Shown piece by piece: positions 1-64,000 of a stretch of DNA of 64,000 bases. The DNA comes from Planctomycetia bacterium. GTDB lineage: Bacteria > Planctomycetota > Planctomycetia > Pirellulales > PNKZ01. Location: positions 1 through 64,000 of the forward strand of contig JAIOPP010000118.1 in the NCBI GenBank assembly GCA_021413845.1, read 5' to 3'. The notes under the pieces were generated by a model, which was not told where the DNA came from, searched no databases, and worked only from the letters and a program-made list of their open reading frames with translations. A program made the translations under genes and the position numbers. Numbering within the stretch: the first letter of the stretch is position 1; each line of letters starts with the position of its first letter.

Positions 1-244
1 AGGCTGATGAGCCTCGTAAGAAACTGGCAGAAAGCGACCGGTCTTCGGCGAGTCGAAACGAATCCGCAGTTTCGGCTCGACACGCTCGGCCGGCACGACG
101 AAAGAGACTTTACGCTCATTCCGCTCGACGTTACGCTGACACTCGGTCGACACGGAGGTCGAATGCACGGCTCCATTCGTTGCGCACGAGACTCGGCGAC
201 GGCCTCCGCTTTCGCTTATTCGTCGTCCTGTACGGAAGCCCTTC
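1..244. other. Left window edge, no gene assigned
   Basis: No recognisable gene lies upstream of phoU. One plus-strand frame stays open through the stretch, but its translation is Arg/Ser-rich and resembles no known family. In other bacteria pst transporter genes often precede phoU. They may lie to the left of the window, but nothing here proves it. Confidence 0.3.
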
Positions 245-907
245 ATGGCCGGTAATCTTCCCCGCTTGCTCCACGATCTCAAGCAACGTTTGCTGTATCT
301 CAGCAGCACGGTCGAAGACGCGGTGGCGAAAGTCGTGCAGGCGCTCGTGAATCGCGACCCCAAGCTGGCTCGCGAAGTGATCGCGGCCGACGCGGAAATC
401 GACAACCTCGAAGTGCAGATCGAAGCGGAGTGCCAAAAGATTTTGGCGCTGCATCAGCCGGTCGCCGGCGATCTTCGCTTCGTCGTCGCCACGCTCAAAA
501 TCAACAACGATCTCGAACGGATGGGAGATCTCGCCAAGAAGATCGGCAAGAACGTCGTCTACCTGTGCGGCGTCGAGCCGACCGACGCGCAAGTCGACTT
601 CCGCGATATCGCCGAGAAGTCGCGCTCGATGGTCAAGCATGCGATGGATGCGTTCGTCAACGGCGACGTCGAGCTCGCGCGGCAAGTCCTCGTCGAAGAC
701 GATGCCGTCGATCAACTGAAAGACGAACTCTATCGGACGCTGCGCGATGCGATTCGGGGCAACCCAGCGCAGCTGGATGCGCTGTTGAAGCTCTATTCGG
801 TCACGCGCAATCTCGAACGGCTCGGCGACATGGCGACCCACGTCGCCGAAGAAGTGATCTTCATGGTCGAGGGGGATATCGTGCGCCATCTCGGCGGCAG
901 TGTTTGA
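245..907 (+). CDS. phoU: Phosphate uptake regulator PhoU
   Basis: A 220-residue all-helical protein made of two tandem three-helix PhoU bundles, each about 100 residues, which matches the usual family length. The repeated LERMGD (first bundle) and LERLGD (second bundle) motifs align with the metal-binding E/D motifs of PhoU. By family knowledge PhoU is a cytoplasmic adaptor that links the PstSCAB phosphate transporter to the PhoR kinase and represses the Pho regulon when phosphate is plentiful. The ATG lies directly after a weak ribosome site. The next gene starts about 20 bases after its stop, so the two may be co-transcribed. Confidence 0.93.
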   Translation: MAGNLPRLLHDLKQRLLYLSSTVEDAVAKVVQALVNRDPKLAREVIAADAEIDNLEVQIEAECQKILALHQPVAGDLRFVVATLKINNDLERMGDLAKKIGKNVVYLCGVEPTDAQVDFRDIAEKSRSMVKHAMDAFVNGDVELARQVLVEDDAVDQLKDELYRTLRDAIRGNPAQLDALLKLYSVTRNLERLGDMATHVAEEVIFMVEGDIVRHLGGSV

Positions 908-926
908 TTCGAACCCAGTCGGCAAC

Positions 927-1751
927 ATGAAATTCTCCGGCAAGACGGCGCTGATCACAGGCTCGGGACGCGGCATCGGGTTCGGGTGCGCGCTGGAGCT
1001 GGCGCGCGGCGGAGCGCGGGTCGTCATCAACGATCGGCCCGGCAGCCCGGATCTGGCGGATGCGAAGAAGCAGCTTGAAGCGCTCGGCGCGATTTGCATC
1101 TCGATCGAAGCAGATGTCTTCTCGCGAGCCGGTTGCGAGGCTTTGCTCGCCGCGGCGCTGGCCGAAGTTCCGCGCATCGACATCTTGATCAGCAACCCGG
1201 CTTGGAACCGTCGCAAGGCGTTTCTGGAATACGAGCCGGCTGATTTCGACCGGACGATTCAAGGGACGCTCACGGCCGGTTTTCATATGTCGCAATTGGT
1301 CGCGCGGCAGATGATTGCGAACAAGCTCGCAGCGCGCGACGAGGCTCGAGGGGTGTCGGGCTGCCAAGGCAAGATCGTCTTCATTTCGAGCGTCCACGCC
1401 GAAATGCCCTACGGCTTAAGCTCGGCTTACAACGCCGCGAAGGCCGGCCTGAATCACTTGGCCCTCACCATCTCGGCCGAGCTGAACGCGCATCGGATCA
1501 ACGTCAACCTCATCGAGCCGGGCTGGATCGATACGCCGAACGAACGAGCGGTGTTCGGCCTCGATAAAATGAACGAAGTCGCCCCGACGATCCCATGGGG
1601 TCGGCTCGGGCAACCGGCCGATATCGGCCGTGCGGCGGCATTCCTAGCCTCGGAAGATGCCGACTACATCACCGGCGCGACGCTCCGCATCGACGGCGGC
1701 TTCGTGCTCAAAGAATGCCGCGGCGATTCGATTCCGACGCGGAAGGAGTGA
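927..1751 (+). CDS. Short-chain dehydrogenase/reductase (SDR)
   Basis: A 274-residue classical SDR. The N-terminal nucleotide motif TGSGRGIG, the strand-5 serine in VFISSVHA and the catalytic YNAAK (YxxxK) are all visible. The C-terminal GATLRIDGGF is typical of 3-oxoacyl-ACP reductase or glucose-dehydrogenase-like members. The usual NAG motif is replaced by SNPAW, which is unusual. The ATG at 927 is chosen because it puts the cofactor motif at the normal distance from the start. A GTG at 900 would overlap phoU. The substrate cannot be told from sequence. Confidence 0.88.
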   Translation: MKFSGKTALITGSGRGIGFGCALELARGGARVVINDRPGSPDLADAKKQLEALGAICISIEADVFSRAGCEALLAAALAEVPRIDILISNPAWNRRKAFLEYEPADFDRTIQGTLTAGFHMSQLVARQMIANKLAARDEARGVSGCQGKIVFISSVHAEMPYGLSSAYNAAKAGLNHLALTISAELNAHRINVNLIEPGWIDTPNERAVFGLDKMNEVAPTIPWGRLGQPADIGRAAAFLASEDADYITGATLRIDGGFVLKECRGDSIPTRKE

Positions 1752-1810
1752 GCTTTTAGCGAGCAACGCTCTGCGCTTCGCGACGGCGCGTCCGGGGCTG
1801 TTGAATAGCG

Positions 1811-2962
1811 TTACTTCACGCTTGCGGTTTCGCGGTACCCATACTTTTCGATATACGGTTTCCAGCGGCGGTTGACTTCCTCACGTTCGGCGTCGGTCAA
1901 TTGGTAGCGATTCGTTTTATAGTCGGAAGTCTGCGACGAGTATTGCTCCATCGCGGAGCGGACGCGCTCGAAGTCGCCGAGCTCGAGTTGGTCGTAGAGC
2001 GATTGCATTCGCCCGAGCGGATCGGCGACGAGATCTTCGTAGCGCATCTCGTAGAGCCGATTGGCCGGAATCAAACTTCGATCGGCCTCGAAGCGATCCA
2101 TGAGTCGCGTGAATGTTTCCAGCACATACTCTTCGACACCCGCGAAGTTCGGCACCTGCATGCCGTGCGTTTCGTATAGCCGTTTCCAAAGATGCACGGT
2201 CGAAGGAAACAACACGAACGGATCGCGCACCAAGTAGACGAACCGCGCATCGGGAAACATTTCCAACAACGTGCGAACTCGACCGGTGTGCGGCGGCGAC
2301 TTCAAGATGATGCGCTTCTTATGGACGAACGTCACTTTTTGCAGGAACGCGTAAAGCGATCGCTTCCAATAAGAGAGCTCCGTCGCAGTGAGTCCTTCGA
2401 GCGTGAGGTAGTTCCAATGTTGCGGAGGATGATTCGGAAACGCGATCGTGAGATAAGGCGAAGGAACGCCGAGATTGCAGAGTGCGAATTCATCTTCCTG
2501 CGGCCGGTCCCAACCCATCGGCATGTTGTCCATCGGTCGCCGCGAAGGGAGCAGCCAATAGAAGAGCCGCGTCACCCAAAACTTCGAGACCGTGAAATGG
2601 TTCGGCGCCATCACTTCGTAGGTGCTCGGCGAAGTGAACTGAGGGTCGAGCCCGAGCAGTTCGTGCAACCAGGTGGTGCCGGAGCGCCAATGCCCTAAGA
2701 CGATCAGCGGCCGAGGCTGAATCTTCGTCCGCCGGATCGCGATGCCGAACAACAACTGCTCGATCAGCCACAAGCCGGAATTGAAGAGACTGATCAACGT
2801 GATCAGCACCCCTTTGATCCAATAGCGAGGGCTGATGGCGAACCGGTTCCGAACGAGCAGCCCGAGCCAGGTCGTGAAGCACATGCCGATCCACATGCGC
2901 GGCATCCACTTCCGTTCCTTCTTCGAGGCGGCGGCGGGAGGCGGAACGGAGGAAGATGGCAT
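1811..2962 (-). CDS. Sulfotransferase family protein
   Basis: A 383-residue protein with the two PAPS-binding signatures of sulfotransferases. The 5'-phosphosulfate loop GHWRSGTTWLHELL lies near residue 90, and the 3'-phosphate motif YLVRDPFVLFPS near residue 245. A hydrophobic stretch at residues 50-75 may anchor the N terminus to the membrane, as in Golgi-type and many planctomycete members. The likely reaction is transfer of sulfate from PAPS to a carbohydrate or other acceptor. Sulfated glycan metabolism is prominent in planctomycetes. The gene converges with the SDR gene. The acceptor is unknown. Confidence 0.88.
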   Translation of the reverse strand: MPSSSVPPPAAASKKERKWMPRMWIGMCFTTWLGLLVRNRFAISPRYWIKGVLITLISLFNSGLWLIEQLLFGIAIRRTKIQPRPLIVLGHWRSGTTWLHELLGLDPQFTSPSTYEVMAPNHFTVSKFWVTRLFYWLLPSRRPMDNMPMGWDRPQEDEFALCNLGVPSPYLTIAFPNHPPQHWNYLTLEGLTATELSYWKRSLYAFLQKVTFVHKKRIILKSPPHTGRVRTLLEMFPDARFVYLVRDPFVLFPSTVHLWKRLYETHGMQVPNFAGVEEYVLETFTRLMDRFEADRSLIPANRLYEMRYEDLVADPLGRMQSLYDQLELGDFERVRSAMEQYSSQTSDYKTNRYQLTDAEREEVNRRWKPYIEKYGYRETASVK

Positions 2963-3005
2963 CGAGGAAACGCTGCGAAGGGAACCGAGAGCGAAGTGAA
3001 GAACT

Positions 3006-3018
3006 CAAGTTTAACTTG
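3006..3018. repeat. Short palindrome upstream of the sulfotransferase gene
   Basis: CAAGTT and AACTTG are separated by a single T, giving a perfect 13-base palindrome about 45 bases upstream of the sulfotransferase start codon. It could be an operator half-site pair. No regulator is identified. Confidence 0.3.
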
Positions 3019-3083
3019 CCGATGCCGCCGACGACAAGCGAGTACGACAAGTTGTCATTTACGTCAGGTTAGCTCGGCAAACT

Positions 3084-3623
3084 TCAACGTTGCAGCGGAG
3101 CGGCGCTCGGCGGCATCGCCAGTCGATCGGCGACGGTCGTGAGCGCGGCGGTCATTTCCTGCGTGACGACTTCGTCTTGCTGCGCTCCGGTGAGCCGACT
3201 CAAGGCTGCGCCGCTTGGTGACGCGAACACCAACGTAGGGTAAGCCCTGACGCGATACTCCGCACACAGCTCCGGCGAGCGATCGACGTCGATCCGGACG
3301 CAGATGAAACGGTCTGTTAGCGGGCGGACGGAGTTGCGCGTGAGGACTTCCGTCAGCAATTGCCGGCTATGGAAGCACCAGTCGGCCGCAAAGATCAAGA
3401 GCAGCGGCTTCCGCTCGACCTTCGCTTGCGCCAGAGCTGCGGGAAGATCGTCGTAGTATTTCAATTCCGCCGGCTCGACCGTGACCGGCTTCGCGGGCTT
3501 CAGCTTCTCGACCACCGCTTCGCGCAACTTCGCCACGCGCGAACCTCCGGCGTTCTCATTCGTCGGACCGCAGCCCGAGGTGAGAACGACGAGGATCGCG
3601 GCGATGGCAACAGCGGAACGCAT
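3084..3623 (-). CDS. Thioredoxin-fold lipoprotein with CFHS in place of CxxC
   Basis: A 179-residue protein starting at the internal ATG at 3623, which gives a clean signal sequence ending LTSGC, so it is probably a lipoprotein although the lipobox is not ideal. The thioredoxin fold is shown by LLLIFAADWCFHS (residues 75-86) and the cis-proline segment AYPTLVF. The active-site motif is WCFHS, so the resolving cysteine is replaced by serine. Classical disulfide exchange is therefore doubtful. A chaperone or monothiol role is possible. It would act outside the cytoplasmic membrane. Confidence 0.75.
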   Translation of the reverse strand: MRSAVAIAAILVVLTSGCGPTNENAGGSRVAKLREAVVEKLKPAKPVTVEPAELKYYDDLPAALAQAKVERKPLLLIFAADWCFHSRQLLTEVLTRNSVRPLTDRFICVRIDVDRSPELCAEYRVRAYPTLVFASPSGAALSRLTGAQQDEVVTQEMTAALTTVADRLAMPPSAAPLQR

Positions 3624-4085
3624 GGTAGCTCGGAAACGAATGTCGAAAGTCGGACATAGTGGGTCGTGGACCGCCGCAAAAAAAGGGCGCCGTTCGAGGC
3701 GAGACAAAGACGCGTGGTCCGTGCCGCTGCGCCCTTGGATCGTCCTCGGGCGGCGACCGACTTAAACCAAATCGAGGGTCGCGGGGGAAGGGGAGAAGCC
3801 GTTTTGCCGGCGTTGCGCGCGGAGCTTCATCTTGTTTCTCGCCGCGGGAACGTGCCGGCAGACTGTCATCAAAAACGACGGGATTAGATTGCTATTTTTT
3901 CGCCTGACCGACTCGGGCACTCCCTGCATTGCTTTCGCGCGCCGTCTTCCGCTTCGACCGAGGAGGCGTGAGTTGTGAGCGCCGCATGAGTTGCCCTGGA
4001 CGCCTCGGGGCGATTTAGATACTGTCCGCCCCTCTTCCGAGCCTCCTCGAAACCGCACTTCTCCCGTTTTGAATCGAGAGCAGAA
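3624..4085. other. Divergent intergenic region upstream of flhA
   Basis: About 460 bases separate the divergent thioredoxin-like gene and flhA. Overlapping ORFs here have no family features and are dismissed. The region should hold promoters for both genes, but no convincing sigma-28, sigma-54 or sigma-70 box was seen. TGCCGGCG (about 3804) and the related CGTGCCGGCA (about 3851) make a weak inverted pair. Confidence 0.4.
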
Positions 4086-6176
4086 ATGCCTCCCGTCGCA
4101 CCCGCTGTCGGCGCCCGTTCGTCGACTTCGTGGGGACTAGATCTCGTACTCCCGATCGGCCTGATCTCCGCAGTCTTGGTGATCTTGATGCCGCTGCCTG
4201 TCGTCCTGTTGGACGTCTTGCTGGCGCTCAACATCAGCGTGGCGGTGATCATGCTGTTGACGACGATCTACGTGCGCACGCCGCTGGAGTTCAGCGTCTT
4301 TCCTTCGCTTTTGCTCGCGACCACGCTCGGCCGGCTGGTGCTCAACGTCGCGACGACGCGACTCATTCTCACGCGCGGCGCAACGCACGGCCTCGATGCG
4401 GCCGGCGACGTGGTGCGCAGCTTCGGCGAATTCGTCGCCGGCGATAAAGCGGTCGTCGGCATCATCATCTTCGTCATCATCGTGTTAATTCAGTTCATCG
4501 TCATCACGAAAGGTGCCACGCGCATCAGCGAAGTGGCGGCCCGCTTCGCGTTAGACGGCATGCCCGGTCGGCAAATGGCGATCGACGCAGATCTGAACGC
4601 GGGCGTGATCGACGAAAAAGAAGCGCAGCGCCGACGTGCGGAAATCACGGCCCAATCGGACTTTTTCGGGGCGATGGACGGTGCTAGTAAGTTCGTGCGC
4701 GGCGATGCCATCGCAGGCATCGTCATCACCGTGGTGAACATCGTCGGCGGGTTGTTCATCGGCATGTTCGAGAGCGGCATGACGCTCGCCGAAGCGGCTC
4801 ACGTGTTCACGAAGCTTACGATCGGCGATGGGCTCGTCAGCCAAGTGCCGGCGTTCTTGATCTCGTTGGCGGCCGGCTTGCTGACGACGCGCTCGAGCAC
4901 CGACTCGAACCTGCCGCAACAATTCGTCGGCCAGTTGCTCGCGCGGCCGCAAGCGCTGTTCGTCACCGGCGGCTTTTTGGGAATGCTCGTATTTACGAGC
5001 CTCCCCAAAGTGCCGCTCTTGTCGATCGCCGTGGCCTGCATCGCGTTCGCGTTTACGACGATGCGCAAGACCAAGTCGGACAAGAAAGCGGCCGACGTCG
5101 CCCAGACCACGGCCGACAAGAAGCCGAAGGACGAGCGAATCGAAGACCTGCTCGTCGTCGATCCAATGGAAGTCGAGATCGGCGTCGGCCTCATTCGCTT
5201 GGCCGATCCGAAGCGCGGCGGCGACTTGCTCGATCGAGTGCAGCGCGTGCGCCAGAATATCGCGATGGAGCTCGGCATCGTCATGCCGAAGGTCCGCATT
5301 CGCGACAACATGCGACTCGATCAGCATGCGTATCGGATCAAGATCGCCGATGCCGCGGTGGCCGACGGCATGGTCTACGTGAACATGCTGCTGGCGATCG
5401 ATTCCGGAATGACCACGGGTCGCGTAGCGGGCATCGAAACGCGCGAGCCGGCCTTCGGCACGCGGGCCGTTTGGATCGAGCCGGCGCAGCGCGACCAAGC
5501 CGAAATGCAAGGCTATACGGTCGTCGAGCCGGTCAGCGTGCTGGCGACTCATCTCACCGAAACGGTTCGTCGGCATGGCGACGAAATCCTCACACGCGAT
5601 GCGACGAAGCATCTCGTCAACGAATTGAAGACCTCGTCGCCTGCCGTCGTCGACGAGCTCGTGCCGGGCATCATGAAGCTCAACGACGTGCAACAAGTGC
5701 TGCAGATGTTGTTGCGCGAGCAGGTGCCGATTCGCCAGCTGGCGAAGATCCTCGAAACTCTCGGCGATCATGCCGGCCGAATCAAAGATCCGATCTTGCT
5801 CACCGAGTTCGTTCGCCATAAGCTCGCCCGCACGATTTGCACGCGCTATCGCGATGCGGAGAAACGGCTCTACGTCATCACGCTTGATCCGGCCTTGGAA
5901 GACCGCATTCGTGCCGGTTTCGAGCATACGGAACGAGGACTGTTCATTCGCATGTCGCCGCAAGCGATCGAAGCGACGTGCAGACTGATGGCTCGCGAGG
6001 TGGAAAAGCTCTCGGCCCAGAATCGTCAGCCGATCGTGTTGGTAAGCCCGCAGATTCGAGCCGCCTTGAAGCAGATGACGCAACCTCATCTCCCGCTGTT
6101 AGCCGTACTCAGCTACAACGAGATCACGCGTGACACGACGATCGAGTCGGTCGCGATGGTTGCAGACGCAAAATAA
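4086..6176 (+). CDS. flhA: Flagellar biosynthesis protein FlhA
   Basis: A 696-residue protein of normal FlhA length. The N-terminal half has about eight membrane segments. The FHIPEP-family signature is seen as RISEVAARFALDGMPGRQM near residue 145. The C-terminal half is the cytoplasmic domain that docks chaperone-substrate complexes. FlhA forms the nonameric export gate of the flagellar type III apparatus in the inner membrane. Virulence homologues share the fold, but flhF, flhG and fliA downstream make the flagellar role clear. A heptad-repeat stretch, not a terminator, separates it from flhF. Confidence 0.97.
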   Translation: MPPVAPAVGARSSTSWGLDLVLPIGLISAVLVILMPLPVVLLDVLLALNISVAVIMLLTTIYVRTPLEFSVFPSLLLATTLGRLVLNVATTRLILTRGATHGLDAAGDVVRSFGEFVAGDKAVVGIIIFVIIVLIQFIVITKGATRISEVAARFALDGMPGRQMAIDADLNAGVIDEKEAQRRRAEITAQSDFFGAMDGASKFVRGDAIAGIVITVVNIVGGLFIGMFESGMTLAEAAHVFTKLTIGDGLVSQVPAFLISLAAGLLTTRSSTDSNLPQQFVGQLLARPQALFVTGGFLGMLVFTSLPKVPLLSIAVACIAFAFTTMRKTKSDKKAADVAQTTADKKPKDERIEDLLVVDPMEVEIGVGLIRLADPKRGGDLLDRVQRVRQNIAMELGIVMPKVRIRDNMRLDQHAYRIKIADAAVADGMVYVNMLLAIDSGMTTGRVAGIETREPAFGTRAVWIEPAQRDQAEMQGYTVVEPVSVLATHLTETVRRHGDEILTRDATKHLVNELKTSSPAVVDELVPGIMKLNDVQQVLQMLLREQVPIRQLAKILETLGDHAGRIKDPILLTEFVRHKLARTICTRYRDAEKRLYVITLDPALEDRIRAGFEHTERGLFIRMSPQAIEATCRLMAREVEKLSAQNRQPIVLVSPQIRAALKQMTQPHLPLLAVLSYNEITRDTTIESVAMVADAK

Positions 6177-6254
6177 AAGTCAGAAGTCAAAATGCAGAAG
6201 GCAGAAGTTATGAAGACCGGTTGAGCTCCGTAGTTTTGCGTTTTGCATTTTTCG
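6177..6254. repeat. Heptad-repeat element between flhA and flhF
   Basis: Right after the flhA stop comes a purine-rich run of 7-base units of the type AGAAGTC/AAAATGC/AGAAGGC. About 20 bases later a T-rich arm with repeated TTTTGC/TTTTGCAT partly complements it. The arms could fold in mRNA. The element belongs to the same family as those listed elsewhere in the window. Confidence 0.6.
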
Positions 6255-6281
6255 TTCACACTTTCCTTCGAGATGGAACTC

Positions 6282-7589
6282 ATGGAAGTAAAGACATACC
6301 GCGCCGCCACGATGCAAGAAGCGTTGGCGATGGTGCGTAACGATCTGGGTCCGACCGCCGCGGTGTTGCACACGCGCGAAGTGGGGAACGCCGGTCTGCT
6401 GCGCTGGATTCCCGGCATGCGGCGCATCGAAGTAACGGCCGCGCTCGACGTGAACGTGCCGAGCCGGTTCGGGGGGCGCAAAGATGCGGCAGCTCCGGGC
6501 GTACCGAAGCCCGCTCACGCGCCGCAACCGCGCACCGCGCAATCGAACACTGCGCAATCGAACACTGCGAGCCGAATCGATTCGATCGTCGACGGCGGCG
6601 TCGCCTACGAGCCGACGTATAGCGAGCCGGCCTACGCTCCTCCTGCGCGGCGCGCAGCCATCGCTCCGGCGCATGGCCCGCACGACGAAGTGAAAACGCA
6701 GATCAGCGAACTCCAAGCGCTCGTCGCCGACCTTTGCCGCCGTTCGCGCGGCACCGGCCATCAAGACCTGCCCGAGACGCTGTTCCGTTTGTATACCGAC
6801 TTGATCGAAGCCGAAGTGAGCGATGAAGTCGCACGGGAACTGGTCGAGCGCGTCCGCCGCGATGCTTCGGCCGGCGAAGTCGACGATCCGCTCATGGTCA
6901 AGGCGCGGCTCTCGCGCATGATCGAAGAAGAGATCGCGGTTTCCGGACCGATCCAGCTCGATTCGGGCCGGCGCAAGTTGGTCGCGCTCGTCGGACCGAC
7001 CGGCGTCGGCAAGACGACGACCATCGCGAAGCTCGCCGCCAACTTTCGTCTGCGCGATAAGAAACGCGTCGGCCTGATTACGGTCGACACGTTCCGCATC
7101 GCCGCCGTCGAACAACTGCGTACCTATGCCGACATCATCGACTTGCCGATGCACGTCGTCAGCACGCCGCGCGAGATGCGCGACGCCGTGAACAGCTTGT
7201 CGTCGATGGATCTCGTACTGCTCGATACTGCCGGCCGAAGCCCTCACGACGACGTGAAGATTCAAGAACTCAAGAGCTTCTTAGTGGAAGCCGCGGCCGA
7301 CGAAGTGCATCTGGTGCTCAGTGCAACGGCCAGCGCTTCGTCGCTCGAGAAGATGGCCCGCCAGTTCGCGACCGTCGGCACGACGCATCTGCTGTTGACC
7401 AAGCTGGATGAAACGGCAAGCCTCGGCAACCTTCTGCCGCTGGTCCGTGCGAGCCGCTTGCCGCTCAGTTACCTGACCGACGGGCAAAGCGTGCCCGACG
7501 ACATCTCCCCGGCCGACGCCTCGCGATTGTCGCGCGTCGTGCTAGGGATGGAACCGCCGGTACAAAGTCGGCGGCAACTTGCCGCTTAG
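6282..7589 (+). CDS. flhF: Flagellar SRP-like GTPase FlhF
   Basis: A 435-residue SRP-GTPase family protein. It has a variable N-terminal B domain (starting MEVKTYRAATM), a Pro/Ala-rich linker, and an NG domain with GPTGVGKTTT (about residue 238), DTFRIAAVEQL, DTAGRSPHD and TKLDE. FlhF recruits early flagellar components to the membrane and sets flagellar site and number, with FlhG as GTPase activator. The ATG at 6282 fits the conserved family N terminus; an ATG at 6273 is also possible. It lies between flhA and flhG, as in many polar flagellates. Confidence 0.95.
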   Translation: MEVKTYRAATMQEALAMVRNDLGPTAAVLHTREVGNAGLLRWIPGMRRIEVTAALDVNVPSRFGGRKDAAAPGVPKPAHAPQPRTAQSNTAQSNTASRIDSIVDGGVAYEPTYSEPAYAPPARRAAIAPAHGPHDEVKTQISELQALVADLCRRSRGTGHQDLPETLFRLYTDLIEAEVSDEVARELVERVRRDASAGEVDDPLMVKARLSRMIEEEIAVSGPIQLDSGRRKLVALVGPTGVGKTTTIAKLAANFRLRDKKRVGLITVDTFRIAAVEQLRTYADIIDLPMHVVSTPREMRDAVNSLSSMDLVLLDTAGRSPHDDVKIQELKSFLVEAAADEVHLVLSATASASSLEKMARQFATVGTTHLLLTKLDETASLGNLLPLVRASRLPLSYLTDGQSVPDDISPADASRLSRVVLGMEPPVQSRRQLAA

Positions 7590-7599
7590 CGTCTTCTCC

Positions 7600-7619
7600 C
7601 CCGACGTATCCACGTCGGG
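7600..7619 (+). terminator. Stem-loop after flhF
   Basis: A perfect 8-bp stem CCCGACGT/ACGTCGGG with a 4-base loop lies 11 bases after the flhF stop. The flanking GCGTCT (7589) and AGACGC (7630) could extend it. There is no clear U-tract, so it may be an attenuator or REP-type hairpin rather than a full terminator. Confidence 0.45.
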
Positions 7620-7642
7620 CTATTGAAGGAGACGCGTTGTAG

Positions 7643-7684
7643 CTTCCTTCTGGTTTCTAGTTTCTGCCTTCTCATTTTCCTCCT
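7643..7684. repeat. Pyrimidine heptad array just before flhG
   Basis: Six consecutive 7-base units of the form CTNNYTT (for example CTTCCTT, CTGGTTT, CTAGTTT) end three bases before the flhG start codon. They fill the place where a Shine-Dalgarno sequence would sit. This is the opposite strand of the purine heptad type. Confidence 0.6.
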
Positions 7685-7687
7685 CAC

Positions 7688-8554
7688 ATGCTCCCAGACC
7701 AAGCCAACGATCTGCGAAAACTGGTGCTCCGCGCCGGGCGTGGCGGCGGTCTGAACGATGCGCCGCCGCCGAAGATCGTCGTCGTGGCGGGAGGAAAAGG
7801 GGGCGTCGGAACGACGACCGTGGCGTTGAACTTGGCCGTGGCGTTAGCGCGCGAAGGGCGTCGCACCGTGCTCGTCGATGCCGATTTCGCCGGGCCCGAC
7901 GTCGCAGGCCTGTGCCGCATCGACGAACAATACGGCGCGGCCGACGTGCTGGCCGGACGGCGCACGGTCCATGAAGTTCTGCAACGGGGACCGGGAGGCA
8001 TTCAAGTGCTGCCGGCTTCGCGCGGGCTCACCGATCCCTCCGACTGCACGCCGCAAGCGCAAGAACGGCTCATCGCACAACTCGAAGGGCTCGGGCCCCA
8101 TGCCGACTACGTGCTCATCGACGCCGGCTCGGGGAGCGGGCGGGTGATGCGGCGCTTCTGGGAAGCCGGCGATGCGGTGCTGCTCGTCACGCATCCCGAT
8201 ACCGTTGCGGTGATGGACGCCTATGCCGCCGTGAAACTCGTTTGCCAAGACAATCCGCTGAAGGCGCAAATCCTTTCGCTCGCGAACTGCGCAGCCGACG
8301 ACGCTGCGGCTGCCGAAGTGCATGCGCGGCTCGATCGTGCTTGCCGCCGGTTCTTAGGCTTGAAAGTCACCGCTGCCGGCCAGTTGCCGTTCGACCCTTG
8401 CGTGCCGCGCGCCGGCGCAGAGCAACATCCGTTCTTACTCGAAGTGCCCGACGGTCTCGCGTCGGCCGGCATGGATCGCCTAGCGATCGAAGTGCCGCGG
8501 TTGGTTGAAGCCGAGTCGCCGCTCCATACCCACTTCCGTCGCCGCGCCGAATAA
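7688..8554 (+). CDS. flhG: MinD/ParA-type ATPase FlhG (YlxH) with altered P-loop
   Basis: A 288-residue MinD-family protein. Its deviant Walker A segment reads GGKGGVGTTT at residues 35-44. The signature lysine (K37) is kept, but the P-loop lysine is threonine (T42), as also happens in CpaE/TadZ-like proteins. LIDAGSGSG is the switch region. FlhG pairs with FlhF to control flagellar number. The N terminus starting LPDQANDLR fits an FlhF-activating region. No purine-rich ribosome site precedes the ATG, so translation may depend on the upstream gene or on start-codon context. Confidence 0.88.
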   Translation: MLPDQANDLRKLVLRAGRGGGLNDAPPPKIVVVAGGKGGVGTTTVALNLAVALAREGRRTVLVDADFAGPDVAGLCRIDEQYGAADVLAGRRTVHEVLQRGPGGIQVLPASRGLTDPSDCTPQAQERLIAQLEGLGPHADYVLIDAGSGSGRVMRRFWEAGDAVLLVTHPDTVAVMDAYAAVKLVCQDNPLKAQILSLANCAADDAAAAEVHARLDRACRRFLGLKVTAAGQLPFDPCVPRAGAEQHPFLLEVPDGLASAGMDRLAIEVPRLVEAESPLHTHFRRRAE

Positions 8555-8876
8555 CCGTTCGTCGCCGCGCTCGCGAAGCCACGTCGCCTGGTTCACATCT
8601 CGATTCCTTCCGATTCCGAAACACGCTCGGCGATTTCGCCGACTTCGCGCTCGTTCGTCGACTGGTTTACGAACGCACGAAGCACACGAAAATCGATTTT
8701 CAAAGCATTCTTCGTTTTCCGTTCATCCTTTGGTTCTCCGATGTCGATAACAGCGGTTACCGTCGCTAGACCTACTCCCGGTTCGGCCGGCAAACTTTGC
8801 GGATTGCGAAGTTTGAGCATGGCAAACTCGGAATTTGCGACGGTGGCTCGGGCTCGTTCGTTCGGAGTCGTCTGCG
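8555..8876. other. Gap between flhG and the small membrane gene
   Basis: About 320 bases with no convincing gene. It contains a heptad-like stretch near 8671-8724 (CACGAAG-type units facing CTTCGTT) and an inverted pair CAAACTT/AAGTTTG near 8792-8816. Short ORFs here lack family features. Confidence 0.4.
8671..8724. repeat. CACGAA-type heptad element
   Basis: ACGAAGC and ACACGAA units are followed after a short spacer by CTTCGTTTTCCGTTC-like sequence, giving weak opposing arms. Similar ACCACGA units occur at 32868-32911, which links it to the window-wide heptad family. Confidence 0.4.
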
Positions 8877-9116
8877 GTGGAAAGAATATACGCAGGGATC
8901 CTCGGTTCGGCGGCGTTCACGATCATGATCATGCGCGGCTGGTTGCTCGGCGACGAGGCCGGGAACGTGCTATCGCAAGCTTCGCTGGCGTTGTTGCTGT
9001 TCACCGCGTTGGGAGCCGTCGTCGGACGGATTGCCTTTTTCCTAGTCGAAGAGGGTGTGACGTCGAAGCTGCGAAATGAGCTGGCGCTGAAGTCGGAAGC
9101 GAAGACCAAGAAATAA
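8877..9116 (+). CDS. Small membrane protein in flagellar cluster
   Basis: A 79-residue protein with two predicted membrane segments (AAFTIMIMRGWLL and SLALLLFTALGAVVGRIAFFL) and a basic Lys-rich tail. The GTG at 8877 is chosen because GGAG lies nine bases upstream; a TTG at 8835 would lengthen it by 14 residues. It sits between flhG and fliA on the same strand, so a flagellar or sigma-28-related role is possible by position only. No family was recognised. Confidence 0.6.
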   Translation: MERIYAGILGSAAFTIMIMRGWLLGDEAGNVLSQASLALLLFTALGAVVGRIAFFLVEEGVTSKLRNELALKSEAKTKK

Positions 9117-9225
9117 AAAGACCCGTTCATAGAACGACTCGTTTGAGATACAAGTTTGCGGCGCGAACAGGAAGTTCGGCCGAAAAAGCGGATTAACGCT
9201 GTTAGCGGCATTCACGGAGGATTGC

Positions 9226-10005
9226 ATGGCCACGGTTCTTGCCGAAGATATTGCTCAAGTTTGGGACGCCTTCAAAGCCGATCCCGAGAACCAGGACTAT
9301 CGAAATCGTCTGGTCGAGCAATACCTGCCGCTCGTCAAATACAACGGCGAACGGATTTGGGCGCGCTTGCCCGAAGGGGTCGAGCTCGACGACTTGATCT
9401 CGGCCGGCGTGTTCGGCCTGATGGACGCGATCGACGCGTTCGACATGACGCGCGGCGTCAAGTTCGAGACCTACTGCGTTCCGCGTATTCGCGGCGCCAT
9501 GCTCGACGAACTGCGCACCATGGATTGGGTGCCGCGCTTGGTTCGCTCGAAAGCCAGCAAGCTCAACGAAGCCTTGAAGACGCTCGAAGCCAAGCTCGGC
9601 CGAGCCCCGACCGAAATCGAACTCTCGCAGCGGATGGAAATCAGCGTCGAAGAGTTGGAAAAGATGATGGTCGAGGCCAACGCCGTCGGGCTCATCAGCC
9701 TCGACAAGAAGTGGTACGAAACGGACAGCTATAAAGACGTCCGCGAGATCGACATTCTCGAAGACAAAAAGGGGGAAGACCCGACCCGCCGCATCCAAAA
9801 GGGAGACCTGATGCGGCTCGTGACCAAGGGCCTGAACCGGAACGAACGCCTGATCATCATCCTCTACTACTATGAAGAGTTGACGATGAAGGAAATCGGC
9901 GCGACGCTCGATCTCTCGGAGAGCCGCGTGAGCCAGATGCACAGCTCGATCGTGCAACGGCTGCAATCGCAACTCGAACGCCGCCGCGGCGAGTTCGGGC
10001 ACTAG
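9226..10005 (+). CDS. fliA: Flagellar sigma factor FliA (sigma-28)
   Basis: A 259-residue sigma-70-family protein of group 3. Region 2 shows ELDDLISAGVFGLMDAI and the promoter-melting segment around FETYCVPRIRGAMLDELR. Region 3 contains ELSQRMEIS, and region 4 ends with LTMKEIGATLDLSESRVSQM. This layout matches FliA/WhiG, which directs RNA polymerase to late flagellar and chemotaxis genes. Its place after flhA-flhF-flhG supports FliA. No anti-sigma gene flgM is seen in the window. Confidence 0.95.
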   Translation: MATVLAEDIAQVWDAFKADPENQDYRNRLVEQYLPLVKYNGERIWARLPEGVELDDLISAGVFGLMDAIDAFDMTRGVKFETYCVPRIRGAMLDELRTMDWVPRLVRSKASKLNEALKTLEAKLGRAPTEIELSQRMEISVEELEKMMVEANAVGLISLDKKWYETDSYKDVREIDILEDKKGEDPTRRIQKGDLMRLVTKGLNRNERLIIILYYYEELTMKEIGATLDLSESRVSQMHSSIVQRLQSQLERRRGEFGH

Positions 10006-10032
10006 GAGAAAGGGGTCGGTGGTCAGTTGCCT

Positions 10033-10355
10033 GAAGCGATGCCGCTTCGATGGCTTAATGCCCGGCCGCTTACTCGCTTGCGGGTTCGCGAGACGGACAA
10101 TCGTCTGCGAGACCGGTATGTCCGTGAGGTAAGCACCGCTTGCGAGGTGTCCTCTCCGGCAACGCTGCTCCTTAGGAACGCCTGATCGCGTTCGGGCTGC
10201 TCCTCATAGGCATCCTGCCGATAGTCCATGCCCGATTGGGCTCGCCATTCCAAAGTGCATGGCTGCGAACGGGTTATCGTCGTTAAACCGCATGCAGGGC
10301 AAGCTTTAAGTAGGATCGATCCGCCTGGGCTTATCCGACCGCATGAGCCCCGCAG
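10033..10355. ncRNA. Candidate structured RNA (chain of stem-loops)
   Basis: Consecutive perfect or near-perfect stems fill about 320 noncoding bases: GAAGCG/CGCTTC (10033-10048), CTTGCG/CGCGAG (10077-10092), ACGGACA/TGTCCGT (10093-10125), GAGG+CACC/GGTG+CCTC (10126-10154), CGGCA/TGCCG (10157-10220) enclosing GAACGC/GCGTTC (10176-10193), CCATGC/GCATGG (10226-10262) and CTGCG/CGCAG (10263-10355). GCTGCTCC occurs twice, flanking one hairpin. RNase P, tmRNA and SRP signatures were looked for and not seen. The strand is unknown. It could be a long fusA leader or an independent RNA. Confidence 0.45.
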
Positions 10356-10803
10356 AACCCCGATTTCCTATTTGACCTTTGCTCCCGGTAGAATTTGTTT
10401 AACATAGAAAGGCTTCGGAATTTACGGTTACGACAGTCGCCTAGGCGCTGCCGGGGTTTCCGCCCCCGAGCAACGTCCGCTGTCGGGCTCGCCACAGAGC
10501 CGCCGTGCGGTCCGAAAGCTTTCGATCGGCAGCATACGAATCGACGCCCACCCCTGACCTGACGGCTATTTCGGCTCGCAACCGAAACCGCTGCGAGCCA
10601 GGGGTTTCCGTTTGTCGGAATCGGTTTTCGTTTGCGGCTTACCGCGACGAACGGCGCAATACAGAAGGTGCCGCCGCGAACTTGCCGGCGGTCGCAAGAG
10701 TCCGTTCTTAAGAATCAATCGACGTAGTCAGTTTTTCGGTAATCGTTTCTACTTCTCCCCGTCCCTTTCCCAAGGCGTTTCGTTTCTCAGACGAGAGTAA
10801 ACC
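10356..10803 (+). promoter_or_regulatory. Long untranslated region upstream of fusA
   Basis: No convincing gene lies in these about 450 bases. A strong nested hairpin is present, with outer ACCCCT/AGGGGT (10550 and 10600) and inner GGCTCGCA/TGCGAGCC (10573 and 10592). The fusA ATG at 10804 follows GAGAGTAAACC. The region probably carries the fusA promoter and leader. No clean -35/-10 pair was identified. Confidence 0.45.
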
Positions 10804-12915
10804 ATGGACCTCGCCAACTATCGCAACATCGGTATCTCCGCTCACATCGACTCCGGCAAGACCACGCTCAGCGAGCGGATCTTGTTCTACGCGGGCCGCA
10901 TTCACAAGATCAACGAAGTGAAGGGGGACGGCGATGGCGCTACCATGGATTACATGGACCTCGAGCGCGAGCGCGGGATCACCATTACCAGCGCCGCCAC
11001 GTCGGTCGAATGGAAACACGACGAGCTCGACATCGCACCGCATAAGATCAACCTGATCGACACCCCGGGGCACGTCGACTTCACGGTCGAAGTCGAACGC
11101 TCGCTCCGCGTGCTCGACGGCGCCGTGCTCGTCCTCTGCTCGGTCGGCGGCGTGCAAAGCCAGTCGATGACGGTCGATCGCCAAATGAAGCGCTATCGCG
11201 TGCCGCGCCTCGCGTTCATCAACAAGATGGACCGCACCGGTGCGAACTACGCCCGCGTCGTCGCGCAATTGAAAGAGAAGCTCGACACGAACGCCGTCCT
11301 CATGCAATTGCCGATCGGCAAGGAAGACAAGTTCGAAGGCGTAATCGATCTATTCCGTCGGAAGGCCCTCTACTTCGACGGCCCGAAGGGGGAAGACGTT
11401 CGCGAAGAAGAAGTGCCGGCCGCGATGAAGGAAGAAGTCGAAGAAACCCGTCAACACACGCTCGAAGCGCTGGCGATGTTCAGCGACGAGATGATGGAAT
11501 TGATGCTGGCCGAGGAAGATGTGCCGCTCGAACTGATCTATAAGACGATCCGCACCGCAACCCACGCACAAGAGCTGACGCCCGTCTTTATGGGCTCGGC
11601 CTTTAAGAACAAGGGCGTACAGCCGTTGCTCGACGCCGTGACGCGTTTCCTGCCGTCGCCGCTCGACCGTGAAGTGCGCGCCAAGCAATGGGACAACCCC
11701 ACCGAGCCGTTCCCGCTCGCGCCCGACCCGGCTAAGCCGCTCGTCGCGATGGCGTTCAAGATCGTGGAAGATCCGTATGGTCAATTGACCTTCATGCGGA
11801 TCTACCAAGGCACGATGAAGAAGGGCGAAACGTATGTGAACCAACGTACGACGAAGAAAGAACGCTTCAGCCGAATCGTGCGGATGCACGCCGACAAGCG
11901 CGAAGAAATCGATTCGGCAGGGGCCGGCGATATCATCGCGGTGATGGGCGTCGATTGCGCGAGCGGCGACACGTTCGCCGCCGATCAGAAGTACTGCTCG
12001 CTCGAAAACATGTTCGTGCCCGAACCGGTCATCAAGATGTCGATCACGCCGGCGAATCGCGACGGCGGCGACAAGCTCACGAAGGCCCTGCAGCGCTTCA
12101 TCAAGGAAGATCCGACGTTCCGCGTCAGCTCCGACGAAGAAACTTCGGAAACGCTGATCGCCGGGATGGGCGAGTTGCATCTCGAAATCTACGTCGAGCG
12201 CATCCGCCGCGAGTATAAGGTCGACGTCCTCGTCGGTGCGCCGAAGGTCAGCTACCGTGAAGCCCCGACGCAAAACGTCGACTTCGATCACACGCGTAAA
12301 AAGCAAACCGGCGGTTCCGGCCAATACGGCTGTATCAAAGGTACGCTCGAAGTGTTGCCGGAAGACGCCGAAGAAAACTTCGTCTTCGTCGACGACGTCG
12401 TGCAAGGCCGCATTCCGCGGGAATACATTCCGTCGGTCGAGAAGGGCTTCCGCGCTTGCATGGGCAAGGGCCCCGTGGCCGGCTTCCCGCTCGTCGGGTT
12501 GCAGGTCGTGTTGAAAGACGGCAAGTACCACGATGTCGACTCGTCCGACATGGCGTTCCAGTTGACCGCGCAAGAGTGCTTCCGCGAATACTTCCTGAAG
12601 ATGAAGCCGGTGCTGCTTGAGCCGATCATGAAGCTTGAAGTCGAAGTGCCGACGTCGTTCCAAGGAACGGTTGCCGGAGAACTGACGAGCCGCCGCGGCT
12701 TGATCATCGGCACGGAAATGAACAGCACGACGGCCGTCATCGAAGCCGAAGTGCCGTTGGCTGAGTTGTTCGGTTACTCGACCGATCTCCGCAGCATGAC
12801 CCAAGGCCAAGGGACTTTTTCGATGGAGTTCAGCAAGTACCGCCGCGTCCCTGCGAGCATCCAAGAAGAAGTCGTGGCGGCGAAGAAGAAGGCCGACCTC
12901 GTGTTGGCGAAGTAG
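10804..12915 (+). CDS. fusA: Elongation factor G, mitochondrial/spdEFG1 type
   Basis: A 703-residue translational GTPase. G1 is AHIDSGKTT (residues 13-21), followed by [21 protein letters not shown] and GSAFK, then EF-G domains II-V. The serine in HIDSGKTT and the following VKGDGDGA insertion resemble mitochondrial EF-G1 and the spdEFG1 group of spirochaetes, planctomycetes and deltaproteobacteria, not the common bacterial HIDAGKTT type. spdEFG1 acts in ribosome translocation, while a separate spdEFG2 acts in recycling. It stands alone rather than in a str operon with rpsL, rpsG and tuf. Confidence 0.95.
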
Positions 12916-12970
12916 TCAACGAAACGCATCTCGGCTCGCGTCCCGTACGCAAGCCTTGCCGATACGCCGC

Positions 12971-13013
12971 GCCCCTCGTCGAAGAAAGTCTTCGCCGAGG
13001 GGCGTAGTTGTTT
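12971..13013 (+). terminator. Intrinsic terminator of fusA
   Basis: A 14-position stem (12971-12984 with 12990-13003, one mismatch) with a 5-base loop is followed by the T-rich GTAGTTGTTTA. It lies about 55 bases after the fusA stop and is a good rho-independent terminator. Confidence 0.8.
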
Positions 13014-13015
13014 AT

Positions 13016-13126
13016 AGTAGCAGGCACGTTCCACGTGCCGTCCGCCACGTGGGCCGTCTGTGGCGCGATCCGGCTTCTACTTAGAACGACGCTTGTGGCT
13101 ACGGCACGTGGAACGTGCCTGCTACT
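13016..13126. repeat. REP-like element with perfect 26-bp inverted ends
   Basis: Bases 13016-13041 are exactly the reverse complement of 13101-13126. Each arm holds its own hairpin, GGCACGT/ACGTGCC around TCC. The 59-base centre has no ORF of note. The architecture resembles REP/BIME pairs or a small MITE. It lies between the fusA terminator and the CDGSH gene; its right end is about 17 bases before that start codon. Confidence 0.8.
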
Positions 13127-13143
13127 CTCAGGGAGCCCATCCG

Positions 13144-13362
13144 ATGTCCGAAGTCGTCATTCGCACTCGCAAGAACGGGCCGCTCGTCATCGCCGGGCCG
13201 TTTACGCTCGTCGACGCCGACGGCAACCCGTTCACGCTGCCGACCGACAAGCCGCTCGTGGCCCTCTGCCGCTGCGGCCATTCGCAGCGCCGCCCCTTCT
13301 GCGACGGCTCGCACAAGGATTGCGGCTTCATTGCCGAAGAATCGGCCCTGCCGCCGCAATAG
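13144..13362 (+). CDS. CDGSH iron-sulfur domain protein
   Basis: A 72-residue protein with the motif CRCGHSQRRPFCDGSH, the three-Cys/one-His ligand set that binds a [2Fe-2S] cluster in mitoNEET-like proteins. A beta-rich N terminus (SEVVIRTRKNGPLVI) precedes it. Bacterial single-CDGSH proteins are small soluble redox or cluster-transfer proteins. A ribosome site CAGGGAG lies before the ATG, close to the right arm of the REP-like repeat. Confidence 0.9.
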   Translation: MSEVVIRTRKNGPLVIAGPFTLVDADGNPFTLPTDKPLVALCRCGHSQRRPFCDGSHKDCGFIAEESALPPQ

Positions 13363-13601
13363 GCGAATCGAGCCTCGGCCGAGCTCCGCAGCGCGCATCC
13401 CGCGCGGCATTCCGGAAGCGTCGACATATTATCCCCACGCGCGTCCATGAAAATCGACGGGCCCTTTTGCGTCGAACGATGCGGCCCGGCGCGGTTTGCG
13501 ACTTTGTCGACGATGCGGCTCAGGCCTAGCCGTTGGTGCGCCGCGGAAGCGGTTCGTAAAATCGGACCTTCGTCGCTTAACCGGCCGCACGCCGCGGCCG
13601 A

Positions 13602-14465
13602 ATGGAAATCGCGCTGGAAAGGATCCGCCGCCGCATGGAATCGATCGCCTCCGAGTCGAACTCCGCCGAATCGAACTTCGTTCTGGAAACCTCCGAGCCT
13701 TTCGTCGGCCTCTGGAGCCGGCTCATCAGCCGCACGAATTGGGAAAAGGGAAAGATCGTCGCCCAATGGCGCGAACGGCTTATCGCCGCCTCCGCCGCCC
13801 CGCACGACTACGCCGATGAAACCTGGAGCCGGCTCGTCGGCCAAGTCACGGCGCAGCACGTCGGCCGGTTGCGACGCACCTTCACCCGCTTCGGCGACGT
13901 CTACGAAACGTACGCAGGCCTGTACTGGACCCACTTCCTCGCGGCTCTCGAATGGAACGACGCCGAGACCTGGCTCGAAGGAGCGTCGCAAAGCGGCTGG
14001 TCGGTCAATGCGATGCGCACGCAGCGCTGGGAAGCCCTCGGCGGCCCGAGCGAAACGCAACCGCAAGCCGGCGAAGTCGTCGCTGCGGAACTCGATGAAG
14101 ATGCCCCGCCGGCCGCGAGCGCGAACGAAGCCGGCAGAACCGCGACCGAGATTCGCGACCCTTCGGAATTCGACGCCGATGCCCACTCCGGCCCGAGCCA
14201 TGAAGGCCCCGACTTCGGCGACGAAGAGGGTGCCGACGACGCGGAGTACGCGGAAACCGGCTCGGGCGATGCGCCGTTCGATCTGCCGTCGCCGCAACGG
14301 CCGTTCGAGAAGCTCCCGAGCTTGCCCGACGATCTGCGCGAGGCGTTCGAGGCCTATAAACTGGCGATCCTGCACCATAAACTAAAGGAGTGGAGCGACG
14401 TCTCGCCGGACGACGTCGTAGCGTCGTTGCGAGCGCTCGAGCAATTGGCCGTGGCACCGAGCTAA
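13602..14465 (+). CDS. Conserved hypothetical protein, acidic middle region
   Basis: A 287-residue protein. Residues 30-150 are a Trp-rich helical domain (for example GLYWTHFLAALEWNDAETWL). A long acidic, Ala/Glu/Asp-rich, probably disordered section follows, and a helical C-terminal segment starts near FEKLPSLPDDLREAF. No family was recognised. An ATG at 13635 with AAAGGA upstream is an alternative start. A frame-shifted ORF on the same strand is an Arg/Ser-rich shadow. Spacing to the next gene is about 40 bases, so co-transcription with the epimerase is likely. Confidence 0.7.
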   Translation: MEIALERIRRRMESIASESNSAESNFVLETSEPFVGLWSRLISRTNWEKGKIVAQWRERLIAASAAPHDYADETWSRLVGQVTAQHVGRLRRTFTRFGDVYETYAGLYWTHFLAALEWNDAETWLEGASQSGWSVNAMRTQRWEALGGPSETQPQAGEVVAAELDEDAPPAASANEAGRTATEIRDPSEFDADAHSGPSHEGPDFGDEEGADDAEYAETGSGDAPFDLPSPQRPFEKLPSLPDDLREAFEAYKLAILHHKLKEWSDVSPDDVVASLRALEQLAVAPS

Positions 14466-14503
14466 ATCGGTGCGCGGTTGCGATGCGGTTTAAGGAACGA
14501 TGG

Positions 14504-15613
14504 ATGACGAATAAAGATCGTTCCCAACCGCTCGCCGGCCCATCACTTGTCGAGCCGTCGTTGCCTGACGTCATCGCCGACGACGCTGCGCTCGAGGAAT
14601 TGCTCAGCCGTCCGACGCCGGCCGTCGTCGCCGCGCTCGCGCGCGTGCCGGGCGATATCGTGTTCCTCGGCGTGGCCGGGAAGATGGGGCCGACGCTCGC
14701 CCGCATGGCCGTCCGTGCGAGCGCAGCGGCCGGCGTGAAGCGGCGCGTGATCGGCGTGTCGCGCTTTTCCGATCCGAAGTCCGAATCGCAGCTCCAAGCG
14801 GTCGGCATCGAGACCGTCCGTTGCGATCTGGCCGATCCCGAGCAAACGGCCCGCTTGCCCGACGCGCCGAACGTCGTCGCGATGTCGGCCTTGAAGTTCG
14901 GCTCGACGGGACGCAAGGCGCTCACCTGGGGCATGAACGTCTACGTGCCGACCCTCATCTGCCGCCGTTATGCCGGTAGCCGGATCGTGGCGTTCTCGAC
15001 CGGCAACGTGTATCCGCTCACCGACGTGCGACTCGGCGGCTCGCGCGAGACCGATCCCGTCGGACCGGTCGGCGAATACGCGATGAGCACGCTCGGACGC
15101 GAGCGCATTTACGAATACTTCGCCGAGTGCGCCGGCTCGGGCACTTCCCTGCCGCGCCCCACGCCGACCGTGATCGTGCGGCTCAACTACGCTTGCGAGC
15201 TACGCTACGGAGTGTTGGCTGATATGGCGCGCCGCATCTACGCCGGCGAAGCGATCGATCTTTCGATGGGTTGCGTCAACGCGATCTGGCAAGGGGATGC
15301 GAACGCCGCGGTGTTGCAATCGCTCGAGCGCGCGGCAGCGCCGGCGTTTACGTTCAATCTCGCCGGCCCGGAGACGTTGTCGGTGCGGCGACTATGCGAG
15401 ACGCTCGCGGCGGGCCTCGGCAAGCCGGCGACGTTCGTCGGCGAAGAAGCTTCCGACGCGCTCCTGAGCAACGGCCAACTCGGCCACGGATTGTTCGGCT
15501 ATCCGACTGTGCCGATCGCGCGGTTGCTCGCGTGGATCGTCGATTGGACGCTGCGCGGCGGCCGGTCGCTCGACAAGCCGACGCACTTCGAAGCGCGCGA
15601 CGGAGCTTACTAA
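14504..15613 (+). CDS. NAD-dependent epimerase/dehydratase-like protein
   Basis: A 369-residue extended-SDR protein. The cofactor motif is FLGVAGKMGP (near residue 52), a GxxGxxG variant, and AFSTGNVYP holds the usual serine/threonine region. The catalytic region reads EYAMSTLGRERI: the tyrosine is kept, but the lysine expected four residues later is threonine. Catalysis may be altered or lost. The ATG at 14504 has TAAGGA seven bases upstream. The substrate is unknown. The BFD-like gene begins four bases after its stop, which suggests coupling. Confidence 0.78.
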   Translation: MTNKDRSQPLAGPSLVEPSLPDVIADDAALEELLSRPTPAVVAALARVPGDIVFLGVAGKMGPTLARMAVRASAAAGVKRRVIGVSRFSDPKSESQLQAVGIETVRCDLADPEQTARLPDAPNVVAMSALKFGSTGRKALTWGMNVYVPTLICRRYAGSRIVAFSTGNVYPLTDVRLGGSRETDPVGPVGEYAMSTLGRERIYEYFAECAGSGTSLPRPTPTVIVRLNYACELRYGVLADMARRIYAGEAIDLSMGCVNAIWQGDANAAVLQSLERAAAPAFTFNLAGPETLSVRRLCETLAAGLGKPATFVGEEASDALLSNGQLGHGLFGYPTVPIARLLAWIVDWTLRGGRSLDKPTHFEARDGAY

Positions 15614-15617
15614 CCCC

Positions 15618-15917
15618 ATGCAGCTCGACGACGAAGTCTGCCTCTGCTTTCACGTCACGAAGCGCAAGCTGCAAAACTTTCTTCGCATCGAGCGGCCGCG
15701 GCGCGCGGCGCAAATGAGCGACTGCTTCGGGGCCGGCACCGGTTGCGGCTGGTGCCGCAGGTACCTAGCGAAAATGTTCGACGCCGCGCAAGCCGGCTCG
15801 ACCGTCGCCGAAGCCGCAGGGCTCGACGATCCCGATTCGACCGATTACGCCCAGAACCGCTCGGCATACATCAAAGCCGGCGGCGGCACCCCGCCTCCCG
15901 GCGCAACACCCGCGTAA
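15618..15917 (+). CDS. BFD-like [2Fe-2S]-binding protein
   Basis: A 99-residue protein with CLCFHVTKRKLQNFL near the N terminus and GCGWCRRYL about 35 residues later, i.e. the CxC...CxxC cysteine set of bacterioferritin-associated ferredoxin domains. Such domains bind a [2Fe-2S] cluster and pass electrons to bacterioferritin or sit on larger reductases. The C-terminal 30 residues are Gly/Pro-rich and probably flexible. The gene follows the epimerase-like gene closely, but no bacterioferritin gene is present. Confidence 0.85.
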   Translation: MQLDDEVCLCFHVTKRKLQNFLRIERPRRAAQMSDCFGAGTGCGWCRRYLAKMFDAAQAGSTVAEAAGLDDPDSTDYAQNRSAYIKAGGGTPPPGATPA

Positions 15918-15935
15918 GGCATTAACAATCTCATT

Positions 15936-16026
15936 AGCCGGAACGCGTTAGCGTCCGGTCCAGTCTGGGCCGGTTATGGTGCGCTGTCGATTCCGCTTCC
16001 GAACCGGGGGCTAACGCCCTCCGGCT
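15936..16026. repeat. REP-like inverted repeat with compensatory changes
   Basis: The 24-base arms (15936-15959 and 16003-16026) are inverted copies differing at four positions. Each arm folds alone as CCGGA..CGC-GTTA-GCG..CCGG with a bulged A. The differences occur in paired positions (AC with GT in one arm, GG with CC in the other), so the stem is preserved. It lies between two convergent genes and may act as a bidirectional terminator. Confidence 0.75.
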
Positions 16027-16055
16027 GATCATCCGACGCGAAACCAAACGCGATT

Positions 16056-16919
16056 TTACGACACCTGGAGTTTATAAAACTTCGTCGCGGTGCCGCTGAA
16101 GATCGCCGCTCGTTCGCTCGCACTCAGCGGGCCGAGCACTTCGTTCAACGCCGAAAAGACTTGCTTGTACGAGCCTGCAAGTTCGCACACCGGCCAATCG
16201 CTGCCGAACATGCAACGCTCCGGCCCGAACAACTCGAGCGCGTGATCGACGTACGGGCGAAGATCGTCCGGCTTCCAGGCTTTCCAATCGGCTTCGGTGA
16301 CCATACCCGAGAGCTTGCAATACACGTTGGGATATTTCGCCGCGGCCGTGAGCTGCGGCAGCCAAGCGGCGATGCTTTCGGCGTGATTCGGATTCTTGAT
16401 CTCGGGCTTCGCCAAGTGATCGATCACGAGCGGCAGGTTCGGCAACTGCTTCGCCAGCGTCGCAGCGTGCTTCAAATGCTTGACGAAGAAGAGCAGATCG
16501 TACGGCACGCCATGCTTCTCGAGCACCTTCAGACCGCGAATCACGTTCGGCCGCACGATCCAATCGTCGTCCGGTTCATCATGCACGATATGCCGCACGC
16601 CGACGAACTTCTTGTGTTCGCGCATCTCGAGCAGCTGCCGCTCACACTCCGGCGATTGCAGGTCGACCCAGCCGACGACGCCGAGAATCCACGGGTTTTC
16701 CGCGGCCATTTGCAACACCCAACGATTCTCTTCGAGATGATGCTGCGTCTGCACGAACACGGTATGCGTGACGCCGACCTCATCCATTCGGGTCTTTAAA
16801 TCGGCCGGTAAGTAATCGCGGTTGATCGCCTCTTTCCCCGGCTTGCCGATCCAAGCATAGTCGTACGGCTTCGGCTTCGAGAGTTGCCAAAAGTGCTGAT
16901 GAGCGTCGATGATCGGCAT
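16056..16919 (-). CDS. Amidohydrolase-family protein (L-fuconolactonase-like)
   Basis: A 287-residue TIM-barrel hydrolase of the amidohydrolase_2 type. The N terminus DAHQHFWQL is the HxH metal motif. VIDHLAKPEI and the late MFGSDWPVCEL (aspartate) complete the usual set. Members of this subgroup hydrolyse sugar lactones such as L-fucono-1,5-lactone. The start at 16919 puts the HxH at residues 7-9; the longer upstream extension is spurious. It is the last gene of an apparent operon with a DinB-fold gene and a FucU gene. Confidence 0.85.
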   Translation of the reverse strand: MPIIDAHQHFWQLSKPKPYDYAWIGKPGKEAINRDYLPADLKTRMDEVGVTHTVFVQTQHHLEENRWVLQMAAENPWILGVVGWVDLQSPECERQLLEMREHKKFVGVRHIVHDEPDDDWIVRPNVIRGLKVLEKHGVPYDLLFFVKHLKHAATLAKQLPNLPLVIDHLAKPEIKNPNHAESIAAWLPQLTAAAKYPNVYCKLSGMVTEADWKAWKPDDLRPYVDHALELFGPERCMFGSDWPVCELAGSYKQVFSALNEVLGPLSASERAAIFSGTATKFYKLQVS

Positions 16920-16960
16920 GGCGGCACCGTGAAAAGAGAAGGGCGTGTGGGGCGCGAAAA

Positions 16961-17452
16961 TCAAATCAAGATCGGCTTGCCGAGTTGACGCCGCACGACG
17001 GCGAATTGTCCGGCGTGCATCATCGCGTGCGTGGCGATCAGCGTGAACATGTGGCCGACGGTCGGAAAGAACGACCGCATCCACTCCGGACTCGGCGCAT
17101 CGAATTGCTCGACCGGCATTTCCTGAAGCGCTTTCGTCAAGGCGGCGTCCGCCTTCGCGATCAGGTCGAGATACTCTTGCTTCGTGCGGAACTTCGCGGC
17201 ATCGTCGCAGCCGCACTTATCTTTCGCGTGCGCTTCGGCGAAGCCGGCGGGAAGCTCGAAGCTTTTGCCCGGGCACGCGCCGTCGATCAGCTGCGCATCG
17301 GAGCTGATCAGATGGCCGAGTTGCCAAGCGAGATGGTTGCAGCCCGGCGTGGGGCGCAGCATCAGGTCGGCATCCTCCAGATCGCTGAGGTACTTCGTGA
17401 GCACCATCGAGCTCATCCCTCGCGTCGAGAGAATCGAATCTTTAACGTCCAT
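16961..17452 (-). CDS. DinB-superfamily protein
   Basis: A 163-residue four-helix protein. HLAWQLGHL near residue 40 and THAMMHAGQ near residue 140 place the three metal-binding histidines of the DinB fold. Members include bacillithiol and mycothiol S-transferases, but most are uncharacterised. A cluster KDKCGCDDAAKF is unusual. It lies 41 bases upstream of the lactonase-like gene and 43 bases after fucU, so it is probably in the same transcript. Its role in sugar metabolism is inferred only from position. Confidence 0.8.
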   Translation of the reverse strand: MDVKDSILSTRGMSSMVLTKYLSDLEDADLMLRPTPGCNHLAWQLGHLISSDAQLIDGACPGKSFELPAGFAEAHAKDKCGCDDAAKFRTKQEYLDLIAKADAALTKALQEMPVEQFDAPSPEWMRSFFPTVGHMFTLIATHAMMHAGQFAVVRRQLGKPILI

Positions 17453-17495
17453 GAAATCGCCTTCCTAAAAATTAGGGTTGGAAACTCCGTCGCAC

Positions 17496-17942
17496 TCACT
17501 CCATCCGCACGCCGATCGACAACAACAAATTCGCGAAGCGTTGCATATCGCCGGTTTGCACGGTGAGCACGTGGTCGGGGGTCGTGACGTGTTCGTAAAA
17601 ATCCCACTTCTTGATCGGCTCGAGTTGCAGATCCATGCCGGCTTTCTTCAAGACCGCGCGGTATTCGTCCCACACCGGAGGATCGCCGCCGAGCGTGTAG
17701 GGATCGCTCTCTTCGTACATCATCGTGTTCACGCAATCGATCGGCACCGCCGAAAGAATCGCCTCGAGCACCTGCGCACAACTCACGATTCCCGGCGCGA
17801 GATTCAGGCAGACGATTTCGGCGTTCGGCCCCTTCTTGCTCGACGACGGATAGTGCCCGTCGGCGATCAGAATCTTGGCATGGTGTCCGGCCCGGCCGAG
17901 GATGTCGTTGAGTTGAGGATGGATCAGCGAGTGTTTCAACAT
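17496..17942 (-). CDS. fucU: RbsD/FucU-type sugar mutarotase
   Basis: A 148-residue member of the RbsD/FucU family. The N-terminal LGRAGHHAKILIADGHYP carries the conserved histidine and aspartate of the mutarotase active site. The protein size and DPYTLGGDPPVWDEYRAVL fit FucU, which interconverts alpha and beta L-fucose. Next to a fuconolactonase-like gene, an L-fucose (or related sugar) oxidative pathway is likely. It is first in the minus-strand cluster. Confidence 0.85.
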   Translation of the reverse strand: MLKHSLIHPQLNDILGRAGHHAKILIADGHYPSSSKKGPNAEIVCLNLAPGIVSCAQVLEAILSAVPIDCVNTMMYEESDPYTLGGDPPVWDEYRAVLKKAGMDLQLEPIKKWDFYEHVTTPDHVLTVQTGDMQRFANLLLSIGVRME

Positions 17943-18148
17943 GGTGGATTTAGGGTCGGGTTGGAGCGTCGATGTTCAGGCCCGGCGGCGGCGACAAGGG
18001 TGAAAGAACGCAAATCATCCCGTAATCCTCGCAGCCGGGCAAGGGTCGGGCCCGGGGGAAGCCGACGGCACTCCATTTGCTTACTTTTCCGTGACGATAA
18101 CCGCTACTTGATGCTCGCCAACGACATTCTCTTCGGAAAGGTACTTCG

Positions 18149-18667
18149 GTGACCACGACCCCTTCGCGCGATGCTGCGATTCGACGCGTCCACGACCTCA
18201 TCAAAAATATCAACATCGCGATGCTCACGACGAGCCGCCCGGACGGCACCTTGCATAGCCGGCCGATGGCGACGCAGCAAACGAAGTTCGATGGCGAGCT
18301 TTGGTTCTTCACCGCGGAAGATTCGCTCAAAGTGGATGAAACCGAAGAGCGGCCGGCCGTGAACGTCAGCTATTCCGACGCCGCACACAATCGCTACGTC
18401 TCGGTGTCGGGCCGTGGCGTGTTGGTAAAAGATCGGAAGATGGCCGAGGAACTTTGGAACCCGCTCTACAAGGCTTGGTTTCCCCAAGGACTCGACGATC
18501 CGCAACTCGCGCTGCTGCGCGTCGATGTGGAAGAAGCCGAGTATTGGGACGCCCCTTCGAGCACGATGGTGCAAGTCGTCGGGTTCGTGAAAGCGATTCT
18601 CACGGGCAAGCAATACGCACCCGGCGAACACGCCACGATTTCGATGAGCCCTGCGCCGACCATGTAA
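18149..18667 (+). CDS. Pyridoxamine 5'-phosphate oxidase-family (stress protein 26-like)
   Basis: A 172-residue split-barrel flavin-binding protein. AMLTTSRPDGTLHSRPM and GELWFFTAEDSLKVDE are typical of the general stress protein 26 group, which binds FMN or F420. The start is GTG at 18149 with GGAAAGG upstream. It stands alone on the plus strand, with a strong stem-loop after it. A role in general stress is likely; the true substrate is unknown. Confidence 0.85.
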   Translation: MTTTPSRDAAIRRVHDLIKNINIAMLTTSRPDGTLHSRPMATQQTKFDGELWFFTAEDSLKVDETEERPAVNVSYSDAAHNRYVSVSGRGVLVKDRKMAEELWNPLYKAWFPQGLDDPQLALLRVDVEEAEYWDAPSSTMVQVVGFVKAILTGKQYAPGEHATISMSPAPTM

Positions 18668-18682
18668 AAGCAGCTCATCACG

Positions 18683-18719
18683 TCGGGCTCGGCGGGGATT
18701 TTATTTCCGCCGAGCCCGA
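18683..18719 (+). terminator. Strong stem-loop after the PNPOx-like gene
   Basis: A perfect 13-bp stem TCGGGCTCGGCGG/CCGCCGAGCCCGA with an 11-base A/T-rich loop lies 15 bases after the stop. A U-tract is lacking. It is probably a terminator or mRNA-end stabiliser. Confidence 0.6.
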
Positions 18720-18810
18720 TGGTATGCTGGCCTCACCGCCGGTAGCCGCTACGGGCACGTCTCGCGTTCGACGAGACGTTGCCGCGGCGCGACGGCTTGA
18801 GGAACATCGC

Positions 18811-19878
18811 ATGCCCCGCCTCGTCCATTTGCGTTCGCTGTGGTTCGCCGTATTTTCGACGATCGCTTTCCTTGCCGACGGCCGGGCGCAAGGCGCCGAC
18901 CAGCCGCGCACGCTCGATATCTATTGGGTCGACGTCGAAGGAGGAGCCGCCACGCTGATCGTCACGCCGGCCGGCGAATCGATCTTGATCGACGCCGGCA
19001 ATCCCGGCCGCCGCGATGCCGATCGGATCTTTCATGTCGCCGTCGATGTGGCGAAGTTGAAGAAGATCGACCACCTTATCACCACGCACTTCCACGTCGA
19101 CCATTTCGGCGGCGCAGCGCAACTGGCTTCGGTGTTGCCGATCGGCGAAGTTCACGACAACGGCCAATTCGAAGGGCTGCGCGACAAGCCCTCGCCGGAG
19201 TATCTTGCGTTTAAGGCCGATAAGCGCTCGGTCGTGTCGCCCGGCGACGTCTACACGCTGAAGCCGCTCGGCGAAGGGGCGACATCGCTCAAGCTGCAGT
19301 GTCTCGGAGCTCGGCAGAAGTTCATCGCCGTCGGCGATACGAAAACCGGCGGAAAGTCGGAGCCCAACGACTGCTGTGCCGCGAACCAAGTGAAGCCGGT
19401 CGACAATTCCGACAACGCCAACAGTGTGGTGACGTTATTGCAGTTCGGCGATTTCGATTTCCTCAACACGGGCGATCTCACTTGGAATCGAGAGTTCGAT
19501 CTGGTCTGCCCGATCAATCGCGTGGGGGTCGTCGACGTGTTTCAAGTGAGCCATCACGGGCTCGACGTGAGCAACAACCCGGTGTTGATCAAGTCGATTT
19601 CGCCGCGCGTGGCAATCGTCAACAACGGCACCACGAAAGGGTGCGGGCCGCTGATGTTCGCGGCGCTCAAAGAGACGCCTTCGATCGAGGCAATCTACCA
19701 AGTGCATAAGAACCTGCGACCCGACGGCACGACGAACAACGCTCCCGATGAATTCATTGCGAACAAAGAAGCGGAGTGCAAAGGAGAGCACTTGAAGCTC
19801 TCGGTCGCGCCAGACGGAAAGTCGTACACCGTGAGCGTAGCCTCGACCGGGCACTCGAAGACGTACGCGAGTAAATAA
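18811..19878 (+). CDS. Secreted metallo-beta-lactamase-fold hydrolase
   Basis: A 355-residue MBL-fold protein. The start at 18811 has GAGGA upstream and gives a signal peptide (LWFAVFSTIAFLADGRAQG). The zinc motif THFHVDHFGG is complete. NTGDLTW and VSHHGLDVSNN supply the later aspartate and histidine. The arrangement resembles the ComEC-type/competence-like subgroup. It is probably exported. The substrate is unknown. Confidence 0.85.
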   Translation: MPRLVHLRSLWFAVFSTIAFLADGRAQGADQPRTLDIYWVDVEGGAATLIVTPAGESILIDAGNPGRRDADRIFHVAVDVAKLKKIDHLITTHFHVDHFGGAAQLASVLPIGEVHDNGQFEGLRDKPSPEYLAFKADKRSVVSPGDVYTLKPLGEGATSLKLQCLGARQKFIAVGDTKTGGKSEPNDCCAANQVKPVDNSDNANSVVTLLQFGDFDFLNTGDLTWNREFDLVCPINRVGVVDVFQVSHHGLDVSNNPVLIKSISPRVAIVNNGTTKGCGPLMFAALKETPSIEAIYQVHKNLRPDGTTNNAPDEFIANKEAECKGEHLKLSVAPDGKSYTVSVASTGHSKTYASK

Positions 19879-19882
19879 GAGA

Positions 19883-19975
19883 AGGGGTCGGGGGTGAGAG
19901 GTCGGTGGTCAGGACGGATGGCTCAAGGCCGCTTCCTTTCCGACCCCTGATCCCCGACCCCCGACCCCTGTTCCC
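19883..19975. repeat. G-rich/C-rich opposing heptad arrays
   Basis: Heptads of the GGGGTCG type (19883-19912) face C-rich CGACCCC-type units (19938-19975). A perfect 13-bp inverted pair (AGGGGTCGGGGGT at 19883 and its complement at 19957) gives a strong stem. It lies between convergent genes, so it could end both transcripts. Confidence 0.75.
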
Positions 19976-20521
19976 TCACTTCGGTCGCACGGTCGCGGCC
20001 CAAGCCATGAGCAGCTTTCGCTCCTCTTCGTTCTGGGCCACCGACCAGACCGTGTAGCCTTGATCGGTGAAGAAGATCCGCGCGTCGACGTATAAAAACG
20101 CCCCGTCTTTTTGCAGCTTGAGGCGCAGGTCGAGCTTTTGGTCGGGATCGAGCGTCCGGCTGTCCGGGTGCTCGATCTCGACGGTGCGATAGCCTTTCTT
20201 CGTGAACAGGCCGTGGATGCCGTTCACGTAGGTCTTGAAGGCCGCGACCTTTTGATCTTTGCCGATCAGTTTTTGTTTTTCGACGGTAATCGACACGCGC
20301 GACTTGTTCGCCGGCGTGGTGAGCAAGATCAACGTGCTGCCGGATGGGCCTGCGTTTTCGAAATCGCGCCGTTGGGCTTCGTAGCCTTTCGGAACCGGCG
20401 CGCACGAGACCATCTCGAACAGCACGACCCGCTCTTCTTCGGCTGCGCCGACGCGCGGCGCAACCGTGAAGATCGTCGTAAGGATCGTCGCGGCGAGCAA
20501 GCCGGCCACGCGCACGAGCAT
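19976..20521 (-). CDS. Hypothetical exported protein
   Basis: A 181-residue protein. The ATG at 20521 yields a typical signal peptide (VRVAGLLAATILTTIFTV, cleavage near GAA). The mature part is a mixed alpha/beta domain with VVLFEMVSCAPVP and IFFTDQGYTVWSVAQNEEE. No family was recognised. It begins 32 bases downstream of the FAH-family gene, so the two are probably one transcript. The longer in-frame extension upstream is not coding. Confidence 0.65.
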   Translation of the reverse strand: MLVRVAGLLAATILTTIFTVAPRVGAAEEERVVLFEMVSCAPVPKGYEAQRRDFENAGPSGSTLILLTTPANKSRVSITVEKQKLIGKDQKVAAFKTYVNGIHGLFTKKGYRTVEIEHPDSRTLDPDQKLDLRLKLQKDGAFLYVDARIFFTDQGYTVWSVAQNEEERKLLMAWAATVRPK

Positions 20522-20553
20522 AACGAAGTTCCTTGTGTTTCTCCGGCGCGTGC

Positions 20554-21513
20554 CTATTCGGCCACGACCGGCGAGACGAGCGTGCCGATTCCGGCGATGC
20601 CGGCCTTGAGCGTGTCGCCCGGCTTGAGGAACGTGCCCGTAGCGCTGCCGACGCCGGCCGGCGTGCCGGTGCTGATGATGTCGCCCGGCTCCAGCGTCAC
20701 GATGTTCGAGATGAACGCGATCACCGCGGCGACCGGAAAGATCTGCGCCTTCGTCGAGGAGTTTTGCTTCACTTGATCGTTGAGCAGTAGCTTCATCTCC
20801 AAAGCTTGCGGATCGGGGATGGCGTCGGCGCTCGTGATGCAAGGACCGATCGGGCAGAACGAATCGTGCCACTTGCCGTGCAGCCAATCGAAGAACGCAT
20901 CCTTATCGCGCTTCTTGCGCGCTTCGTTCGGGCGGAACTTGCGGTTGCTGATGTCGTTGACGACGGTGTAGCCGGCGACGACGCTCAAGGCATCGCTCTC
21001 GGCGATCCCTTTGCAACGCGTGCCGATGACGACGGCGAGCTCGAGCTCCCAATCGATCGCACCGGGCGACACTTTCGGAATGACGACGGCCTTGCCGGGA
21101 TCGACGAGCGTCGTCGTCGGCGGCTTCATGAAGACGTACGGGAAGGTTTCGGCGCGCTCCGTTGCGAGGCCGCCCCCTTCTTGAATGTGTTCGTTGTAGT
21201 TGCCGGCCAACAGAAAGAGCTTATTCGGATTCGGAATCGGCACATGCAGCTGCACGCTCGCCGTCGCGATCGCGGCTTCGGCAGGAAGCTTGCCGTCGTT
21301 CCGTTCGACCCATTGGCTGAGCTTCGAGGCCGCAGCGAAACCTTTCCCCTTCGGCGGGAGGAAGTCGAGCAAGTCGTCGCTCTTCAGAAGGCCGAGCTTC
21401 TCATGCGTCGCGGCTTCGTAAGCGGCGGCGCCTGCCGCGAGCGGCACGATCGACTGTTCGCCGTAGAGCCCGAGTTGCAATTTTCCTTGGTGCGTGAAGC
21501 GACACAGGCGCAT
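20554..21513 (-). CDS. Fumarylacetoacetate hydrolase (FAH) family protein
   Basis: A 319-residue FAH-family enzyme. Its start at 21513 gives MRLCRFTHQGKLQLG, the usual small N-terminal domain. DWELELAVVIG supplies metal-binding acidic residues, and SNIVTLEPGDIISTGTPAGVG is the signature C-terminal segment. Members split or isomerise beta-diketones and 2-oxo-hydroxy acids, including 2-keto-3-deoxy-L-fuconate. That would fit the fucose-like genes about 3 kb away, but it is speculative. Confidence 0.88.
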   Translation of the reverse strand: MRLCRFTHQGKLQLGLYGEQSIVPLAAGAAAYEAATHEKLGLLKSDDLLDFLPPKGKGFAAASKLSQWVERNDGKLPAEAAIATASVQLHVPIPNPNKLFLLAGNYNEHIQEGGGLATERAETFPYVFMKPPTTTLVDPGKAVVIPKVSPGAIDWELELAVVIGTRCKGIAESDALSVVAGYTVVNDISNRKFRPNEARKKRDKDAFFDWLHGKWHDSFCPIGPCITSADAIPDPQALEMKLLLNDQVKQNSSTKAQIFPVAAVIAFISNIVTLEPGDIISTGTPAGVGSATGTFLKPGDTLKAGIAGIGTLVSPVVAE

Positions 21514-21626
21514 GGCGAATTCTCCGAGGGCGGGTCGTGAGAGGGGAAGCAAAGGCGGGGAACGAACCGTATAGCTTCGCCGACGCGCCGCGAAAGTCAA
21601 GCAGCCGCGATGAATGCCAACGGCGA

Positions 21627-22394
21627 CTAGCCTTTAGGCCCGTTGCGCCATTCTTTCCAGACCAATTGCGGAAACACTACGGCATCGCGCGCGTAGCGTT
21701 TGAAGAGTCGCCGCGGTTGGCCGGCGAGCCGATGCAGCCATTCGAGATTCAGTTTTTGCATCCAGAGCGGGGCCCGCGATTGCTCGCCGGCGAGAAAGTC
21801 GATCGTCGCCCCGATGCAGAGCGCCGTCTTCGCGTTGAGGCGGTCGTAGTGAGCCGCGATCCAATGCTCTTGCTTCGGCGCTCCGAAGCCGAGCACCAAC
21901 ACATCGGGCGCCGCGGCATTGATTCGCGCGACGATCCGTTCGTTCTCGAGCGTGTCGTTCTGAAACCCGAGCGGCGGGCTGTACGTGCCGACGACCACGG
22001 CATTCGGCCAACGCTTTGCGATGTTCACCGCGGCCCGATCGGCAACTCCCGGCGCAGCGCCGAGCAAGTAGATGCTCATGGGCCGCTCAACCGTCGCCGA
22101 CGCGAAGAGCGCCGGCGCAAGATCGCTACCGGCGACCCGTTCCGGCAACGGACGCTTCAACAACCGCGAAGCCAGCACGACCGGAAAGCCATCGGCAAGA
22201 ACCAGCGAAGCGTGCTTGTAGGCTGCTTGAAGACGAACATCGTCGCGCAACATCACGGCATGATCGACGTTCGGTGTCACGACGTAGCGGCAAGTGCCCG
22301 AGCCTTCCTCGATCCAATTCCACACTTGCGCCACGGCTTCGGGCATCCGAAGCGGGTCGATGTGCATTCCGAAAAGTTCTACGGTGGAGGGCAT
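21627..22394 (-). CDS. WecG/TagA/CpsF-family glycosyltransferase
   Basis: A 255-residue GT26 protein. VTPNVDHAVMLRDD, LADGFPVVLASRL and the late VLVLGFGAPKQEHWIA are the hallmarks of WecG/TagA enzymes, which add N-acetylmannosamine or its uronic acid to a lipid-linked acceptor. The C-terminal Arg-rich tail (LAGQPRRLFKRYA) may attach to the membrane. It is the last gene of the minus-strand exopolysaccharide operon. Confidence 0.93.
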   Translation of the reverse strand: MPSTVELFGMHIDPLRMPEAVAQVWNWIEEGSGTCRYVVTPNVDHAVMLRDDVRLQAAYKHASLVLADGFPVVLASRLLKRPLPERVAGSDLAPALFASATVERPMSIYLLGAAPGVADRAAVNIAKRWPNAVVVGTYSPPLGFQNDTLENERIVARINAAAPDVLVLGFGAPKQEHWIAAHYDRLNAKTALCIGATIDFLAGEQSRAPLWMQKLNLEWLHRLAGQPRRLFKRYARDAVVFPQLVWKEWRNGPKG

Positions 22395-22401
22395 GGCGAA
22401 T

Positions 22402-22450
22402 AGGGGTCGGGGGTCAGGGGTCGGGGGTCAGTGAGCAGAGTTCAGTTGAG
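22402..22450. repeat. Seven in-phase G-rich heptads
   Basis: Seven consecutive 7-base units run without a slip, alternating AGGGGTC and GGGGGTC and then drifting to AGTGAGC, AGAGTTC and AGTTGAG. The array ends 2 bases from the GT4 stop and lies between two co-directional glycan genes. There is no opposing arm. Confidence 0.75.
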
Positions 22451-22452
22451 CG

Positions 22453-23655
22453 CTAGGCTTGTTGCTTGGTTGGCCGTTTGCAGGTTGCGAGGACTTGTCG
22501 ATAGACGTTCGCGACTCCTTCCGCCATGCTGCGGTCGGAAAAGCTTTCCGCTTGGCGGGCGTGGGCCGAGCTGCGGAGTTGTTGCCAATCGATCGAGCCG
22601 TCGATCACGCTCGAGATCCGCTCGGCGAGCGAACGGGCATCTCCCGGCTCGGCGATGAGGCCGTCGACATCGGCCCGCAACGCTTCGGGAATTCCTTCGA
22701 CACGCGTGCCGATGACCGGAACTCCGTACGACATCGCTTCCAGTACGACCATCGGCAACCCTTCGCCGAACAGGCTCGGCAACACGAAGAGATCCATCGC
22801 CGCGAACTCCGCGGCCACGTCGCCGCGAAAGCCGCGCCATTCGATTTGTTCGCCGAGGCCGAGCCGCGCAACTTGCGCATGGATCGACCGTTCATATGCT
22901 GAGGTCTCGAAACGCCCGACGGCGCGGAGACGGATATCGATCCCTTCTCGCTTCAAGAGCGAAACGGCGTCGAGCAACACTTCCAATCCCTTACGCGGAC
23001 GAAACAACGCGACGCAGCCGATCGTCCACGTGCCGACGGGAGTCGCTCGCGCCGCGAGCGGGCCGGCGAGCGGAACGCCGTTGTGCACGACATGAATCCG
23101 CTCGGCGGGGATGCCATGCTTGGCGCCGTAAGCAGCCAAGCTCTTCGACACCGCGATCGCGCCTGCAACGTGCGACGTGCTGCGACGCTCGACGACCGTG
23201 TTGAACCAATTGCGCAGCGAGTGCGTGGAGTCGTCCGACGTCGGGCTATGCAGATGATGCACCATCGGCAAACCGGTCAGCCAGGCGGTGGCGCGGCCGA
23301 CCATCGCCGAGCGAACGGTGTGCGTATGGATCAATGCGCAGTTTTCGCGGCGCGCAATCTCGGCCAACGCGCGCGCCGGGCGAAGATCGAACTTGCCGCG
23401 CATCGGAGTTTCATACAGCGGCGCCCCTTGGTTGCGACGACGGAGCGGGAACTGATCCGGTTTAACCGCTGCGAACACGGTCTCGAAGCCGAATTCCGGC
23501 AACGACGCGGCGAGCAGATCTTGCACGCGTTCGGCTCCGGCATAATGCTCGCCGTTGACGATTTGCAAGACTCGGACCTTGCGGCGCGGTTCGGAACTTT
23601 CCGACTCGGACGGCGGACCGACGATGTCGGCGTCGAGGAGTGCGAGGTTCGGCAT
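22453..23655 (-). CDS. GT4-family glycosyltransferase
   Basis: A 400-residue GT-B enzyme. The N-terminal domain starts VRVLQIVNGEHYAGAERV. The C-terminal domain has FRPRKGLEVLLDA and the EX7E-like region DLFVLPSLFGEGLPMVVLEAM. It probably adds a hexose to a growing repeat unit in the cytoplasm. An ATG at 23655 is preferred over a TTG at 23691, which lacks a ribosome site. It lies between the wecG-like and Wzz-like genes in one operon. Confidence 0.9.
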   Translation of the reverse strand: MPNLALLDADIVGPPSESESSEPRRKVRVLQIVNGEHYAGAERVQDLLAASLPEFGFETVFAAVKPDQFPLRRRNQGAPLYETPMRGKFDLRPARALAEIARRENCALIHTHTVRSAMVGRATAWLTGLPMVHHLHSPTSDDSTHSLRNWFNTVVERRSTSHVAGAIAVSKSLAAYGAKHGIPAERIHVVHNGVPLAGPLAARATPVGTWTIGCVALFRPRKGLEVLLDAVSLLKREGIDIRLRAVGRFETSAYERSIHAQVARLGLGEQIEWRGFRGDVAAEFAAMDLFVLPSLFGEGLPMVVLEAMSYGVPVIGTRVEGIPEALRADVDGLIAEPGDARSLAERISSVIDGSIDWQQLRSSAHARQAESFSDRSMAEGVANVYRQVLATCKRPTKQQA

Positions 23656-23715
23656 GAGCGTGCTTTCGAGACGTAATGAGGAGCGAGCCAATTCGAATAT
23701 CGAAACGAGCGGGAA

Positions 23716-25227
23716 CTAAACCGCCGACGTAATGAGCGGCGCACGCTCGGTCGTTCGCGCATTCGCCGGCCGCGTGTTCTCCGGTCGAGCAGTTCGCAAG
23801 TCGCTCGACGAGTAAGCGGCGGCGGGCGCTGCGGAAACCGGTTGTGCATCAGCCTGCGAGGGTTGCGCTTGCGTCGTCGTGGCGGAACCGTCGGGAAGGC
23901 GGGTCGTCAGCAGGAGGCAACCGATGCCGAACATGAGTCCGCCGCCGATGCCGATGCCGAGCAACGTCGTTTTGCCGGGTCCGATCGGCTTCGTTCCGGC
24001 GTCGGCTTTGTCGAGGCGCGTCAGGAGGTTCGAGGCGGCGCCGCCGGCCTGCGCGGCCCGCGCGTCGACGAGTTGCCGCTCCGATTGTTCCGCTTGCCGA
24101 GTTCGATACTGCATCTGGGAATTCAGCGAAGAATATTCGGCACGCGACGAGGCGAGGCGATCAAGCCGCCCTCGGGCCGCGGCGGCTTTCTGACGTCGAT
24201 CGGCGACGAGTTCGTGAGCGACGTCGAGTTCGCCGGCTACGCCTTGCGCGGCGGCCGCGAGCTCGGCATGCAGGTGTCGGCGCACTTCTTCCTGAGCATC
24301 GAGCGAGGCCCGAACTTCGGGATGCTCGTGCGAGCGGCTGCCGAGCAACAGACTCGTGCGGAGTTGCGCGTCGATCAACCCTTCTTTAAGCCGGCGCAAA
24401 GCGGGTTGCGATTCGAGCAGGCGGTTCGGCGTGGCGAGCAAGCGCGACGAATCGGCTTGCGCGGCGCTGAGCAAGTTGTGCAGTTCTTGGTTATTGCGCT
24501 CGGCGTTCTCGGCTTGGCGCAACTCGCTTTCGAGCTCGACGACCAGCTTGCGCAGATCGCTGTCGCCGGAACCAAGTTGTTCGAGGTTGCGCAACTCGGC
24601 GAGGTCGCCGCCGATGCGCGTCTCGAAAGCGCCGAGCGTCGTGACCGACTCTTGCAAGTCACGACGGGCGATATCGACCGCGACTCCCAGCTCGCGAACC
24701 ATGCTCTGAGCCTTATCGCTCCGCAGTAGTTGGAAGCGCGCGAGAAGCTCATCGGCCACGGCATCGGCCAACGCCATGGCGCGGGCCCGATCGTTATCTT
24801 TCACTTTCAAGTAGAAGACCTCGGTCGAACCGAACTCGGCCCCTTTCGGCGGCACAAGCTTCAGCGCATCGCTAAGGTCGTCGATATCGGCACCGCTCGG
24901 CCAAGCGCCGGCAGCGACCTTCGTATTCGCCGGGAGCCCGACCTTGCGCAGCGCCGCCTCGAGCACGGCGCGATTCTTAGCAAGCTCGAGCACCGTCTCT
25001 TGCACGGTCTTCATCTCCGAGAGATCGCGAAACCTGCCGGCGCCTCCTTGGTTGCCCGTCGCTTCGGCCCGGACGGTCAACGTGAGCGCCGCTTCCCAAG
25101 TTGCCGGCTTCGTGACTGCGTACAGCGAAGCGATCGCCGCGACGACGACGGCCGGCAGCGCCCAGCGCAACGGATGGCGAATGAACAGGCCGACGATATC
25201 GGAAAGTACCGGGACGGGTGCGGACAT
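23716..25227 (-). CDS. Wzz/GumC-like polysaccharide chain-length protein
   Basis: A 503-residue protein with one membrane segment near residues 22-40, a long coiled-coil periplasmic region rich in Ala/Glu/Arg (residues 70-420), and a second segment (LLGIGIGGGLMFGIGCLLL) near residue 430. This is the Wzz/GumC layout without a fused tyrosine kinase. The cytoplasmic tail after it is Ala/Thr-rich. It would control chain length or export of the polysaccharide. It is first in the minus-strand operon. Confidence 0.82.
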   Translation of the reverse strand: MSAPVPVLSDIVGLFIRHPLRWALPAVVVAAIASLYAVTKPATWEAALTLTVRAEATGNQGGAGRFRDLSEMKTVQETVLELAKNRAVLEAALRKVGLPANTKVAAGAWPSGADIDDLSDALKLVPPKGAEFGSTEVFYLKVKDNDRARAMALADAVADELLARFQLLRSDKAQSMVRELGVAVDIARRDLQESVTTLGAFETRIGGDLAELRNLEQLGSGDSDLRKLVVELESELRQAENAERNNQELHNLLSAAQADSSRLLATPNRLLESQPALRRLKEGLIDAQLRTSLLLGSRSHEHPEVRASLDAQEEVRRHLHAELAAAAQGVAGELDVAHELVADRRQKAAAARGRLDRLASSRAEYSSLNSQMQYRTRQAEQSERQLVDARAAQAGGAASNLLTRLDKADAGTKPIGPGKTTLLGIGIGGGLMFGIGCLLLTTRLPDGSATTTQAQPSQADAQPVSAAPAAAYSSSDLRTARPENTRPANARTTERAPLITSAV

Positions 25228-25619
25228 GGCAGTCTCTGCGAGGGACTTCTCAATGGGAGCGCGGTTCGGCGCGGCGAGTCGTGTGCGCGCACGGGCGCAG
25301 TGGTTCGCTATCGAAACTTAGGTCGCAAACGGGCTCGATGACGCCGGCAGAGCGCAAACCACGGTTTCGGGTCGGTTTTGAGGCGTCTTGAGGGGGGCCA
25401 TGTTGCCGAATCGCAACCGACGTCGCGGAGCGTAAACACAGGAAGGAGGTCGTGTTGCGGCGTCGAGCGTGGAACTCCACGACGGCCGGAATTCGTACCG
25501 TACTCGCTTGCGTATTGCGCCCCGTAACCGAGAGTTGCGAGAGACCGTATCGCCGGGATTTTTTTTCGTGACTGCATCCCGCGACCGAGTCGGAGAGAGC
25601 CGCTAAAGGCGGAGCGAAT
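25228..25619. promoter_or_regulatory. Divergent promoter region of the exopolysaccharide locus
   Basis: About 390 bases between divergent glycan genes with no convincing ORF. They should hold both promoters, but no clean -35/-10 pair was seen. CGGGAT (about 25556) and ATCCCG (about 25577) form a 6-bp inverted pair around a T-rich run. Confidence 0.4.
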
Positions 25620-26498
25620 ATGACGTCAGGCAAGCATGCGCTGTTGAGCGCTTATTTCCACGGCACGCGCCCTTATCGCGCCTGGCGAAACCGGTGCGAC
25701 GAGACGCGGCGGCGCGCGCCGGTGATGATCTTGTTCTACCATCGCGTGGCCGACGATCGGGCCAACGCTTGGACATGCCCGACGGAACTGTTCGCCCGGC
25801 AGATGGCGTGGTTGAAGAAGAACGTCGACGTCGTCTCGCTGAGCGAGGCGCAGCAGCGCATCCGAAGCGGCAATCCGCGCCGGGCCGTGGCCGTGACGTT
25901 CGACGACGGCTATGCCGACAACAACGACTTCGCGCTGCCGCTCTTGGTGCGCGAGAATATCCCTTGCACCTACTTCGTGACGCTGCATCATGTGCGCTAC
26001 GGCGTGCCGTTTCCGCATGATGTGCGCATGGGGAAGACTTTTCGACCCAACTCGCTCGATGACCTACGCGGCTGGTCGGAACGGGGAATCGAGATCGGCG
26101 CTCATACGCGCACGCACCCCGACATCGGCAAGATCGACGATCGAACGCGATTGTTCGACGAAGTGGTCGTCGCCGGCGAAGAGCTACAACAAGCGATCGG
26201 TCGGACGGTGCGACACTTCGCCTTTCCGTTCGGCATGCCTGCGAACATGCAGCCGCTGGCGTTCGAGATGGCCTACGAGGCGGGCTACGAAGGAGTTTGC
26301 TCGGCTTACGGCGCCTACAACTTCCCGGGAGACGATCCGTTTCACATGCAACGGATCCATGCCGACGACGACATGCTCCGCTTCCGCAACTGGCTCACCG
26401 TCGATCCGAGAAAGCGCAAAGTACCGCGCTACGACTACTCGGCGAGTGCCGTGCAAACTTGGAAGCCGACCGCACCGAACGGAATGACGAAGGCCTAA
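25620..26498 (+). CDS. Polysaccharide deacetylase (NodB/CE4 type)
   Basis: A 292-residue carbohydrate esterase family 4 protein. TFDDGYAD is motif 1 with the catalytic aspartates. IGAHTRTHPD carries the HxxxH zinc motif, and FAFPFGMPANM is the later region. There is no signal peptide, so it may act on cytoplasmic or lipid-linked intermediates. It removes N-acetyl groups from a glycan. The GT4 gene starts about 85 bases downstream on the same strand. Confidence 0.9.
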   Translation: MTSGKHALLSAYFHGTRPYRAWRNRCDETRRRAPVMILFYHRVADDRANAWTCPTELFARQMAWLKKNVDVVSLSEAQQRIRSGNPRRAVAVTFDDGYADNNDFALPLLVRENIPCTYFVTLHHVRYGVPFPHDVRMGKTFRPNSLDDLRGWSERGIEIGAHTRTHPDIGKIDDRTRLFDEVVVAGEELQQAIGRTVRHFAFPFGMPANMQPLAFEMAYEAGYEGVCSAYGAYNFPGDDPFHMQRIHADDDMLRFRNWLTVDPRKRKVPRYDYSASAVQTWKPTAPNGMTKA

Positions 26499-26544
26499 CG
26501 CCGCCACGATGGAAGAACACCGAAGCGCAAAGCGGCTTCTCATC

Positions 26545-26572
26545 TGACCTCCGACCCCTGACCCCCGACCCC
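26545..26572. repeat. Four C-rich heptads before the second GT4 gene
   Basis: Four in-phase units of the TGACCTC/CGACCCC/TGACCCC type end 12 bases before the glycosyltransferase start codon. They are the complementary-strand version of the G-rich heptads. Confidence 0.7.
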
Positions 26573-26584
26573 TCCGAGCCAGCC

Positions 26585-27769
26585 ATGTTCCATCGTCGTC
26601 GCCGCTTGCTTCCGCTTTCCGAGCGTGGTCCGCTCAAGGTGCTGTTCGTCATCACGTCGATGCCGGTCGGCGGGGCCGAGACGTTGCTTGTGAATTTGGT
26701 GCGGCGCATGGATCGGAGCCGGTTTCTGCCGGAGCTCTGTTGCTTGAAGGAATTCGGCCCGCTCGGCGAGGTGCTCGCGCAAGAGATTCCCGCCGTAGAG
26801 AAACTGATTCGTCATAAGTACGACTATCAGGTCGTTGGGCGGTTGTCGAAGCTGATGGTCGAGCGGAAGATCGACGCGATTGTGACGGTCGGCACCGGGG
26901 GAGACAAAATGTTCTGGGGCCGCTTGGCTGCTTGGCGCGCCGGGGTTCCCGTCGTGTTGTCGGCCTTGCATTCGACGGGCTTGCCCGACCACGTCGAGTT
27001 GCCGAACCGCCTGCTCGAACCGATTACCGACGGTTTCATCGGCTGCGCCGTGCCTCATGGGGAGTATCTGGCGCAGCACGAAGGTTGCCCGAAGAAGAAG
27101 GTGTTCGTGATCCCCAACGGGGTCGACGTCGATCGGTTCCGGCCGTTGGAGCCGAGCGCCGAACTTCGGGCCGAGCTCGGTCTTGCGGCCGGCGCACCGA
27201 CCGCGGCGATCGTCGCGGCCCTGCGGCCCGAGAAGAACCACGAATTGTTCCTCCGCGCCGCGGCATTCGTCCATGCACGCATTCCGAAAGCACAATTCCT
27301 GGTGATCGGCGATGGGGCCGCGCGGCCGACGCTCGAACGGATGGCGAGCGATTTCGGCATCGGTTCGGCAGTCCGATTCCTCGGCACGCGCCGCGACATC
27401 CCGGAACTCCTCGCACACACGAACCTGCTGGTTCTCAGCTCGCATATGGAAGCGAATCCGGTGTCGATCATGGAAGGCCTAGCGTGCGGCAAGCCGGTCG
27501 TGGCGACTCGCGTCGGCTCGATTCCCGAAACGGTTCACGAAGGGGTCAGCGGGTATCTCGTCGAGCCGGGAAACGTCGAAGAAATGGGCTCGCGGATCGA
27601 GCAGTTATTTCGGGATCCCGAGCTTTGCCGCCGTCTGGGAGAAGCCGGGCGAAAGCATATCCAAGCGAATTGGTCGCTGGATCAAATGGTGGGTGGTTAC
27701 GAGAGACTTATCCAGTCTATCTATCTTGGCAAAACAGCTCGCACAGCACTGAAAATGTGCAACGCGTAA
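26585..27769 (+). CDS. GT4-family glycosyltransferase
   Basis: A 394-residue GT-B protein. VLFVITSMPVGGAETLLVNL at the N terminus is the glycine-rich acceptor loop. ALRPEKNHELFLRAA and the donor-binding SSHMEANPVSIMEGLACG region follow. The N-terminal basic segment may associate with the membrane. The start at 26585 excludes a spurious 96-residue upstream extension. It is likely co-transcribed with the deacetylase and works on the same surface glycan. Confidence 0.92.
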   Translation: MFHRRRRLLPLSERGPLKVLFVITSMPVGGAETLLVNLVRRMDRSRFLPELCCLKEFGPLGEVLAQEIPAVEKLIRHKYDYQVVGRLSKLMVERKIDAIVTVGTGGDKMFWGRLAAWRAGVPVVLSALHSTGLPDHVELPNRLLEPITDGFIGCAVPHGEYLAQHEGCPKKKVFVIPNGVDVDRFRPLEPSAELRAELGLAAGAPTAAIVAALRPEKNHELFLRAAAFVHARIPKAQFLVIGDGAARPTLERMASDFGIGSAVRFLGTRRDIPELLAHTNLLVLSSHMEANPVSIMEGLACGKPVVATRVGSIPETVHEGVSGYLVEPGNVEEMGSRIEQLFRDPELCRRLGEAGRKHIQANWSLDQMVGGYERLIQSIYLGKTARTALKMCNA

Positions 27770-28031
27770 ATCAGCCTCTCGGTAATCAAAACCCCTGAAT
27801 TACCTACTTTGGATAAGGTCGGCAATCGATCGCGTTGGTCGCCTACCGCGCAAATTCCATTCGTGCAACAAAAAAAGTTATAATATCCAAATATCGCAGT
27901 TGCTTTATACCGTGCAGTCGTCACAATCACCCTTGTCTACTTACATTTACTAATGTCAAGTTGGCGAGAGTAGTTTTGACGAACTTCGATTTCCTTGGGC
28001 TCTGACCCAAGGGTCGCTCGGTAGGCACTTG
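27770..28031. other. A/T-rich gap with a short hairpin
   Basis: About 260 bases are clearly richer in A/T than the surroundings, with no gene. A perfect stem CCTTGGG/CCCAAGG (27992-28011) lies 20 bases before the next start codon, where it could affect its translation. Confidence 0.45.
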
Positions 28032-28874
28032 ATGGATCCTCTGCATCGCCCATTCTCGGACTTTCGCACCTCGCCGCCGCATGGAAATGCGCGCGTCGAG
28101 GCAGCGTCGTTCGATGCCGCGAATGCCGAAGCTCCTCCGGCCCATCATGCAGCCCAGCCGCTTTCCCAACGGATGATCGCAGGCCTGACGTTTCTGTTGC
28201 AGGCCCGAGAGTATGCCGACGACGTGCAAACCGACCATTGGGACTTCGCGCTCGAGCTGCGCGAACTCCGTTCGGTCGACCTCATCAATTCCGATCTCCG
28301 CTGGCTCGTGATGAAGGGCTATGTCGAGCATGCCCGCGAAACGACCTTGCCGGGCGAATCGCAACGGTCGTTCCGTCGCACCAAAGGACTCTCGTTTACG
28401 AAGCAGACGTGCTTCGTGCTGACGGACTCCGGCGTGGAAGCGGCGCATGCGTTGGGGGTGTTCGAAACGCAAATGGATCATGTGGCGGACGCAACTCCGC
28501 CGCAGGCCGAGCCGGCAGCGAAGAAGGTTGCGCCGCCGCCGGCAGCCGAACCTGCGCCGCGCGTGCTACCGCGCTGGGACGGTGACATGCAAGAGCTGCG
28601 CGTCAACGGCGTGATCGTGAAGCAGTTCAAAGTACCCGCGCCGAACCAAGAGATGATCCTGTCGGCCTTTCAAGAAGAGAACTGGCCGGTTCGGATCGAC
28701 GATCCGTTGCCGCCGCATCCGGATCAAGATTCCAAGCGTCGGCTACACGATACGATCGTGAGCTTGAATCGGAACCATAAATCGCGTTTCATTCGCTTTA
28801 TGGGAGACGGGACCGGCGAAGGAGTTCGTTGGACGCTCATAGCCGATGAGGCCGCAGCGCGCGTCGACGAGTAA
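28032..28874 (+). CDS. Conserved hypothetical protein with winged-helix-like parts
   Basis: A 280-residue soluble protein. The N-terminal half has a helical domain (RMIAGLTFLLQAREYADD) and a beta hairpin resembling a winged helix. A Pro/Ala-rich linker (residues 155-185) separates a C-terminal domain with ELRVNGVIVKQFKVPA and LHDTIVSLNRNHK, also reminiscent of DNA-binding folds. No named family was recognised. It is followed after two bases by the convergent stop of the TPR gene. Confidence 0.65.
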   Translation: MDPLHRPFSDFRTSPPHGNARVEAASFDAANAEAPPAHHAAQPLSQRMIAGLTFLLQAREYADDVQTDHWDFALELRELRSVDLINSDLRWLVMKGYVEHARETTLPGESQRSFRRTKGLSFTKQTCFVLTDSGVEAAHALGVFETQMDHVADATPPQAEPAAKKVAPPPAAEPAPRVLPRWDGDMQELRVNGVIVKQFKVPAPNQEMILSAFQEENWPVRIDDPLPPHPDQDSKRRLHDTIVSLNRNHKSRFIRFMGDGTGEGVRWTLIADEAAARVDE

Positions 28875-28876
28875 TC

Positions 28877-29389
28877 TTAAACCGTGACGCTCGCCAGCGA
28901 TTGAAAATCGGGGTCGTGGCGCACGAGGTCGAAGTCGGATTCGCCGGCGATGAGGTCGCGGTAGTCCGGGTCGCGGCGCAGGGCCTCGCTGAGGCACTGG
29001 ATGGCTTGTTCCTTATTGGGAAGCAGGCTCCAGTAGCACGCCAAGTTGTAGTGCAAGATCGCCAAAGAATGGTCGATCTCCAGGGCCTTCTGCATCGCGT
29101 CGATCGCCAAGTCGATCCGGCTGACGCGCTTATAGCACCAAGCCAGCGCGAGATAGATATCGATCTTGCTGGGGGCCTTATCGGCCGACGCCTGCAATGC
29201 TTCGATCGCTTCGGAGAACCGGCCTTGCGCTCGAAACGCTTCGCCGAGCAGATACAACTGCTTGCCGTGAAACGTACCGGGCTCGTCGATTTTGCCGAGC
29301 GTTTCGACGGCTAAATGAGGCAATCCGAGCTCGAGGTAACCCTCTGCTTCGCGGAGCAAGCGTTGGTAGCGAATTCGATTGAGCGACAC
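28877..29389 (-). CDS. Tetratricopeptide-repeat protein
   Basis: A 170-residue protein with about three TPR units: residues 45-75 (LYLLGEAFRAQGRFSEAIEAL), residues 80-110 (IYLALAWCYKRVSRIDLAIDAM) and residues 115-140. No signal peptide or membrane segment is seen. TPR proteins are scaffolds for protein contacts. The partner is unknown. The two flanking genes give no functional hint. Confidence 0.85.
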   Translation of the reverse strand: MSLNRIRYQRLLREAEGYLELGLPHLAVETLGKIDEPGTFHGKQLYLLGEAFRAQGRFSEAIEALQASADKAPSKIDIYLALAWCYKRVSRIDLAIDAMQKALEIDHSLAILHYNLACYWSLLPNKEQAIQCLSEALRRDPDYRDLIAGESDFDLVRHDPDFQSLASVTV

Positions 29390-29756
29390 GAACGATGTCC
29401 TTCTGCTCGATGCCTTCCTTCTCTCTCACTCCATTCTACACTCGATGCAAATCCCGCCAATGCGTCTCTCTCCGCTAATCCCCTTATCGACCGGACCACG
29501 CCGACGCATCAGGAGGAAATCGCGAGCATCGTACGAACGCGCTGCTTCGGCGCTAAGAGAAAACCGCGAGAAATTTACGAAGGCCTACTAACTGAATTCA
29601 AATACTTGCTTTGCGTGCAACTTCGCTTTCTCGATGAAGGATGCGTAAACCCGACGCGGTGGTTCGACGTCGCTAAGTGTCGTGTGGAAGTGTCGTGCTT
29701 GCAGCCTCGGTATCAGCTGTGATGCAAGAAGGATGCGAACAATATATCGAGCGAGG
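29390..29756. other. Gap with no gene
   Basis: About 370 bases upstream of the TPR gene and downstream of the HDOD gene. The overlapping short ORFs have no family features. No repeat, terminator or RNA was recognised. Confidence 0.4.
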
Positions 29757-30674
29757 TTAAGTCGCGACCGGTTGCAGCGTTTCGCGATAGCGATCGGCCA
29801 AAGTCGCCGCCGGGGCTTCGAGATGCAACACCGGGGCAAACTCCAAGAACTCGTGGTCGACCGCTTCGAGCAGTTCTTCGGGCGACTGCCCGCATTCGCC
29901 TCCGATTCGGCGGTAGTAGTCGTCGAACTTCGCCCCTTGCGTCCAGACGCTATCGACCCCCGACGGTAGGAGAGAGGACAGCGCCACGATCGACGCGGCA
30001 TTCGCACCCGGCGATTCTGCGACGAGCGTTTCGAGCATCGTGTGCCTGCGAATAAGATCGGCGAAGGTTGCCGGGAGGTTCCATTGCCCGACGAGCCGCG
30101 CGGCCGCTTCGCCGTGGTTCCAGCCGAACACCGCTTCTTCCAACTGCGCCAGTGCGAATCCGCGCTTGCAACGGGCCTCGATCAATACGCCGTATTCTTT
30201 CGGCAGCGCTTTCGCCAACAACGGGATCGCCATGTCTTGCAACAGCGCGGCGGCGAAGAGATCTTCCGCTTCTTTCAGCCCCAGCAACTTCGCGAAGGCC
30301 CGCGTGAACAAGCCGCGGCGCAGCGAATCTTGCCGTAAGCATTTCAAGTCGAAGGGGCCCGACTTCGGATTCGGCATCACGCTGAACACGGCGGTCCAGA
30401 GCACGAAGTTCTTGATGGCCCGCGCGCCGACGAGGCTGATCGCCAGCTTCACGCTGAGGATCTCGCGACCGAACGCGAAGTACGACGAGTTGATGAACTT
30501 CAACACCTGCGCTGCGAGAGCCGGGTCGGCTTCGATCGGCACCGCGTATTCGCCGGCTCCGTTGTCGGGATTCTTCGACAATTCCAAGAGCCGCATGGCG
30601 CTCTGCGGCAAGGCGGGCAACTGCTGCCCTTGCAGCAAGCGATCGAGATCCATCGGCTGTACGGGAGCTGACAT
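29757..30674 (-). CDS. HDOD-domain protein
   Basis: A 305-residue HDOD protein. The start at 30674 gives a short N terminus, then LPALPQSAMRLLELS, EADPALAAQVLKFINSSYF and SLVGARAIKNFVL, all typical of HDOD. The HD-type metal residues are not fully kept, as usual in this family. HDOD proteins are thought to act in stress or nucleotide signalling, often with two-component systems. The gene stands alone here. Confidence 0.88.
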   Translation of the reverse strand: MSAPVQPMDLDRLLQGQQLPALPQSAMRLLELSKNPDNGAGEYAVPIEADPALAAQVLKFINSSYFAFGREILSVKLAISLVGARAIKNFVLWTAVFSVMPNPKSGPFDLKCLRQDSLRRGLFTRAFAKLLGLKEAEDLFAAALLQDMAIPLLAKALPKEYGVLIEARCKRGFALAQLEEAVFGWNHGEAAARLVGQWNLPATFADLIRRHTMLETLVAESPGANAASIVALSSLLPSGVDSVWTQGAKFDDYYRRIGGECGQSPEELLEAVDHEFLEFAPVLHLEAPAATLADRYRETLQPVAT

Positions 30675-31072
30675 GAGCGGCTTCTCCAAGTCGAGACCGA
30701 CGGTGCGAGCGGCGGCAGGACGGCGATGACGTGACGACCGGCAGATGCATTCTCGTTTCACGATGGGTCGCATTGAAAACGTACGTCACGAGGGCTCGGC
30801 GAGCAAACTTGGCGTAAGAGTGCCAGACTCGGCCATCGTGCTGCGCAATTGTCGTGCTGCACAGGTGTTGCCGAAACGCCACGCGCTGTTGTCGTTTCAC
30901 CGCAGCGGATGCCGACGCCAATCGCCCGAGCCGGCGCCTTTTTTCTATTAAGCCTCGCGGGAGCGGCGACTTACGAACAGCCGGCGCGAATCCACGCGCG
31001 GCGCGGCGCGAGCGTTGCAAAATGCTTGGCCCAGACCCTTCCGAAATCTCACGGCCTCGCCAAGGAACCGTC
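30675..31072. other. Divergent gap of about 400 bases
   Basis: No credible gene. TGGC and GCCA flank an 8-base centre near 30811-30826, a small palindrome. A sigma-54 site was tested there and does not match. The region presumably holds promoters for the HDOD gene and the small membrane gene. Confidence 0.35.
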
Positions 31073-31384
31073 GTGCGTACCATCTGCGGCATTCTGCTCA
31101 TCGCGGCGAGTCTTTACGGCGGCTGGTTTCTCGGCAAGCAACGTGCCGAAAGAGCCGAAGCCAACGCCGCGGCCGAGGCTCGCTCGCTCGCCGGCCGTGC
31201 GGATGGAAGCGAGATCGTCGCCGCGGCCGAAGCTTGGAAGCGCTACCGCGAGAAAGTCCGACTCGGAGTGAGTTGCGAAGGAGATTCCGGCCCGCACCCG
31301 CTCGTCGTCGCCGCGGCGCTCGGCGTCGTGGCTTGGTATGTGTTGCGCAATGGGATGAAGCAGCCTGTGCTGGGTGCTCGATGA
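31073..31384 (+). CDS. Small two-segment membrane protein
   Basis: A 103-residue protein starting at GTG 31073 with AAGGA six bases upstream. Residues 3-18 (TICGILLIAASLYGGWFL) and about 78-93 (PLVVAAALGVVAWYVL) are membrane segments, joined by an Ala/Glu/Arg-rich helix. No family was recognised. An ATG at 31022 is an alternative start. The coding pattern is fair but the gene is short. Confidence 0.5.
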   Translation: MRTICGILLIAASLYGGWFLGKQRAERAEANAAAEARSLAGRADGSEIVAAAEAWKRYREKVRLGVSCEGDSGPHPLVVAAALGVVAWYVLRNGMKQPVLGAR

Positions 31385-31415
31385 TCCGTGCTGCGAACGA
31401 GCCTGCATGGGCAGC

Positions 31416-31976
31416 TTAATCGTCGTGCAGCTTCCGTAGCCGGCCCGAGGTGCGCAAGATCCACTGCACGCGCTCGAACTCGTTGAGCCAGTCTTGAACG
31501 ACCTCGGCTTGCTCCGATTCGCCGGGGAGCACGATTCCCGTCGGGCAGGATTCGCCCGAAAGCTTCGCGACCGCCTTGCGATACGCCGACAACGTCCGGT
31601 CGCCGTACATGCCGACTTGAAAATTGTCTTCGCTCACGAAGAGCAACACCGGCACCCGAGCGCCGCCGCAGACGCTCAATTTCTCGCCGAGGTCCGGGTT
31701 GTCGTCTCGATCGAAGTATTTGATGTTGATCGTCGACGTCGCTTGCGCGAAGTGATCAAAGATCGGGCACTGATTCACGCAGTCGCCGCACCATGCACCG
31801 GCGAAACAAAACACCTTCATCTCGCGCGTGAACGATCCGAGCAGCGCGCGTTGCGCGGGCGTGAGCTTGATCGCCGCATGCATCTTGGCCCAGCGATTCT
31901 GATGCTCAGCCGTGCCGTACTTCGTGAGGAAGGCGTCGTAGGAAAGACCGGATTCGAATTTGGTGGCGAGGTTCAT
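31416..31976 (-). CDS. Thioredoxin-family protein
   Basis: A 186-residue cytoplasmic thioredoxin-fold protein. KVFCFAGAWCGDCVNQCP carries the WCGDC active site, and GARVPVLLFVSED has the cis-proline. The helical N terminus (KFESGLSYDAFLTKYG) and C-terminal extension are longer than in plain thioredoxin. Reduction of protein disulfides or peroxide defence is probable. Heptad repeats lie immediately upstream of it, in the gap to the AlkA gene. Confidence 0.85.
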   Translation of the reverse strand: MNLATKFESGLSYDAFLTKYGTAEHQNRWAKMHAAIKLTPAQRALLGSFTREMKVFCFAGAWCGDCVNQCPIFDHFAQATSTINIKYFDRDDNPDLGEKLSVCGGARVPVLLFVSEDNFQVGMYGDRTLSAYRKAVAKLSGESCPTGIVLPGESEQAEVVQDWLNEFERVQWILRTSGRLRKLHDD

Positions 31977-31985
31977 GGGAGAAAG

Positions 31986-32143
31986 AGGGGTCAGAGGTCA
32001 GGGGTCGGGGGTCAGAGGGGGAAACGCAGAAGTCAGAATGCAAAATGCAAAAGTTCGGAGGTGGCAAGTGTTCGGCGGTTGGTCACGATCACGTCGGCCT
32101 CGGGTCGTCTCCAACTGACCACCGACCACTGATCACCGACCAC
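31986..32143. repeat. Long heptad array with both sequence styles
   Basis: From 31986 twelve 7-base units run in phase. The first are AGGGGTC-like; they pass through AGAGGGG and GAAACGC into AGAAGTC, AGAATGC and AAAATGC. A C-rich arm (32108-32143, ACCACCG/ACCACTG-like units) complements the G-rich start. It joins the G-rich and A-rich variants into one repeat family. It lies between alkA and the thioredoxin gene. Confidence 0.8.
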
Positions 32144-32796
32144 TATTTCTTCTTCCCCTTCTGCTTTTCTTCCTTCATCATTCCCGCCGCGCGCCACATG
32201 TACCAGCTGGCGACTGAGCGGAAGGGGCGCCATTTCTCTCCGTGCTCGGTGAGGGCGGCGATCGTCGGGGGGGCTTCGAGGGCGTAAGTGTACATGAACC
32301 CTTGCCGTACGCCGAGGTCGGCCACCGGCAGGACGTCGGGCCGCCCGAGCGAGAACATCAATAACATCTCGGCCGACCAGACGCCGATGCCGCGCACCTG
32401 CGTCAGCCGTTCGACGATCTCTTCGTCGCTCATCGCGCGCAGCTTACGCGGGGTCGGCACCGTGCCGTCGAGCGTCTTCGCGGCAAGGTCGCGCACGGCC
32501 AGCACTTTATTTCCCGACAGGCCGGCCGCGCGGAGCGACTCCGTCGAGAGAAGCAGCAGCGCTTCCGGATCAGGCTTCTTCGTGGTGACGAACAGCGCAT
32601 GGACCCGGCCGAGAATCGTCGCGGCGGCCTTGCCCGAAAGCTGCTGACTGACGATGGCCCGCAACAGCACCTCGAACGGGTCGATCGTCTTTGGCGGCTT
32701 CAGGGTAAACGGCCCGGCCGCGCGAATGATCGCCCCCAGATCTCGATCTCGCTTCCGCAAGTGGGCGATCGCTTCGTCGGGATCGTAGGTGAGCAT
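32143..32796 (-). CDS. DNA-3-methyladenine glycosylase II (HhH-GPD)
   Basis: A 217-residue AlkA-like glycosylase without the N-terminal AlkA domain. The helix-hairpin-helix is LTQVRGIGVWSAEMLL, and the catalytic aspartate lies in VLPVADLGVRQG. LLRAIVSQQLSGKAA is the usual entry helix. It excises alkylated purines in base-excision repair. The Lys-rich C terminus (MKEEKQKGKKK) partly derives from the adjacent repeat array. The gene is near no other repair gene. Confidence 0.9.
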   Translation of the reverse strand: MLTYDPDEAIAHLRKRDRDLGAIIRAAGPFTLKPPKTIDPFEVLLRAIVSQQLSGKAAATILGRVHALFVTTKKPDPEALLLLSTESLRAAGLSGNKVLAVRDLAAKTLDGTVPTPRKLRAMSDEEIVERLTQVRGIGVWSAEMLLMFSLGRPDVLPVADLGVRQGFMYTYALEAPPTIAALTEHGEKWRPFRSVASWYMWRAAGMMKEEKQKGKKK

Positions 32797-32806
32797 GGGA
32801 GCGGCA

Positions 32807-32912
32807 AGGGGTCAGGGGTCGGAGGTCAGGAGAGAAAGCAGAAAGCAGAAGGAAGAGGGTAATGAGGACCACGAACATTAAAACCACGAACGAGGAACCA
32901 CGAACCGTGAAA
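32807..32912. repeat. Heptad array upstream of alkA
   Basis: AGGGGTC and GGAGGTC units (from 32807) shift to AAAGCAG units (to about 32855), then ACCACGA/ACGAGGA units (32868-32912) with a one-base slip. It covers the probable alkA promoter region between two divergent genes. Confidence 0.7.
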
Positions 32913-33034
32913 CATTGCACACCGTGCAATATCCCGTATCCTATCGTTCTTGGGTCGATTGCGTCTATCGACCGTTTGATTTGGAATTGGTTTGCGATCT
33001 TTTGCCTCCCTCGCTTTCGGAAGCCCGCGCACTT

Positions 33035-33859
33035 ATGAAATTCGCCATTTGCAACGAGACCTTTCAAGACATGCCGTTCGAGCAGGCGTTTGCCTTCGCG
33101 CGCGACTGCGGCTACACGGGAATCGAGATCGCGCCGTTTACGATGGCCCTCGATGCACGCGACATCTCGGCCGCGAAGCGTGTCGAAGTGCGCCGGCAAG
33201 CCGAAGCGGCCGGGCTCGACGTGATCGGCCTCCACTGGCTGCTCGCCAAGACGACCGGCTACTATCTCACGACACACGACGAAGCGGTGCGCCGCAAGAC
33301 GAGCGACTATCTCATCGAGTTGGCCCGACTCTGTCGCGATCTCGGCGGCTCGTTGATGGTGTTCGGTTCGCCGCTGCAGCGCAACGTGCTGCCCGGCGTT
33401 TCGATGGAGCAAGCGCTGGGCTTCGCCGCCGAAACGATCGAGCGCGCCATGCCGACGCTCGAAGAGTTCGACGTGACGCTCGCCATCGAACCGCTCGGCC
33501 CCTCCGACGGCAACTTCCTGAACACGGCCGCCGAAGGAGTACGGCTCTGCGAAATGATCGGCTCGTCGCACTGTCGCCTGCACCTCGACTGCAAAGCGAT
33601 GTCGAGCGAGGCGATCCCAATTCCTGATCTCGTCCGAAAATACCGTCGCGAGATGGTTCACTTCCACGCCAACGACCCAAACCTGCGCGGGCCCGGCATG
33701 GGAGCGCTCGACTTCGTGCCGATCTTCGAGGCGCTGGCCGAGATCGACTACCGGGGCTGGGTCTCGGTCGAAGTGTTCGACTACACGCTCGGGTCGGAAC
33801 GGCTCGCGAAGGAAAGCATCGACTATATGCTCAGCACCGTCGATAAGGTCGGGGCGTAG
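33035..33859 (+). CDS. Sugar phosphate isomerase/epimerase (xylose isomerase-like TIM barrel)
   Basis: A 274-residue AP-endonuclease-2/xylose-isomerase-like barrel. The start MKFAICNETFQDMPFEQ is typical. GYTGIEIAPF, LAIEPLGPSDG, HLDCKAMSSEA, HFHANDPN and WVSVEVFDY supply the metal-binding Glu, Asp and His residues. Such enzymes isomerise or epimerise sugars and sugar derivatives. The long upstream extension in frame is spurious. The substrate is unknown. Confidence 0.88.
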   Translation: MKFAICNETFQDMPFEQAFAFARDCGYTGIEIAPFTMALDARDISAAKRVEVRRQAEAAGLDVIGLHWLLAKTTGYYLTTHDEAVRRKTSDYLIELARLCRDLGGSLMVFGSPLQRNVLPGVSMEQALGFAAETIERAMPTLEEFDVTLAIEPLGPSDGNFLNTAAEGVRLCEMIGSSHCRLHLDCKAMSSEAIPIPDLVRKYRREMVHFHANDPNLRGPGMGALDFVPIFEALAEIDYRGWVSVEVFDYTLGSERLAKESIDYMLSTVDKVGA

Positions 33860-33875
33860 GGGTCCTAGATGCGAG

Positions 33876-34211
33876 CTATATAGCCCACGTCGCGAAGCCT
33901 TCGGAAGAATCGAGCTTATCATAAGCTGCCATAAAGGCCTCGCTGCAATTCCGGCAACCATGTGGATGATTGGCATGCGTGTCGTTGCCGCACACAGGGC
34001 AGGCATTTTTGCCATTCAGGCAACCCGCACTGATTTGACCGTCGTTCAACGTGGCAAGCGCTATGATCGCGGTTTCATATTCGTCGACCCCGGCGAGAAT
34101 ATAGGACGCCTGCTTGGTGAATCGAACGCGCGTCAATTCACGCATCTCTACAAAAAGTGGCAAGCATTTCGACAGCAATTCAGCTCGAATCTTGCTCGAT
34201 GAAATGGACAT
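33876..34211 (-). CDS. Small zinc-ribbon-like protein
   Basis: A 111-residue protein with a C-terminal CPVCGNDTHANHPHGCRNC, two CxxC pairs able to bind zinc. The N-terminal helical part contains LLSKCLPLFVEMRELTRVRF. The start at 34211 has GGA nearby; a TTG at 34259 would add 16 residues. The coding sequence is richer in A/T than its neighbours, which hints at transfer. No family was recognised, and neither neighbour suggests a function. Confidence 0.6.
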   Translation of the reverse strand: MSISSSKIRAELLSKCLPLFVEMRELTRVRFTKQASYILAGVDEYETAIIALATLNDGQISAGCLNGKNACPVCGNDTHANHPHGCRNCSEAFMAAYDKLDSSEGFATWAI

Positions 34212-34332
34212 GTGCTGTCCAATAACCTTCACTGCTTCGCAAAGTGCAGACGCACGCAATATGTACTGCGCTTACGACAGGTCGAGCATTGCATCGTTCC
34301 CCGTACGCCAATCAAGCAGCGAAAGAAAAGCC

Positions 34333-34734
34333 CTACTTCGCCCCTTCGTTCGCCTTCATCTCGGCGAGGTGCTGAGCCGTGCCCACCAGCCGGTCCCAGT
34401 TGGCCCGGATGTAGTCCGGCGGGCCGCCGCTTTGCGCCACGGCGATCGCCACTTGCTCGGTCGGGACCATTTCGATCGCGTCCCACGGGCAGACCGTCAA
34501 TTCGTACGGGTTCGTCTTCTTCTGCGGGATATGGACGCACACTTCGCAACCGACGCACCGCTCCAGGTCGATCTGGCACCAACTCTGCAGGTTGTGGAAT
34601 TGGTCGTATTGCTGCAGTTTGATGATGCAGTCGACCGGACAGACCTCGAGACACGACTCGCAGCCGGTGCAATTGTCGGCATTGATGACGGCGAGTTCTT
34701 TCGGCAGCTTTTTACGAGGGCCCTGTTTGGCCAT
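34333..34734 (-). CDS. 4Fe-4S dicluster ferredoxin-like protein
   Basis: A 133-residue protein. The first cluster motif CTGCESCLEVCP (CxxCxxCxxxCP) is complete. The second is CVGCEVC followed by a 15-residue insertion before VCPWDAIEMVP, as in seven- and eight-iron ferredoxins of the FdxA type. It carries electrons at low potential. The ATG at 34734 has AAGGA eight bases upstream. The partner oxidoreductase is not in the window. Confidence 0.9.
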   Translation of the reverse strand: MAKQGPRKKLPKELAVINADNCTGCESCLEVCPVDCIIKLQQYDQFHNLQSWCQIDLERCVGCEVCVHIPQKKTNPYELTVCPWDAIEMVPTEQVAIAVAQSGGPPDYIRANWDRLVGTAQHLAEMKANEGAK

Positions 34735-34977
34735 CGGCAAATTCCTTCGGTTCGGGCAGTGACACGTGTATGTCGCTTGGCAAAGCTATGCAGACGGTGA
34801 ATCATAGGAAGAAATTGGCCGGAGTCCAACCAAGGATGCGGCGGAAATCCCCTAAATTCGCAAAGAGTTCGACTTTGCGAAAGCCGTTCCGAGCCTACTC
34901 GCTGCCTCCTCAAAAGAGCGGACTCAAAGCTTAGAATCTAACCAAAGCCGACTACAACCATTTATAGCCAAAGTCCA

Positions 34978-35017
34978 CTATAATTTGCTATAATTCACTA
35001 TAAGTTGTTATAAATTG
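34978..35017 (+). promoter_or_regulatory. Four 10-bp A/T-rich direct repeats before the AAA+ gene
   Basis: CTATAATTTG, CTATAATTCA, CTATAAGTTG and TTATAAATTG run head to tail and end four bases before the ATG at 35022. Two contain a perfect TATAAT. No Shine-Dalgarno sequence is present. The 10-bp phase puts every unit on one DNA face. It may be an operator, an iteron-type origin or a promoter giving a nearly leaderless mRNA. Confidence 0.75.
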
Positions 35018-35021
35018 CATC

Positions 35022-36206
35022 ATGGATCCCATCAAAAATCCGTTTTCACCAGGTGCCGGAGCGCCGCCGCCAGAGTTGGTGGGGCGCGATCCTGTTTTGG
35101 CTGAAGCACGTATCTTGCTTGGCCGAGTCAGGCAGAAACGCCCTGAAAAAAGCATGCTACTGACGGGCCTGCGCGGGGTCGGTAAGACTGTTTTATTGAA
35201 TGAGATCGAACGGTTAGCCCAAGCCGATGGCTATCGCACGATCGCCGTCGAAGCCCACGAAGAGAAGCCTCTGGGGTCGTTGATCGCACCCTACCTGAGG
35301 AAACTGCTATACGAACTCGATCGAATGGCCGGAGTCGGCGATAAAGTAAAACGCGGGCTCGCAGTCCTACGAAGTTTCGTCGGTGCCTTGAAGGTCACGG
35401 TCGACGACATGACCTATGGGCTGGATATCGATCCGGAGAAAGGAACCGCCGACAGCGGCGATCTGGAAATCGATCTTCCGAGTGTTTTCGTAGCGATCGG
35501 TGAAGCCGCGGAGAACCGTAGGACAGCCGTCGCGATTTTGATCGACGAAATTCAATATTTTAGTAGCAAGGAACTGGCCGCCATCATCATGGCGATGCAC
35601 AAGATCCAGCAACAACAACTCCCGGTCGTTCTGCTCGGCGCTGGGTTGCCGATCTTGCCGGGACTTGCGGGCGATGCCAAGTCATACGCGGAGCGTCTGT
35701 TCTCCTTTCCCGACATCGGTGCGCTGTCGGAGAACGATTCTGCAAGAGCATTGCGCGAACCGGCACAGGCTGCCGGGGTCGTATTCGAGCAGACGGCACT
35801 CGATGAAGTTTATCGACTCACGAAAGGCTATCCGTACTTCGTGCAGGAATGGGGCTACCAATCATGGAACTCGGCTCCAGCCAGTCCCATCACGGTCGAT
35901 GTCGTTCGTAACGCTACGGCAGCTGTGATTCCTCGACTAGATAAAAACTTTTTTCGGGTACGGTTCGACCGACTCACGCCTGGAGAAAAGAATTATCTAC
36001 GCGCAATGGCGGAACTCGGCTCCGGGCCGCAGCGAACGGCAGACATTGCCGAGAAGTTGAACGTAAAAGTGACAAGTCTGGGGCCGGTGCGAGCCAAGCT
36101 CATTCAAAAAGGAATGGTCTATAGCCCTGCTCATGGTGATATGGCATTTACGGTTCCGCTCTTCGATGAATTCATGATTCGAGCAATTCCCGATTTTCAG
36201 CGATAA
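35022..36206 (+). CDS. Orphan AAA+ ATPase, Orc1/Cdc6-like
   Basis: A 394-residue ATPase. Walker A is GLRGVGKT (residues 49-56) and Walker B is ILIDEIQYF (172-180). A helical lid contains DSARALREPAQAAGV. A C-terminal winged helix (LTPGEKNYLRAMAEL to YSPAHGDMAFTVP) ends the protein. The layout is that of Orc1/Cdc6-like and STAND-related archaeal-type ATPases, which are common as lone genes in bacteria. DNA binding at its own upstream repeats is plausible. Base use is more A/T-rich than in neighbours, suggesting acquisition. The function is unknown. Confidence 0.8.
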   Translation: MDPIKNPFSPGAGAPPPELVGRDPVLAEARILLGRVRQKRPEKSMLLTGLRGVGKTVLLNEIERLAQADGYRTIAVEAHEEKPLGSLIAPYLRKLLYELDRMAGVGDKVKRGLAVLRSFVGALKVTVDDMTYGLDIDPEKGTADSGDLEIDLPSVFVAIGEAAENRRTAVAILIDEIQYFSSKELAAIIMAMHKIQQQQLPVVLLGAGLPILPGLAGDAKSYAERLFSFPDIGALSENDSARALREPAQAAGVVFEQTALDEVYRLTKGYPYFVQEWGYQSWNSAPASPITVDVVRNATAAVIPRLDKNFFRVRFDRLTPGEKNYLRAMAELGSGPQRTADIAEKLNVKVTSLGPVRAKLIQKGMVYSPAHGDMAFTVPLFDEFMIRAIPDFQR

Positions 36207-36238
36207 GTCCGTTTTAGTCAGCGTTACCAGGGAACTTC

Positions 36239-36739
36239 ATGATGGCGACAAACAAATCAGCGAACCGGACGAAAACCGAGAAAAAAGCGAAAGCCCCGAA
36301 GCTTGTCGTAAGCGGTGAGCCGCGCGTCGCGACGGTGCGCCCCATCGCCGAAAGCGAAGCGTCGGGCCGGGTCGCCGAAATCTTCGCCGACATCAAGCGA
36401 ACGAAGAACATCAACTTCGTGCCGAACATGTGGCGCGTGCTGGCCGTGAATCCGCTGGAGTTGGAATTGGTTTGGACGAGTTTGAAGCGGCTCATGCATC
36501 CGGAAGCCGAAGGACGCAAGGGGCTGCTCGATCCGCAGACGCGCGAGATTATCGCGCTGGCGGTGTCGGCCACGAACGGCTGCGCTTATTGCGTCAACTC
36601 GCACACGACTGCGCTTCGCAAACTCGGCCTCTCGACCGAAGCGCTCGGCGAAGTGCTGGCGATCACCGGCCTGTTCAACATGACGAACTCACTGGCCGAA
36701 GGCTTCCAAATCGAGCCGGACGTGCTGCCGCCGCTGTGA
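36239..36739 (+). CDS. AhpD-like carboxymuconolactone decarboxylase-family protein
   Basis: A 166-residue AhpD-fold protein. GCAYCVNSHTTALRKLG holds the CxxC and proton-relay histidine used in peroxidase-related activity. The Lys-rich N terminus is probably flexible. These proteins act as alkylhydroperoxidase-related thiol enzymes. An ATG at 36239 has CAGGGA upstream. A heptad repeat begins at its last base. Confidence 0.88.
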   Translation: MMATNKSANRTKTEKKAKAPKLVVSGEPRVATVRPIAESEASGRVAEIFADIKRTKNINFVPNMWRVLAVNPLELELVWTSLKRLMHPEAEGRKGLLDPQTREIIALAVSATNGCAYCVNSHTTALRKLGLSTEALGEVLAITGLFNMTNSLAEGFQIEPDVLPPL

Positions 36740-36856
36740 AAGTCAGAAGTCGGAATGCAGAAGGCAAAAGTACGGAGGCGTGTTGTGCGGCGACGATCGG
36801 TTTGATCGTGAGCCTATTTCCGTCGTTTTGCATTTTGCATTTCTACTTCTGACTTT
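36739..36856. repeat. Heptad element forming opposed arms
   Basis: Six heptads of the AAAGTCA/GAAGTCG/GAATGCA/GAAGGCA kind start at the AhpD stop. The complementary arm (36826-36856, TGCATTT, TGACTTT units) ends inside the last codons of the CAP gene. The arms share AAAGTCAGAAGT and its complement exactly, so a hairpin of 12 bp or more is possible. It probably terminates both convergent genes. Confidence 0.78.
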
Positions 36857-37490
36857 CCGCAAAGGGCGCACGCCCTTCATAGTTTCCCGGCGGGTCGTAG
36901 TTGCAAACGATCACGGTCCAGCCTTTGAACTCGCCGACCTGCACGACCGCTTTCCCCGCGCCGATCTTCGTCGTCTTGCTCCAAACCAGTTGCGTGTAAT
37001 GGCCGGCCTTGAATTCGGCGAAGTCGGTGGGAATCGGCATTCCGGCGACGTAGTCTTTCTTTTCGGCATACCAACCTTGTGCGCCGTCGGCCGGGCCGTA
37101 GTCGGGCGAATTGCCGATCGCTAAATTTTCCCCATAGATCTGCTTCGCCGCTTGGGGCTCAAGCGGCGCGGTTTCCGACGTGGCGACGTCGTACGGCCGA
37201 TGTTCGAACTTACCGGTCGCTGCGATGTGGTCGGCCCATTGCTGCGCGAACGCCGCGACCTCGGGCGACCACCGGACCGGCCCGACGCCGACCTCTTTCC
37301 GCGCGGCATCGTGAAACGCAACGAGCGTTTGCGACTCGGCAGCCGAGAGCCGCGAGGGGGGAAGCACGACAGGCGCGCCCGTTGCGGCCGGGGCGACAGG
37401 TTCTTGCGCCACGGCCGACGTCGCCACGATGAGCATCGCCGCGAGAAATGCATCGGCAAGGAACAGCGCGAGCGTAGGAATAGAACGCAT
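36843..37490 (-). CDS. Exported CAP-domain (SCP/PR-1) protein
   Basis: A 215-residue protein. The ATG at 37490 gives a signal peptide ending near AVAQ. The CAP domain shows FHDAARKEVGVGPVRW, FAQQWADHIAATGKFEH, YGENLA, GHYTQLVWSKT and VIVCNYDPPGN, with both histidines of the family (HR in FEHR, HYTQ). Function is unclear in bacteria; some members are proteases or sterol-binding. Its C-terminal ESQK and stop codon are part of the repeat arm downstream. Confidence 0.9.
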   Translation of the reverse strand: MRSIPTLALFLADAFLAAMLIVATSAVAQEPVAPAATGAPVVLPPSRLSAAESQTLVAFHDAARKEVGVGPVRWSPEVAAFAQQWADHIAATGKFEHRPYDVATSETAPLEPQAAKQIYGENLAIGNSPDYGPADGAQGWYAEKKDYVAGMPIPTDFAEFKAGHYTQLVWSKTTKIGAGKAVVQVGEFKGWTVIVCNYDPPGNYEGRAPFAESQK

Positions 37491-39152
<1,662 letters not shown>

Positions 39153-39169
39153 CAGCAATGTTGCGTGTC

Positions 39170-39182
39170 GCAAAAATTTTGC
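39170..39182. terminator. Palindrome between thiC and a hydrolase gene
   Basis: GCAAAAATTTTGC, a perfect 13-base palindrome, lies between two convergent stops. AGCAATGTTG occurs on either side of it (39154 and 39189). It may serve as a weak bidirectional terminator. Confidence 0.4.
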
Positions 39183-40526
39183 CTATCCAGCAATGTTGAT
39201 TTCAGGCTTCGTCGTGTAGGTGAACACGCGGAACGGGCCGCGCGAGCGAGCCGTGCCGGTGAACGAAGCGGTAATGCGATCGGCTTCGCTTCGCAGTTCG
39301 CCGATCGCGAGATCGCTCGACGAGACGACTTGGCAGCAGGGATGTTCGCCGTCGGCACCCGCTTCGACCGCCGACAGCGCACGGCAGCGGGCATGCAACA
39401 GATGGATCATGCCGATGGCGGCGTTTCGCTCTTTGGTTGATGCCGAGCCTGCGTCATCGTCTCGCGAGGCCGTGAGAAACGCCTGCACCGCCGACTGCAC
39501 CGAAGCATCGCCGGGCGAGACCTCATGCACCGTCGTCTGACACGGCCAAGAGTCTTGCGGCGAAGGATCTTCGACGCGCACGGCCAAGTATTGCACCGGC
39601 CGGCGATGGACAAGCTCGTAGCGCCGCGCGCACGACGCGAGTGCGAGATTCTGGCTCCGGACATGCACGATCTGGTCGCCGCCGCGGCGATAGTCGAGCG
39701 GCAACGACTCCAATAGTTTTCGATCGAGCAGTTCATCGTAAGCGGAGCCTTCTCCCTTGAGATCGGCCCCGAGCCCGCGCACGACGATCGCCGCAAACCG
39801 AACCTCGGCCGGCAAATCGAGCTCTTCATTCAATTGCCGAATCAGCGGAGCGCCGGGCATGAGCGACGTGGCCCGAGTGCCGAGCCAATCGCCGAGATGC
39901 GTCGCGAGATCGGAGCCGAGATGCGGCGTGCCGATCGTGATCAGGCTGCGCACATCGCCGGCATAGCGAATGCCCGGCAGCGCGCTTTGCAAATACGTTC
40001 TCGCCACAATCCCGCCGGCGCTATGCGCCACGATCTGCGCGCTCGGGCGACCGGTCGCTCGACGAAGTTCCTTCAAGCACTCCGCCAACTCGAGCGCTTT
40101 GATGCCGAGCCCGTCGATACGAGCCGAATCCGAGAACTCCAAGACGAAGAGATTCGGTTGCGTTGAGGCGTTATCTGTCGTCGCCGCTGCGAGAGCCTCG
40201 GGAAGTTCCATGCGCCCTTTCTTGGTAGTCACCGTGCCGCCGTAGCGATAGCCTTCGCGCACCAGCGCGCCGAGCATGCCGGTGTAAGTCGGCGACTCGC
40301 CTGAGCTTTCGGAACTCGCCGCGATCCGTTCGCCCCAAATCGGCAGCGGATTCGCAAGATCGTAAGTCATCCCGCCGACGAGCAGCACGAACGGCTGCAG
40401 TGGCGAAGAGTTCTGCTTCCCGTCGGGCTCATCGGCCGATGCCGTGTTCGGCATCGCGTTCCCTATGAAGAGAATCTCGACGAGAACGACCGAGATCACC
40501 GCCAGCTTCATGCAAGCAGAGGACAT
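39183..40526 (-). CDS. Exported lipase-like alpha/beta hydrolase
   Basis: A 447-residue protein. The ATG at 40526 with TAGGTG upstream gives a signal peptide (SVVLVEILFIGNAMPNTASA). The alpha/beta-hydrolase nucleophile is VAHSAGGIV (GxSxG type), followed by TIGTPHLGSDLA. The layout resembles PGAP1/lipase-class proteins. An extra C-terminal domain has several cysteines (HARCRALS, HPCCQVV). It probably acts outside the cytoplasm. The substrate is unknown. Confidence 0.82.
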   Translation of the reverse strand: MSSACMKLAVISVVLVEILFIGNAMPNTASADEPDGKQNSSPLQPFVLLVGGMTYDLANPLPIWGERIAASSESSGESPTYTGMLGALVREGYRYGGTVTTKKGRMELPEALAAATTDNASTQPNLFVLEFSDSARIDGLGIKALELAECLKELRRATGRPSAQIVAHSAGGIVARTYLQSALPGIRYAGDVRSLITIGTPHLGSDLATHLGDWLGTRATSLMPGAPLIRQLNEELDLPAEVRFAAIVVRGLGADLKGEGSAYDELLDRKLLESLPLDYRRGGDQIVHVRSQNLALASCARRYELVHRRPVQYLAVRVEDPSPQDSWPCQTTVHEVSPGDASVQSAVQAFLTASRDDDAGSASTKERNAAIGMIHLLHARCRALSAVEAGADGEHPCCQVVSSSDLAIGELRSEADRITASFTGTARSRGPFRVFTYTTKPEINIAG

Positions 40527-40640
40527 GACGCGACACCTAAGTGAGAGGCAGTGCGCACCGCAGCCGTTGATCGTAAGGCTCGCACCACGATTTCGCAATC
40601 ATCCTCACCACTTCGACGGAAACGCCGCCGAAACACGCTG

Positions 40641-41348
40641 CTAGCTCCGGCGGTGCCACTCTAAGCCGGCGGGAAGATCATCCGCGGCGAATTCAAAATG
40701 CACCACACGGCGATGCCCCGGCACGCGCGCCGGCGACGAAGCATGCACGAGCAGCGGACGGAACGCAAGGATCGCCCCTCGGGCAGCGAGGCACTCGACC
40801 GCAGGGTGCTGCACTTTCCACGCTTCGATCTCATCCGCAGTGAGTCGGCCATGGAGATGACTGCCGGGAAGCACACGCACCGGGCCGTTGTCGACATGGC
40901 AGTCGTCGAGATGCACACGCACGGCGAGCATCCGCGTGAGCACTTCGACCGGCGGCTGCACATGCACGATCCCTTCCTTAACCGACCAGGGGCCGAAGTC
41001 GGCCACGTCGACGCGGTGCTGCACCGTGATCGTGAGGTCTTGATGCCACGCGACTTTCCAATTGGCCCGCTCGGTCTTATCGAACAGCAACGCGCGAGCC
41101 ACGAAGCACCTCGGGCCAAGCACGGACTCCGCCACGCGCCGCACGCTCGGATGAATCGCCAAAGTCCGGATCCCGGCCGAGATCGCCAATGGATCACGCA
41201 TGCCGCCGCGCCGCTTCGCTTCGACCACGGCCGTTTCAGCGATGATTTCGTCCAACAAATCAGGCTCGATGATCGCGGGAGTCGTTGCCCAGCCGTGCTG
41301 ATCGATCTGTTGTCTAAGCGTATCGAGATTAGAAGTGTCGGCCGGCAT
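40641..41348 (-). CDS. Phytanoyl-CoA dioxygenase family protein
   Basis: A 235-residue Fe(II)/2-oxoglutarate oxygenase. WHQDLTI holds the HxD iron motif, LVHASSP the distal histidine, and RRVVHFEF the 2-oxoglutarate arginine. PhyH-family enzymes hydroxylate small molecules. It is the last gene of a likely operon with the small membrane protein and the MFS transporter; gaps are 8 and 3 bases. The substrate is unknown. Confidence 0.85.
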   Translation of the reverse strand: MPADTSNLDTLRQQIDQHGWATTPAIIEPDLLDEIIAETAVVEAKRRGGMRDPLAISAGIRTLAIHPSVRRVAESVLGPRCFVARALLFDKTERANWKVAWHQDLTITVQHRVDVADFGPWSVKEGIVHVQPPVEVLTRMLAVRVHLDDCHVDNGPVRVLPGSHLHGRLTADEIEAWKVQHPAVECLAARGAILAFRPLLVHASSPARVPGHRRVVHFEFAADDLPAGLEWHRRS

Positions 41349-41356
41349 GGCGTAAT

Positions 41357-41788
41357 TTAATTCCTGCGCTCCGATATACCGCTTCGGAGATATTCCGCGA
41401 TCATTTCATTCGGTTCTTTGCCTTCGTAAAAAACATCGGTTCCGTCACGAAGCCAAATAACTCGCAGCGGTTTCCGTGGGCTTCTCTCCGCCAAAGTTTT
41501 AAGATTGCCGGAATCAGCTGTCCAATCGACTTCGACACGAGCGCGCAACTCTTCAAACGTCCATGGGCGGCCTTCCTTCGTAGTGAGTTCTTCGAAGTCG
41601 TCCTGAAGATCGCTCCAGTCTTTAGGCCAAACAAGATCGTTCGCATCGAGATGATGGATCACAAGATCGGCGACCCACCACACGGCGTAGGCATCTCCTA
41701 CTATCGACTTCACACGATGGTAGGCATACCACACACCGCCGGCCAACACCGCCACGATTGCGATCGCGATGAGGTAGCGTCGATTCAT
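41357..41788 (-). CDS. Small membrane-anchored protein
   Basis: A 143-residue protein with one N-terminal membrane segment (YLIAIAIVAVLAGGVWYAY), then a soluble domain with VWPKDWSDLQDDFEEL and VIWLRDGTDVFYEG. No family was recognised. It lies between the MFS transporter gene and the PhyH gene with tiny gaps, so it is co-transcribed. Its length and composition support a real gene. Confidence 0.65.
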   Translation of the reverse strand: MNRRYLIAIAIVAVLAGGVWYAYHRVKSIVGDAYAVWWVADLVIHHLDANDLVWPKDWSDLQDDFEELTTKEGRPWTFEELRARVEVDWTADSGNLKTLAERSPRKPLRVIWLRDGTDVFYEGKEPNEMIAEYLRSGISERRN

Positions 41789-41791
41789 GAG

Positions 41792-43087
41792 TTACGCCGC
41801 CAAGCGCGTGTCGGCGAGTTCCGTGTCGCGTTGTAAATGCTTTGCGCCGAGGATCCAGAACACGCCGGAAAAGAGAATCGCGACGCTTACGGCGGCGAAT
41901 CCGTAGTTCATGTTGCCGTCGTTGCGGCCGTTGATCCAGCCGATGAGCAGCGGCGAGATCGCATCACCGAGCGCGTGAATGACGAAGATGTTGAACGCGA
42001 AGGCCGAAGCCCGCACCGCCGGATGCACGACGTTGGCGAGAATCGTGTTCGAGGGACCGGTGTTGAAGAACAAGCAGAACTCGGCCAAGAAGATGAGCCC
42101 CCAGGCATAGGGAAACGGCGTCACTAACACCGCGAGAAACAACGGCCAACCCAACAACATGCCGATGCCCGAGACGAGAAAGTAGGAGCCGGAGTAGCGC
42201 GTGCGGAGCTTATCGCCGACGTAGCCGCCGAGCAGCGTGGCGGTGAGTCCGGCGACGGCCGTGATCGCGCCGAACGTGAAGCTCACGCTCCCGAGGTCGC
42301 CGCCGTTGCGGAAGCGATGCACGTAGTCGGGCATCCAATACGAGATGCCGCCGACGGCGAACGTCATCATCGTCATCCCGAGCGTGTTCAGCAGATACGA
42401 CGGAGTCTTAAGGAAGACGAGATAGTCGGCCAATTTGGCCGCACGTTTCGGCGCAGTCGCTTGAGCGCCGCCGCGCGACGGCTCGCGCATGAACAACGCC
42501 CAGACGCCCAGCAAGATGCCCGGCACGACGGACAGATAGAACGCCCAGCGCCAGTGAGAATGCTCGGCCATGAGGCCGCCGAAGGTGTAGCCCAAAGCGC
42601 TGCCGACGGGAATCGCGACGTAGAACCAAGCCAGCACGCTGCCGCGCCGCTCGACGGGATAAAGGTCGGCGATGATCGTCGGCGCGGCGGGCCCATACGC
42701 CGCTTCGCCGATGCCGACGAAGATGCGCGTGACGAGCAACATCGTAAACGTCTGAGCAAGGCCCGACGCTCCGGACGCGAGGCTCCACACGATCACGCCG
42801 CCGGCCACGATCAACCAGCGCGACATCCGATCGGCCATCCAGCCGAAGATCGGCGAGGCGATCATGTAAGAGATCATGAACGCGAGCGCAAGCGAGCCGA
42901 GTTCGGCGTCGGCATGTTCGCCGCCGTTGGGAAAAAACTCCGCACGGAGTTTCGGGATGACCGCCGCGAGCACGTAGCGGTCGACGTAGTTCATCAGGTT
43001 GATGAGCAACAACAACGCGACGGCGAAGCGCGGATTCGGGCCGCCGGCCGAGAGCTTAATGGGGGACGATGGTGCGACTGGCGACAC
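41792..43087 (-). CDS. MFS transporter (spinster-like)
   Basis: A 431-residue protein with about twelve membrane segments. INLMNYVDRYVL in segment 1, GWMADRMSRWLIVAGG in loop 2-3 and the RIFVGIGEAAYGPAAPTIIADLYP region are typical of the Spns-like MFS group. GTG at 43087 has GGAG seven bases upstream and is preferred over TTG at 43117. Substrates may be lipids, sugars or aromatic acids; the sequence does not decide. Confidence 0.88.
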   Translation of the reverse strand: MSPVAPSSPIKLSAGGPNPRFAVALLLLINLMNYVDRYVLAAVIPKLRAEFFPNGGEHADAELGSLALAFMISYMIASPIFGWMADRMSRWLIVAGGVIVWSLASGASGLAQTFTMLLVTRIFVGIGEAAYGPAAPTIIADLYPVERRGSVLAWFYVAIPVGSALGYTFGGLMAEHSHWRWAFYLSVVPGILLGVWALFMREPSRGGAQATAPKRAAKLADYLVFLKTPSYLLNTLGMTMMTFAVGGISYWMPDYVHRFRNGGDLGSVSFTFGAITAVAGLTATLLGGYVGDKLRTRYSGSYFLVSGIGMLLGWPLFLAVLVTPFPYAWGLIFLAEFCLFFNTGPSNTILANVVHPAVRASAFAFNIFVIHALGDAISPLLIGWINGRNDGNMNYGFAAVSVAILFSGVFWILGAKHLQRDTELADTRLAA

Positions 43088-43230
43088 GGTGATGCTCCGA
43101 CGACGTGGCAGACTCAAACCGCGAAAGCAGACGGCTACGGTTGTCGCATGTTTGCCGCCGGCGAGAAAGAGGAGCCTGTCGCGAGGGGCATAGGAGCAAT
43201 CCCGCAGGCCGCGAAATTGCGAGCGCCGCG

Positions 43231-44115
43231 TTAGCTGCGCGGGCGGGTGAGCATGTCGACGCCGATGATCTGGTTCAGGCTGCCGCTGCGGAAACCTTCG
43301 AGATCGAGCGTGATGAACTTGAAGCCGAGGGTGCGCAAATGCTCGACGAGGTCGCGCCGCAGTTGCGGTTCGGCGAGTCGGGCGATCGCTTCGGCCGGGA
43401 CTTCGAGCCGCGCCAAGTCTCCCTTATGGTAGCGCACGCGCAGCTCGCGCAGACCGACGCTGCGCAGATATTGCTCGGCGCGGTCGATCATCGCGGTTCG
43501 CTCCGGCGTGACCTCTTCGCCGTACGCAATCCGGCTGCTGAGGCACGGCGAGGCCGGTTTGTCCCACACCGGAAGTTGCCAATGCGCGGCGAGCGCGCGA
43601 ACGTCGGCCTTCGTCAACCCGCATTCGATCAACGGGCTCAACACCCGATGTTCGCGGGCCGCGGTCATGCCGGGCCGGTAATCGCCCCGGTCGTCTAGGT
43701 TGGCACCGTTGACGACGATCGCGTCCGGGAACATCGCGACGAGCTCCTCGAGCCGCGTGTAGAGTTCGGTCTTGCAGTGGTAACAGCGGTCGGGCCCATT
43801 GGCGAGGTAGGCCGGCTGGTCGAACTCGCGCGTCGCGACGATCTCGTGGCGAATGCCGATCCGCTCGGCCAAGCGCCGGGCCTCTTCGAGCTCGCCGGCG
43901 GCGAGGCTCGAGCTGTTGCCGGTGACGGCCGTGGCCGCTTCGCCGAGCGCGAGACGGGCCGCTTGCGCGACGACCGTGCTATCGACGCCCCCCGAGAAGG
44001 CGACCACGCACCGGCCGAGGCCGGCCATAAACGAAACCAGCCGATCGCACTTCGCCGCAACCTCTTGAGGAAGGTCGGTGGAAGCAAGATCGGCCGGTTT
44101 CAGTTCTTCGAGCAT
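43231..44115 (-). CDS. larE: ATP-dependent sacrificial sulfur transferase LarE
   Basis: A 294-residue PP-loop enzyme. AFSGGVDSTVVA is the ATP-binding loop. RCYHCKTELY and the cysteine in ASPCLSSRIAYG match LarE, where that cysteine donates its sulfur to the nickel-pincer cofactor. LarE normally works with LarB and LarC to activate lactate racemase and related racemases. Neither partner is in the window. An ATG at 44115 is chosen; a GTG at 44145 is possible. Confidence 0.9.
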   Translation of the reverse strand: MLEELKPADLASTDLPQEVAAKCDRLVSFMAGLGRCVVAFSGGVDSTVVAQAARLALGEAATAVTGNSSSLAAGELEEARRLAERIGIRHEIVATREFDQPAYLANGPDRCYHCKTELYTRLEELVAMFPDAIVVNGANLDDRGDYRPGMTAAREHRVLSPLIECGLTKADVRALAAHWQLPVWDKPASPCLSSRIAYGEEVTPERTAMIDRAEQYLRSVGLRELRVRYHKGDLARLEVPAEAIARLAEPQLRRDLVEHLRTLGFKFITLDLEGFRSGSLNQIIGVDMLTRPRS

Positions 44116-44411
44116 GACTACTTCAGAGCGAAAAAAATCCTCCACCGTAATGCCGTGGCGACGCGGTTTTCGAGAGCCCGTTTAACCGTAGAAACGGTGG
44201 GCACACCGGTCCTCGGGTTGTGTGATCCGTCCGCTTGATCCGGAAACTCCGAAGAGCCCGGGCGTCGGCTATACACGCGGCCGAGAACGTTCTTCAGGCA
44301 CCCAACGGACTTATTATAGGCTCCCCGGAAAATGAGGCGACTCAGCACGAACATGGCAGAGGACAGGGGAATGGTAGTGGAACGCCGGGATAAAGGCAAG
44401 GAAACGTGCTA
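44116..44411. other. Gap of about 300 bases
   Basis: No gene. A perfect TATAAT on the minus strand lies at 44313-44318, about 200 bases upstream of larE, but without a good -35 box. No repeat was seen. Confidence 0.35.
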
Positions 44412-45776
44412 CTACGTGCGCACTTCCGGATGGATCCATGGTGCGCGGTAGGGGCGGCGTAGGCGTTCGTTGGCTTTTTCGTCGCCGCGGATGTTTCCTG
44501 CTGCGATGTCCCAGTGGAGCGTGCGGCCGAGGTCGGACGAGAGATTGGCGAGGATGCAGCTGGCGGTCGAGATGTGGCCTTGCTCGATGTCGGCGACCGG
44601 CTTGCCGCGCGTGTCGATCGCTTGCAGCCAATCGCGCATGTGGCCGCGAATCGCCGGCGCGACTTGCTTCTCCAAGTCCTTCTCGTCGCGGTCTTCGGGA
44701 TACTTATCCAGCTCCATCACGACGTCGCGATGGATCGGGTCTCCCTTGTTCGGAATGAAATCGTAGCTGTTCACGCTGGCCTTCAGCGTTCCCTGATCGC
44801 CGTAGAGGGTCGCGCCCCAAGGATATTGCGGATCGGGCGCGCTCCCCCAAGTGCGATGTTGCCACACTACCTCGACGTCGCCGAAGTCGAACACGGCCGA
44901 TTGCGTATCGCTGATGTTCGCCTTGCTTTGCTTGTCGACTAAGATGCCGCCGCTCGAACTCACCGACTTCGGCCAGCCGAGGTCGAGCATCCAGCGCACC
45001 GTGTCGAGCATATGGATACACATATCGCCGACGATGCCGTTGCCGTATTCCTGGAAGTAGCGCCAACGACGCGGATGTACGAGGCTGTTGAACGGCCGCA
45101 TTGGGGCCGGACCGGTCCACATCTCGTAATCGAGATTCGCCGGCGGAGCGCTGTCGGGCACGCTCTGATTCGAGCGCATGTGATAGTAGCAGTAAATCTC
45201 GACGAGCCCGACTTTGCCGAGCTTGCCCGGCCGCACGATTTGGTCGCGAGCTTCGATCAGGTGCGGTGTGCTGCGGCGCTGCGTGCCGACTTGCACGACC
45301 CGGCCCGTGCGCCGCGCGGCGGCGAGCATCGCTTGCCCTTCGACGATATCGACGCTGATCGGCTTCTGCACGTAGACATCGGCCCCGGCCTCGACCGCCG
45401 CGATCATCGGCAGCGCGTGCCAATGGTCGGGCGTGGCGATCAGCACCATCTCGGCGTCTTTCTCCGCCAGCAGTTCACGATAGTCGGCATGCGTGCGCGG
45501 GCGCTTCTTCGAGACCTGTCGCGCGGCGACGATGTCCGCGGCTTCGGCGAGCATTTTCGAATCGACATCGCACATCGCCACGACTTCGACCGGCTCGATC
45601 TGCAAGAGCCGCAACAGATCGCACTTGCCGTACCAGCCGCAACCGATGAGGGCGACCCGACGGGGCTTGCGCTCCCGAGCGACATCGGCATGCGCGAGCG
45701 AAGAGAGGGCGGAGAACGAAGTGAGCGAAGTCAGCGGCGCCGCAGCGCCGGCCTGAAGAAACGTGCGACGATCCAT
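44412..45776 (-). CDS. Tat-exported Gfo/Idh/MocA oxidoreductase
   Basis: A 454-residue protein. The N terminus MDRRTFLQAGAAAPL is a twin-arginine signal. The NAD-binding domain begins VALIGCGWYGKCD, and the family motif appears as VQKPISVD. The C-terminal beta domain contains GNGIVGDMCIHMLD. These proteins oxidise or rearrange sugars and are exported in large numbers in planctomycetes. The start at 45776 removes a long upstream artefact. The substrate is unknown. Confidence 0.9.
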   Translation of the reverse strand: MDRRTFLQAGAAAPLTSLTSFSALSSLAHADVARERKPRRVALIGCGWYGKCDLLRLLQIEPVEVVAMCDVDSKMLAEAADIVAARQVSKKRPRTHADYRELLAEKDAEMVLIATPDHWHALPMIAAVEAGADVYVQKPISVDIVEGQAMLAAARRTGRVVQVGTQRRSTPHLIEARDQIVRPGKLGKVGLVEIYCYYHMRSNQSVPDSAPPANLDYEMWTGPAPMRPFNSLVHPRRWRYFQEYGNGIVGDMCIHMLDTVRWMLDLGWPKSVSSSGGILVDKQSKANISDTQSAVFDFGDVEVVWQHRTWGSAPDPQYPWGATLYGDQGTLKASVNSYDFIPNKGDPIHRDVVMELDKYPEDRDEKDLEKQVAPAIRGHMRDWLQAIDTRGKPVADIEQGHISTASCILANLSSDLGRTLHWDIAAGNIRGDEKANERLRRPYRAPWIHPEVRT

Positions 45777-45907
45777 ATTCGAGTCCTGAGCGTGGGGGTG
45801 CGAAATGCGGAAGGACACGAGGATCGTAAAGGACGGCGAAGGCCAAGGCAAGAAAACGGGCCGGCGCTCGCGAGGCGAATCGCTAAACGAAGAACGTAAT
45901 AAACGAA

Positions 45908-45952
45908 GCGAGTCCGCTCGACTTCGTGTTTCCACGCGCCGAGCGGACTCGC
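45908..45952 (-). terminator. Terminator of the DUF4912 gene
   Basis: A perfect 13-bp stem GCGAGTCCGCTCG/CGAGCGGACTCGC lies about 35 bases after the minus-strand stop at 45986. On that strand TTCGTTTATTA follows it. This is a good intrinsic terminator. Confidence 0.75.
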
Positions 45953-45985
45953 CGTATTTCGCTTCGCCGCCGCTTAAGCCGGCGA

Positions 45986-46867
45986 CTATTCCGGATTGCT
46001 GGCCGCGTTGTTGCCGCCGTCGCGGATGAGAGGTTCCATCGTCTTCGTGTTGCGTTCGACGGCGAGCACCACGGTTCGTTGTTCCAAGCCGTTGGCGCTG
46101 GCGGCCACGGCCGGAATCACTTGCCGAGCGTTCGGCATGCTGTAGCGCACCGTGAACGTGCCGTCGGGCCGAAGCTTGATCGGCTCGTTTTGCAACGTCA
46201 CTTTCGCATCCGGATCGGTCTTGCCGAACACGATCAACTCGGCGTCGATCTCGAAATGGAACGGACGTCGGCCGCCGAGGAGGCCATCGACGCCGGGACC
46301 GAAGCGCGAGATCAGCGACGAGCCCATCGGGCGGCGCAACCGCTCTTCGAACACTTCTTGCAGCTCGACGCTGCCGTTGCCGTCGCCGTCGGCACCGCCG
46401 CTTTGAGCGTAGATCCGCTCGAAGTCGGAAGCGATGTCGCTCCAGTTTTGATCGATGTCGTCTTTGCTGCCGGCGCGCGGCGTCGTCACGACGTTGCTGC
46501 GGGCCAGCACATAGAACCGGCCGCTCGTCGTGAGGTAGCCGATGTCGACGCGGTAGCTCTTCGGCGGATCGGGAACATCGACATACCAATTGTTGACGCC
46601 GCCGTGGATCTCAATATCGCGCAGGGGAGTTTCCACGGCGCTGGTCGTGCCGCCGTCGGTCGCTTCGACGAGACGGAGGATCGGCTTCACGGTGTGCCAC
46701 TCTTGGGCGAGGGCTGCTTGAGCCCGTTCGACGCCGTTGCGGGACAGCTCCCAATGGACTTGAAGCCAGTAGGGGTCGCGCACCATGACGACGAGGCGGT
46801 CTTTAATGACCTTCGGAATGCCGCGACCGTTTTTGCCGGCCGCCATTTGCACCGAGAGGTACGCCAA
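45986..46867 (-). CDS. DUF4912 domain protein, downstream part after in-frame TAG
   Basis: A 293-residue open frame beginning at a TTG. It holds the DUF4912 core: KDRLVVMVRDPYWLQVHWELS, then VEATDGG and VNNWYVDVPDPPKSYRVDIGYL, with RFGPGVDG near the end. The frame also continues upstream, through K-L-G-V-I-R, to a TAG at 46910-46912. On its other side is the Rho-N part in the same frame. The two would be one protein in typical planctomycete homologues. Independent translation from the TTG is possible. Function of DUF4912 is unknown. Confidence 0.75.
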   Translation of the reverse strand: MAYLSVQMAAGKNGRGIPKVIKDRLVVMVRDPYWLQVHWELSRNGVERAQAALAQEWHTVKPILRLVEATDGGTTSAVETPLRDIEIHGGVNNWYVDVPDPPKSYRVDIGYLTTSGRFYVLARSNVVTTPRAGSKDDIDQNWSDIASDFERIYAQSGGADGDGNGSVELQEVFEERLRRPMGSSLISRFGPGVDGLLGGRRPFHFEIDAELIVFGKTDPDAKVTLQNEPIKLRPDGTFTVRYSMPNARQVIPAVAASANGLEQRTVVLAVERNTKTMEPLIRDGGNNAASNPE

Positions 46868-46909
46868 GTCTTTCTTGATCGTCGAGGCCGTACGAATGAC
46901 GCCGAGCTT

Positions 46910-47470
46910 CTAGGCGCCTTCCGAAGGGGGCTGCGGAGCCGGTGCCGGACGACGCGGGGCAGGCGCGGGGCGAGCGATGGCGGGGCGCGTCACGTGAGCC
47001 GTCGTGGAAGCCGCGGTCTTAGCGTTCGGCTGCGAGGCCGCAGGCTTCGAGGTCGCGATCGGTCGGCCGGCGACGGGGGCTCGCGAGGCGACGCCGTTCT
47101 GCACGTTCGTCGTGTGCGTTGCGCCGTTGGTGGAAGAACCGTTGCGAGCCGAGCCGTTGGCAGCGATGCCGGAAGTGCCGTTCGTGCGTGCGGCGGGGGC
47201 TTGCGCCGGCTGCAGGGGCTTGCTCGCGGCAGCCGTTCGCAAGGGTGTGGTTCGCGAAGGCGACGTGCGTGAAGTCGATGTTCGCGACTGCGTTGCCGTC
47301 GAGCGAACCGCGGTCTGCGCCTTCGACTTGTTGGCCTTTAGGCGAACTGCTTTGAGCAGCGCCTTGATCAGTTGGTCTTTGCGCATCGAATGCCAGCCGG
47401 GGACACGGCGATTCTTCGCCATTTCGGCTAGGTCTTTGGCGCTATAGCTATTGAGAGTTTCGGCGGTCAT
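46910..47470 (-). CDS. Rho-N/SAP-like N-terminal part of the DUF4912 gene
   Basis: A 186-residue open frame ending in TAG. Residues 1-50 (SYSAKDLAEMAKNRRVPGWH, then MRKDQLIKALLKA) form a Rho termination factor N-terminal domain, often nucleic-acid-binding. The rest is Ala/Pro/Thr/Ser-rich and probably disordered. The start is ATG 47470. The following DUF4912 frame is in the same phase only 14 codons later. This is either two adjacent proteins or one gene interrupted by an amber codon. Confidence 0.7.
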   Translation of the reverse strand: MTAETLNSYSAKDLAEMAKNRRVPGWHSMRKDQLIKALLKAVRLKANKSKAQTAVRSTATQSRTSTSRTSPSRTTPLRTAAASKPLQPAQAPAARTNGTSGIAANGSARNGSSTNGATHTTNVQNGVASRAPVAGRPIATSKPAASQPNAKTAASTTAHVTRPAIARPAPAPRRPAPAPQPPSEGA

Positions 47471-48062
47471 CAGGCGGCGTCTCCCGACCAGGGGCTCCGC
47501 ACACTCCGTAGCCGGAGTACGTGCGCAAGCCGATGCCATGAATTACGTCGTCCCTGACCGTCCGACGGAGATGCCGTACCACGCCGACTGTCCTAGTCGG
47601 TCGCAGTCGAACCGAGCGAAGGTTGGGGAAACCTTGACGCGCGATTCCAAGACAAGTCCGTTTATGCCGAGTTTCAAACCGCGAGCCGACAGAGGATGCC
47701 GGTCGCAATCCGAAGTGCATCACTTCCCTCGTAGGCGGGACTCCTCGCGACGTCGGGCTAGTGCCCTGTCGCGACAAGCACGAGAGAGGAAAGAAAAGCA
47801 GTTTTCCGAGTTTAACCGAAACTGTGCCCGGTTGCAATCTGCGACCGCTCTAAAGCGGTAGTTTTCGTGAAGGAACCGTGACAGGCCTATCCCATTCGTG
47901 ACAAAAGAGTTAGTCGAGTTTTTGCGATCTGTTTGCCGGAACGACAGGGTCTTACAAATCGGCAATTTTTACCTTGGAAACACTCTCTCAAAATGAATTC
48001 GTACCGCGCGAACGATTTCCATAAACCATTGTCTTTACTTGTGTTACAGATTACAAAAAACT
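47471..48062. other. A/T-rising intergenic region before the atp promoter
   Basis: About 590 bases with no convincing gene. Composition shifts to A/T-rich from about 47870. No promoter for the DUF4912 gene was assigned. Several short frames exist, but they lack family features. Confidence 0.4.
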
Positions 48063-48080
48063 TTGTGAAAAAAAACACGA
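48063..48080. promoter_or_regulatory. Rex-type palindrome upstream of atp
   Basis: TTGTG, eight A, then CACGA: one base from the Rex consensus TTGTG-N8-CACAA. Rex is an NADH-sensing repressor that controls respiratory genes in several phyla. The site lies eight bases upstream of the -35 box described next. Confidence 0.5.
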
Positions 48081-48087
48081 TGTATCG

Positions 48088-48116
48088 TTGACACTGCCCA
48101 AACCCTCCGATAGATT
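48088..48116 (+). promoter_or_regulatory. Sigma-70-like promoter of the atp operon
   Basis: A perfect TTGACA (48088-48093) is separated by 17 bases from TAGATT (48111-48116, four of six matches). Transcription would begin near 48123, leaving a leader of about 175 bases before atpZ. Confidence 0.55.
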
Positions 48117-48298
48117 AACCACCTTAACGAATCGTTGCCTGCTCGCTCTCCGCGCGTCTTCGGACGGAGTTTTCCCAGACTTTCGGGCTAACTCCTTTCC
48201 AGGATGATGCTGGAATCAGACTTCTGAATGCGACCGGCCATCAATGCGTTAGCGCTGGTTGTCGCTCCGAGTAAAGCAGTCGCGAAAGCGAGTTGTCT

Positions 48299-48706
48299 AT
48301 GGCGGATCGACCTTCAGAGTCACCCGGTTCGCGATCGCCGATTGCCGAAGCCATGCAATGGGTGTCGCGGATCACGACCGTGGCCTTGATGACGGTCTTG
48401 CCGATCTTGGGGGGCCAATGGCTCGATGGTCGGCTGGCGACGAGTTATTGGAGCCCGATCGGTTTAGTCGTCGGTTTGGTTCTCGGGGCTTGGCAGTTGA
48501 TGCTCTTGGTGCGGTCTGCCGAGAAGAGCGCTGCTCGGAACAGCGCCGCTAAGAAAAGTGAGAATGCCGCACGGAAGCTCTGGGGATCGAAGGTAGTGAA
48601 GCCTGCGGACTCGCCTCGTGCGACCTCGGCGTCGACGGCCGAGATCGCCAGGGAGATCGATGCGGTACTAGATCAAGAAAAGCGAACGTCCGATCGCGAG
48701 CCTTAG
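48299..48706 (+). CDS. atpZ: AtpZ/AtpI-like ATP synthase accessory protein
   Basis: A 135-residue protein with two membrane helices (ITTVALMTVLPILGGQWLD and WSPIGLVVGLVLGAWQLMLLV) and a charged C-terminal tail. This hairpin is typical of AtpZ, which helps with Mg transport or ring assembly in the F-type ATPase. The ATG at 48299 is chosen over a TTG six bases upstream. It begins the atp operon. Confidence 0.8.
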   Translation: MADRPSESPGSRSPIAEAMQWVSRITTVALMTVLPILGGQWLDGRLATSYWSPIGLVVGLVLGAWQLMLLVRSAEKSAARNSAAKKSENAARKLWGSKVVKPADSPRATSASTAEIAREIDAVLDQEKRTSDREP

Positions 48707-48777
48707 CCGGTTTGCTGGGGTCGTTAGAGATAGAAACAGTCTGCGTTAGATACGTCAGTAAGATGGTGGGAGCGAAC

Positions 48778-49233
48778 GTGAACCCCTTGATGGACCGATA
48801 CACCGCATTCGTCACACGGCAATCGCTCGTGTCGCGCTGCGCGCTGGTAATCGGCGTCGTTGCGGTGGTGTTGGCGATTGCCGCGCCGATCGCCTATGGG
48901 GAACACGGCGCGGTCGGCGCTCAAGCGACGTTTCTGGCCGCGGCCGTTTGTCTTTGCGGTACCATCTCGGCCGTGATCCTGGCTTCGATTCATAGCGTCA
49001 CGCCGAACGCCGTGGGTTGGATTCTCGCCGGAGACGGCATCGCAATGGCCTTGCCGCTCACTACCGTAACCTTGGTTTCACAGCGTGGCGGTCCGCTCGC
49101 CGAGGCCGGGCTGCTGAACTGGATCGTCCTGTTTTTCCTCGTCTCCTTGACGACGAAGACGCTCTTAATCGCGCCGCTGGCCCAACTAGCGAAACGTGCG
49201 GCAACCGCGACGACAACGAAGGTGGGAGCGTAG
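48778..49233 (+). CDS. atpI: AtpI-like ATP synthase subunit I
   Basis: A 151-residue membrane protein with four hydrophobic segments. Starting at GTG 48778, GGGAG lies five bases upstream. A longer version from 48712 lacks a ribosome site. It resembles the hydrophobic subunit-I/AtpI family that assists c-ring assembly. The next gene starts four bases after its stop. Confidence 0.65.
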   Translation: MNPLMDRYTAFVTRQSLVSRCALVIGVVAVVLAIAAPIAYGEHGAVGAQATFLAAAVCLCGTISAVILASIHSVTPNAVGWILAGDGIAMALPLTTVTLVSQRGGPLAEAGLLNWIVLFFLVSLTTKTLLIAPLAQLAKRAATATTTKVGA

Positions 49234-49237
49234 CGCC

Positions 49238-50281
49238 ATGGCCGACCCGATTCTCCACATCAAAGACAGTTACTACTTCGAAGTGCCGAAGGTGCTGTGG
49301 CCCGCGCATTACAAGAGCATCGACGAACTGCCGCCGCATCTCGATTTCTTGAAGCATGATGCCGTAGCGCACCACGCCACGATCGCCGACGTCAATCACG
49401 AATTGTCGGGCAAGATCGTCATTCCGCAGCCGTTCGGCAAATTGTCGAGTTTCTACTCTGCGGAATCCGGCTTCTGTATCTCGAAGTTCATGATCATCGA
49501 GTTGGCGATCGCCGCTCTGATCGTGTTCATCTTCACGAAATTGGCTCCCAAGGTCGCCTCGGGCCTCGCGCCCAAGGGCTTCTTCTGGAACATGTTCGAG
49601 GCGTCGCTCCTGTTCATTCGCGACGGCATCGCTCGGCCCGCGATCGACAGCCACGACGAACACGACCACACCTCACACGCTCCGCACGATCAAGAACAAG
49701 AAGACTACGGCGTCGGCCATATCCACGGCGCCGTGCATAAGCACGACGGCGATCGGTTCTTGCCGATTCTCTGGACGATGTTCTTCTTCGTTTTGCTCTG
49801 CAATCTCGGCGGCATGCTCCCTTGGGTCGGTGCGCCGACCGGATCGTTCAGCGTCACGCTGGCCCTCGCCTGCTGCACGTTCGCCACGACGTTGATCGCC
49901 GGCATAATCAAGTTCGGCCCCATCGGTTTCTGGAAGAATCAGGTTCCGACGATGGATCTGCCGACCCCGATCGCCATTTTCCTGAAGCCGATGATTTTCG
50001 CGATCGAACTGCTCGGGCTCGTCATCAAGCATGGCGTGTTGGCGATTCGGTTGCTTGCCAATATGGTCGCCGGGCACTTGGTGTTGCTGTCGATCCTCGG
50101 CCTGATCGTCATCGCGGCCGAAGCCAACGCTTCCACCGCGATTTACGGCACGGTGTCGTTTGCCGGGATCGTCGGTTCGACGTTGCTCAGTTGCTTGGAA
50201 TTATTCGTCTGCTTCCTGCAGGCGTATGTGTTTACGTTTCTTTCCGCTTTGTTTATCGGCGCTGCGGTGCATCAACACTAA
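49238..50281 (+). CDS. atpB: ATP synthase subunit a with His-rich loop
   Basis: A 347-residue subunit a, longer than usual. The membrane core contains the essential arginine in AIRLLANMVAGH (R271) and the final LELFVCFLQAYVFTFL. An N-terminal 80-residue extension and an insert at residues 138-171, rich in His, Asp and Glu (for example HDEHDHTSHAPHD), follow the first helix. By E. coli topology the insert would be cytoplasmic. It forms the proton half-channels with the c-ring. Confidence 0.95.
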   Translation: MADPILHIKDSYYFEVPKVLWPAHYKSIDELPPHLDFLKHDAVAHHATIADVNHELSGKIVIPQPFGKLSSFYSAESGFCISKFMIIELAIAALIVFIFTKLAPKVASGLAPKGFFWNMFEASLLFIRDGIARPAIDSHDEHDHTSHAPHDQEQEDYGVGHIHGAVHKHDGDRFLPILWTMFFFVLLCNLGGMLPWVGAPTGSFSVTLALACCTFATTLIAGIIKFGPIGFWKNQVPTMDLPTPIAIFLKPMIFAIELLGLVIKHGVLAIRLLANMVAGHLVLLSILGLIVIAAEANASTAIYGTVSFAGIVGSTLLSCLELFVCFLQAYVFTFLSALFIGAAVHQH

Positions 50282-50393
50282 CATTAGGCCGATTCTCGTA
50301 CGTCCGCCGTCGGGCCTGAGTTGTTGTCGGTTCGCCGCATCCCGTTAATCCCTTACAGTTCGCTTTTTTTGATCTCAGTTAGGAGTCTTATCC

Positions 50394-50732
50394 GTGAACA
50401 AGCTCGCTCAGTTCGTGCTCGCATCCGTTATCGTCTTGGCATTCTCGGCCGCTCCGGCCATGGCCCAAGCCCCTGCCGCTCCGGCCGGTGCCGCCGTCGT
50501 CACCACCGCTCCGGTTCCGTTGATCAGCTTCAGCGCCGCGTTCGGTGCCGGTCTGGTTACGCTCGGTGCCGCGTTGGGCATCGGTAAGCTCGCCTCGAGC
50601 GCTTACGAGAGCATGGCCCGTCAACCGGAAGTGGCCGGCAACATTCAAACGGCGATGATCATCGCGGCCGCGCTCATCGAAGGTTTCACCTTCTTCGCGT
50701 TGGTCGTCTGCTTGAACAGCGTCGGCAAGTAG
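50394..50732 (+). CDS. atpE: ATP synthase subunit c with signal-like extension
   Basis: A 112-residue protein. Residues 1-25 (VLASVIVLAFSAAPAMAQA) look like a cleavable signal. The two c-subunit helices follow: GAALGIGKLASSAYESMARQ and AALIEGFTFFALVVC, with ion-binding Glu96. No serine or threonine follows this glutamate, which favours H+ over Na+. The start is GTG 50394. The mature part has normal length. Confidence 0.95.
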   Translation: MNKLAQFVLASVIVLAFSAAPAMAQAPAAPAGAAVVTTAPVPLISFSAAFGAGLVTLGAALGIGKLASSAYESMARQPEVAGNIQTAMIIAAALIEGFTFFALVVCLNSVGK

Positions 50733-50782
50733 TTTCTCCGACGTATCGAACGCTTCTTCGTCTTCCTTGGCTTCCCGGGAAT

Positions 50783-51457
50783 ATGGGTACCGCCGTGATG
50801 CTTTTGCTGAGAACTAACGTAGCGGCGCTGCTTGCGGCGATCGCCTGCATCGTTGCCGTTCCGACGGTCGCAACGGCGGCTCCGGCCGCTGCGGCGGACG
50901 CGCATGATGCCCACGGCGACCATGCTCACCTCGGGCATGGCGATGCCAACGTCGATCCGGGCGAGATTAAGAAGGACATGGCGATCTTCACCGCCGCCGT
51001 GTTCTTTCTGCTCGTCGTGATCTTGCGTAAGTTCGCTTGGGGCCCGATCGCTTCCGGTTTGGAAGCGCGCGAGCACCACATCGCCGAGCACATCACGGGA
51101 GCGGAGCGAGCCAATCGCGAAGCGAAGGCGATGCTCGCGGAGTATCAAAAGAAGCTGGAAGCGGCCCATTTGGAAGTGCGCGGTATTCTCGACGAAGCTC
51201 GTCGCGATGCCGAACACACCAAGCAAGAGATCGTCGCCGCGGCTCGCGCCGAAGCGGCGGCCGAAATGGATCGCGGGAAGCGCGAAGTGCAGACGGCGAT
51301 GGATCAAGCCCTGAAGCACCTCACCGAAACGTCCGCCGAACAGGCCGTGTATCTGGCCGGCAAGGTGCTGCAACAACAGTTGAAGCCCGCCGACCATGCC
51401 CGACTGATCGACGAAGCGATGGCGAAGTTTCCCAAGAGCACGGCCCAGTTGAATTAA
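50783..51457 (+). CDS. atpF: ATP synthase subunit b with signal and His-rich segment
   Basis: A 224-residue subunit b. Residues 1-32 resemble a signal peptide. Residues 39-56 are His/Asp/Gly-rich (AHDAHGDHAHLGHGD). One membrane helix follows (FTAAVFFLLVVILRKFAWG), then a long charged coiled-coil that forms the peripheral stalk. In the usual topology the N terminus faces the outer side of the membrane. The ATG 50783 is used; an ATG at 50798 is possible. Confidence 0.93.
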   Translation: MGTAVMLLLRTNVAALLAAIACIVAVPTVATAAPAAAADAHDAHGDHAHLGHGDANVDPGEIKKDMAIFTAAVFFLLVVILRKFAWGPIASGLEAREHHIAEHITGAERANREAKAMLAEYQKKLEAAHLEVRGILDEARRDAEHTKQEIVAAARAEAAAEMDRGKREVQTAMDQALKHLTETSAEQAVYLAGKVLQQQLKPADHARLIDEAMAKFPKSTAQLN

Positions 51458-51538
51458 CTTCGGGTAAATAGTTTCGCGAGGCCCGTCTTCGCGAACTAGT
51501 TGCCGTTGAACGAACCGTTGAACTAAGAGTCTCGATCC

Positions 51539-52180
51539 ATGTCCGCAGCCGAAATCGACATCAAGAAGCCGGAAGCCGACATCGACGTCGGTGCGCAAGG
51601 CATCGCCGATGCCTACGCGAAGGCGTTGATCGAGGCAACCGAGAAAGCCGGCCGCAGCGAAGCGGTCGTCGGCGAACTCGACTCCTGGATCGACGACGTT
51701 TTGGCGAAGAACCCGAAGCTCGATCGGCTGTTCGCCTCTCCCGTCGTCGATGCGGAAGAGAAGTTCAAGATGGTGGATCGGGCTTTGCCGAAGGCCGAGC
51801 CGTTGTTCGTTAAGTTTTTAAAGGTGCTCGCGTCGCACGAGCGGTTGGAAATCATCCGACCGATCCGGGACGAAGCGCACCGTATTCTCGATAAACTCCG
51901 GGGCCGGATCGAGGCGACCGTCGTCTCCGCCGTGCCGATGGATTCCAAGCAAAGCGCCGCCTTACAAGCCCGGCTCAAGACGCTTCTCGGGGGCGATGTC
52001 GTCCTCGTCGAAGAAGTCGATCCGAGCTTGATCGGCGGACTCATCGTGCGCGTCGGCGATCGGGTACTCGATGGTTCCCTCTCCAACAGCCTCGCACGAC
52101 TCAAAGAACAGTTGATCAATAGGAGCGTCCATGAAATTCAACGCCGGCGAGATAGCTTCAGTTCTCCAACGGGAAATTGA
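51539..52180 (+). CDS. atpH: ATP synthase subunit delta
   Basis: A 213-residue OSCP-type subunit. Its helical N-terminal domain ([19 protein letters not shown]) and C-terminal [29 protein letters not shown] segments match the family. It joins subunit b to the alpha3beta3 head. Its last 50 bases overlap atpA, so the two are probably translationally coupled. The normal family end would be near [15 protein letters not shown]; the extra tail [12 protein letters not shown] is unusual. Confidence 0.93.
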
Positions 52181-53669
52181 GCAGTTTGACGCCCAGATCG
52201 ACGTCCGCGAAGTCGGACGAGTCCTCGAAGTGGGCGATGGTATTGCGCGCGTTTACGGCCTCGCGGGCGTTGCTGCCGGCGAAATGGTCGAATTCGCCAA
52301 CGGCACCATCGGCCTCGCTTTCAACCTCGAAGAACACTCCGTCGGCGTAATCATCCTGGGTGATTACCTGACGCTTGCCGAGGGAGACGAGGTTAAGAGC
52401 ACCGGGCGACTCCTGAGCGTTCCGGTCGGCGAGGCCTTGCTCGGCCGCGTCGTCGATCCGCTCGGCAACCCACTCGACGGCAAGGGCCCGATCGTTACGT
52501 CGCATCGACGCATGGTCGAGTCGATGTCGCCGGGGATCGCCGGTCGTCAACCGGTTCGCGAACCGCTCCAAACGGGCATCAAGGCGGTCGACGCCATGAC
52601 GCCGATCGGCCGCGGCCAGCGCGAGCTCATCATCGGCGACCGTAAGACCGGCAAGACCGCGATCGGCATCGACGCGATCTTGAACCAAAAAGGTTCGGGC
52701 GTGAAGTGCTTTTACGTCGCAGTCGGTCAGAAGGATTCGACCGTCGCCGGCGTGATCGACGCGCTCACGAAGAACGGCGCCATGGATTACACCACGGTCA
52801 TCGTGTCCGGTGCTTCGAGCCCTGCTCCGCTACAATACGTCGCGCCGTATTCCGGCACCGCGATGGCCGAATACTTCACCTACTCCGGTCAACACGCGCT
52901 GATCGTGTACGACGATCTTTCGAAGCAAGCCCAAGCGTATCGTCAGTTGTCGTTGCTCATGCGTCGCCCGCCGGGCCGTGAAGCCTATCCCGGCGACGTG
53001 TTCTACGCCCATAGCCGTCTTTTGGAGCGTTCGGTAAAGCTGAGCGACGATCTCGGCGCCGGCTCCCTGACGAGCTTGCCGATCATCGAAACGCTCGAAG
53101 GGGAAGTCTCGGCGTACATCCCGACGAACGTGATCTCGATCACCGACGGCCAGATCTACCTGCAGCCCGACTTGTTCTTCTCCGGTCAACGTCCGGCCAT
53201 GAACCCCGGTATCTCGGTCAGCCGCGTCGGTGGCGCCGCTCAGATTCCGGCGATGAAGCATAAGCTCGTCGCCGGTGGTTTGCGTCTCGCACTCGCTGCG
53301 TTCCGCGAACTCGAAGCGTTCGCGCAACTCGGTACCGATCTCGATGCCGCGACGCAGTCGAAGCTCGACCGCGGCTACCGCATGATCGAGTTGCTGAAGC
53401 AGGGCCAATACCAGCCGATGGACGTGATCGACCAAGTCATGAGCATCTTCGCCGGCAACGGCGGGTTTCTCGACAAGGTGCCGCGCAACGAAGTCGCCGC
53501 TTGGGAGAAGCAATTCTTAGCGTACATGCGCGAGCAGAAGTCGGAAGTTCGCAAGCGCCTGGCCGACTCGAAGAAGCTCGACGCCGAAACCATCACCGCG
53601 CTCGAAGCGGCGATCGTCGAGTTCCAAAAGCAATACGCCGCCCACAAGGCCGACCTCGCCAAGAAGTAA
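52131..53669 (+). CDS. atpA: ATP synthase subunit alpha
   Basis: A 512-residue subunit of normal length. The P-loop is [11 protein letters not shown], and [20 protein letters not shown] is the family signature. [17 protein letters not shown] is the expected N terminus, with AGGAG six bases before the ATG. It is the non-catalytic nucleotide-binding subunit of F1. Confidence 0.98.
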
Positions 53670-53733
53670 ACGTCTCTCGAATCGCTCGAATAAGTACTCT
53701 TAAGCAACCAGTTTTTTCCGCGAACGAACGCAC

Positions 53734-54666
53734 ATGGCTAAGGCTCGCGCACTCGATAAACGTCGCAAAGCGATCCGCAACATCCGCAAGATCACGCGGA
53801 CGATGGAGCTGATCGCGACTGCGCGTTTCAAGAAGGCGATGGATCGTGCTTCGGCCGCCTCGGCTTATACGAAGCGTATCTCCTCGCTCGTCGCCGACTT
53901 GGCTAATGCCGGCCTCGCCGTCAGCCATCCGTTGCTTGAGGCGCGGCCGGAAGTGAAGATCGCGAAGCTGTTAGTGCTGACCGGCAACCGCGGTCTCTGC
54001 GGCGGGTACAACTCCAACATCATTCGGGCCGCGGCGGCCCGCGTCGTCGAGCTTCAGGCAGCCGTCCCGAGCGTGTCCGTCGAGATCTCCGGCAAGCGCG
54101 GCATCTCGGGCTTCAAGACGCGTAACATCACGGCCGATGTGACGTTTACGCACTTCGAAGACAAGCCTCGGTTCGATGAAGTCGAAGTCCTCGCGCAGCG
54201 TTATCTCAACGAATACCTCACCGGCAAGCTCGATCGCCTCGACGTCGCTTACACGCGCTTCGAGACGATGTCGCGACAATACGTCACCGTCGAAACGCTG
54301 CTGCCGCTCGGTGCCTTGGAAGGCCTCGACGGGGCCGCGAAGCCAGGTGCGGCGAAGACGGAAGCCGATGCGGCCGCGGCGAAAAAAGAAGTGAAAGCCG
54401 AAGTGCAGTACGAGTTCTTGCCGTCGGCCCAGAGCATCCTCGAAGAGGTCGTGCCGACGAGCTTCAAAGTGAAGCTTTTCAAGTTCTTTCTCGATGCGGC
54501 CGTGAGCGAGCAGATCGCACGAATGACGGCCATGAAAGCCGCGACCGACAATGCCAACAAGATCATCAAGAAACTCGCGATGACCTACAACCGCGCTCGG
54601 CAAAGCCAGATTACGGGCGAGATCATGGAAGTGCTCGGCGGCGTCGAAGCACTCAAAAATAAATAA
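53734..54666 (+). CDS. atpG: ATP synthase subunit gamma
   Basis: A 310-residue subunit gamma. The N-terminal helix (RKAIRNIRKITRTMELIATARF) and C-terminal MTYNRARQSQITGEIMEVLGG form the central shaft. An Ala/Lys-rich insert of about 25 residues (GAAKPGAAKTEADAAAAKKE) makes it slightly longer than usual. A heptad-repeat array begins at its stop. Confidence 0.97.
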   Translation: MAKARALDKRRKAIRNIRKITRTMELIATARFKKAMDRASAASAYTKRISSLVADLANAGLAVSHPLLEARPEVKIAKLLVLTGNRGLCGGYNSNIIRAAAARVVELQAAVPSVSVEISGKRGISGFKTRNITADVTFTHFEDKPRFDEVEVLAQRYLNEYLTGKLDRLDVAYTRFETMSRQYVTVETLLPLGALEGLDGAAKPGAAKTEADAAAAKKEVKAEVQYEFLPSAQSILEEVVPTSFKVKLFKFFLDAAVSEQIARMTAMKAATDNANKIIKKLAMTYNRARQSQITGEIMEVLGGVEALKNK

Positions 54667-54735
54667 TGACTAATGACTAAATCCTAATGACTGAAGTAAC
54701 ACTTTTTAGACATTAGTCATTAGACCTTAGTCATT
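54665..54735. repeat. Opposed AATGACT heptads inside the atp operon
   Basis: Four in-phase units of the AATGACT type (54665-54692) overlap the atpG stop codon. Fifteen bases later four inverted units (54708-54735, AGTCATT type) face them. The arms can pair over more than 20 positions. It lies between atpG and atpD, where the operon is normally continuous. Confidence 0.8.
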
Positions 54736-54746
54736 CGAAACCCTGA

Positions 54747-56243
<1,497 letters not shown>

Positions 56244-56246
56244 GCT

Positions 56247-56678
56247 ATGTCGCAAGCAACCGAAACTCCCGTCCGCGGCACGCACACGATGCGCGTCGTC
56301 GTCGTCACACCGGAAGCGACGCTCGTCGACGACACGGCCGATTTCGTCGCCTTGCCGTTGTTCGACGGCGAGATCGGCATCGCACCCAGCCATAGCCCGA
56401 TGATCGGCCGCTTAGGCTTCGGCGAGCTGCGCATCGAGCGCGGCGACAACGAACGCCGGCTCTACGTCGACGGCGGCTTCGTGCAAGTGGCCGACGACGT
56501 CATCTCGGTCCTGACGAACAAAGCCGTCGACGTGAAAGACCTCGACGCTGCGACGGCCGCAGCACAGCTGGAAGCGGCGATTAAAATGCCGGCCAACACC
56601 GACGAGCTGCTCGCCATCCGCGACCGCACGATCGCCCAAGCCCGCGCGCAGCTGCACGCGGCCCGCAAGGCGAAGTAG
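56247..56678 (+). CDS. atpC: ATP synthase subunit epsilon
   Basis: A 143-residue subunit. The N-terminal beta barrel has VVVVTPEATLVDDTADFVALP and GEIGIAPSHSPMIGRLG. Two C-terminal helices (ATAAAQLEAAIKM and IAQARAQLHAARK) form the inhibitory arm. It is the last gene of the operon and starts three bases after atpD. Confidence 0.95.
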   Translation: MSQATETPVRGTHTMRVVVVTPEATLVDDTADFVALPLFDGEIGIAPSHSPMIGRLGFGELRIERGDNERRLYVDGGFVQVADDVISVLTNKAVDVKDLDAATAAAQLEAAIKMPANTDELLAIRDRTIAQARAQLHAARKAK

Positions 56679-56775
56679 CACGCGTCGCACGTCGACCCGC
56701 AAACGATCGCCCCGTAAACCGTCAAGCCGCTCACGCTTGCGATTTCGCGGACTGCACACGCCGCAGCGCAACCAT

Positions 56776-57855
56776 CTACTTCTCCAACTCCACGCCGGTC
56801 GCCGTCACCGTGATTTCGGCCGGAATAAAGCCGGGATCGAGATAGTCGACCGAGAGAAATTGCTTTTCGTTGCGGAAGGCGATGTCGCCGATCTTGTCTT
56901 CGAGCTTGGTCACGTCTTCCGTCCAGCCGGCCGACGTCAGCTGCTTGCGCCAAGCATCGACGATCCCTTTCGCCTGACCCGTGGCGACTTCGAAATTCAG
57001 CCGATTCTTTCTCTGCTCGATTGCCTGCGCAGCGGCAGGGACCGCGAGCTTGATCTTCGGCAGGGGGCGTTCCTCGTCTTTCTTCTTTTGCTCGAGCTCC
57101 GCTTGGAAGCGCGCTTCCTGCTCCGCCACTTCGGCCGCGGACAGGTGCTTCAGAGACACCCGCCGCTTCCCTTCGACCTCGTTCATTTGTAGCGTCAGCA
57201 TATCCTTGGCCGGGTTGCGAAAGATCAGCTCGTCCTTAAAGTCGATCTTAAACGGTCTGTCGGTAGTCGCTTTCCAGTCCGACTTGCCGAGCGTGCTGCG
57301 ATAATACGTTTCGACGTCCGCCAAGCTCGACGACGTGTCGAAAGACACCTGCTTCGTCGAATCGGAATATTGCAATCCTTGGGCGTCTGCCGGCGCCGGA
57401 AGATCGACCGCGATCTTTTGCGCGATATACGAGATCATCGTCTTGCCCCCTTGCGCAGGAGCCGAGCCGGTGCTTGCCATCAGCCGCACGAGGTTCCGTT
57501 TGAAATCCTGCGTTCCCTCGACGGAGCCGTAAGGGGTCCAGCCTTCGGCTTGAAGTAATTTCGCGATTTCCCTCGCCGTCGGCTCCACTGCGGTTTCGGT
57601 AACGTACATCGCCACGTCGGGACTAACCACGAGCGGCTTCGCTCCGGACGGCACCGGCAGCTTAGCGAGATCGATGCCCGACGGGGAAAGCGCCACGGTC
57701 GAAACATGGCCGGGCGATTGCGCCGTACGAACGCCCGGTGCCGAGCCGGCCGCTTGAGGCGCCTCGTTCGTCCCTTCGGAGCAGCCCGTGCAGTTGCTCA
57801 ACAGCGCTGCGGCGTAGATCAAGCAAACGATTCGGCTCGACAAGGTTCGCCGCAT
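56776..57855 (-). CDS. Hypothetical lipoprotein
   Basis: A 359-residue protein with a lipoprotein-type signal (LIYAAALLSNCTGCSEG). Two repeat-like halves share VTETAVEPTAREIAKLLQAEGW and GIVDAWRKQLTSAGWTED, and a central charged coiled-coil (AEQEARFQAELEQKKKDEE) separates them. No family was recognised. It converges with the atp operon. A role in the cell envelope is likely. Confidence 0.75.
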   Translation of the reverse strand: MRRTLSSRIVCLIYAAALLSNCTGCSEGTNEAPQAAGSAPGVRTAQSPGHVSTVALSPSGIDLAKLPVPSGAKPLVVSPDVAMYVTETAVEPTAREIAKLLQAEGWTPYGSVEGTQDFKRNLVRLMASTGSAPAQGGKTMISYIAQKIAVDLPAPADAQGLQYSDSTKQVSFDTSSSLADVETYYRSTLGKSDWKATTDRPFKIDFKDELIFRNPAKDMLTLQMNEVEGKRRVSLKHLSAAEVAEQEARFQAELEQKKKDEERPLPKIKLAVPAAAQAIEQRKNRLNFEVATGQAKGIVDAWRKQLTSAGWTEDVTKLEDKIGDIAFRNEKQFLSVDYLDPGFIPAEITVTATGVELEK

Positions 57856-57890
57856 GAGAGTTCCCTTCTATTTTTCGCTGAGGAGTTCGC

Positions 57891-57995
57891 ATGAAAAAAA
57901 CAGGCGTTTCACGACCGGAATTATTCATGTCGCACGGTCGATTGTACATGCCCCTACGATCGCAACGCCGTGGCGCCGGCGTTCGGCCCGCATAA
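57891..57995 (+). CDS. Candidate 34-residue basic small protein
   Basis: ATG at 57891 has AGGAG five bases upstream, a near-ideal ribosome site. The product (KKTGVSRPELFMSHGRLYM then PLRSQRRGAGVRPA) is very basic, with no cysteines. It lies between the divergent lipoprotein and FHA-like genes. No family was recognised. It may be a real small protein or a chance ORF. Confidence 0.4.
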   Translation: MKKTGVSRPELFMSHGRLYMPLRSQRRGAGVRPA

Positions 57996-58194
57996 ACTGA
58001 CCAAGCCCCACCGTCGACCTGGGCGGGTTGTGAAATTGCGCGAGCCGGCCAAAAGCCGTTCACGCCCCTCGCGTGGCTTGCCGAAGCATGTACTACGGCG
58101 AGCCGGGGACTTGGTTCGAGGCTCGCTCGACCCTTTCGACGACTTCCGTTCGCCGCCCCATTCGTTCGGCATCGCTCCTCGAGATACTCGTTCT
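57996..58194. other. Spacer before the FHA-like gene
   Basis: About 200 bases. A plus-strand frame is open through it and would extend the next protein by 75 residues. That extension is Arg/Ser/Pro-rich and is not taken as coding. Confidence 0.35.
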
Positions 58195-58716
58195 ATGCAC
58201 CGCCCGATTCGTCGTCATGGCTCGCACTCCGCCGGTCGCTCCCATCTTCCGACCCGGCTCCCGACCGTCTCCCTCGAGATCACGCGCGGTCGGGCTCGCA
58301 ACAGCGTCCGCCGCATCGAAGGGCTGGCCTACCTGATCGGCTCGGCCGAGGACAACGATCTCGTGCTCGCCGACTCCCAATTTCCCGACTCGCATTCCTA
58401 TCTGCTCCGCAGCCCGCTCGGCCTGACCCTCTGCTGGCTCGGCGACGGACCGGAGATCACGGTCGATGCGGTGCCCGTGCTCTCGTCGGCGCTGGTGCCC
58501 GACGGGGCTCGGCTCCGCACCGGTCCTTATGAGTTTAGGATTCGCCTGGAATGGCCGACGACTTCGGCCGCAGAGGTCGCCGCGTCGACCGGCGAAATCG
58601 GCGAGTCCGACTTTCCGCGCTCGATCACGCGCCCGGAGATCGTGATCGCCGACGTGCCCCTTTCGCCGTGGGGCTCGTCGTCGCCGACTTCGTTTTCGAT
58701 CACGGGCAACTACTGA
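58195..58716 (+). CDS. FHA-like domain protein
   Basis: A 173-residue protein. Residues 25-115 form a beta sandwich resembling FHA: LEITRGRARNSVRRIEG, LIGSAEDNDLVLADSQFPDSHSYLL and LVPDGARLRTGPYEFRIRL. The conserved Gly-Arg and Ser-x-x-His of true phosphothreonine-binding FHA domains appear as IGSAEDN and SHSY, so binding may be changed. The start is ATG 58195. No kinase gene is near. Confidence 0.7.
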   Translation: MHRPIRRHGSHSAGRSHLPTRLPTVSLEITRGRARNSVRRIEGLAYLIGSAEDNDLVLADSQFPDSHSYLLRSPLGLTLCWLGDGPEITVDAVPVLSSALVPDGARLRTGPYEFRIRLEWPTTSAAEVAASTGEIGESDFPRSITRPEIVIADVPLSPWGSSSPTSFSITGNY

Positions 58717-58813
58717 CGCCGCGCCGATCGCTCGGGCATGTTCCCTGTTTGTCGGTGTTATCGATCGTCGGTTATCGTAAAACTTCGCAGACGTTTTTCG
58801 AGGTGATTCAACG

Positions 58814-59044
58814 ATGGGTGTCGTTCGCACGGTCGTCACGGCTCTTCCGCAAGTCGCTTCCGCAGAAAAAATCTATCGCGTCGACGCCGGCCCCGGCGAG
58901 CCGACGGCGAAGCCTGCCGCGGCGGCTACGCATCGCGCGGTCCTCGGCGCTACGGTCGTGAGCGTCGATCTGCAGCAACTTCTGGCCGATCTCGATGCCG
59001 AATCGCGCCGCTTGATCGGCCCCTCGACTCCGCCCCGCGATTAA
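58814..59044 (+). CDS. Small hypothetical protein
   Basis: A 76-residue protein with GAGGTGATT upstream, a strong ribosome site. The codon pattern resembles the real genes nearby. The C-terminal half (VVSVDLQQLLADLDAES) is probably helical. Its stop codon touches the stop of the convergent ABC permease. No family was recognised. Confidence 0.55.
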   Translation: MGVVRTVVTALPQVASAEKIYRVDAGPGEPTAKPAAAATHRAVLGATVVSVDLQQLLADLDAESRRLIGPSTPPRD

Positions 59045-60939
59045 GCTGGCCGATCGTCCGCGGCTTCGCTCGGTGCGGCGCCGGCCTGCGAGGCGAGTTC
59101 GGCAACCGTCGACGGAGCGCGATCGAACCCGCCTGCCGTGCGCGGCCTGAGGCGCGGGCCGCCGGCGCTGCGCGTCGAGCGGCCGGCGTAGCGATCGAAC
59201 GCGTCGACGAGATTCGCGTAGAGCAGCGCCGTGCAGCCGACGTAAACGAGTAACGAGACAAAACCGCCGCCCAGAAACGCTTTTGAGGCCCGGTCTGCCC
59301 CGATGCCCGAATGCGTCCATTCGAACATTGTCGGATGGCAAGCCGAAAGCAGCACGGGCAATGAGAACGATGCGAAGAATACCGTCTCCTCCCCTCCGGA
59401 TGCGGCGAGCGCCACGAAGCCGGTGAGGATCAGCGGCGCGATCGAAACGCCGAGAATCATGATGGCCAGCGCCAAGCCCATCGACTTGAGCGAGGTCGCC
59501 GCTTGCAACGAACACCGCAAGCCGAGGCAAGCCGCAAAGAGTGCCGCAACGAGATGCAGCGGGATCAAGAGCGGCAAGAGGAATAAGAACGATGGACGAA
59601 GGATCGCGGTCAACAGCCAAGCGATGAGAATCGTGGCATACCAGTAGCGCACCCCATAAAGCGTGGCGAGAATCTTCGCCCGCACGATCTCCTTCCCTTC
59701 GAGCGGCGTGCTCATCAGCGTGAGCCAGGTATCCTTCTCCCGTTCCCCGGTGATCGAGCCGGCGGAATTGCTCGTCACCAGCAGCAGCATGAGCCCGAAA
59801 ATCATCGGCACGCCGGTCATCGAGGCGAGCTCCATCGGCGAAGGATTCCCGCGGCCGTTGTAGCCTGTGCGCCAGTAGATGTCCGTGATGCTCCCGATAA
59901 AAGCGACGCTGAGGACGTAGGCGATCATGAGAAACAAAAGAATCGTAGCGATTCGTCCCGACCAACCGAGACGGATCGCCGTTCGTTGCGATGTCATCTC
60001 CTTCCACAGCATCGCTTGCTCGCCGACGGCCCGTCGCTTGCGCGTGAAGATCGCCGGCAGAGCGCCCAGTTTCTTTATGATGGAATCATTGGCCGCGCGC
60101 CCCGCAATCTTGAGGTAAAACCGCCGCACACCGATGACGGCCGAGAGCGCGAGCAGCGCCGAAGCCGCGAGGTAACCGCCGGCGAATATGCCGTAGTTCG
60201 TCGAACTGGGCCCGCCTCGCCCATCGAAGAGCACCGAGCCGAGGAACACGAACGGATGGAACTGGATCAGCCAACGAAGCGTCGTCACCGCTCCGTCCGC
60301 AACCGTTTCTAAGATCGGGTACTTGAATGTTTGGCTCGCAATCCCCTCCATGATTCCCCATGCCATCGGCGGAACCGCCAAGAGCGCGATGATGACGAGG
60401 TAGGCGCGCGTGATCGCTTCGCGGCTCCGCTGGGCTCGAGCCGAGATGGCGAGCGACAACGTCGCCGTCACGCAAAGGACCAAGAACGAGACGCCGAACG
60501 ACGCGAGCATTTGCCCCGGCCCGACGCCGCCGAGCGTCAGCGCGAGTGCGAGAATCGGCAGCCCGACCGCGAGCTGCATAATGACCGACCAGAGTCGGGC
60601 GGCGAATTTGCCTAGCGCAATCTCGGAGTCGCTCAGTTGCGTCGTGAGCAGATAATCGATCGTTTTTCGTTCGTGTTCGACCGAGATCGTGCCGGCGATC
60701 ATCGCCGGCGTCAGCCCAAGTACGACGAGCAATTGGATCCAGGAAAACGAGGCGAAAAACGAAAACGCAAACATCGACTGGCTGCGCAGCGTGGTATCGC
60801 GAAACGACGAGAAGGCCGCGAGGTAGCAGAACCACATCGTGATTAGCAGCACGAACGCATAGATGACCCGCGCGAAGAAATAACGCCGCCGCCGGCCGAC
60901 CGTGAGGAGTTCGATATGAAAGATCGGGCTCAGGATCAT
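59041..60939 (-). CDS. ABC-2 type permease, second of a paralogous pair
   Basis: A 632-residue protein with about twelve membrane segments. The start FHIELLTVGRRRRYFF and the HERKTIDYLLTTQLSDSEI and EREKDTWLTLMSTPLEGKEI repeats match the ABC-2 family of ABC exporters. It shares clear identity with the upstream protein. The ATG overlaps that gene's stop by four bases, which suggests coupled translation. No ATP-binding partner is nearby. Confidence 0.88.
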   Translation of the reverse strand: MILSPIFHIELLTVGRRRRYFFARVIYAFVLLITMWFCYLAAFSSFRDTTLRSQSMFAFSFFASFSWIQLLVVLGLTPAMIAGTISVEHERKTIDYLLTTQLSDSEIALGKFAARLWSVIMQLAVGLPILALALTLGGVGPGQMLASFGVSFLVLCVTATLSLAISARAQRSREAITRAYLVIIALLAVPPMAWGIMEGIASQTFKYPILETVADGAVTTLRWLIQFHPFVFLGSVLFDGRGGPSSTNYGIFAGGYLAASALLALSAVIGVRRFYLKIAGRAANDSIIKKLGALPAIFTRKRRAVGEQAMLWKEMTSQRTAIRLGWSGRIATILLFLMIAYVLSVAFIGSITDIYWRTGYNGRGNPSPMELASMTGVPMIFGLMLLLVTSNSAGSITGEREKDTWLTLMSTPLEGKEIVRAKILATLYGVRYWYATILIAWLLTAILRPSFLFLLPLLIPLHLVAALFAACLGLRCSLQAATSLKSMGLALAIMILGVSIAPLILTGFVALAASGGEETVFFASFSLPVLLSACHPTMFEWTHSGIGADRASKAFLGGGFVSLLVYVGCTALLYANLVDAFDRYAGRSTRSAGGPRLRPRTAGGFDRAPSTVAELASQAGAAPSEAADDRPA

Positions 60940-62810
60940 CGCGAAGCCTCGGGTGCAGCGGTCTGTGCAACAGGTGACGCAACGGGGAGCGCAGCGTGAG
61001 AAACCTTCCGGCCGGAGCGCGGCAGGATGCGGCCGGTCAGGCGATCGAAGCTCGCGTACACGTACCAAGTCAGCGCCGGGGTGACGATCGTATAGGTGGC
61101 AAGAGCCTGCAGCGCCGAAGTCTGCAATCGTTCTTGAAATTCATAAAGGTCGGGCGAGCCGTTCGAGACGACGTAGTGGACGAGAAGATTGTCGAGCAGG
61201 CCGAATAATATGGGAATGATGAACCCCACCGTTGCCTCCGAGCGCTGAGGGTAAGGCTCCAGCGTCTCGATTCCGGCCATCACCAGTAGCGGCAGGCCTG
61301 CCCCGACGATGCCGACCACGACCAGCGACGCTCCGATCGCACGGAGCGAGTTTTTGCAGCGGATCGAGAACAAGGTTCCGACGACGGCGCAAAACCAGCC
61401 GAACAGTAAATGCACGCTGATCAAGATCGGCACGACGTAGGCGAACGGCGGATAACGAACGATGCAACAGGCCCACGTGACGGCGAGAAAGCAGTACCAA
61501 TAGCGAATGGAATAGATTGCGCCGACGATCTTCGCCGTGACGATTTCCTTGGCTGCTAACGGAGTGCTTAAGAGAGTCAGCCAAGAGTCTTGCTCTTTCT
61601 CGGCGGCCACGGAACCCGCGGCGCGAGCCGTGATGAGTAGCAAGATGAGCGCTCCTGCGATCCCTCCCGCCAAGAGAGAAAATTCGTGCAACGGGGTTCG
61701 ATCGAAAGAGACTTGATATCCCCAGCGGTTTGAGTTGTCGAAATCGGTGTAATAGTAAGGGCTCCGATTTCCCGACTCGAGGTCGATCGTTTCGTAGATC
61801 ATCACACCCAGGCCAACGTAGGCGACGAGATAGAGCACGATCGACGCCGTTCGTCCGATCCAGCCGAGCTTGAGCGTGTTCTGTTGCGAGACGAGTTCCT
61901 TCCACAACATCGGAGAGTTGCCGAGCTTGCGTCGGCGCTGCGGCAGCCACCGCGACCAGGCAAAGCGCCCCAGCTTGCCTGCGCCCTGCGAGTGCCCGTT
62001 AACATACGTGCGCCGCACCGCGCGCACCGCCGCGACCAAGCAGACGGCCGAGAAAGCTCCATAGACTATCCCCGCATAGAACGGCGTGGCCCATGGATCG
62101 AAGTGCGACCCGATAGGATCGAACGTCGAAGACAAGAGGATGATCGGGTTCCACGCTACCAACGCGACGATCGAGTCGTACGCAACCCCGCTCCGGACGT
62201 GTAGAACGTCGCTGATAAACCAGCCGAGCAAACAGGGTAAGGCGAGGAGCGCAACCAGCGCCAGATACGTGCTCGTGATCGCCGCACGGCTATGCCTCGT
62301 CGACGCCGAGATCCATAGCGAGAACGACGCGGTTCCCAACAGCACGAGCAGCGCATACCAAAACGTCTTGAACACCATCTCAGGGCCGATCCCGCCGAGC
62401 ATCATCATCATGCCGACGATCGGCAGCGCCACGATCAGCAGCGAGCCGATCGTCAGCAATCGCGCCGAAAACTTTCCGACCGCGATTTCCGTGTCGGTGA
62501 GTTGCGTCGTAAGCAGGTAGTCGATCGTCTTTCGTTCATGTTCCGAAGCGATCGTCCCTGCGACCATCGCCGGCGTGATCAGCAAAATGCAGCCGAGCTG
62601 GATCGAGGCGAACGCGATGAAAAATGTTTGCGTGAGCCGGCCGTAAACTTCGATGGGCAAAGTGCTGTCGTCGACCCAATGCATCACATCGAGGAAACAG
62701 CAGCCGAGCGCGATGAGCAGCCCCAGCGCGTAAGCAACTCGCAGGAAGAAATAACGCCGCCGCCTACCGATCGTCAGCAATTCCACATGCAAGATCGGGC
62801 TGAAGATCAT
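60936..62810 (-). CDS. ABC-2 type permease, first of a paralogous pair
   Basis: A 624-residue membrane protein with the same layout: FSPILHVELLTIGRRRRYFF, HERKTIDYLLTTQLTDTEI, and EKEQDSWLTLLSTPLAAKEI. The two copies, about equal in length, probably arose by duplication. The pair could form a heterodimeric permease for a gliding, export or nutrient system. An ATPase may be encoded elsewhere. Its start is ATG 62810. Confidence 0.88.
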   Translation of the reverse strand: MIFSPILHVELLTIGRRRRYFFLRVAYALGLLIALGCCFLDVMHWVDDSTLPIEVYGRLTQTFFIAFASIQLGCILLITPAMVAGTIASEHERKTIDYLLTTQLTDTEIAVGKFSARLLTIGSLLIVALPIVGMMMMLGGIGPEMVFKTFWYALLVLLGTASFSLWISASTRHSRAAITSTYLALVALLALPCLLGWFISDVLHVRSGVAYDSIVALVAWNPIILLSSTFDPIGSHFDPWATPFYAGIVYGAFSAVCLVAAVRAVRRTYVNGHSQGAGKLGRFAWSRWLPQRRRKLGNSPMLWKELVSQQNTLKLGWIGRTASIVLYLVAYVGLGVMIYETIDLESGNRSPYYYTDFDNSNRWGYQVSFDRTPLHEFSLLAGGIAGALILLLITARAAGSVAAEKEQDSWLTLLSTPLAAKEIVTAKIVGAIYSIRYWYCFLAVTWACCIVRYPPFAYVVPILISVHLLFGWFCAVVGTLFSIRCKNSLRAIGASLVVVGIVGAGLPLLVMAGIETLEPYPQRSEATVGFIIPILFGLLDNLLVHYVVSNGSPDLYEFQERLQTSALQALATYTIVTPALTWYVYASFDRLTGRILPRSGRKVSHAALPVASPVAQTAAPEASR

Positions 62811-63076
62811 AGCGAGCCTGGAGCGTGGTTGACCGACAGGGCTTCCAAACGTGCAGCGCTCGTCGATCGCATGAACCGGCCGACCGGAAACGTGAGCGAA
62901 TTGTAATCGTGGATGCTAGTCGCGATTGTCGGCCTTACGGCAAGACGTGTCAAATCCGCGGCGGAAAAGCATTTAACTCGCCAACCGGCTCGCAACGAAT
63001 GATTGGTCCGTCGTTTGCTTTGCACATAGTAACTCACAATGAAACGACCGCCGTCTCTCACCTAGAAACGCATCCT

Positions 63077-63682
63077 ATGTCGCGTCGACGTAAACACCAC
63101 ACCGAACGATTGCATCGCCTCCGCGAGGAGCAACTTGCCCGAGTTCCGAACCCCGCGCTGACGAAGGTCGTCGATCGAAACATCGCCACGATCTCGCGCT
63201 TGCGCGAGGAAGCCGAGGGGCGCAAGTCGCTGCAAGAACGAGGGGCCGATTGGATCACGCGCTTTTCAGGCAGCATGACGTTCGTGTATCTGCATGCCGC
63301 TTGGTTCGCCGTGTGGATCGTCGTCAATCTCGGCTTGGCAGGTCTGCCGACTTTCGATCCCTATCCGTTCGGGTTGCTCACGCTGATCGTCTCGCTCGAA
63401 GCGATCTTTCTCTCGACGTTCGTGCTCCTCTCGCAAAATCGACAAGCTGCGCTCGCCGACCATCGGGCCGATCTCGACCTGCAGATCAACTTGTTAGCCG
63501 AATATGAAATCACGCGCATCCTATCGCTGGTCGACGCGATCGCCGACAAACTGGAGATCGATGCTTGCCACGATCCCGAACTTGCGGAGTTGGAAAAGGA
63601 TGTCGAGCCCGATGAGCTGCTCAGAAAGATCAACGGCAAGCAGCCGCAGAAGATACGGAAACGCGAAGCCGAAAAGAAGTGA
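63077..63682 (+). CDS. DUF1003 membrane protein
   Basis: A 201-residue protein with two or three membrane segments (FVYLHAAWFAVWIVVNLGL and LLTLIVSLEAIFLSTFVLLSQN). The flanking QNRQAALADHRADLDLQIN is the DUF1003 signature. A Lys/Arg-rich N terminus and C terminus face the cytoplasm. Function is unknown. A longer in-frame extension upstream is spurious. It is divergent from the ABC permease pair. Confidence 0.85.
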   Translation: MSRRRKHHTERLHRLREEQLARVPNPALTKVVDRNIATISRLREEAEGRKSLQERGADWITRFSGSMTFVYLHAAWFAVWIVVNLGLAGLPTFDPYPFGLLTLIVSLEAIFLSTFVLLSQNRQAALADHRADLDLQINLLAEYEITRILSLVDAIADKLEIDACHDPELAELEKDVEPDELLRKINGKQPQKIRKREAEKK

Positions 63683-63722
63683 CGCGGCTTCCATCGGCGG
63701 CGTGCGCGGATTACCGAGCAAA

Positions 63723-64000
63723 TCAACTTCGCTTGCGCGGCCCGGTGTCGATGTCGGTCTCGACGCCATGTTCGCGGCAATAGCCGACGATCGTCTCTAA
63801 GAACTCTTCGCCGTATTCAGCTTGTTTCTTTTCGCCGACGCCGTTCACAAGCGGTAATGCGTCCCAGGTCGAGGGGCGGCGACGGGCGAAGTCGCGGAGC
63901 GTGGCATCGCTGAAGACGACGAACGGCGGCAGCCCTCGTTCTTCGGCCTTCGCGCGGCGCAGCTTACGAAGCTCTTCGAACAATTCGCGATCGACCCCTT
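63723..64000 (-). CDS. recQ: RecQ helicase, C-terminal HRDC part (cut by the window edge)
   Basis: The frame is open to the right edge. ELFEELRKLRRAKAEERGLPPFVVFSDATLRD and the following RRPSTWDALPLVNGVGEKK match the HRDC domain of RecQ-type DNA helicases. It binds DNA and structured junctions. The catalytic helicase part would lie to the right, outside the window. The stop is at 63723, so the C terminus is complete. Confidence 0.9.
   Translation of the reverse strand, partial: GVDRELFEELRKLRRAKAEERGLPPFVVFSDATLRDFARRRPSTWDALPLVNGVGEKKQAEYGEEFLETIVGYCREHGVETDIDTGPRKRS

Follow-up and report, generated by a model that had tools for sequence, protein, structure and literature searches.

Heptad cassettes adjoining gene edges in a planctomycete genome: candidate copied foldback spacers of intergenic gaps

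The window analyzed here, i.e. the whole stretch of 64,000 nucleotides, includes an intergenic gap located between two minus-strand genes (31416-31976 and 32143-32796), in which a first-pass annotation had noticed runs of 7-base units. This gap, hereafter the flagged gap, and the divergent gap that follows the second gene contain the following features:

31977..32142, no strand: flagged gap, flanked on both sides by minus-strand genes; the entire gap is a foldback spacer, considered below through its RNA fold and the gaps of relatives
31986..32015, plus strand: G-type cassette of four units, AGGGGTC AGAGGTC AGGGGTC GGGGGTC, whose purine strand points away from the start edge of 31416-31976 into the gap
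32021..32052, plus strand: inner A-type cassette GAAACGC AGAAGTC AGAATGC AAAATGC, continuing the 7-base phase of the G-type one
32114..32144, minus strand: facing four-unit T-type cassette AGTGGTC GGTGATC AGTGGTC GGTGGTC, then AGTTG
32807..32830, plus strand: G-type cassette adjoining the start codon of 32143-32796, in a divergent gap
32833..32850, plus strand: A-type units AGAAAGC, adjacent to the 32807 cassette and out of phase with it

The T-type cassette starts within the TAG stop codon of 32143-32796. Transcribed from the minus strand, the flagged gap folds with -60.9 kcal/mol (z -4.58); the fold begins at the TAG of one gene and ends 12 nt short of the following ATG. The change from G-rich to A-rich units in constant 7-base phase, already annotated at 31986, is real: AGGGGTC lies at 31986 and AGAAGTC at 32028, i.e. 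at +42. However, this continuity had been taken as proof of one family, and by inspection two other composites of G and A types (L013:8355 and 32807/32833 in the window) are out of phase. Therefore, phase alone does not prove a single lineage of units.

Other arrays are dispersed over the window:

6177..6207, plus strand: A-type cassette, directly 3′ of the stop of the FHIPEP-family (FlhA-like) gene 4086-6176
6226..6256, minus strand: facing A-type arm, spelled CTCCGTAGTTTTGCGTTTTGCATTTTT
7643..7676, minus strand: AGAAACC-type arm near the start edge of 7688-8554 (14/21 lag-7 matches)
19883..19912, plus strand: degenerate G-type cassette, 3′ of the stop of 18811-19878
19939..19971, minus strand: facing G-type cassette in the same convergent gap
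22402..22431, plus strand: G-type cassette, adjoining a start codon if the upstream ATG 22394 is used
26544..26573, minus strand: G-type cassette before the start of 26585-27769
36739..36769, plus strand: A-type cassette, 3′ of the stop of 36239-36739
36819..36858, minus strand: facing A-type cassette before 36843-37490, overlapping its 3′ end
37570..37597, minus strand: A-type units AAATGCAAAACGCAAAACCC
54660..54692, plus strand: TAATGAC-type cassette covering the atpG stop codon
54706..54735, minus strand: facing TAATGAC-type cassette in the atpG-atpD gap (other heptads in relatives; RNA fold z -5.5)

TRF and a lag-7 scan retrieved arrays at 6177, 19940, 22402, 26544, 31986, 32037, 32117, 32807, 32833, 54664 and 54706 of the window. 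Eleven sites of period 7 had been annotated, and ten of them have best scores of 14 to 18 lag-7 matches per 21 bases (6177, 16; 7643, 14; 19883, 14; 22402, 18; 26545, 17; 31986, 18; 32807, 16; 36739, 15; 37573, 15; 54665, 16), while the site at 8671 reaches only 10, which is background. The mean over the eleven positions is 15.4/21 at lag 7 compared to 8.0-9.5 at lags 5, 6, 8-11 and 13; random window positions have a lag-7 mean of 7.6 and a 99th percentile of 14. No Rfam 15 family was found in the window at gathering score.

One protein of this genome includes PSCyt1, PSCyt2 and PSD1 domains, which indicate a host belonging to Planctomycetota. In 1.2 Mb sampled out of the same 7.08-Mb genome, with a threshold of 16/21 lag-7 matches, we detected 74 period-7 arrays compared to seven in a third-order Markov control and to 0-9 at the control lags 5, 8, 10, 11 and 13. 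According to a simple codon-score gene caller, 71 of 75 arrays are intergenic, although coding sequences make up 85% of the sequence. The genome-wide excess and the enrichment in gaps that the first-pass annotation had proposed to look for are thus both present, and similar arrays were also found in relatives. When 586 gaps were pooled, the excess at lags 7, 14 and 21 was restricted to the 60 bp adjoining gene edges, the gap centres and coding sequences showing no period-7 excess. Loci L001-L020 were chosen around AGGGGTCAGGGGTC matches and are the array-enriched part of the sample; the unselected loci L021-L060 carry about 20 intergenic arrays in about 0.77 Mb, which extrapolates to a load of the order of 180 or more arrays per genome.

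The arrays had been described as one degenerate family. This holds for the existence of period-7 intergenic arrays throughout the genome but not for their unity, since at least five word classes were recognized: AGGGGTC, AGTGGTC, AAAATGC (with AGAAGTC), TAATGAC/GAATGAC and AGAAACC. The arms of a given gap mostly belong to a single class, and each class forms a cassette of four units and roughly 30 nt, not a drifting microsatellite. All share the same layout, the common plan of the printed gaps being gene, purine-rich heptads, pyrimidine-rich heptads, gene. Among arrays located at most 20 bp from an edge, inward purine strands outnumber outward ones by 25:2 at starts and by 26:2 at stops (binomial p about 2e-11 when summed), and some of the exceptions are start-codon miscalls, such as 22402 in the window, where the use of ATG 22394 puts the array by the start. 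Since inward polarity is equal at start and stop edges, it is dictated by the gap edge, independently of transcription. A general purine skew of gaps was rejected as its cause: the corresponding values for array-free gaps are 0.49-0.50 at stop edges and only slightly skewed, 0.51-0.58, at starts. The distance between array and edge is often 0-14 nt, and two-armed gaps often have few bases outside the arms. Furthermore, CC precedes 69% of the start codons adjoining arrays (18% elsewhere), and the leader of these starts is pyrimidine-rich (0.78 compared to 0.47). The first-pass annotation had recorded neither this polarity at gap edges, nor the quantum of four units, nor the change of words between orthologous gaps that is described below.

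Runs of G/T-type words in gaps comprise two units in 14 cases, three in nine, four in 40, five or six in none, and seven and eight in one case each. With all words pooled, 52 of the 75 arrays comprise four units, the commonest length being 30 bp. The order of the units is not random either (position-by-word statistic of 116, shuffled maximum of 89); AGGGGTC AGGGGTC GGAGGTC AGGGGTC, for example, is recurrent. The four-unit peak and the non-random order suggest that the arms are copies of cassettes rather than independent products of slippage. In addition, facing arms are of a single class in 22 of 25 gaps compared to 10.1 expected (G and T types merged, classes assigned by eye). Neutral heptad microsatellites produced by replication slippage in gaps, involving neither copying nor function, would explain the heptad period, the degenerate units and the location in insertion-tolerant gaps, as well as the species-specific words and the longer perfect arrays of 8-12 units seen in other families. 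However, slippage predicts neither the quantum (a peak at four and a hole at five to six units instead of a gradual fall-off), nor identical ordered four-unit sequences at many loci, nor a fixed inward polarity at both edges, nor complementary arms of one class. Slippage alone therefore fails, and this already disfavoured explanation is unlikely.

The four units could also correspond to the four G-tracts needed by G-quadruplexes acting on expression, a hypothesis discussed for other heptads (PMC4692102). The preference for four units and the placement are those of GGGAATC repeats, and the AGGGGTC class is G-rich. However, four GGG runs are found in only nine of the 48 four-unit G/T cassettes (39 of 48 are devoid of them), and AGTGGTC, AAAATGC, TAATGAC and AGAAACC cassettes lack four GGG runs while displaying the same architecture. 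As most cassettes are without four GGG runs, G-quadruplexes cannot be the common cause, and such a role is highly improbable. That several unrelated words adopt one four-unit inward layout argues that the layout matters and the word does not.

The annotated pairing of arrays with complementary arms is real, both in the printed gaps and in the folds. Single-armed gaps (n = 49) are more numerous than two-armed ones (n = 19), so that a hairpin is not always present. The mixing of G and T types across one gap is close to the chance expectation, and arms of the same class are no closer within a gap (Hamming distances 3, 3, 3 and 5) than between gaps (median 4). Therefore, pairing is not under tight selection. 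Two other origins were rejected: formation of one arm as an inverted local copy of its partner, since arms of the same gap are no closer than others, and mobility of a gene as a unit between two arms, since three genes are flanked on both sides compared to 2.1 expected.

The comparison with orthologous gaps relies on a handful of readable cases; the relatives are 72-80% identical in DNA. The flagged gap is 166 bp long here but only 23, 33 and 34 bp in the congeners G003, G001 and G002, whereas in G006 it is 86 bp and carries its own independent AGGGTTC..GAACCCT pair. The converse was also observed, an AGGGGTC array being located in a G003 gap whose orthologue is 41 bp long here. The divergent gap holding the 32807 cassette measures 238 bp here compared to 76-175 bp in relatives. 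In the atpG-atpD gap, we found a TAATGAC pair here (fold z -5.5), a GAGTTAT pair in G003 (-6.3) and, by inspection, a GAACGAG/GCGATGA pair in G002 (-2.4); G005 has one GAATGAC arm, G001 none and G007 an unrelated palindrome. Similarly, L020:2083-2172 harbors an AAAATGC pair here (90 bp), while its counterparts in G003 and G001, of 99 and 96 bp, have pairs of CCGTAGT type; the three pairs fold with z of -4.3, -4.2 and -4.3; the G002 gap (97 bp) is devoid of heptads and folds with z -1.35, and the two genes overlap in G007. In the gap next to it, the arm of G003 and G001 retains the AGnnGTC register with other letters. Spacers have thus been gained, and words have been replaced within an existing slot while the hairpin was kept. 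Among compared gaps that carry an array here, those of relatives also have heptads in nine of 26 cases (base rate about 12%, p 0.002), a count that is only suggestive as it was made by eye with a looser threshold than the base rate. The atpG-atpD junction (window 53734-56243), with several different intergenic solutions across relatives, would be a good reporter locus.

Selection of these structures as intrinsic, possibly bidirectional, transcription terminators or transcript insulators, with heptads as raw material, would fit the stable stop-to-start stem, the conservation of position with free sequence, and the depletion of arrays in divergent gaps (4/143 compared to 48/515 for the others, p 0.008). 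However, convergent gaps are not significantly enriched over co-directional ones (9/87 and 39/428, p 0.69), no requirement for a U-tract was seen, and arrays are present where termination would be harmful, namely inside tight operons such as atpG-atpD and in the flagged gap, which is only 23-34 bp in three relatives. Such a function as the cause of the cassettes is very unlikely.

REPs are palindromes linked to RAYT genes. The elements described here resemble REPs and BIMEs as intergenic units of about 30-40 bp, often in facing pairs and with structured RNA; they differ from them by consisting of tandem heptads and by not being linked to Y1_Tnp genes. Non-autonomous mobile elements, either REP/BIME-like or MITE-like, with heptads as terminal repeats and mobilized by a RAYT or another transposase, would explain the inverted ends of fixed polarity, the dispersed ordered copies, the frequent size of two-armed gaps (about 90-103 bp) and the recurrent inner motif near AGTTG/CGGAGG. 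However, no array was found within 1.5 kb of the 30 Y1_Tnp (RAYT/IS200) loci of this genome and its relatives, so that mobilization by RAYTs fails on linkage. As regards MITEs, inverted ends are present; among the paired gaps listed, the centres have little in common beyond the arm ends. Single arms retain their polarity, and one layout is used by several unrelated words. At 72-80% DNA identity to the relatives, insertion junctions are too diverged to reveal an empty site bearing a target duplication. Altogether, mobile elements of this type are quite unlikely.

In our opinion, copied foldback spacers lining intergenic gaps best explain the architecture, the polarity, the four-unit quantum, the unit order, the gain in the flagged gap and the retention of a hairpin with a new word; we give this explanation a probability of about 0.5. 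The building block would be a cassette of four heptads (about 30 nt), copied whole into gaps, adjoining gene edges with its purine-rich strand directed into the gap. Two facing cassettes would form a hairpin extending from one stop codon to just before the next start. Dispersal would involve templated insertion or conversion, with cassettes at other sites of the genome as the source, and not slippage in place. The spacer may persist because intergenic gaps tolerate a foldback insertion, or because it is useful as a putative REP-like transcript boundary. New words would then capture existing slots by replacement of the whole hairpin, as in the P6b stem of the Nostoc trnL intron (PMC4476775).

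Alternatively, heptads could be written, instead of copied in bulk, by an unrecognized repair or insertion activity: each free 3′ end of a broken gap would receive about four purine-rich heptads, with genomic cassettes as template, before the ends are joined. If true, this would account for the inward polarity from both edges regardless of transcription, for facing arms that are of a single class without being nearly identical, for layers of different words and for repeated rewriting of one slot, much as at fused telomeres. Ku was found in G002, G003 and G010, but without any match in this array-rich genome or in G001, which also carries arrays. Ku-dependent end joining was therefore rejected, and Ku would not be required for such writing. 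We regard this alternative as very doubtful.

Among known systems, the STRR of filamentous cyanobacteria are short tandem intergenic heptads with several words. The likeness to cyanobacterial heptads that had been annotated is one of kind, since heptads are common to both while the words and the phylum differ, the host here being planctomycete-like. Gene-edge heptads are known in several phyla without an agreed function, G-quadruplexes being the leading idea. Rehm et al. 2015 (PMC4692102) described intergenic GGGAATC repeats in Xanthomonas and GGGGA(C/T)T repeats in Nostoc with a preference for four units, and discussed G-quadruplexes. The repeats are antisense near starts and sense near stops, are few between divergent genes and, in two species, mostly adjoin the same pairs of genes; Xanthomonas has 70-75 convergent pairs. 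Nostoc conforms only partly as regards placement, preference for four units and convergent pairs (PMC4692102). The planctomycete cassettes share with these repeats the intergenic location, the four units, the inward polarity and the convergent pairs. However, they use AGGGGTC, AGTGGTC, AAAATGC, TAATGAC and AGAAACC instead of GGGAATC or GGGGA(C/T)T, in another phylum, Planctomycetota. Several unrelated words coexist side by side, most of them without G-tracts, the order of units is common to different loci and the word changes between congeners at the same gap.

Wholesale replacement of heptad classes has repeatedly occurred in the P6b stem of the Nostoc trnL (tRNA-Leu UAA) intron (Kaasalainen et al. 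2015, PMC4476775). The replacement of the class of a 7-nt-repeat hairpin at atpG-atpD and L020:2083-2172 resembles it as a mode of evolution; unlike this single intron stem, the gaps considered here are intergenic and genome-wide, with cassettes against gene edges. According to MacGregor 2015 (PMC4679880), sets of two to six TAACTGA heptads are located at gene edges in Beggiatoaceae, cyanobacteria and Bacteroidetes with a patchy distribution, and the shorter gaps of relatives are devoid of repeats; a translational role was proposed. Mostly one orientation relative to start codons was described, and no rule of facing pairs in the sections consulted. Both systems consist of patchy edge heptads with shorter array-free gaps in relatives, but TAACTGA lies on the sense strand upstream of starts, whereas the words here are others and both gene edges are used equally. 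Our literature searches found no report of heptad repeats in planctomycetes. This work adds many words sharing one layout, independence from G-tracts, an explicit gap-edge polarity and word replacement at orthologous intergenic gaps.

Among the 147 genomes searched for the order, 28 contain two exact AGGGGTC units in tandem, and AGTGGTC(A/G)GTGGTC was found in 41 of 294 genomes of the phylum. This spread is patchy: some distant families have numerous copies, whereas many close relatives have none. Inward polarity is 32:8 in four further families of the order (20 regions, selected for AGGGGTC matches), where arrays reach 8-12 units, so that a quantum of four does not hold everywhere. In other families, GACCCCT forms perfect arrays of 9-12 units at L186:3960-4052, L187:4019-4123 and L200:3873-3997, and one long GACCCCT array grades stepwise through GACCTCT and GCCCTCT. 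Among ten short contigs from other phyla, one clear heptad pair was detected, (CTTACTC)n...(GAGTAAG)n at L082:1717-1822 in Akkermansiaceae (Verrucomicrobia). It is pyrimidine-inward, so that inward purine polarity is not universal. The reversed control word CTGGGGACTGGGGA of the order search is the Nostoc word GGGGACT; it is abundant in G028 (n = 33) and G066 (n = 19), suggesting that this word is in use in these two genomes.

Word-swapped hairpins at orthologous gaps would mean either that the structure is selected or that an insertion or repair process rewrites the same sites. Either answer would explain the origin of much bacterial intergenic sequence and its failure to align across species.

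Other repeats were noticed during this work. With up to two mismatches, the dispersed 17-mer CGCTTGCGRTTTCGCGG is present at 28 places of the 1.2 Mb; most of these are intergenic, and some lie within heptad spacers (e.g. window 1819, 10075, 43209 and 56734; L002:9374; L016:4807; L049:19609; L052:15521). A tandem 10-mer, CTATAATTTG, is repeated four times at 34976-35018 of the window; it is TATAAT-rich and located upstream of 35154-36206. The dispersed palindromic unit CCCCGGATATGCATCCGGGGCTATTGAACGGAG and its variants, sometimes in facing pairs, were found at 7600-7637 of the window, L001:3636-3671, L005:8347-8496 and L013:14980-15889. Lastly, a 46-bp palindrome related to CCCTTCTCCCGGCGGGAGAAGG (L013:9877-9922) has many copies with 93-100% identity in this genome and its relatives, and a similar palindrome is located in the atpG-atpD gap of G007.

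Follow-up and report, generated by a model that had tools for sequence, protein, structure and literature searches.

An in-frame TAG between the Rho_N and DUF4912 domains

On its minus strand, the window (i.e., the whole 64,000-nt stretch of DNA analysed here) carries the two parts of a Rho_N-DUF4912 gene, read in the same frame and separated by an in-frame TAG codon:

46913..47470, minus strand: upstream fragment of 186 codons, with the Rho_N domain and a low-complexity linker (Pfam Rho_N match; start aligned to congeners)
46910..46912, minus strand: in-frame TAG, codon 187 (CGT, AAG, CGC and AAG in four close relatives)
46868..46909, minus strand: 14 sense codons from the stop to the TTG (amino-acid identity to congeners 0.79, 0.64 and 0.36)
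46865..46867, minus strand: TTG encoding the Leu of a conserved K-D-L motif, a possible restart codon with no clear Shine-Dalgarno sequence
46844..46846, minus strand: in-frame ATG, a possible restart codon (Leu, Leu and Ile in congeners)
45986..46867, minus strand: downstream fragment, the DUF4912 frame, 293 codons from the TTG
46451-46804, within the downstream fragment: DUF4912 domain match
45988-45986, minus strand: TAG, the DUF4912 fragment's own terminator

In the open reading frame list the two parts stand as separate entries, 45986-46867 (293 aa, TTG start) and 46910-47539 (209 aa, first ATG as start). A start at 47470 was upheld by the homologous protein of the congeners, which opens at the same Met-Thr-Ala. 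The minus-strand junction reads GAA GGC GCC TAG(46912-46910) AAG CTC GGC GTC ATT CGT ACG GCC TCG ACG and continues ATC AAG AAA GAC TTG(46867-46865) GCG TAC without a change of frame, confirming the original prediction of an in-frame TAG followed by 14 sense codons to the TTG. A frameshift is ruled out: one frame runs throughout, and the DNA alignment shows no insertion or deletion at the stop; the protein alignment has a two-codon gap just upstream of the stop that leaves the frame unaffected. Chance juxtaposition of two frames was likewise ruled out, as the congeners' single open frames match the joined frame across both domains.

The upstream half matches Rho_N (PF07498; E = 3.4e-6, 27.4 bits against a Pfam cut-off of 24.9) and the downstream half DUF4912 (PF16258; E = 1e-33, 116.5 bits against a cut-off of 29.4). 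If membership in the family is taken as both domains in one uninterrupted frame, the TAG at 46910-46912 places the window gene outside it. The genome (7.08 Mb in 167 contigs, 99.6% complete) holds no second DUF4912 copy anywhere, i.e., the gene is single-copy.

The neighbourhood is kept in the two congeners compared, with ATP synthase genes on one side and a PP-loop ATPase-like gene, an MFS transporter and ThiC on the other. On our reading of the gene table, 14 genes correspond between the window and one relative (G003), the DUF4912 gene alone being interrupted. In the window, a Gfo/Idh/MocA oxidoreductase gene (44412-45740, minus strand) separates the DUF4912 gene from the PP-loop ATPase-like gene; in G001, G002, G003 and G006 these two are adjacent, without the oxidoreductase gene. 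The predicted model of the DUF4912 domain has low confidence (mean pLDDT 58.8) and retrieved generic beta-sandwich matches with low TM-scores in a fold search, so we claim no function for it. No relative was found among solved structures, and a search of viral contigs returned nothing. In the literature searched, one paper names DUF4912.

The gene is conserved across the order, normally in one piece

We gathered 113 loci, 100 of them distinct, and set aside five distinct loci without Rho_N in which a contig end cuts upstream of DUF4912. The remaining 95 comprised the window and 94 informative relatives, in which Rho_N was scored by profile. Both domains lie in one frame in 93 of these 94, and in all three congeners, which bears out the statement in the original prediction that they normally form one protein. 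The sole case in which Rho_N is not recognisable in the DUF4912 frame, a Gemmataceae MAG from Baikal (L048), was rejected as a split gene, since Rho_N is simply absent. A single open frame spans both domains in the closest genomes, three congeneric and one from the same family, and the three congeners carry Arg or Lys at the TAG position. The same stop was seen in none of the congeners or other relatives examined, and close relatives with two separate genes at this place, the finding that was to overturn the original prediction, were absent among the 94 informative relatives.

An order-wide search detected the gene in 358 of 396 genomes (243 of the 252 good ones). Among the 150 matches listed, the only frames shorter than 364 codons were that of the window and those of three genomes in which the match sits at, or close to, the start of a contig. 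None of the three was retained as a split relative: G014 (L022) and G130 (L167, L111) look short because the contig ends there, and G349 is probably another contig-edge case, its match starting 43 bases into its contig. The Rho_N-linker-DUF4912 gene is conserved order-wide and normally in one piece, and the split appears, as far as can be seen from these sequences, private to the window genome.

Both halves were under selection until very recently

A branch codon model was fitted to the window and its three congeners. On the window branch the DUF4912 half evolved with an omega of 0.039 (background 0.037), neutrality being rejected (2dlnL 49), and the Rho_N half with an omega of 0.099 vs 0.033, a non-significant difference (2dlnL 2.09). 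Control genes (three ATP synthase stretches and the PP-loop gene) gave omega values of 0.064 and 0.067. For the fraction of the window branch over which the DUF4912 half could have been neutral, 95% upper bounds were 0.010-0.020 with branch lengths scaled from 0.7 to 1.4, a rough bound given that branch lengths were otherwise fixed and synonymous sites are near saturation. If the stop freed the downstream half from selection, it would have done so within, at most, about the last 1-2% of the branch (again roughly). The idea that the downstream part has escaped long neutral decay, part of the original prediction, stands on these values.

The 14 codons past the stop also appear coding (upper neutral fraction 0.225), although with L005 as the focal branch full neutrality is not excluded, reflecting poor power. 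The window sequence breaks one column conserved at 93% or more, the mean being 1.56 per sequence. A Gly22 to Arg replacement in Rho_N was rejected as a sign of decay, both because the column, G in 82 of 94 rows, is K, N or A in 11 others and because the Rho_N omega is not significantly raised. Together, these results show both halves under selection until the very recent past. As in a pseudogene, an intact orthologue in close relatives is paired with an apparent disabling mutation here; relaxed selection after the lesion was not detected, a combination that fits only a very recent lesion.

Sequence and predicted structure around the stop

The four close relatives have Arg or Lys codons at position 187, and AAG, as seen in L004 and L006, is one base away from TAG. 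Across the order this column holds Arg or Lys in 38 of 63 letters; the junction table covers 64 of the 99 distinct relatives, the other 35 having been missed by a strict anchor pattern and left out. In the predicted model of an intact congener protein (mean pLDDT 65.5), Arg150 is the residue that corresponds to the TAG; it sits within a helix (146-163) in a block of pLDDT 77-84, and the disordered linker spans about 57-127 with pLDDT mostly below 50. The stop would fall in this predicted helix, not in the disordered linker. Shortly after it, the TTG at 46867 aligns with the Leu of the conserved K-D-L motif. The in-frame ATG at 46844-46846 (minus strand), 21 codons past the TAG, is private to the window genome and may be a restart codon or due to chance.

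At sites constant in the four relatives, the window protein has 14 unique replacements, compared with 6, 4 and 7 in the three congeners, an excess due in part to its longer branch (2.3 vs 1.3-1.8 neutral substitutions per site). Three of these replacements, at codons 185, 190 and 197, are close to the stop. The clustering is mild and was noticed post hoc; it hints at a segment whose constraint had already loosened, and slightly favours a true event over an isolated base error.

Origin of the stop

Of the four explanations that the original prediction left open, a very recent mutation or an error emerged as favoured, and a long-standing split and stop-codon readthrough found no support. We tentatively prefer, at somewhat below an even chance, a single very recent amber nonsense substitution, either fixed in the window genome or a polymorphism caught by the assembly. 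The base call would then be real, as we infer, and ribosomes starting at 47470 would stop at 46910, yielding a 186-residue Rho_N-plus-linker fragment. The DUF4912 domain would presumably be lost or strongly reduced, being either not made at all or made in traces, whether by leaky reading of the TAG or by a weak restart at TTG 46867 or ATG 46846. In favour of this reading are the single frame in relatives, the single copy in the genome, the one base between AAG and TAG, the lack of downstream decay, the mild cluster of replacements near the stop, the absence of a clear restart signal and of an amber tRNA among those found, an intact release factor 1, and the short life that Belinky et al. 2021 (PMC7918605) ascribe to most such stops. 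Against this reading, a lone one-base difference in a draft could equally be an error, and a fixed loss would be unusual because the gene is near-universal in the order and strongly constrained.

The main rival is that one-base error, in the consensus or assembly, or a strain mixture in the draft, with the organism's own gene ordinary and uninterrupted. We consider this possible, if on the unlikely side. It agrees with a draft of 167 contigs, with the full conservation of both halves and undetectable neutral decay, and with the one base that can separate TAG from AAG. Speaking against it, at codon 185, and again at codon 190, the replacement is one base or more away from the codon of every close relative, over and above the stop itself, so the segment has truly diverged. 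A comparison of 464 kb of the window genome with 500 kb of one congener bears on the same point: among 29 matched non-overlapping frames, 24 of which cover at least 80% of the query, two besides the DUF4912 gene had a stop within the alignment, and both were discarded, one as an antisense shadow of a 528-codon frame and the other as lying at the C-terminus (relative position 0.98). Genuine interior stops were absent from the other 28 frames, so the draft is not riddled with false stops, albeit on a small sample.

A different outcome would be that the stop cuts the fused protein while both halves are still made, by restart or by a leaky TAG, as a gene fission or expression valve. We judge this rather unlikely; if true, the Rho_N and DUF4912 domains could act apart or at a new ratio. 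For a young functional split in particular, in which Rho_N fragment and DUF4912 domain have become separate products, the second starting at TTG 46867 or ATG 46846 after termination at the TAG, one may cite purifying selection on both halves on the window branch, a complete DUF4912 match (46451-46804) downstream of both possible restart codons, the private ATG and some loosening near the stop. It is nonetheless improbable, as no relative has two genes at the locus, the stop lies in the predicted helix instead of the linker, and the K-D codons just before the TTG, which would be untranslated, have been kept. Moreover, the longest match to the Shine-Dalgarno consensus is 3 bases before the TTG or ATG, vs 4 at 47470, and a consensus scan found no promoter-like site for the second frame. 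The lack of a two-gene relative and of a clear start signal, together with the position of the stop inside the predicted helix, likewise argues against a long-standing natural split with re-initiation.

Readthrough, whereby ribosomes decode the TAG often enough to be useful and produce the complete two-domain protein at a reduced level, is the most doubtful account, and we regard it as very unlikely. Protein-like constraint persists before and after the stop and extends to the 14 codons that follow it, and Belinky et al. 2021 (PMC7918605) argue, in the available part of their article, that a stop of this kind may reduce a gene's expression without inactivating it. Yet release factor 1 (RF1) is intact, TAG terminates the DUF4912 gene itself as well as the following Gfo/Idh gene, RNA folding 3′ of the stop is unremarkable (z -1.21), and the stop is absent from the relatives examined. 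The search for an amber suppressor came up empty, no CTA anticodon occurring among the 46 tRNAs found, an incomplete set. This set is without a Trp tRNA, Leu-CAG and Ser-TGA, which were missed by the search or by the draft assembly.

None of the four explanations amounts to a new kind of system, and a new mode of gene reading is most likely not involved. If the stop is real, the window genome would offer a naturally occurring knock-out or knock-down for a planctomycete protein that is near-universal and of unknown function, helping to show whether cells need that protein and whether its two domains have to stay together in one chain.

Comparison with known systems

The window gene resembles the Planctomycetota Rho_N-DUF4912 proteins (PF07498 + PF16258) in that both domains, their order and the helix preceding DUF4912 are recognisable, and differs from them by the TAG between the domains, found in the window genome alone. 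As in termination-reinitiation (PMC6728339), two frames lie on the same strand and ribosomes could restart past the stop. That article, in the portion available, centres on overlapping stop/start pairs (ATGA, TGATG), whereas here 42 nt separate the stop from the first likely restart codon, which is in the same frame and lacks a clear Shine-Dalgarno sequence; the authors of that article state there that they are aware of no systematic study of restart distance and expect efficiency to fall with distance.

A parallel in kind is given by Belinky et al. 2021 (PMC7918605), by whose account, in the text accessible to us, in-frame stops are widespread in conserved genes of bacteria and mostly do not last long. 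The window shares with their cases one in-frame stop and flanking sequence still under purifying selection. Their survey, according to the same text, required the same stop in at least two genomes, unlike the window stop, which is known from one genome only and may therefore be an artefact. Where decoding is concerned there is nothing unusual about it: that work already documents isolated in-frame stops of recent origin in conserved genes of bacteria.
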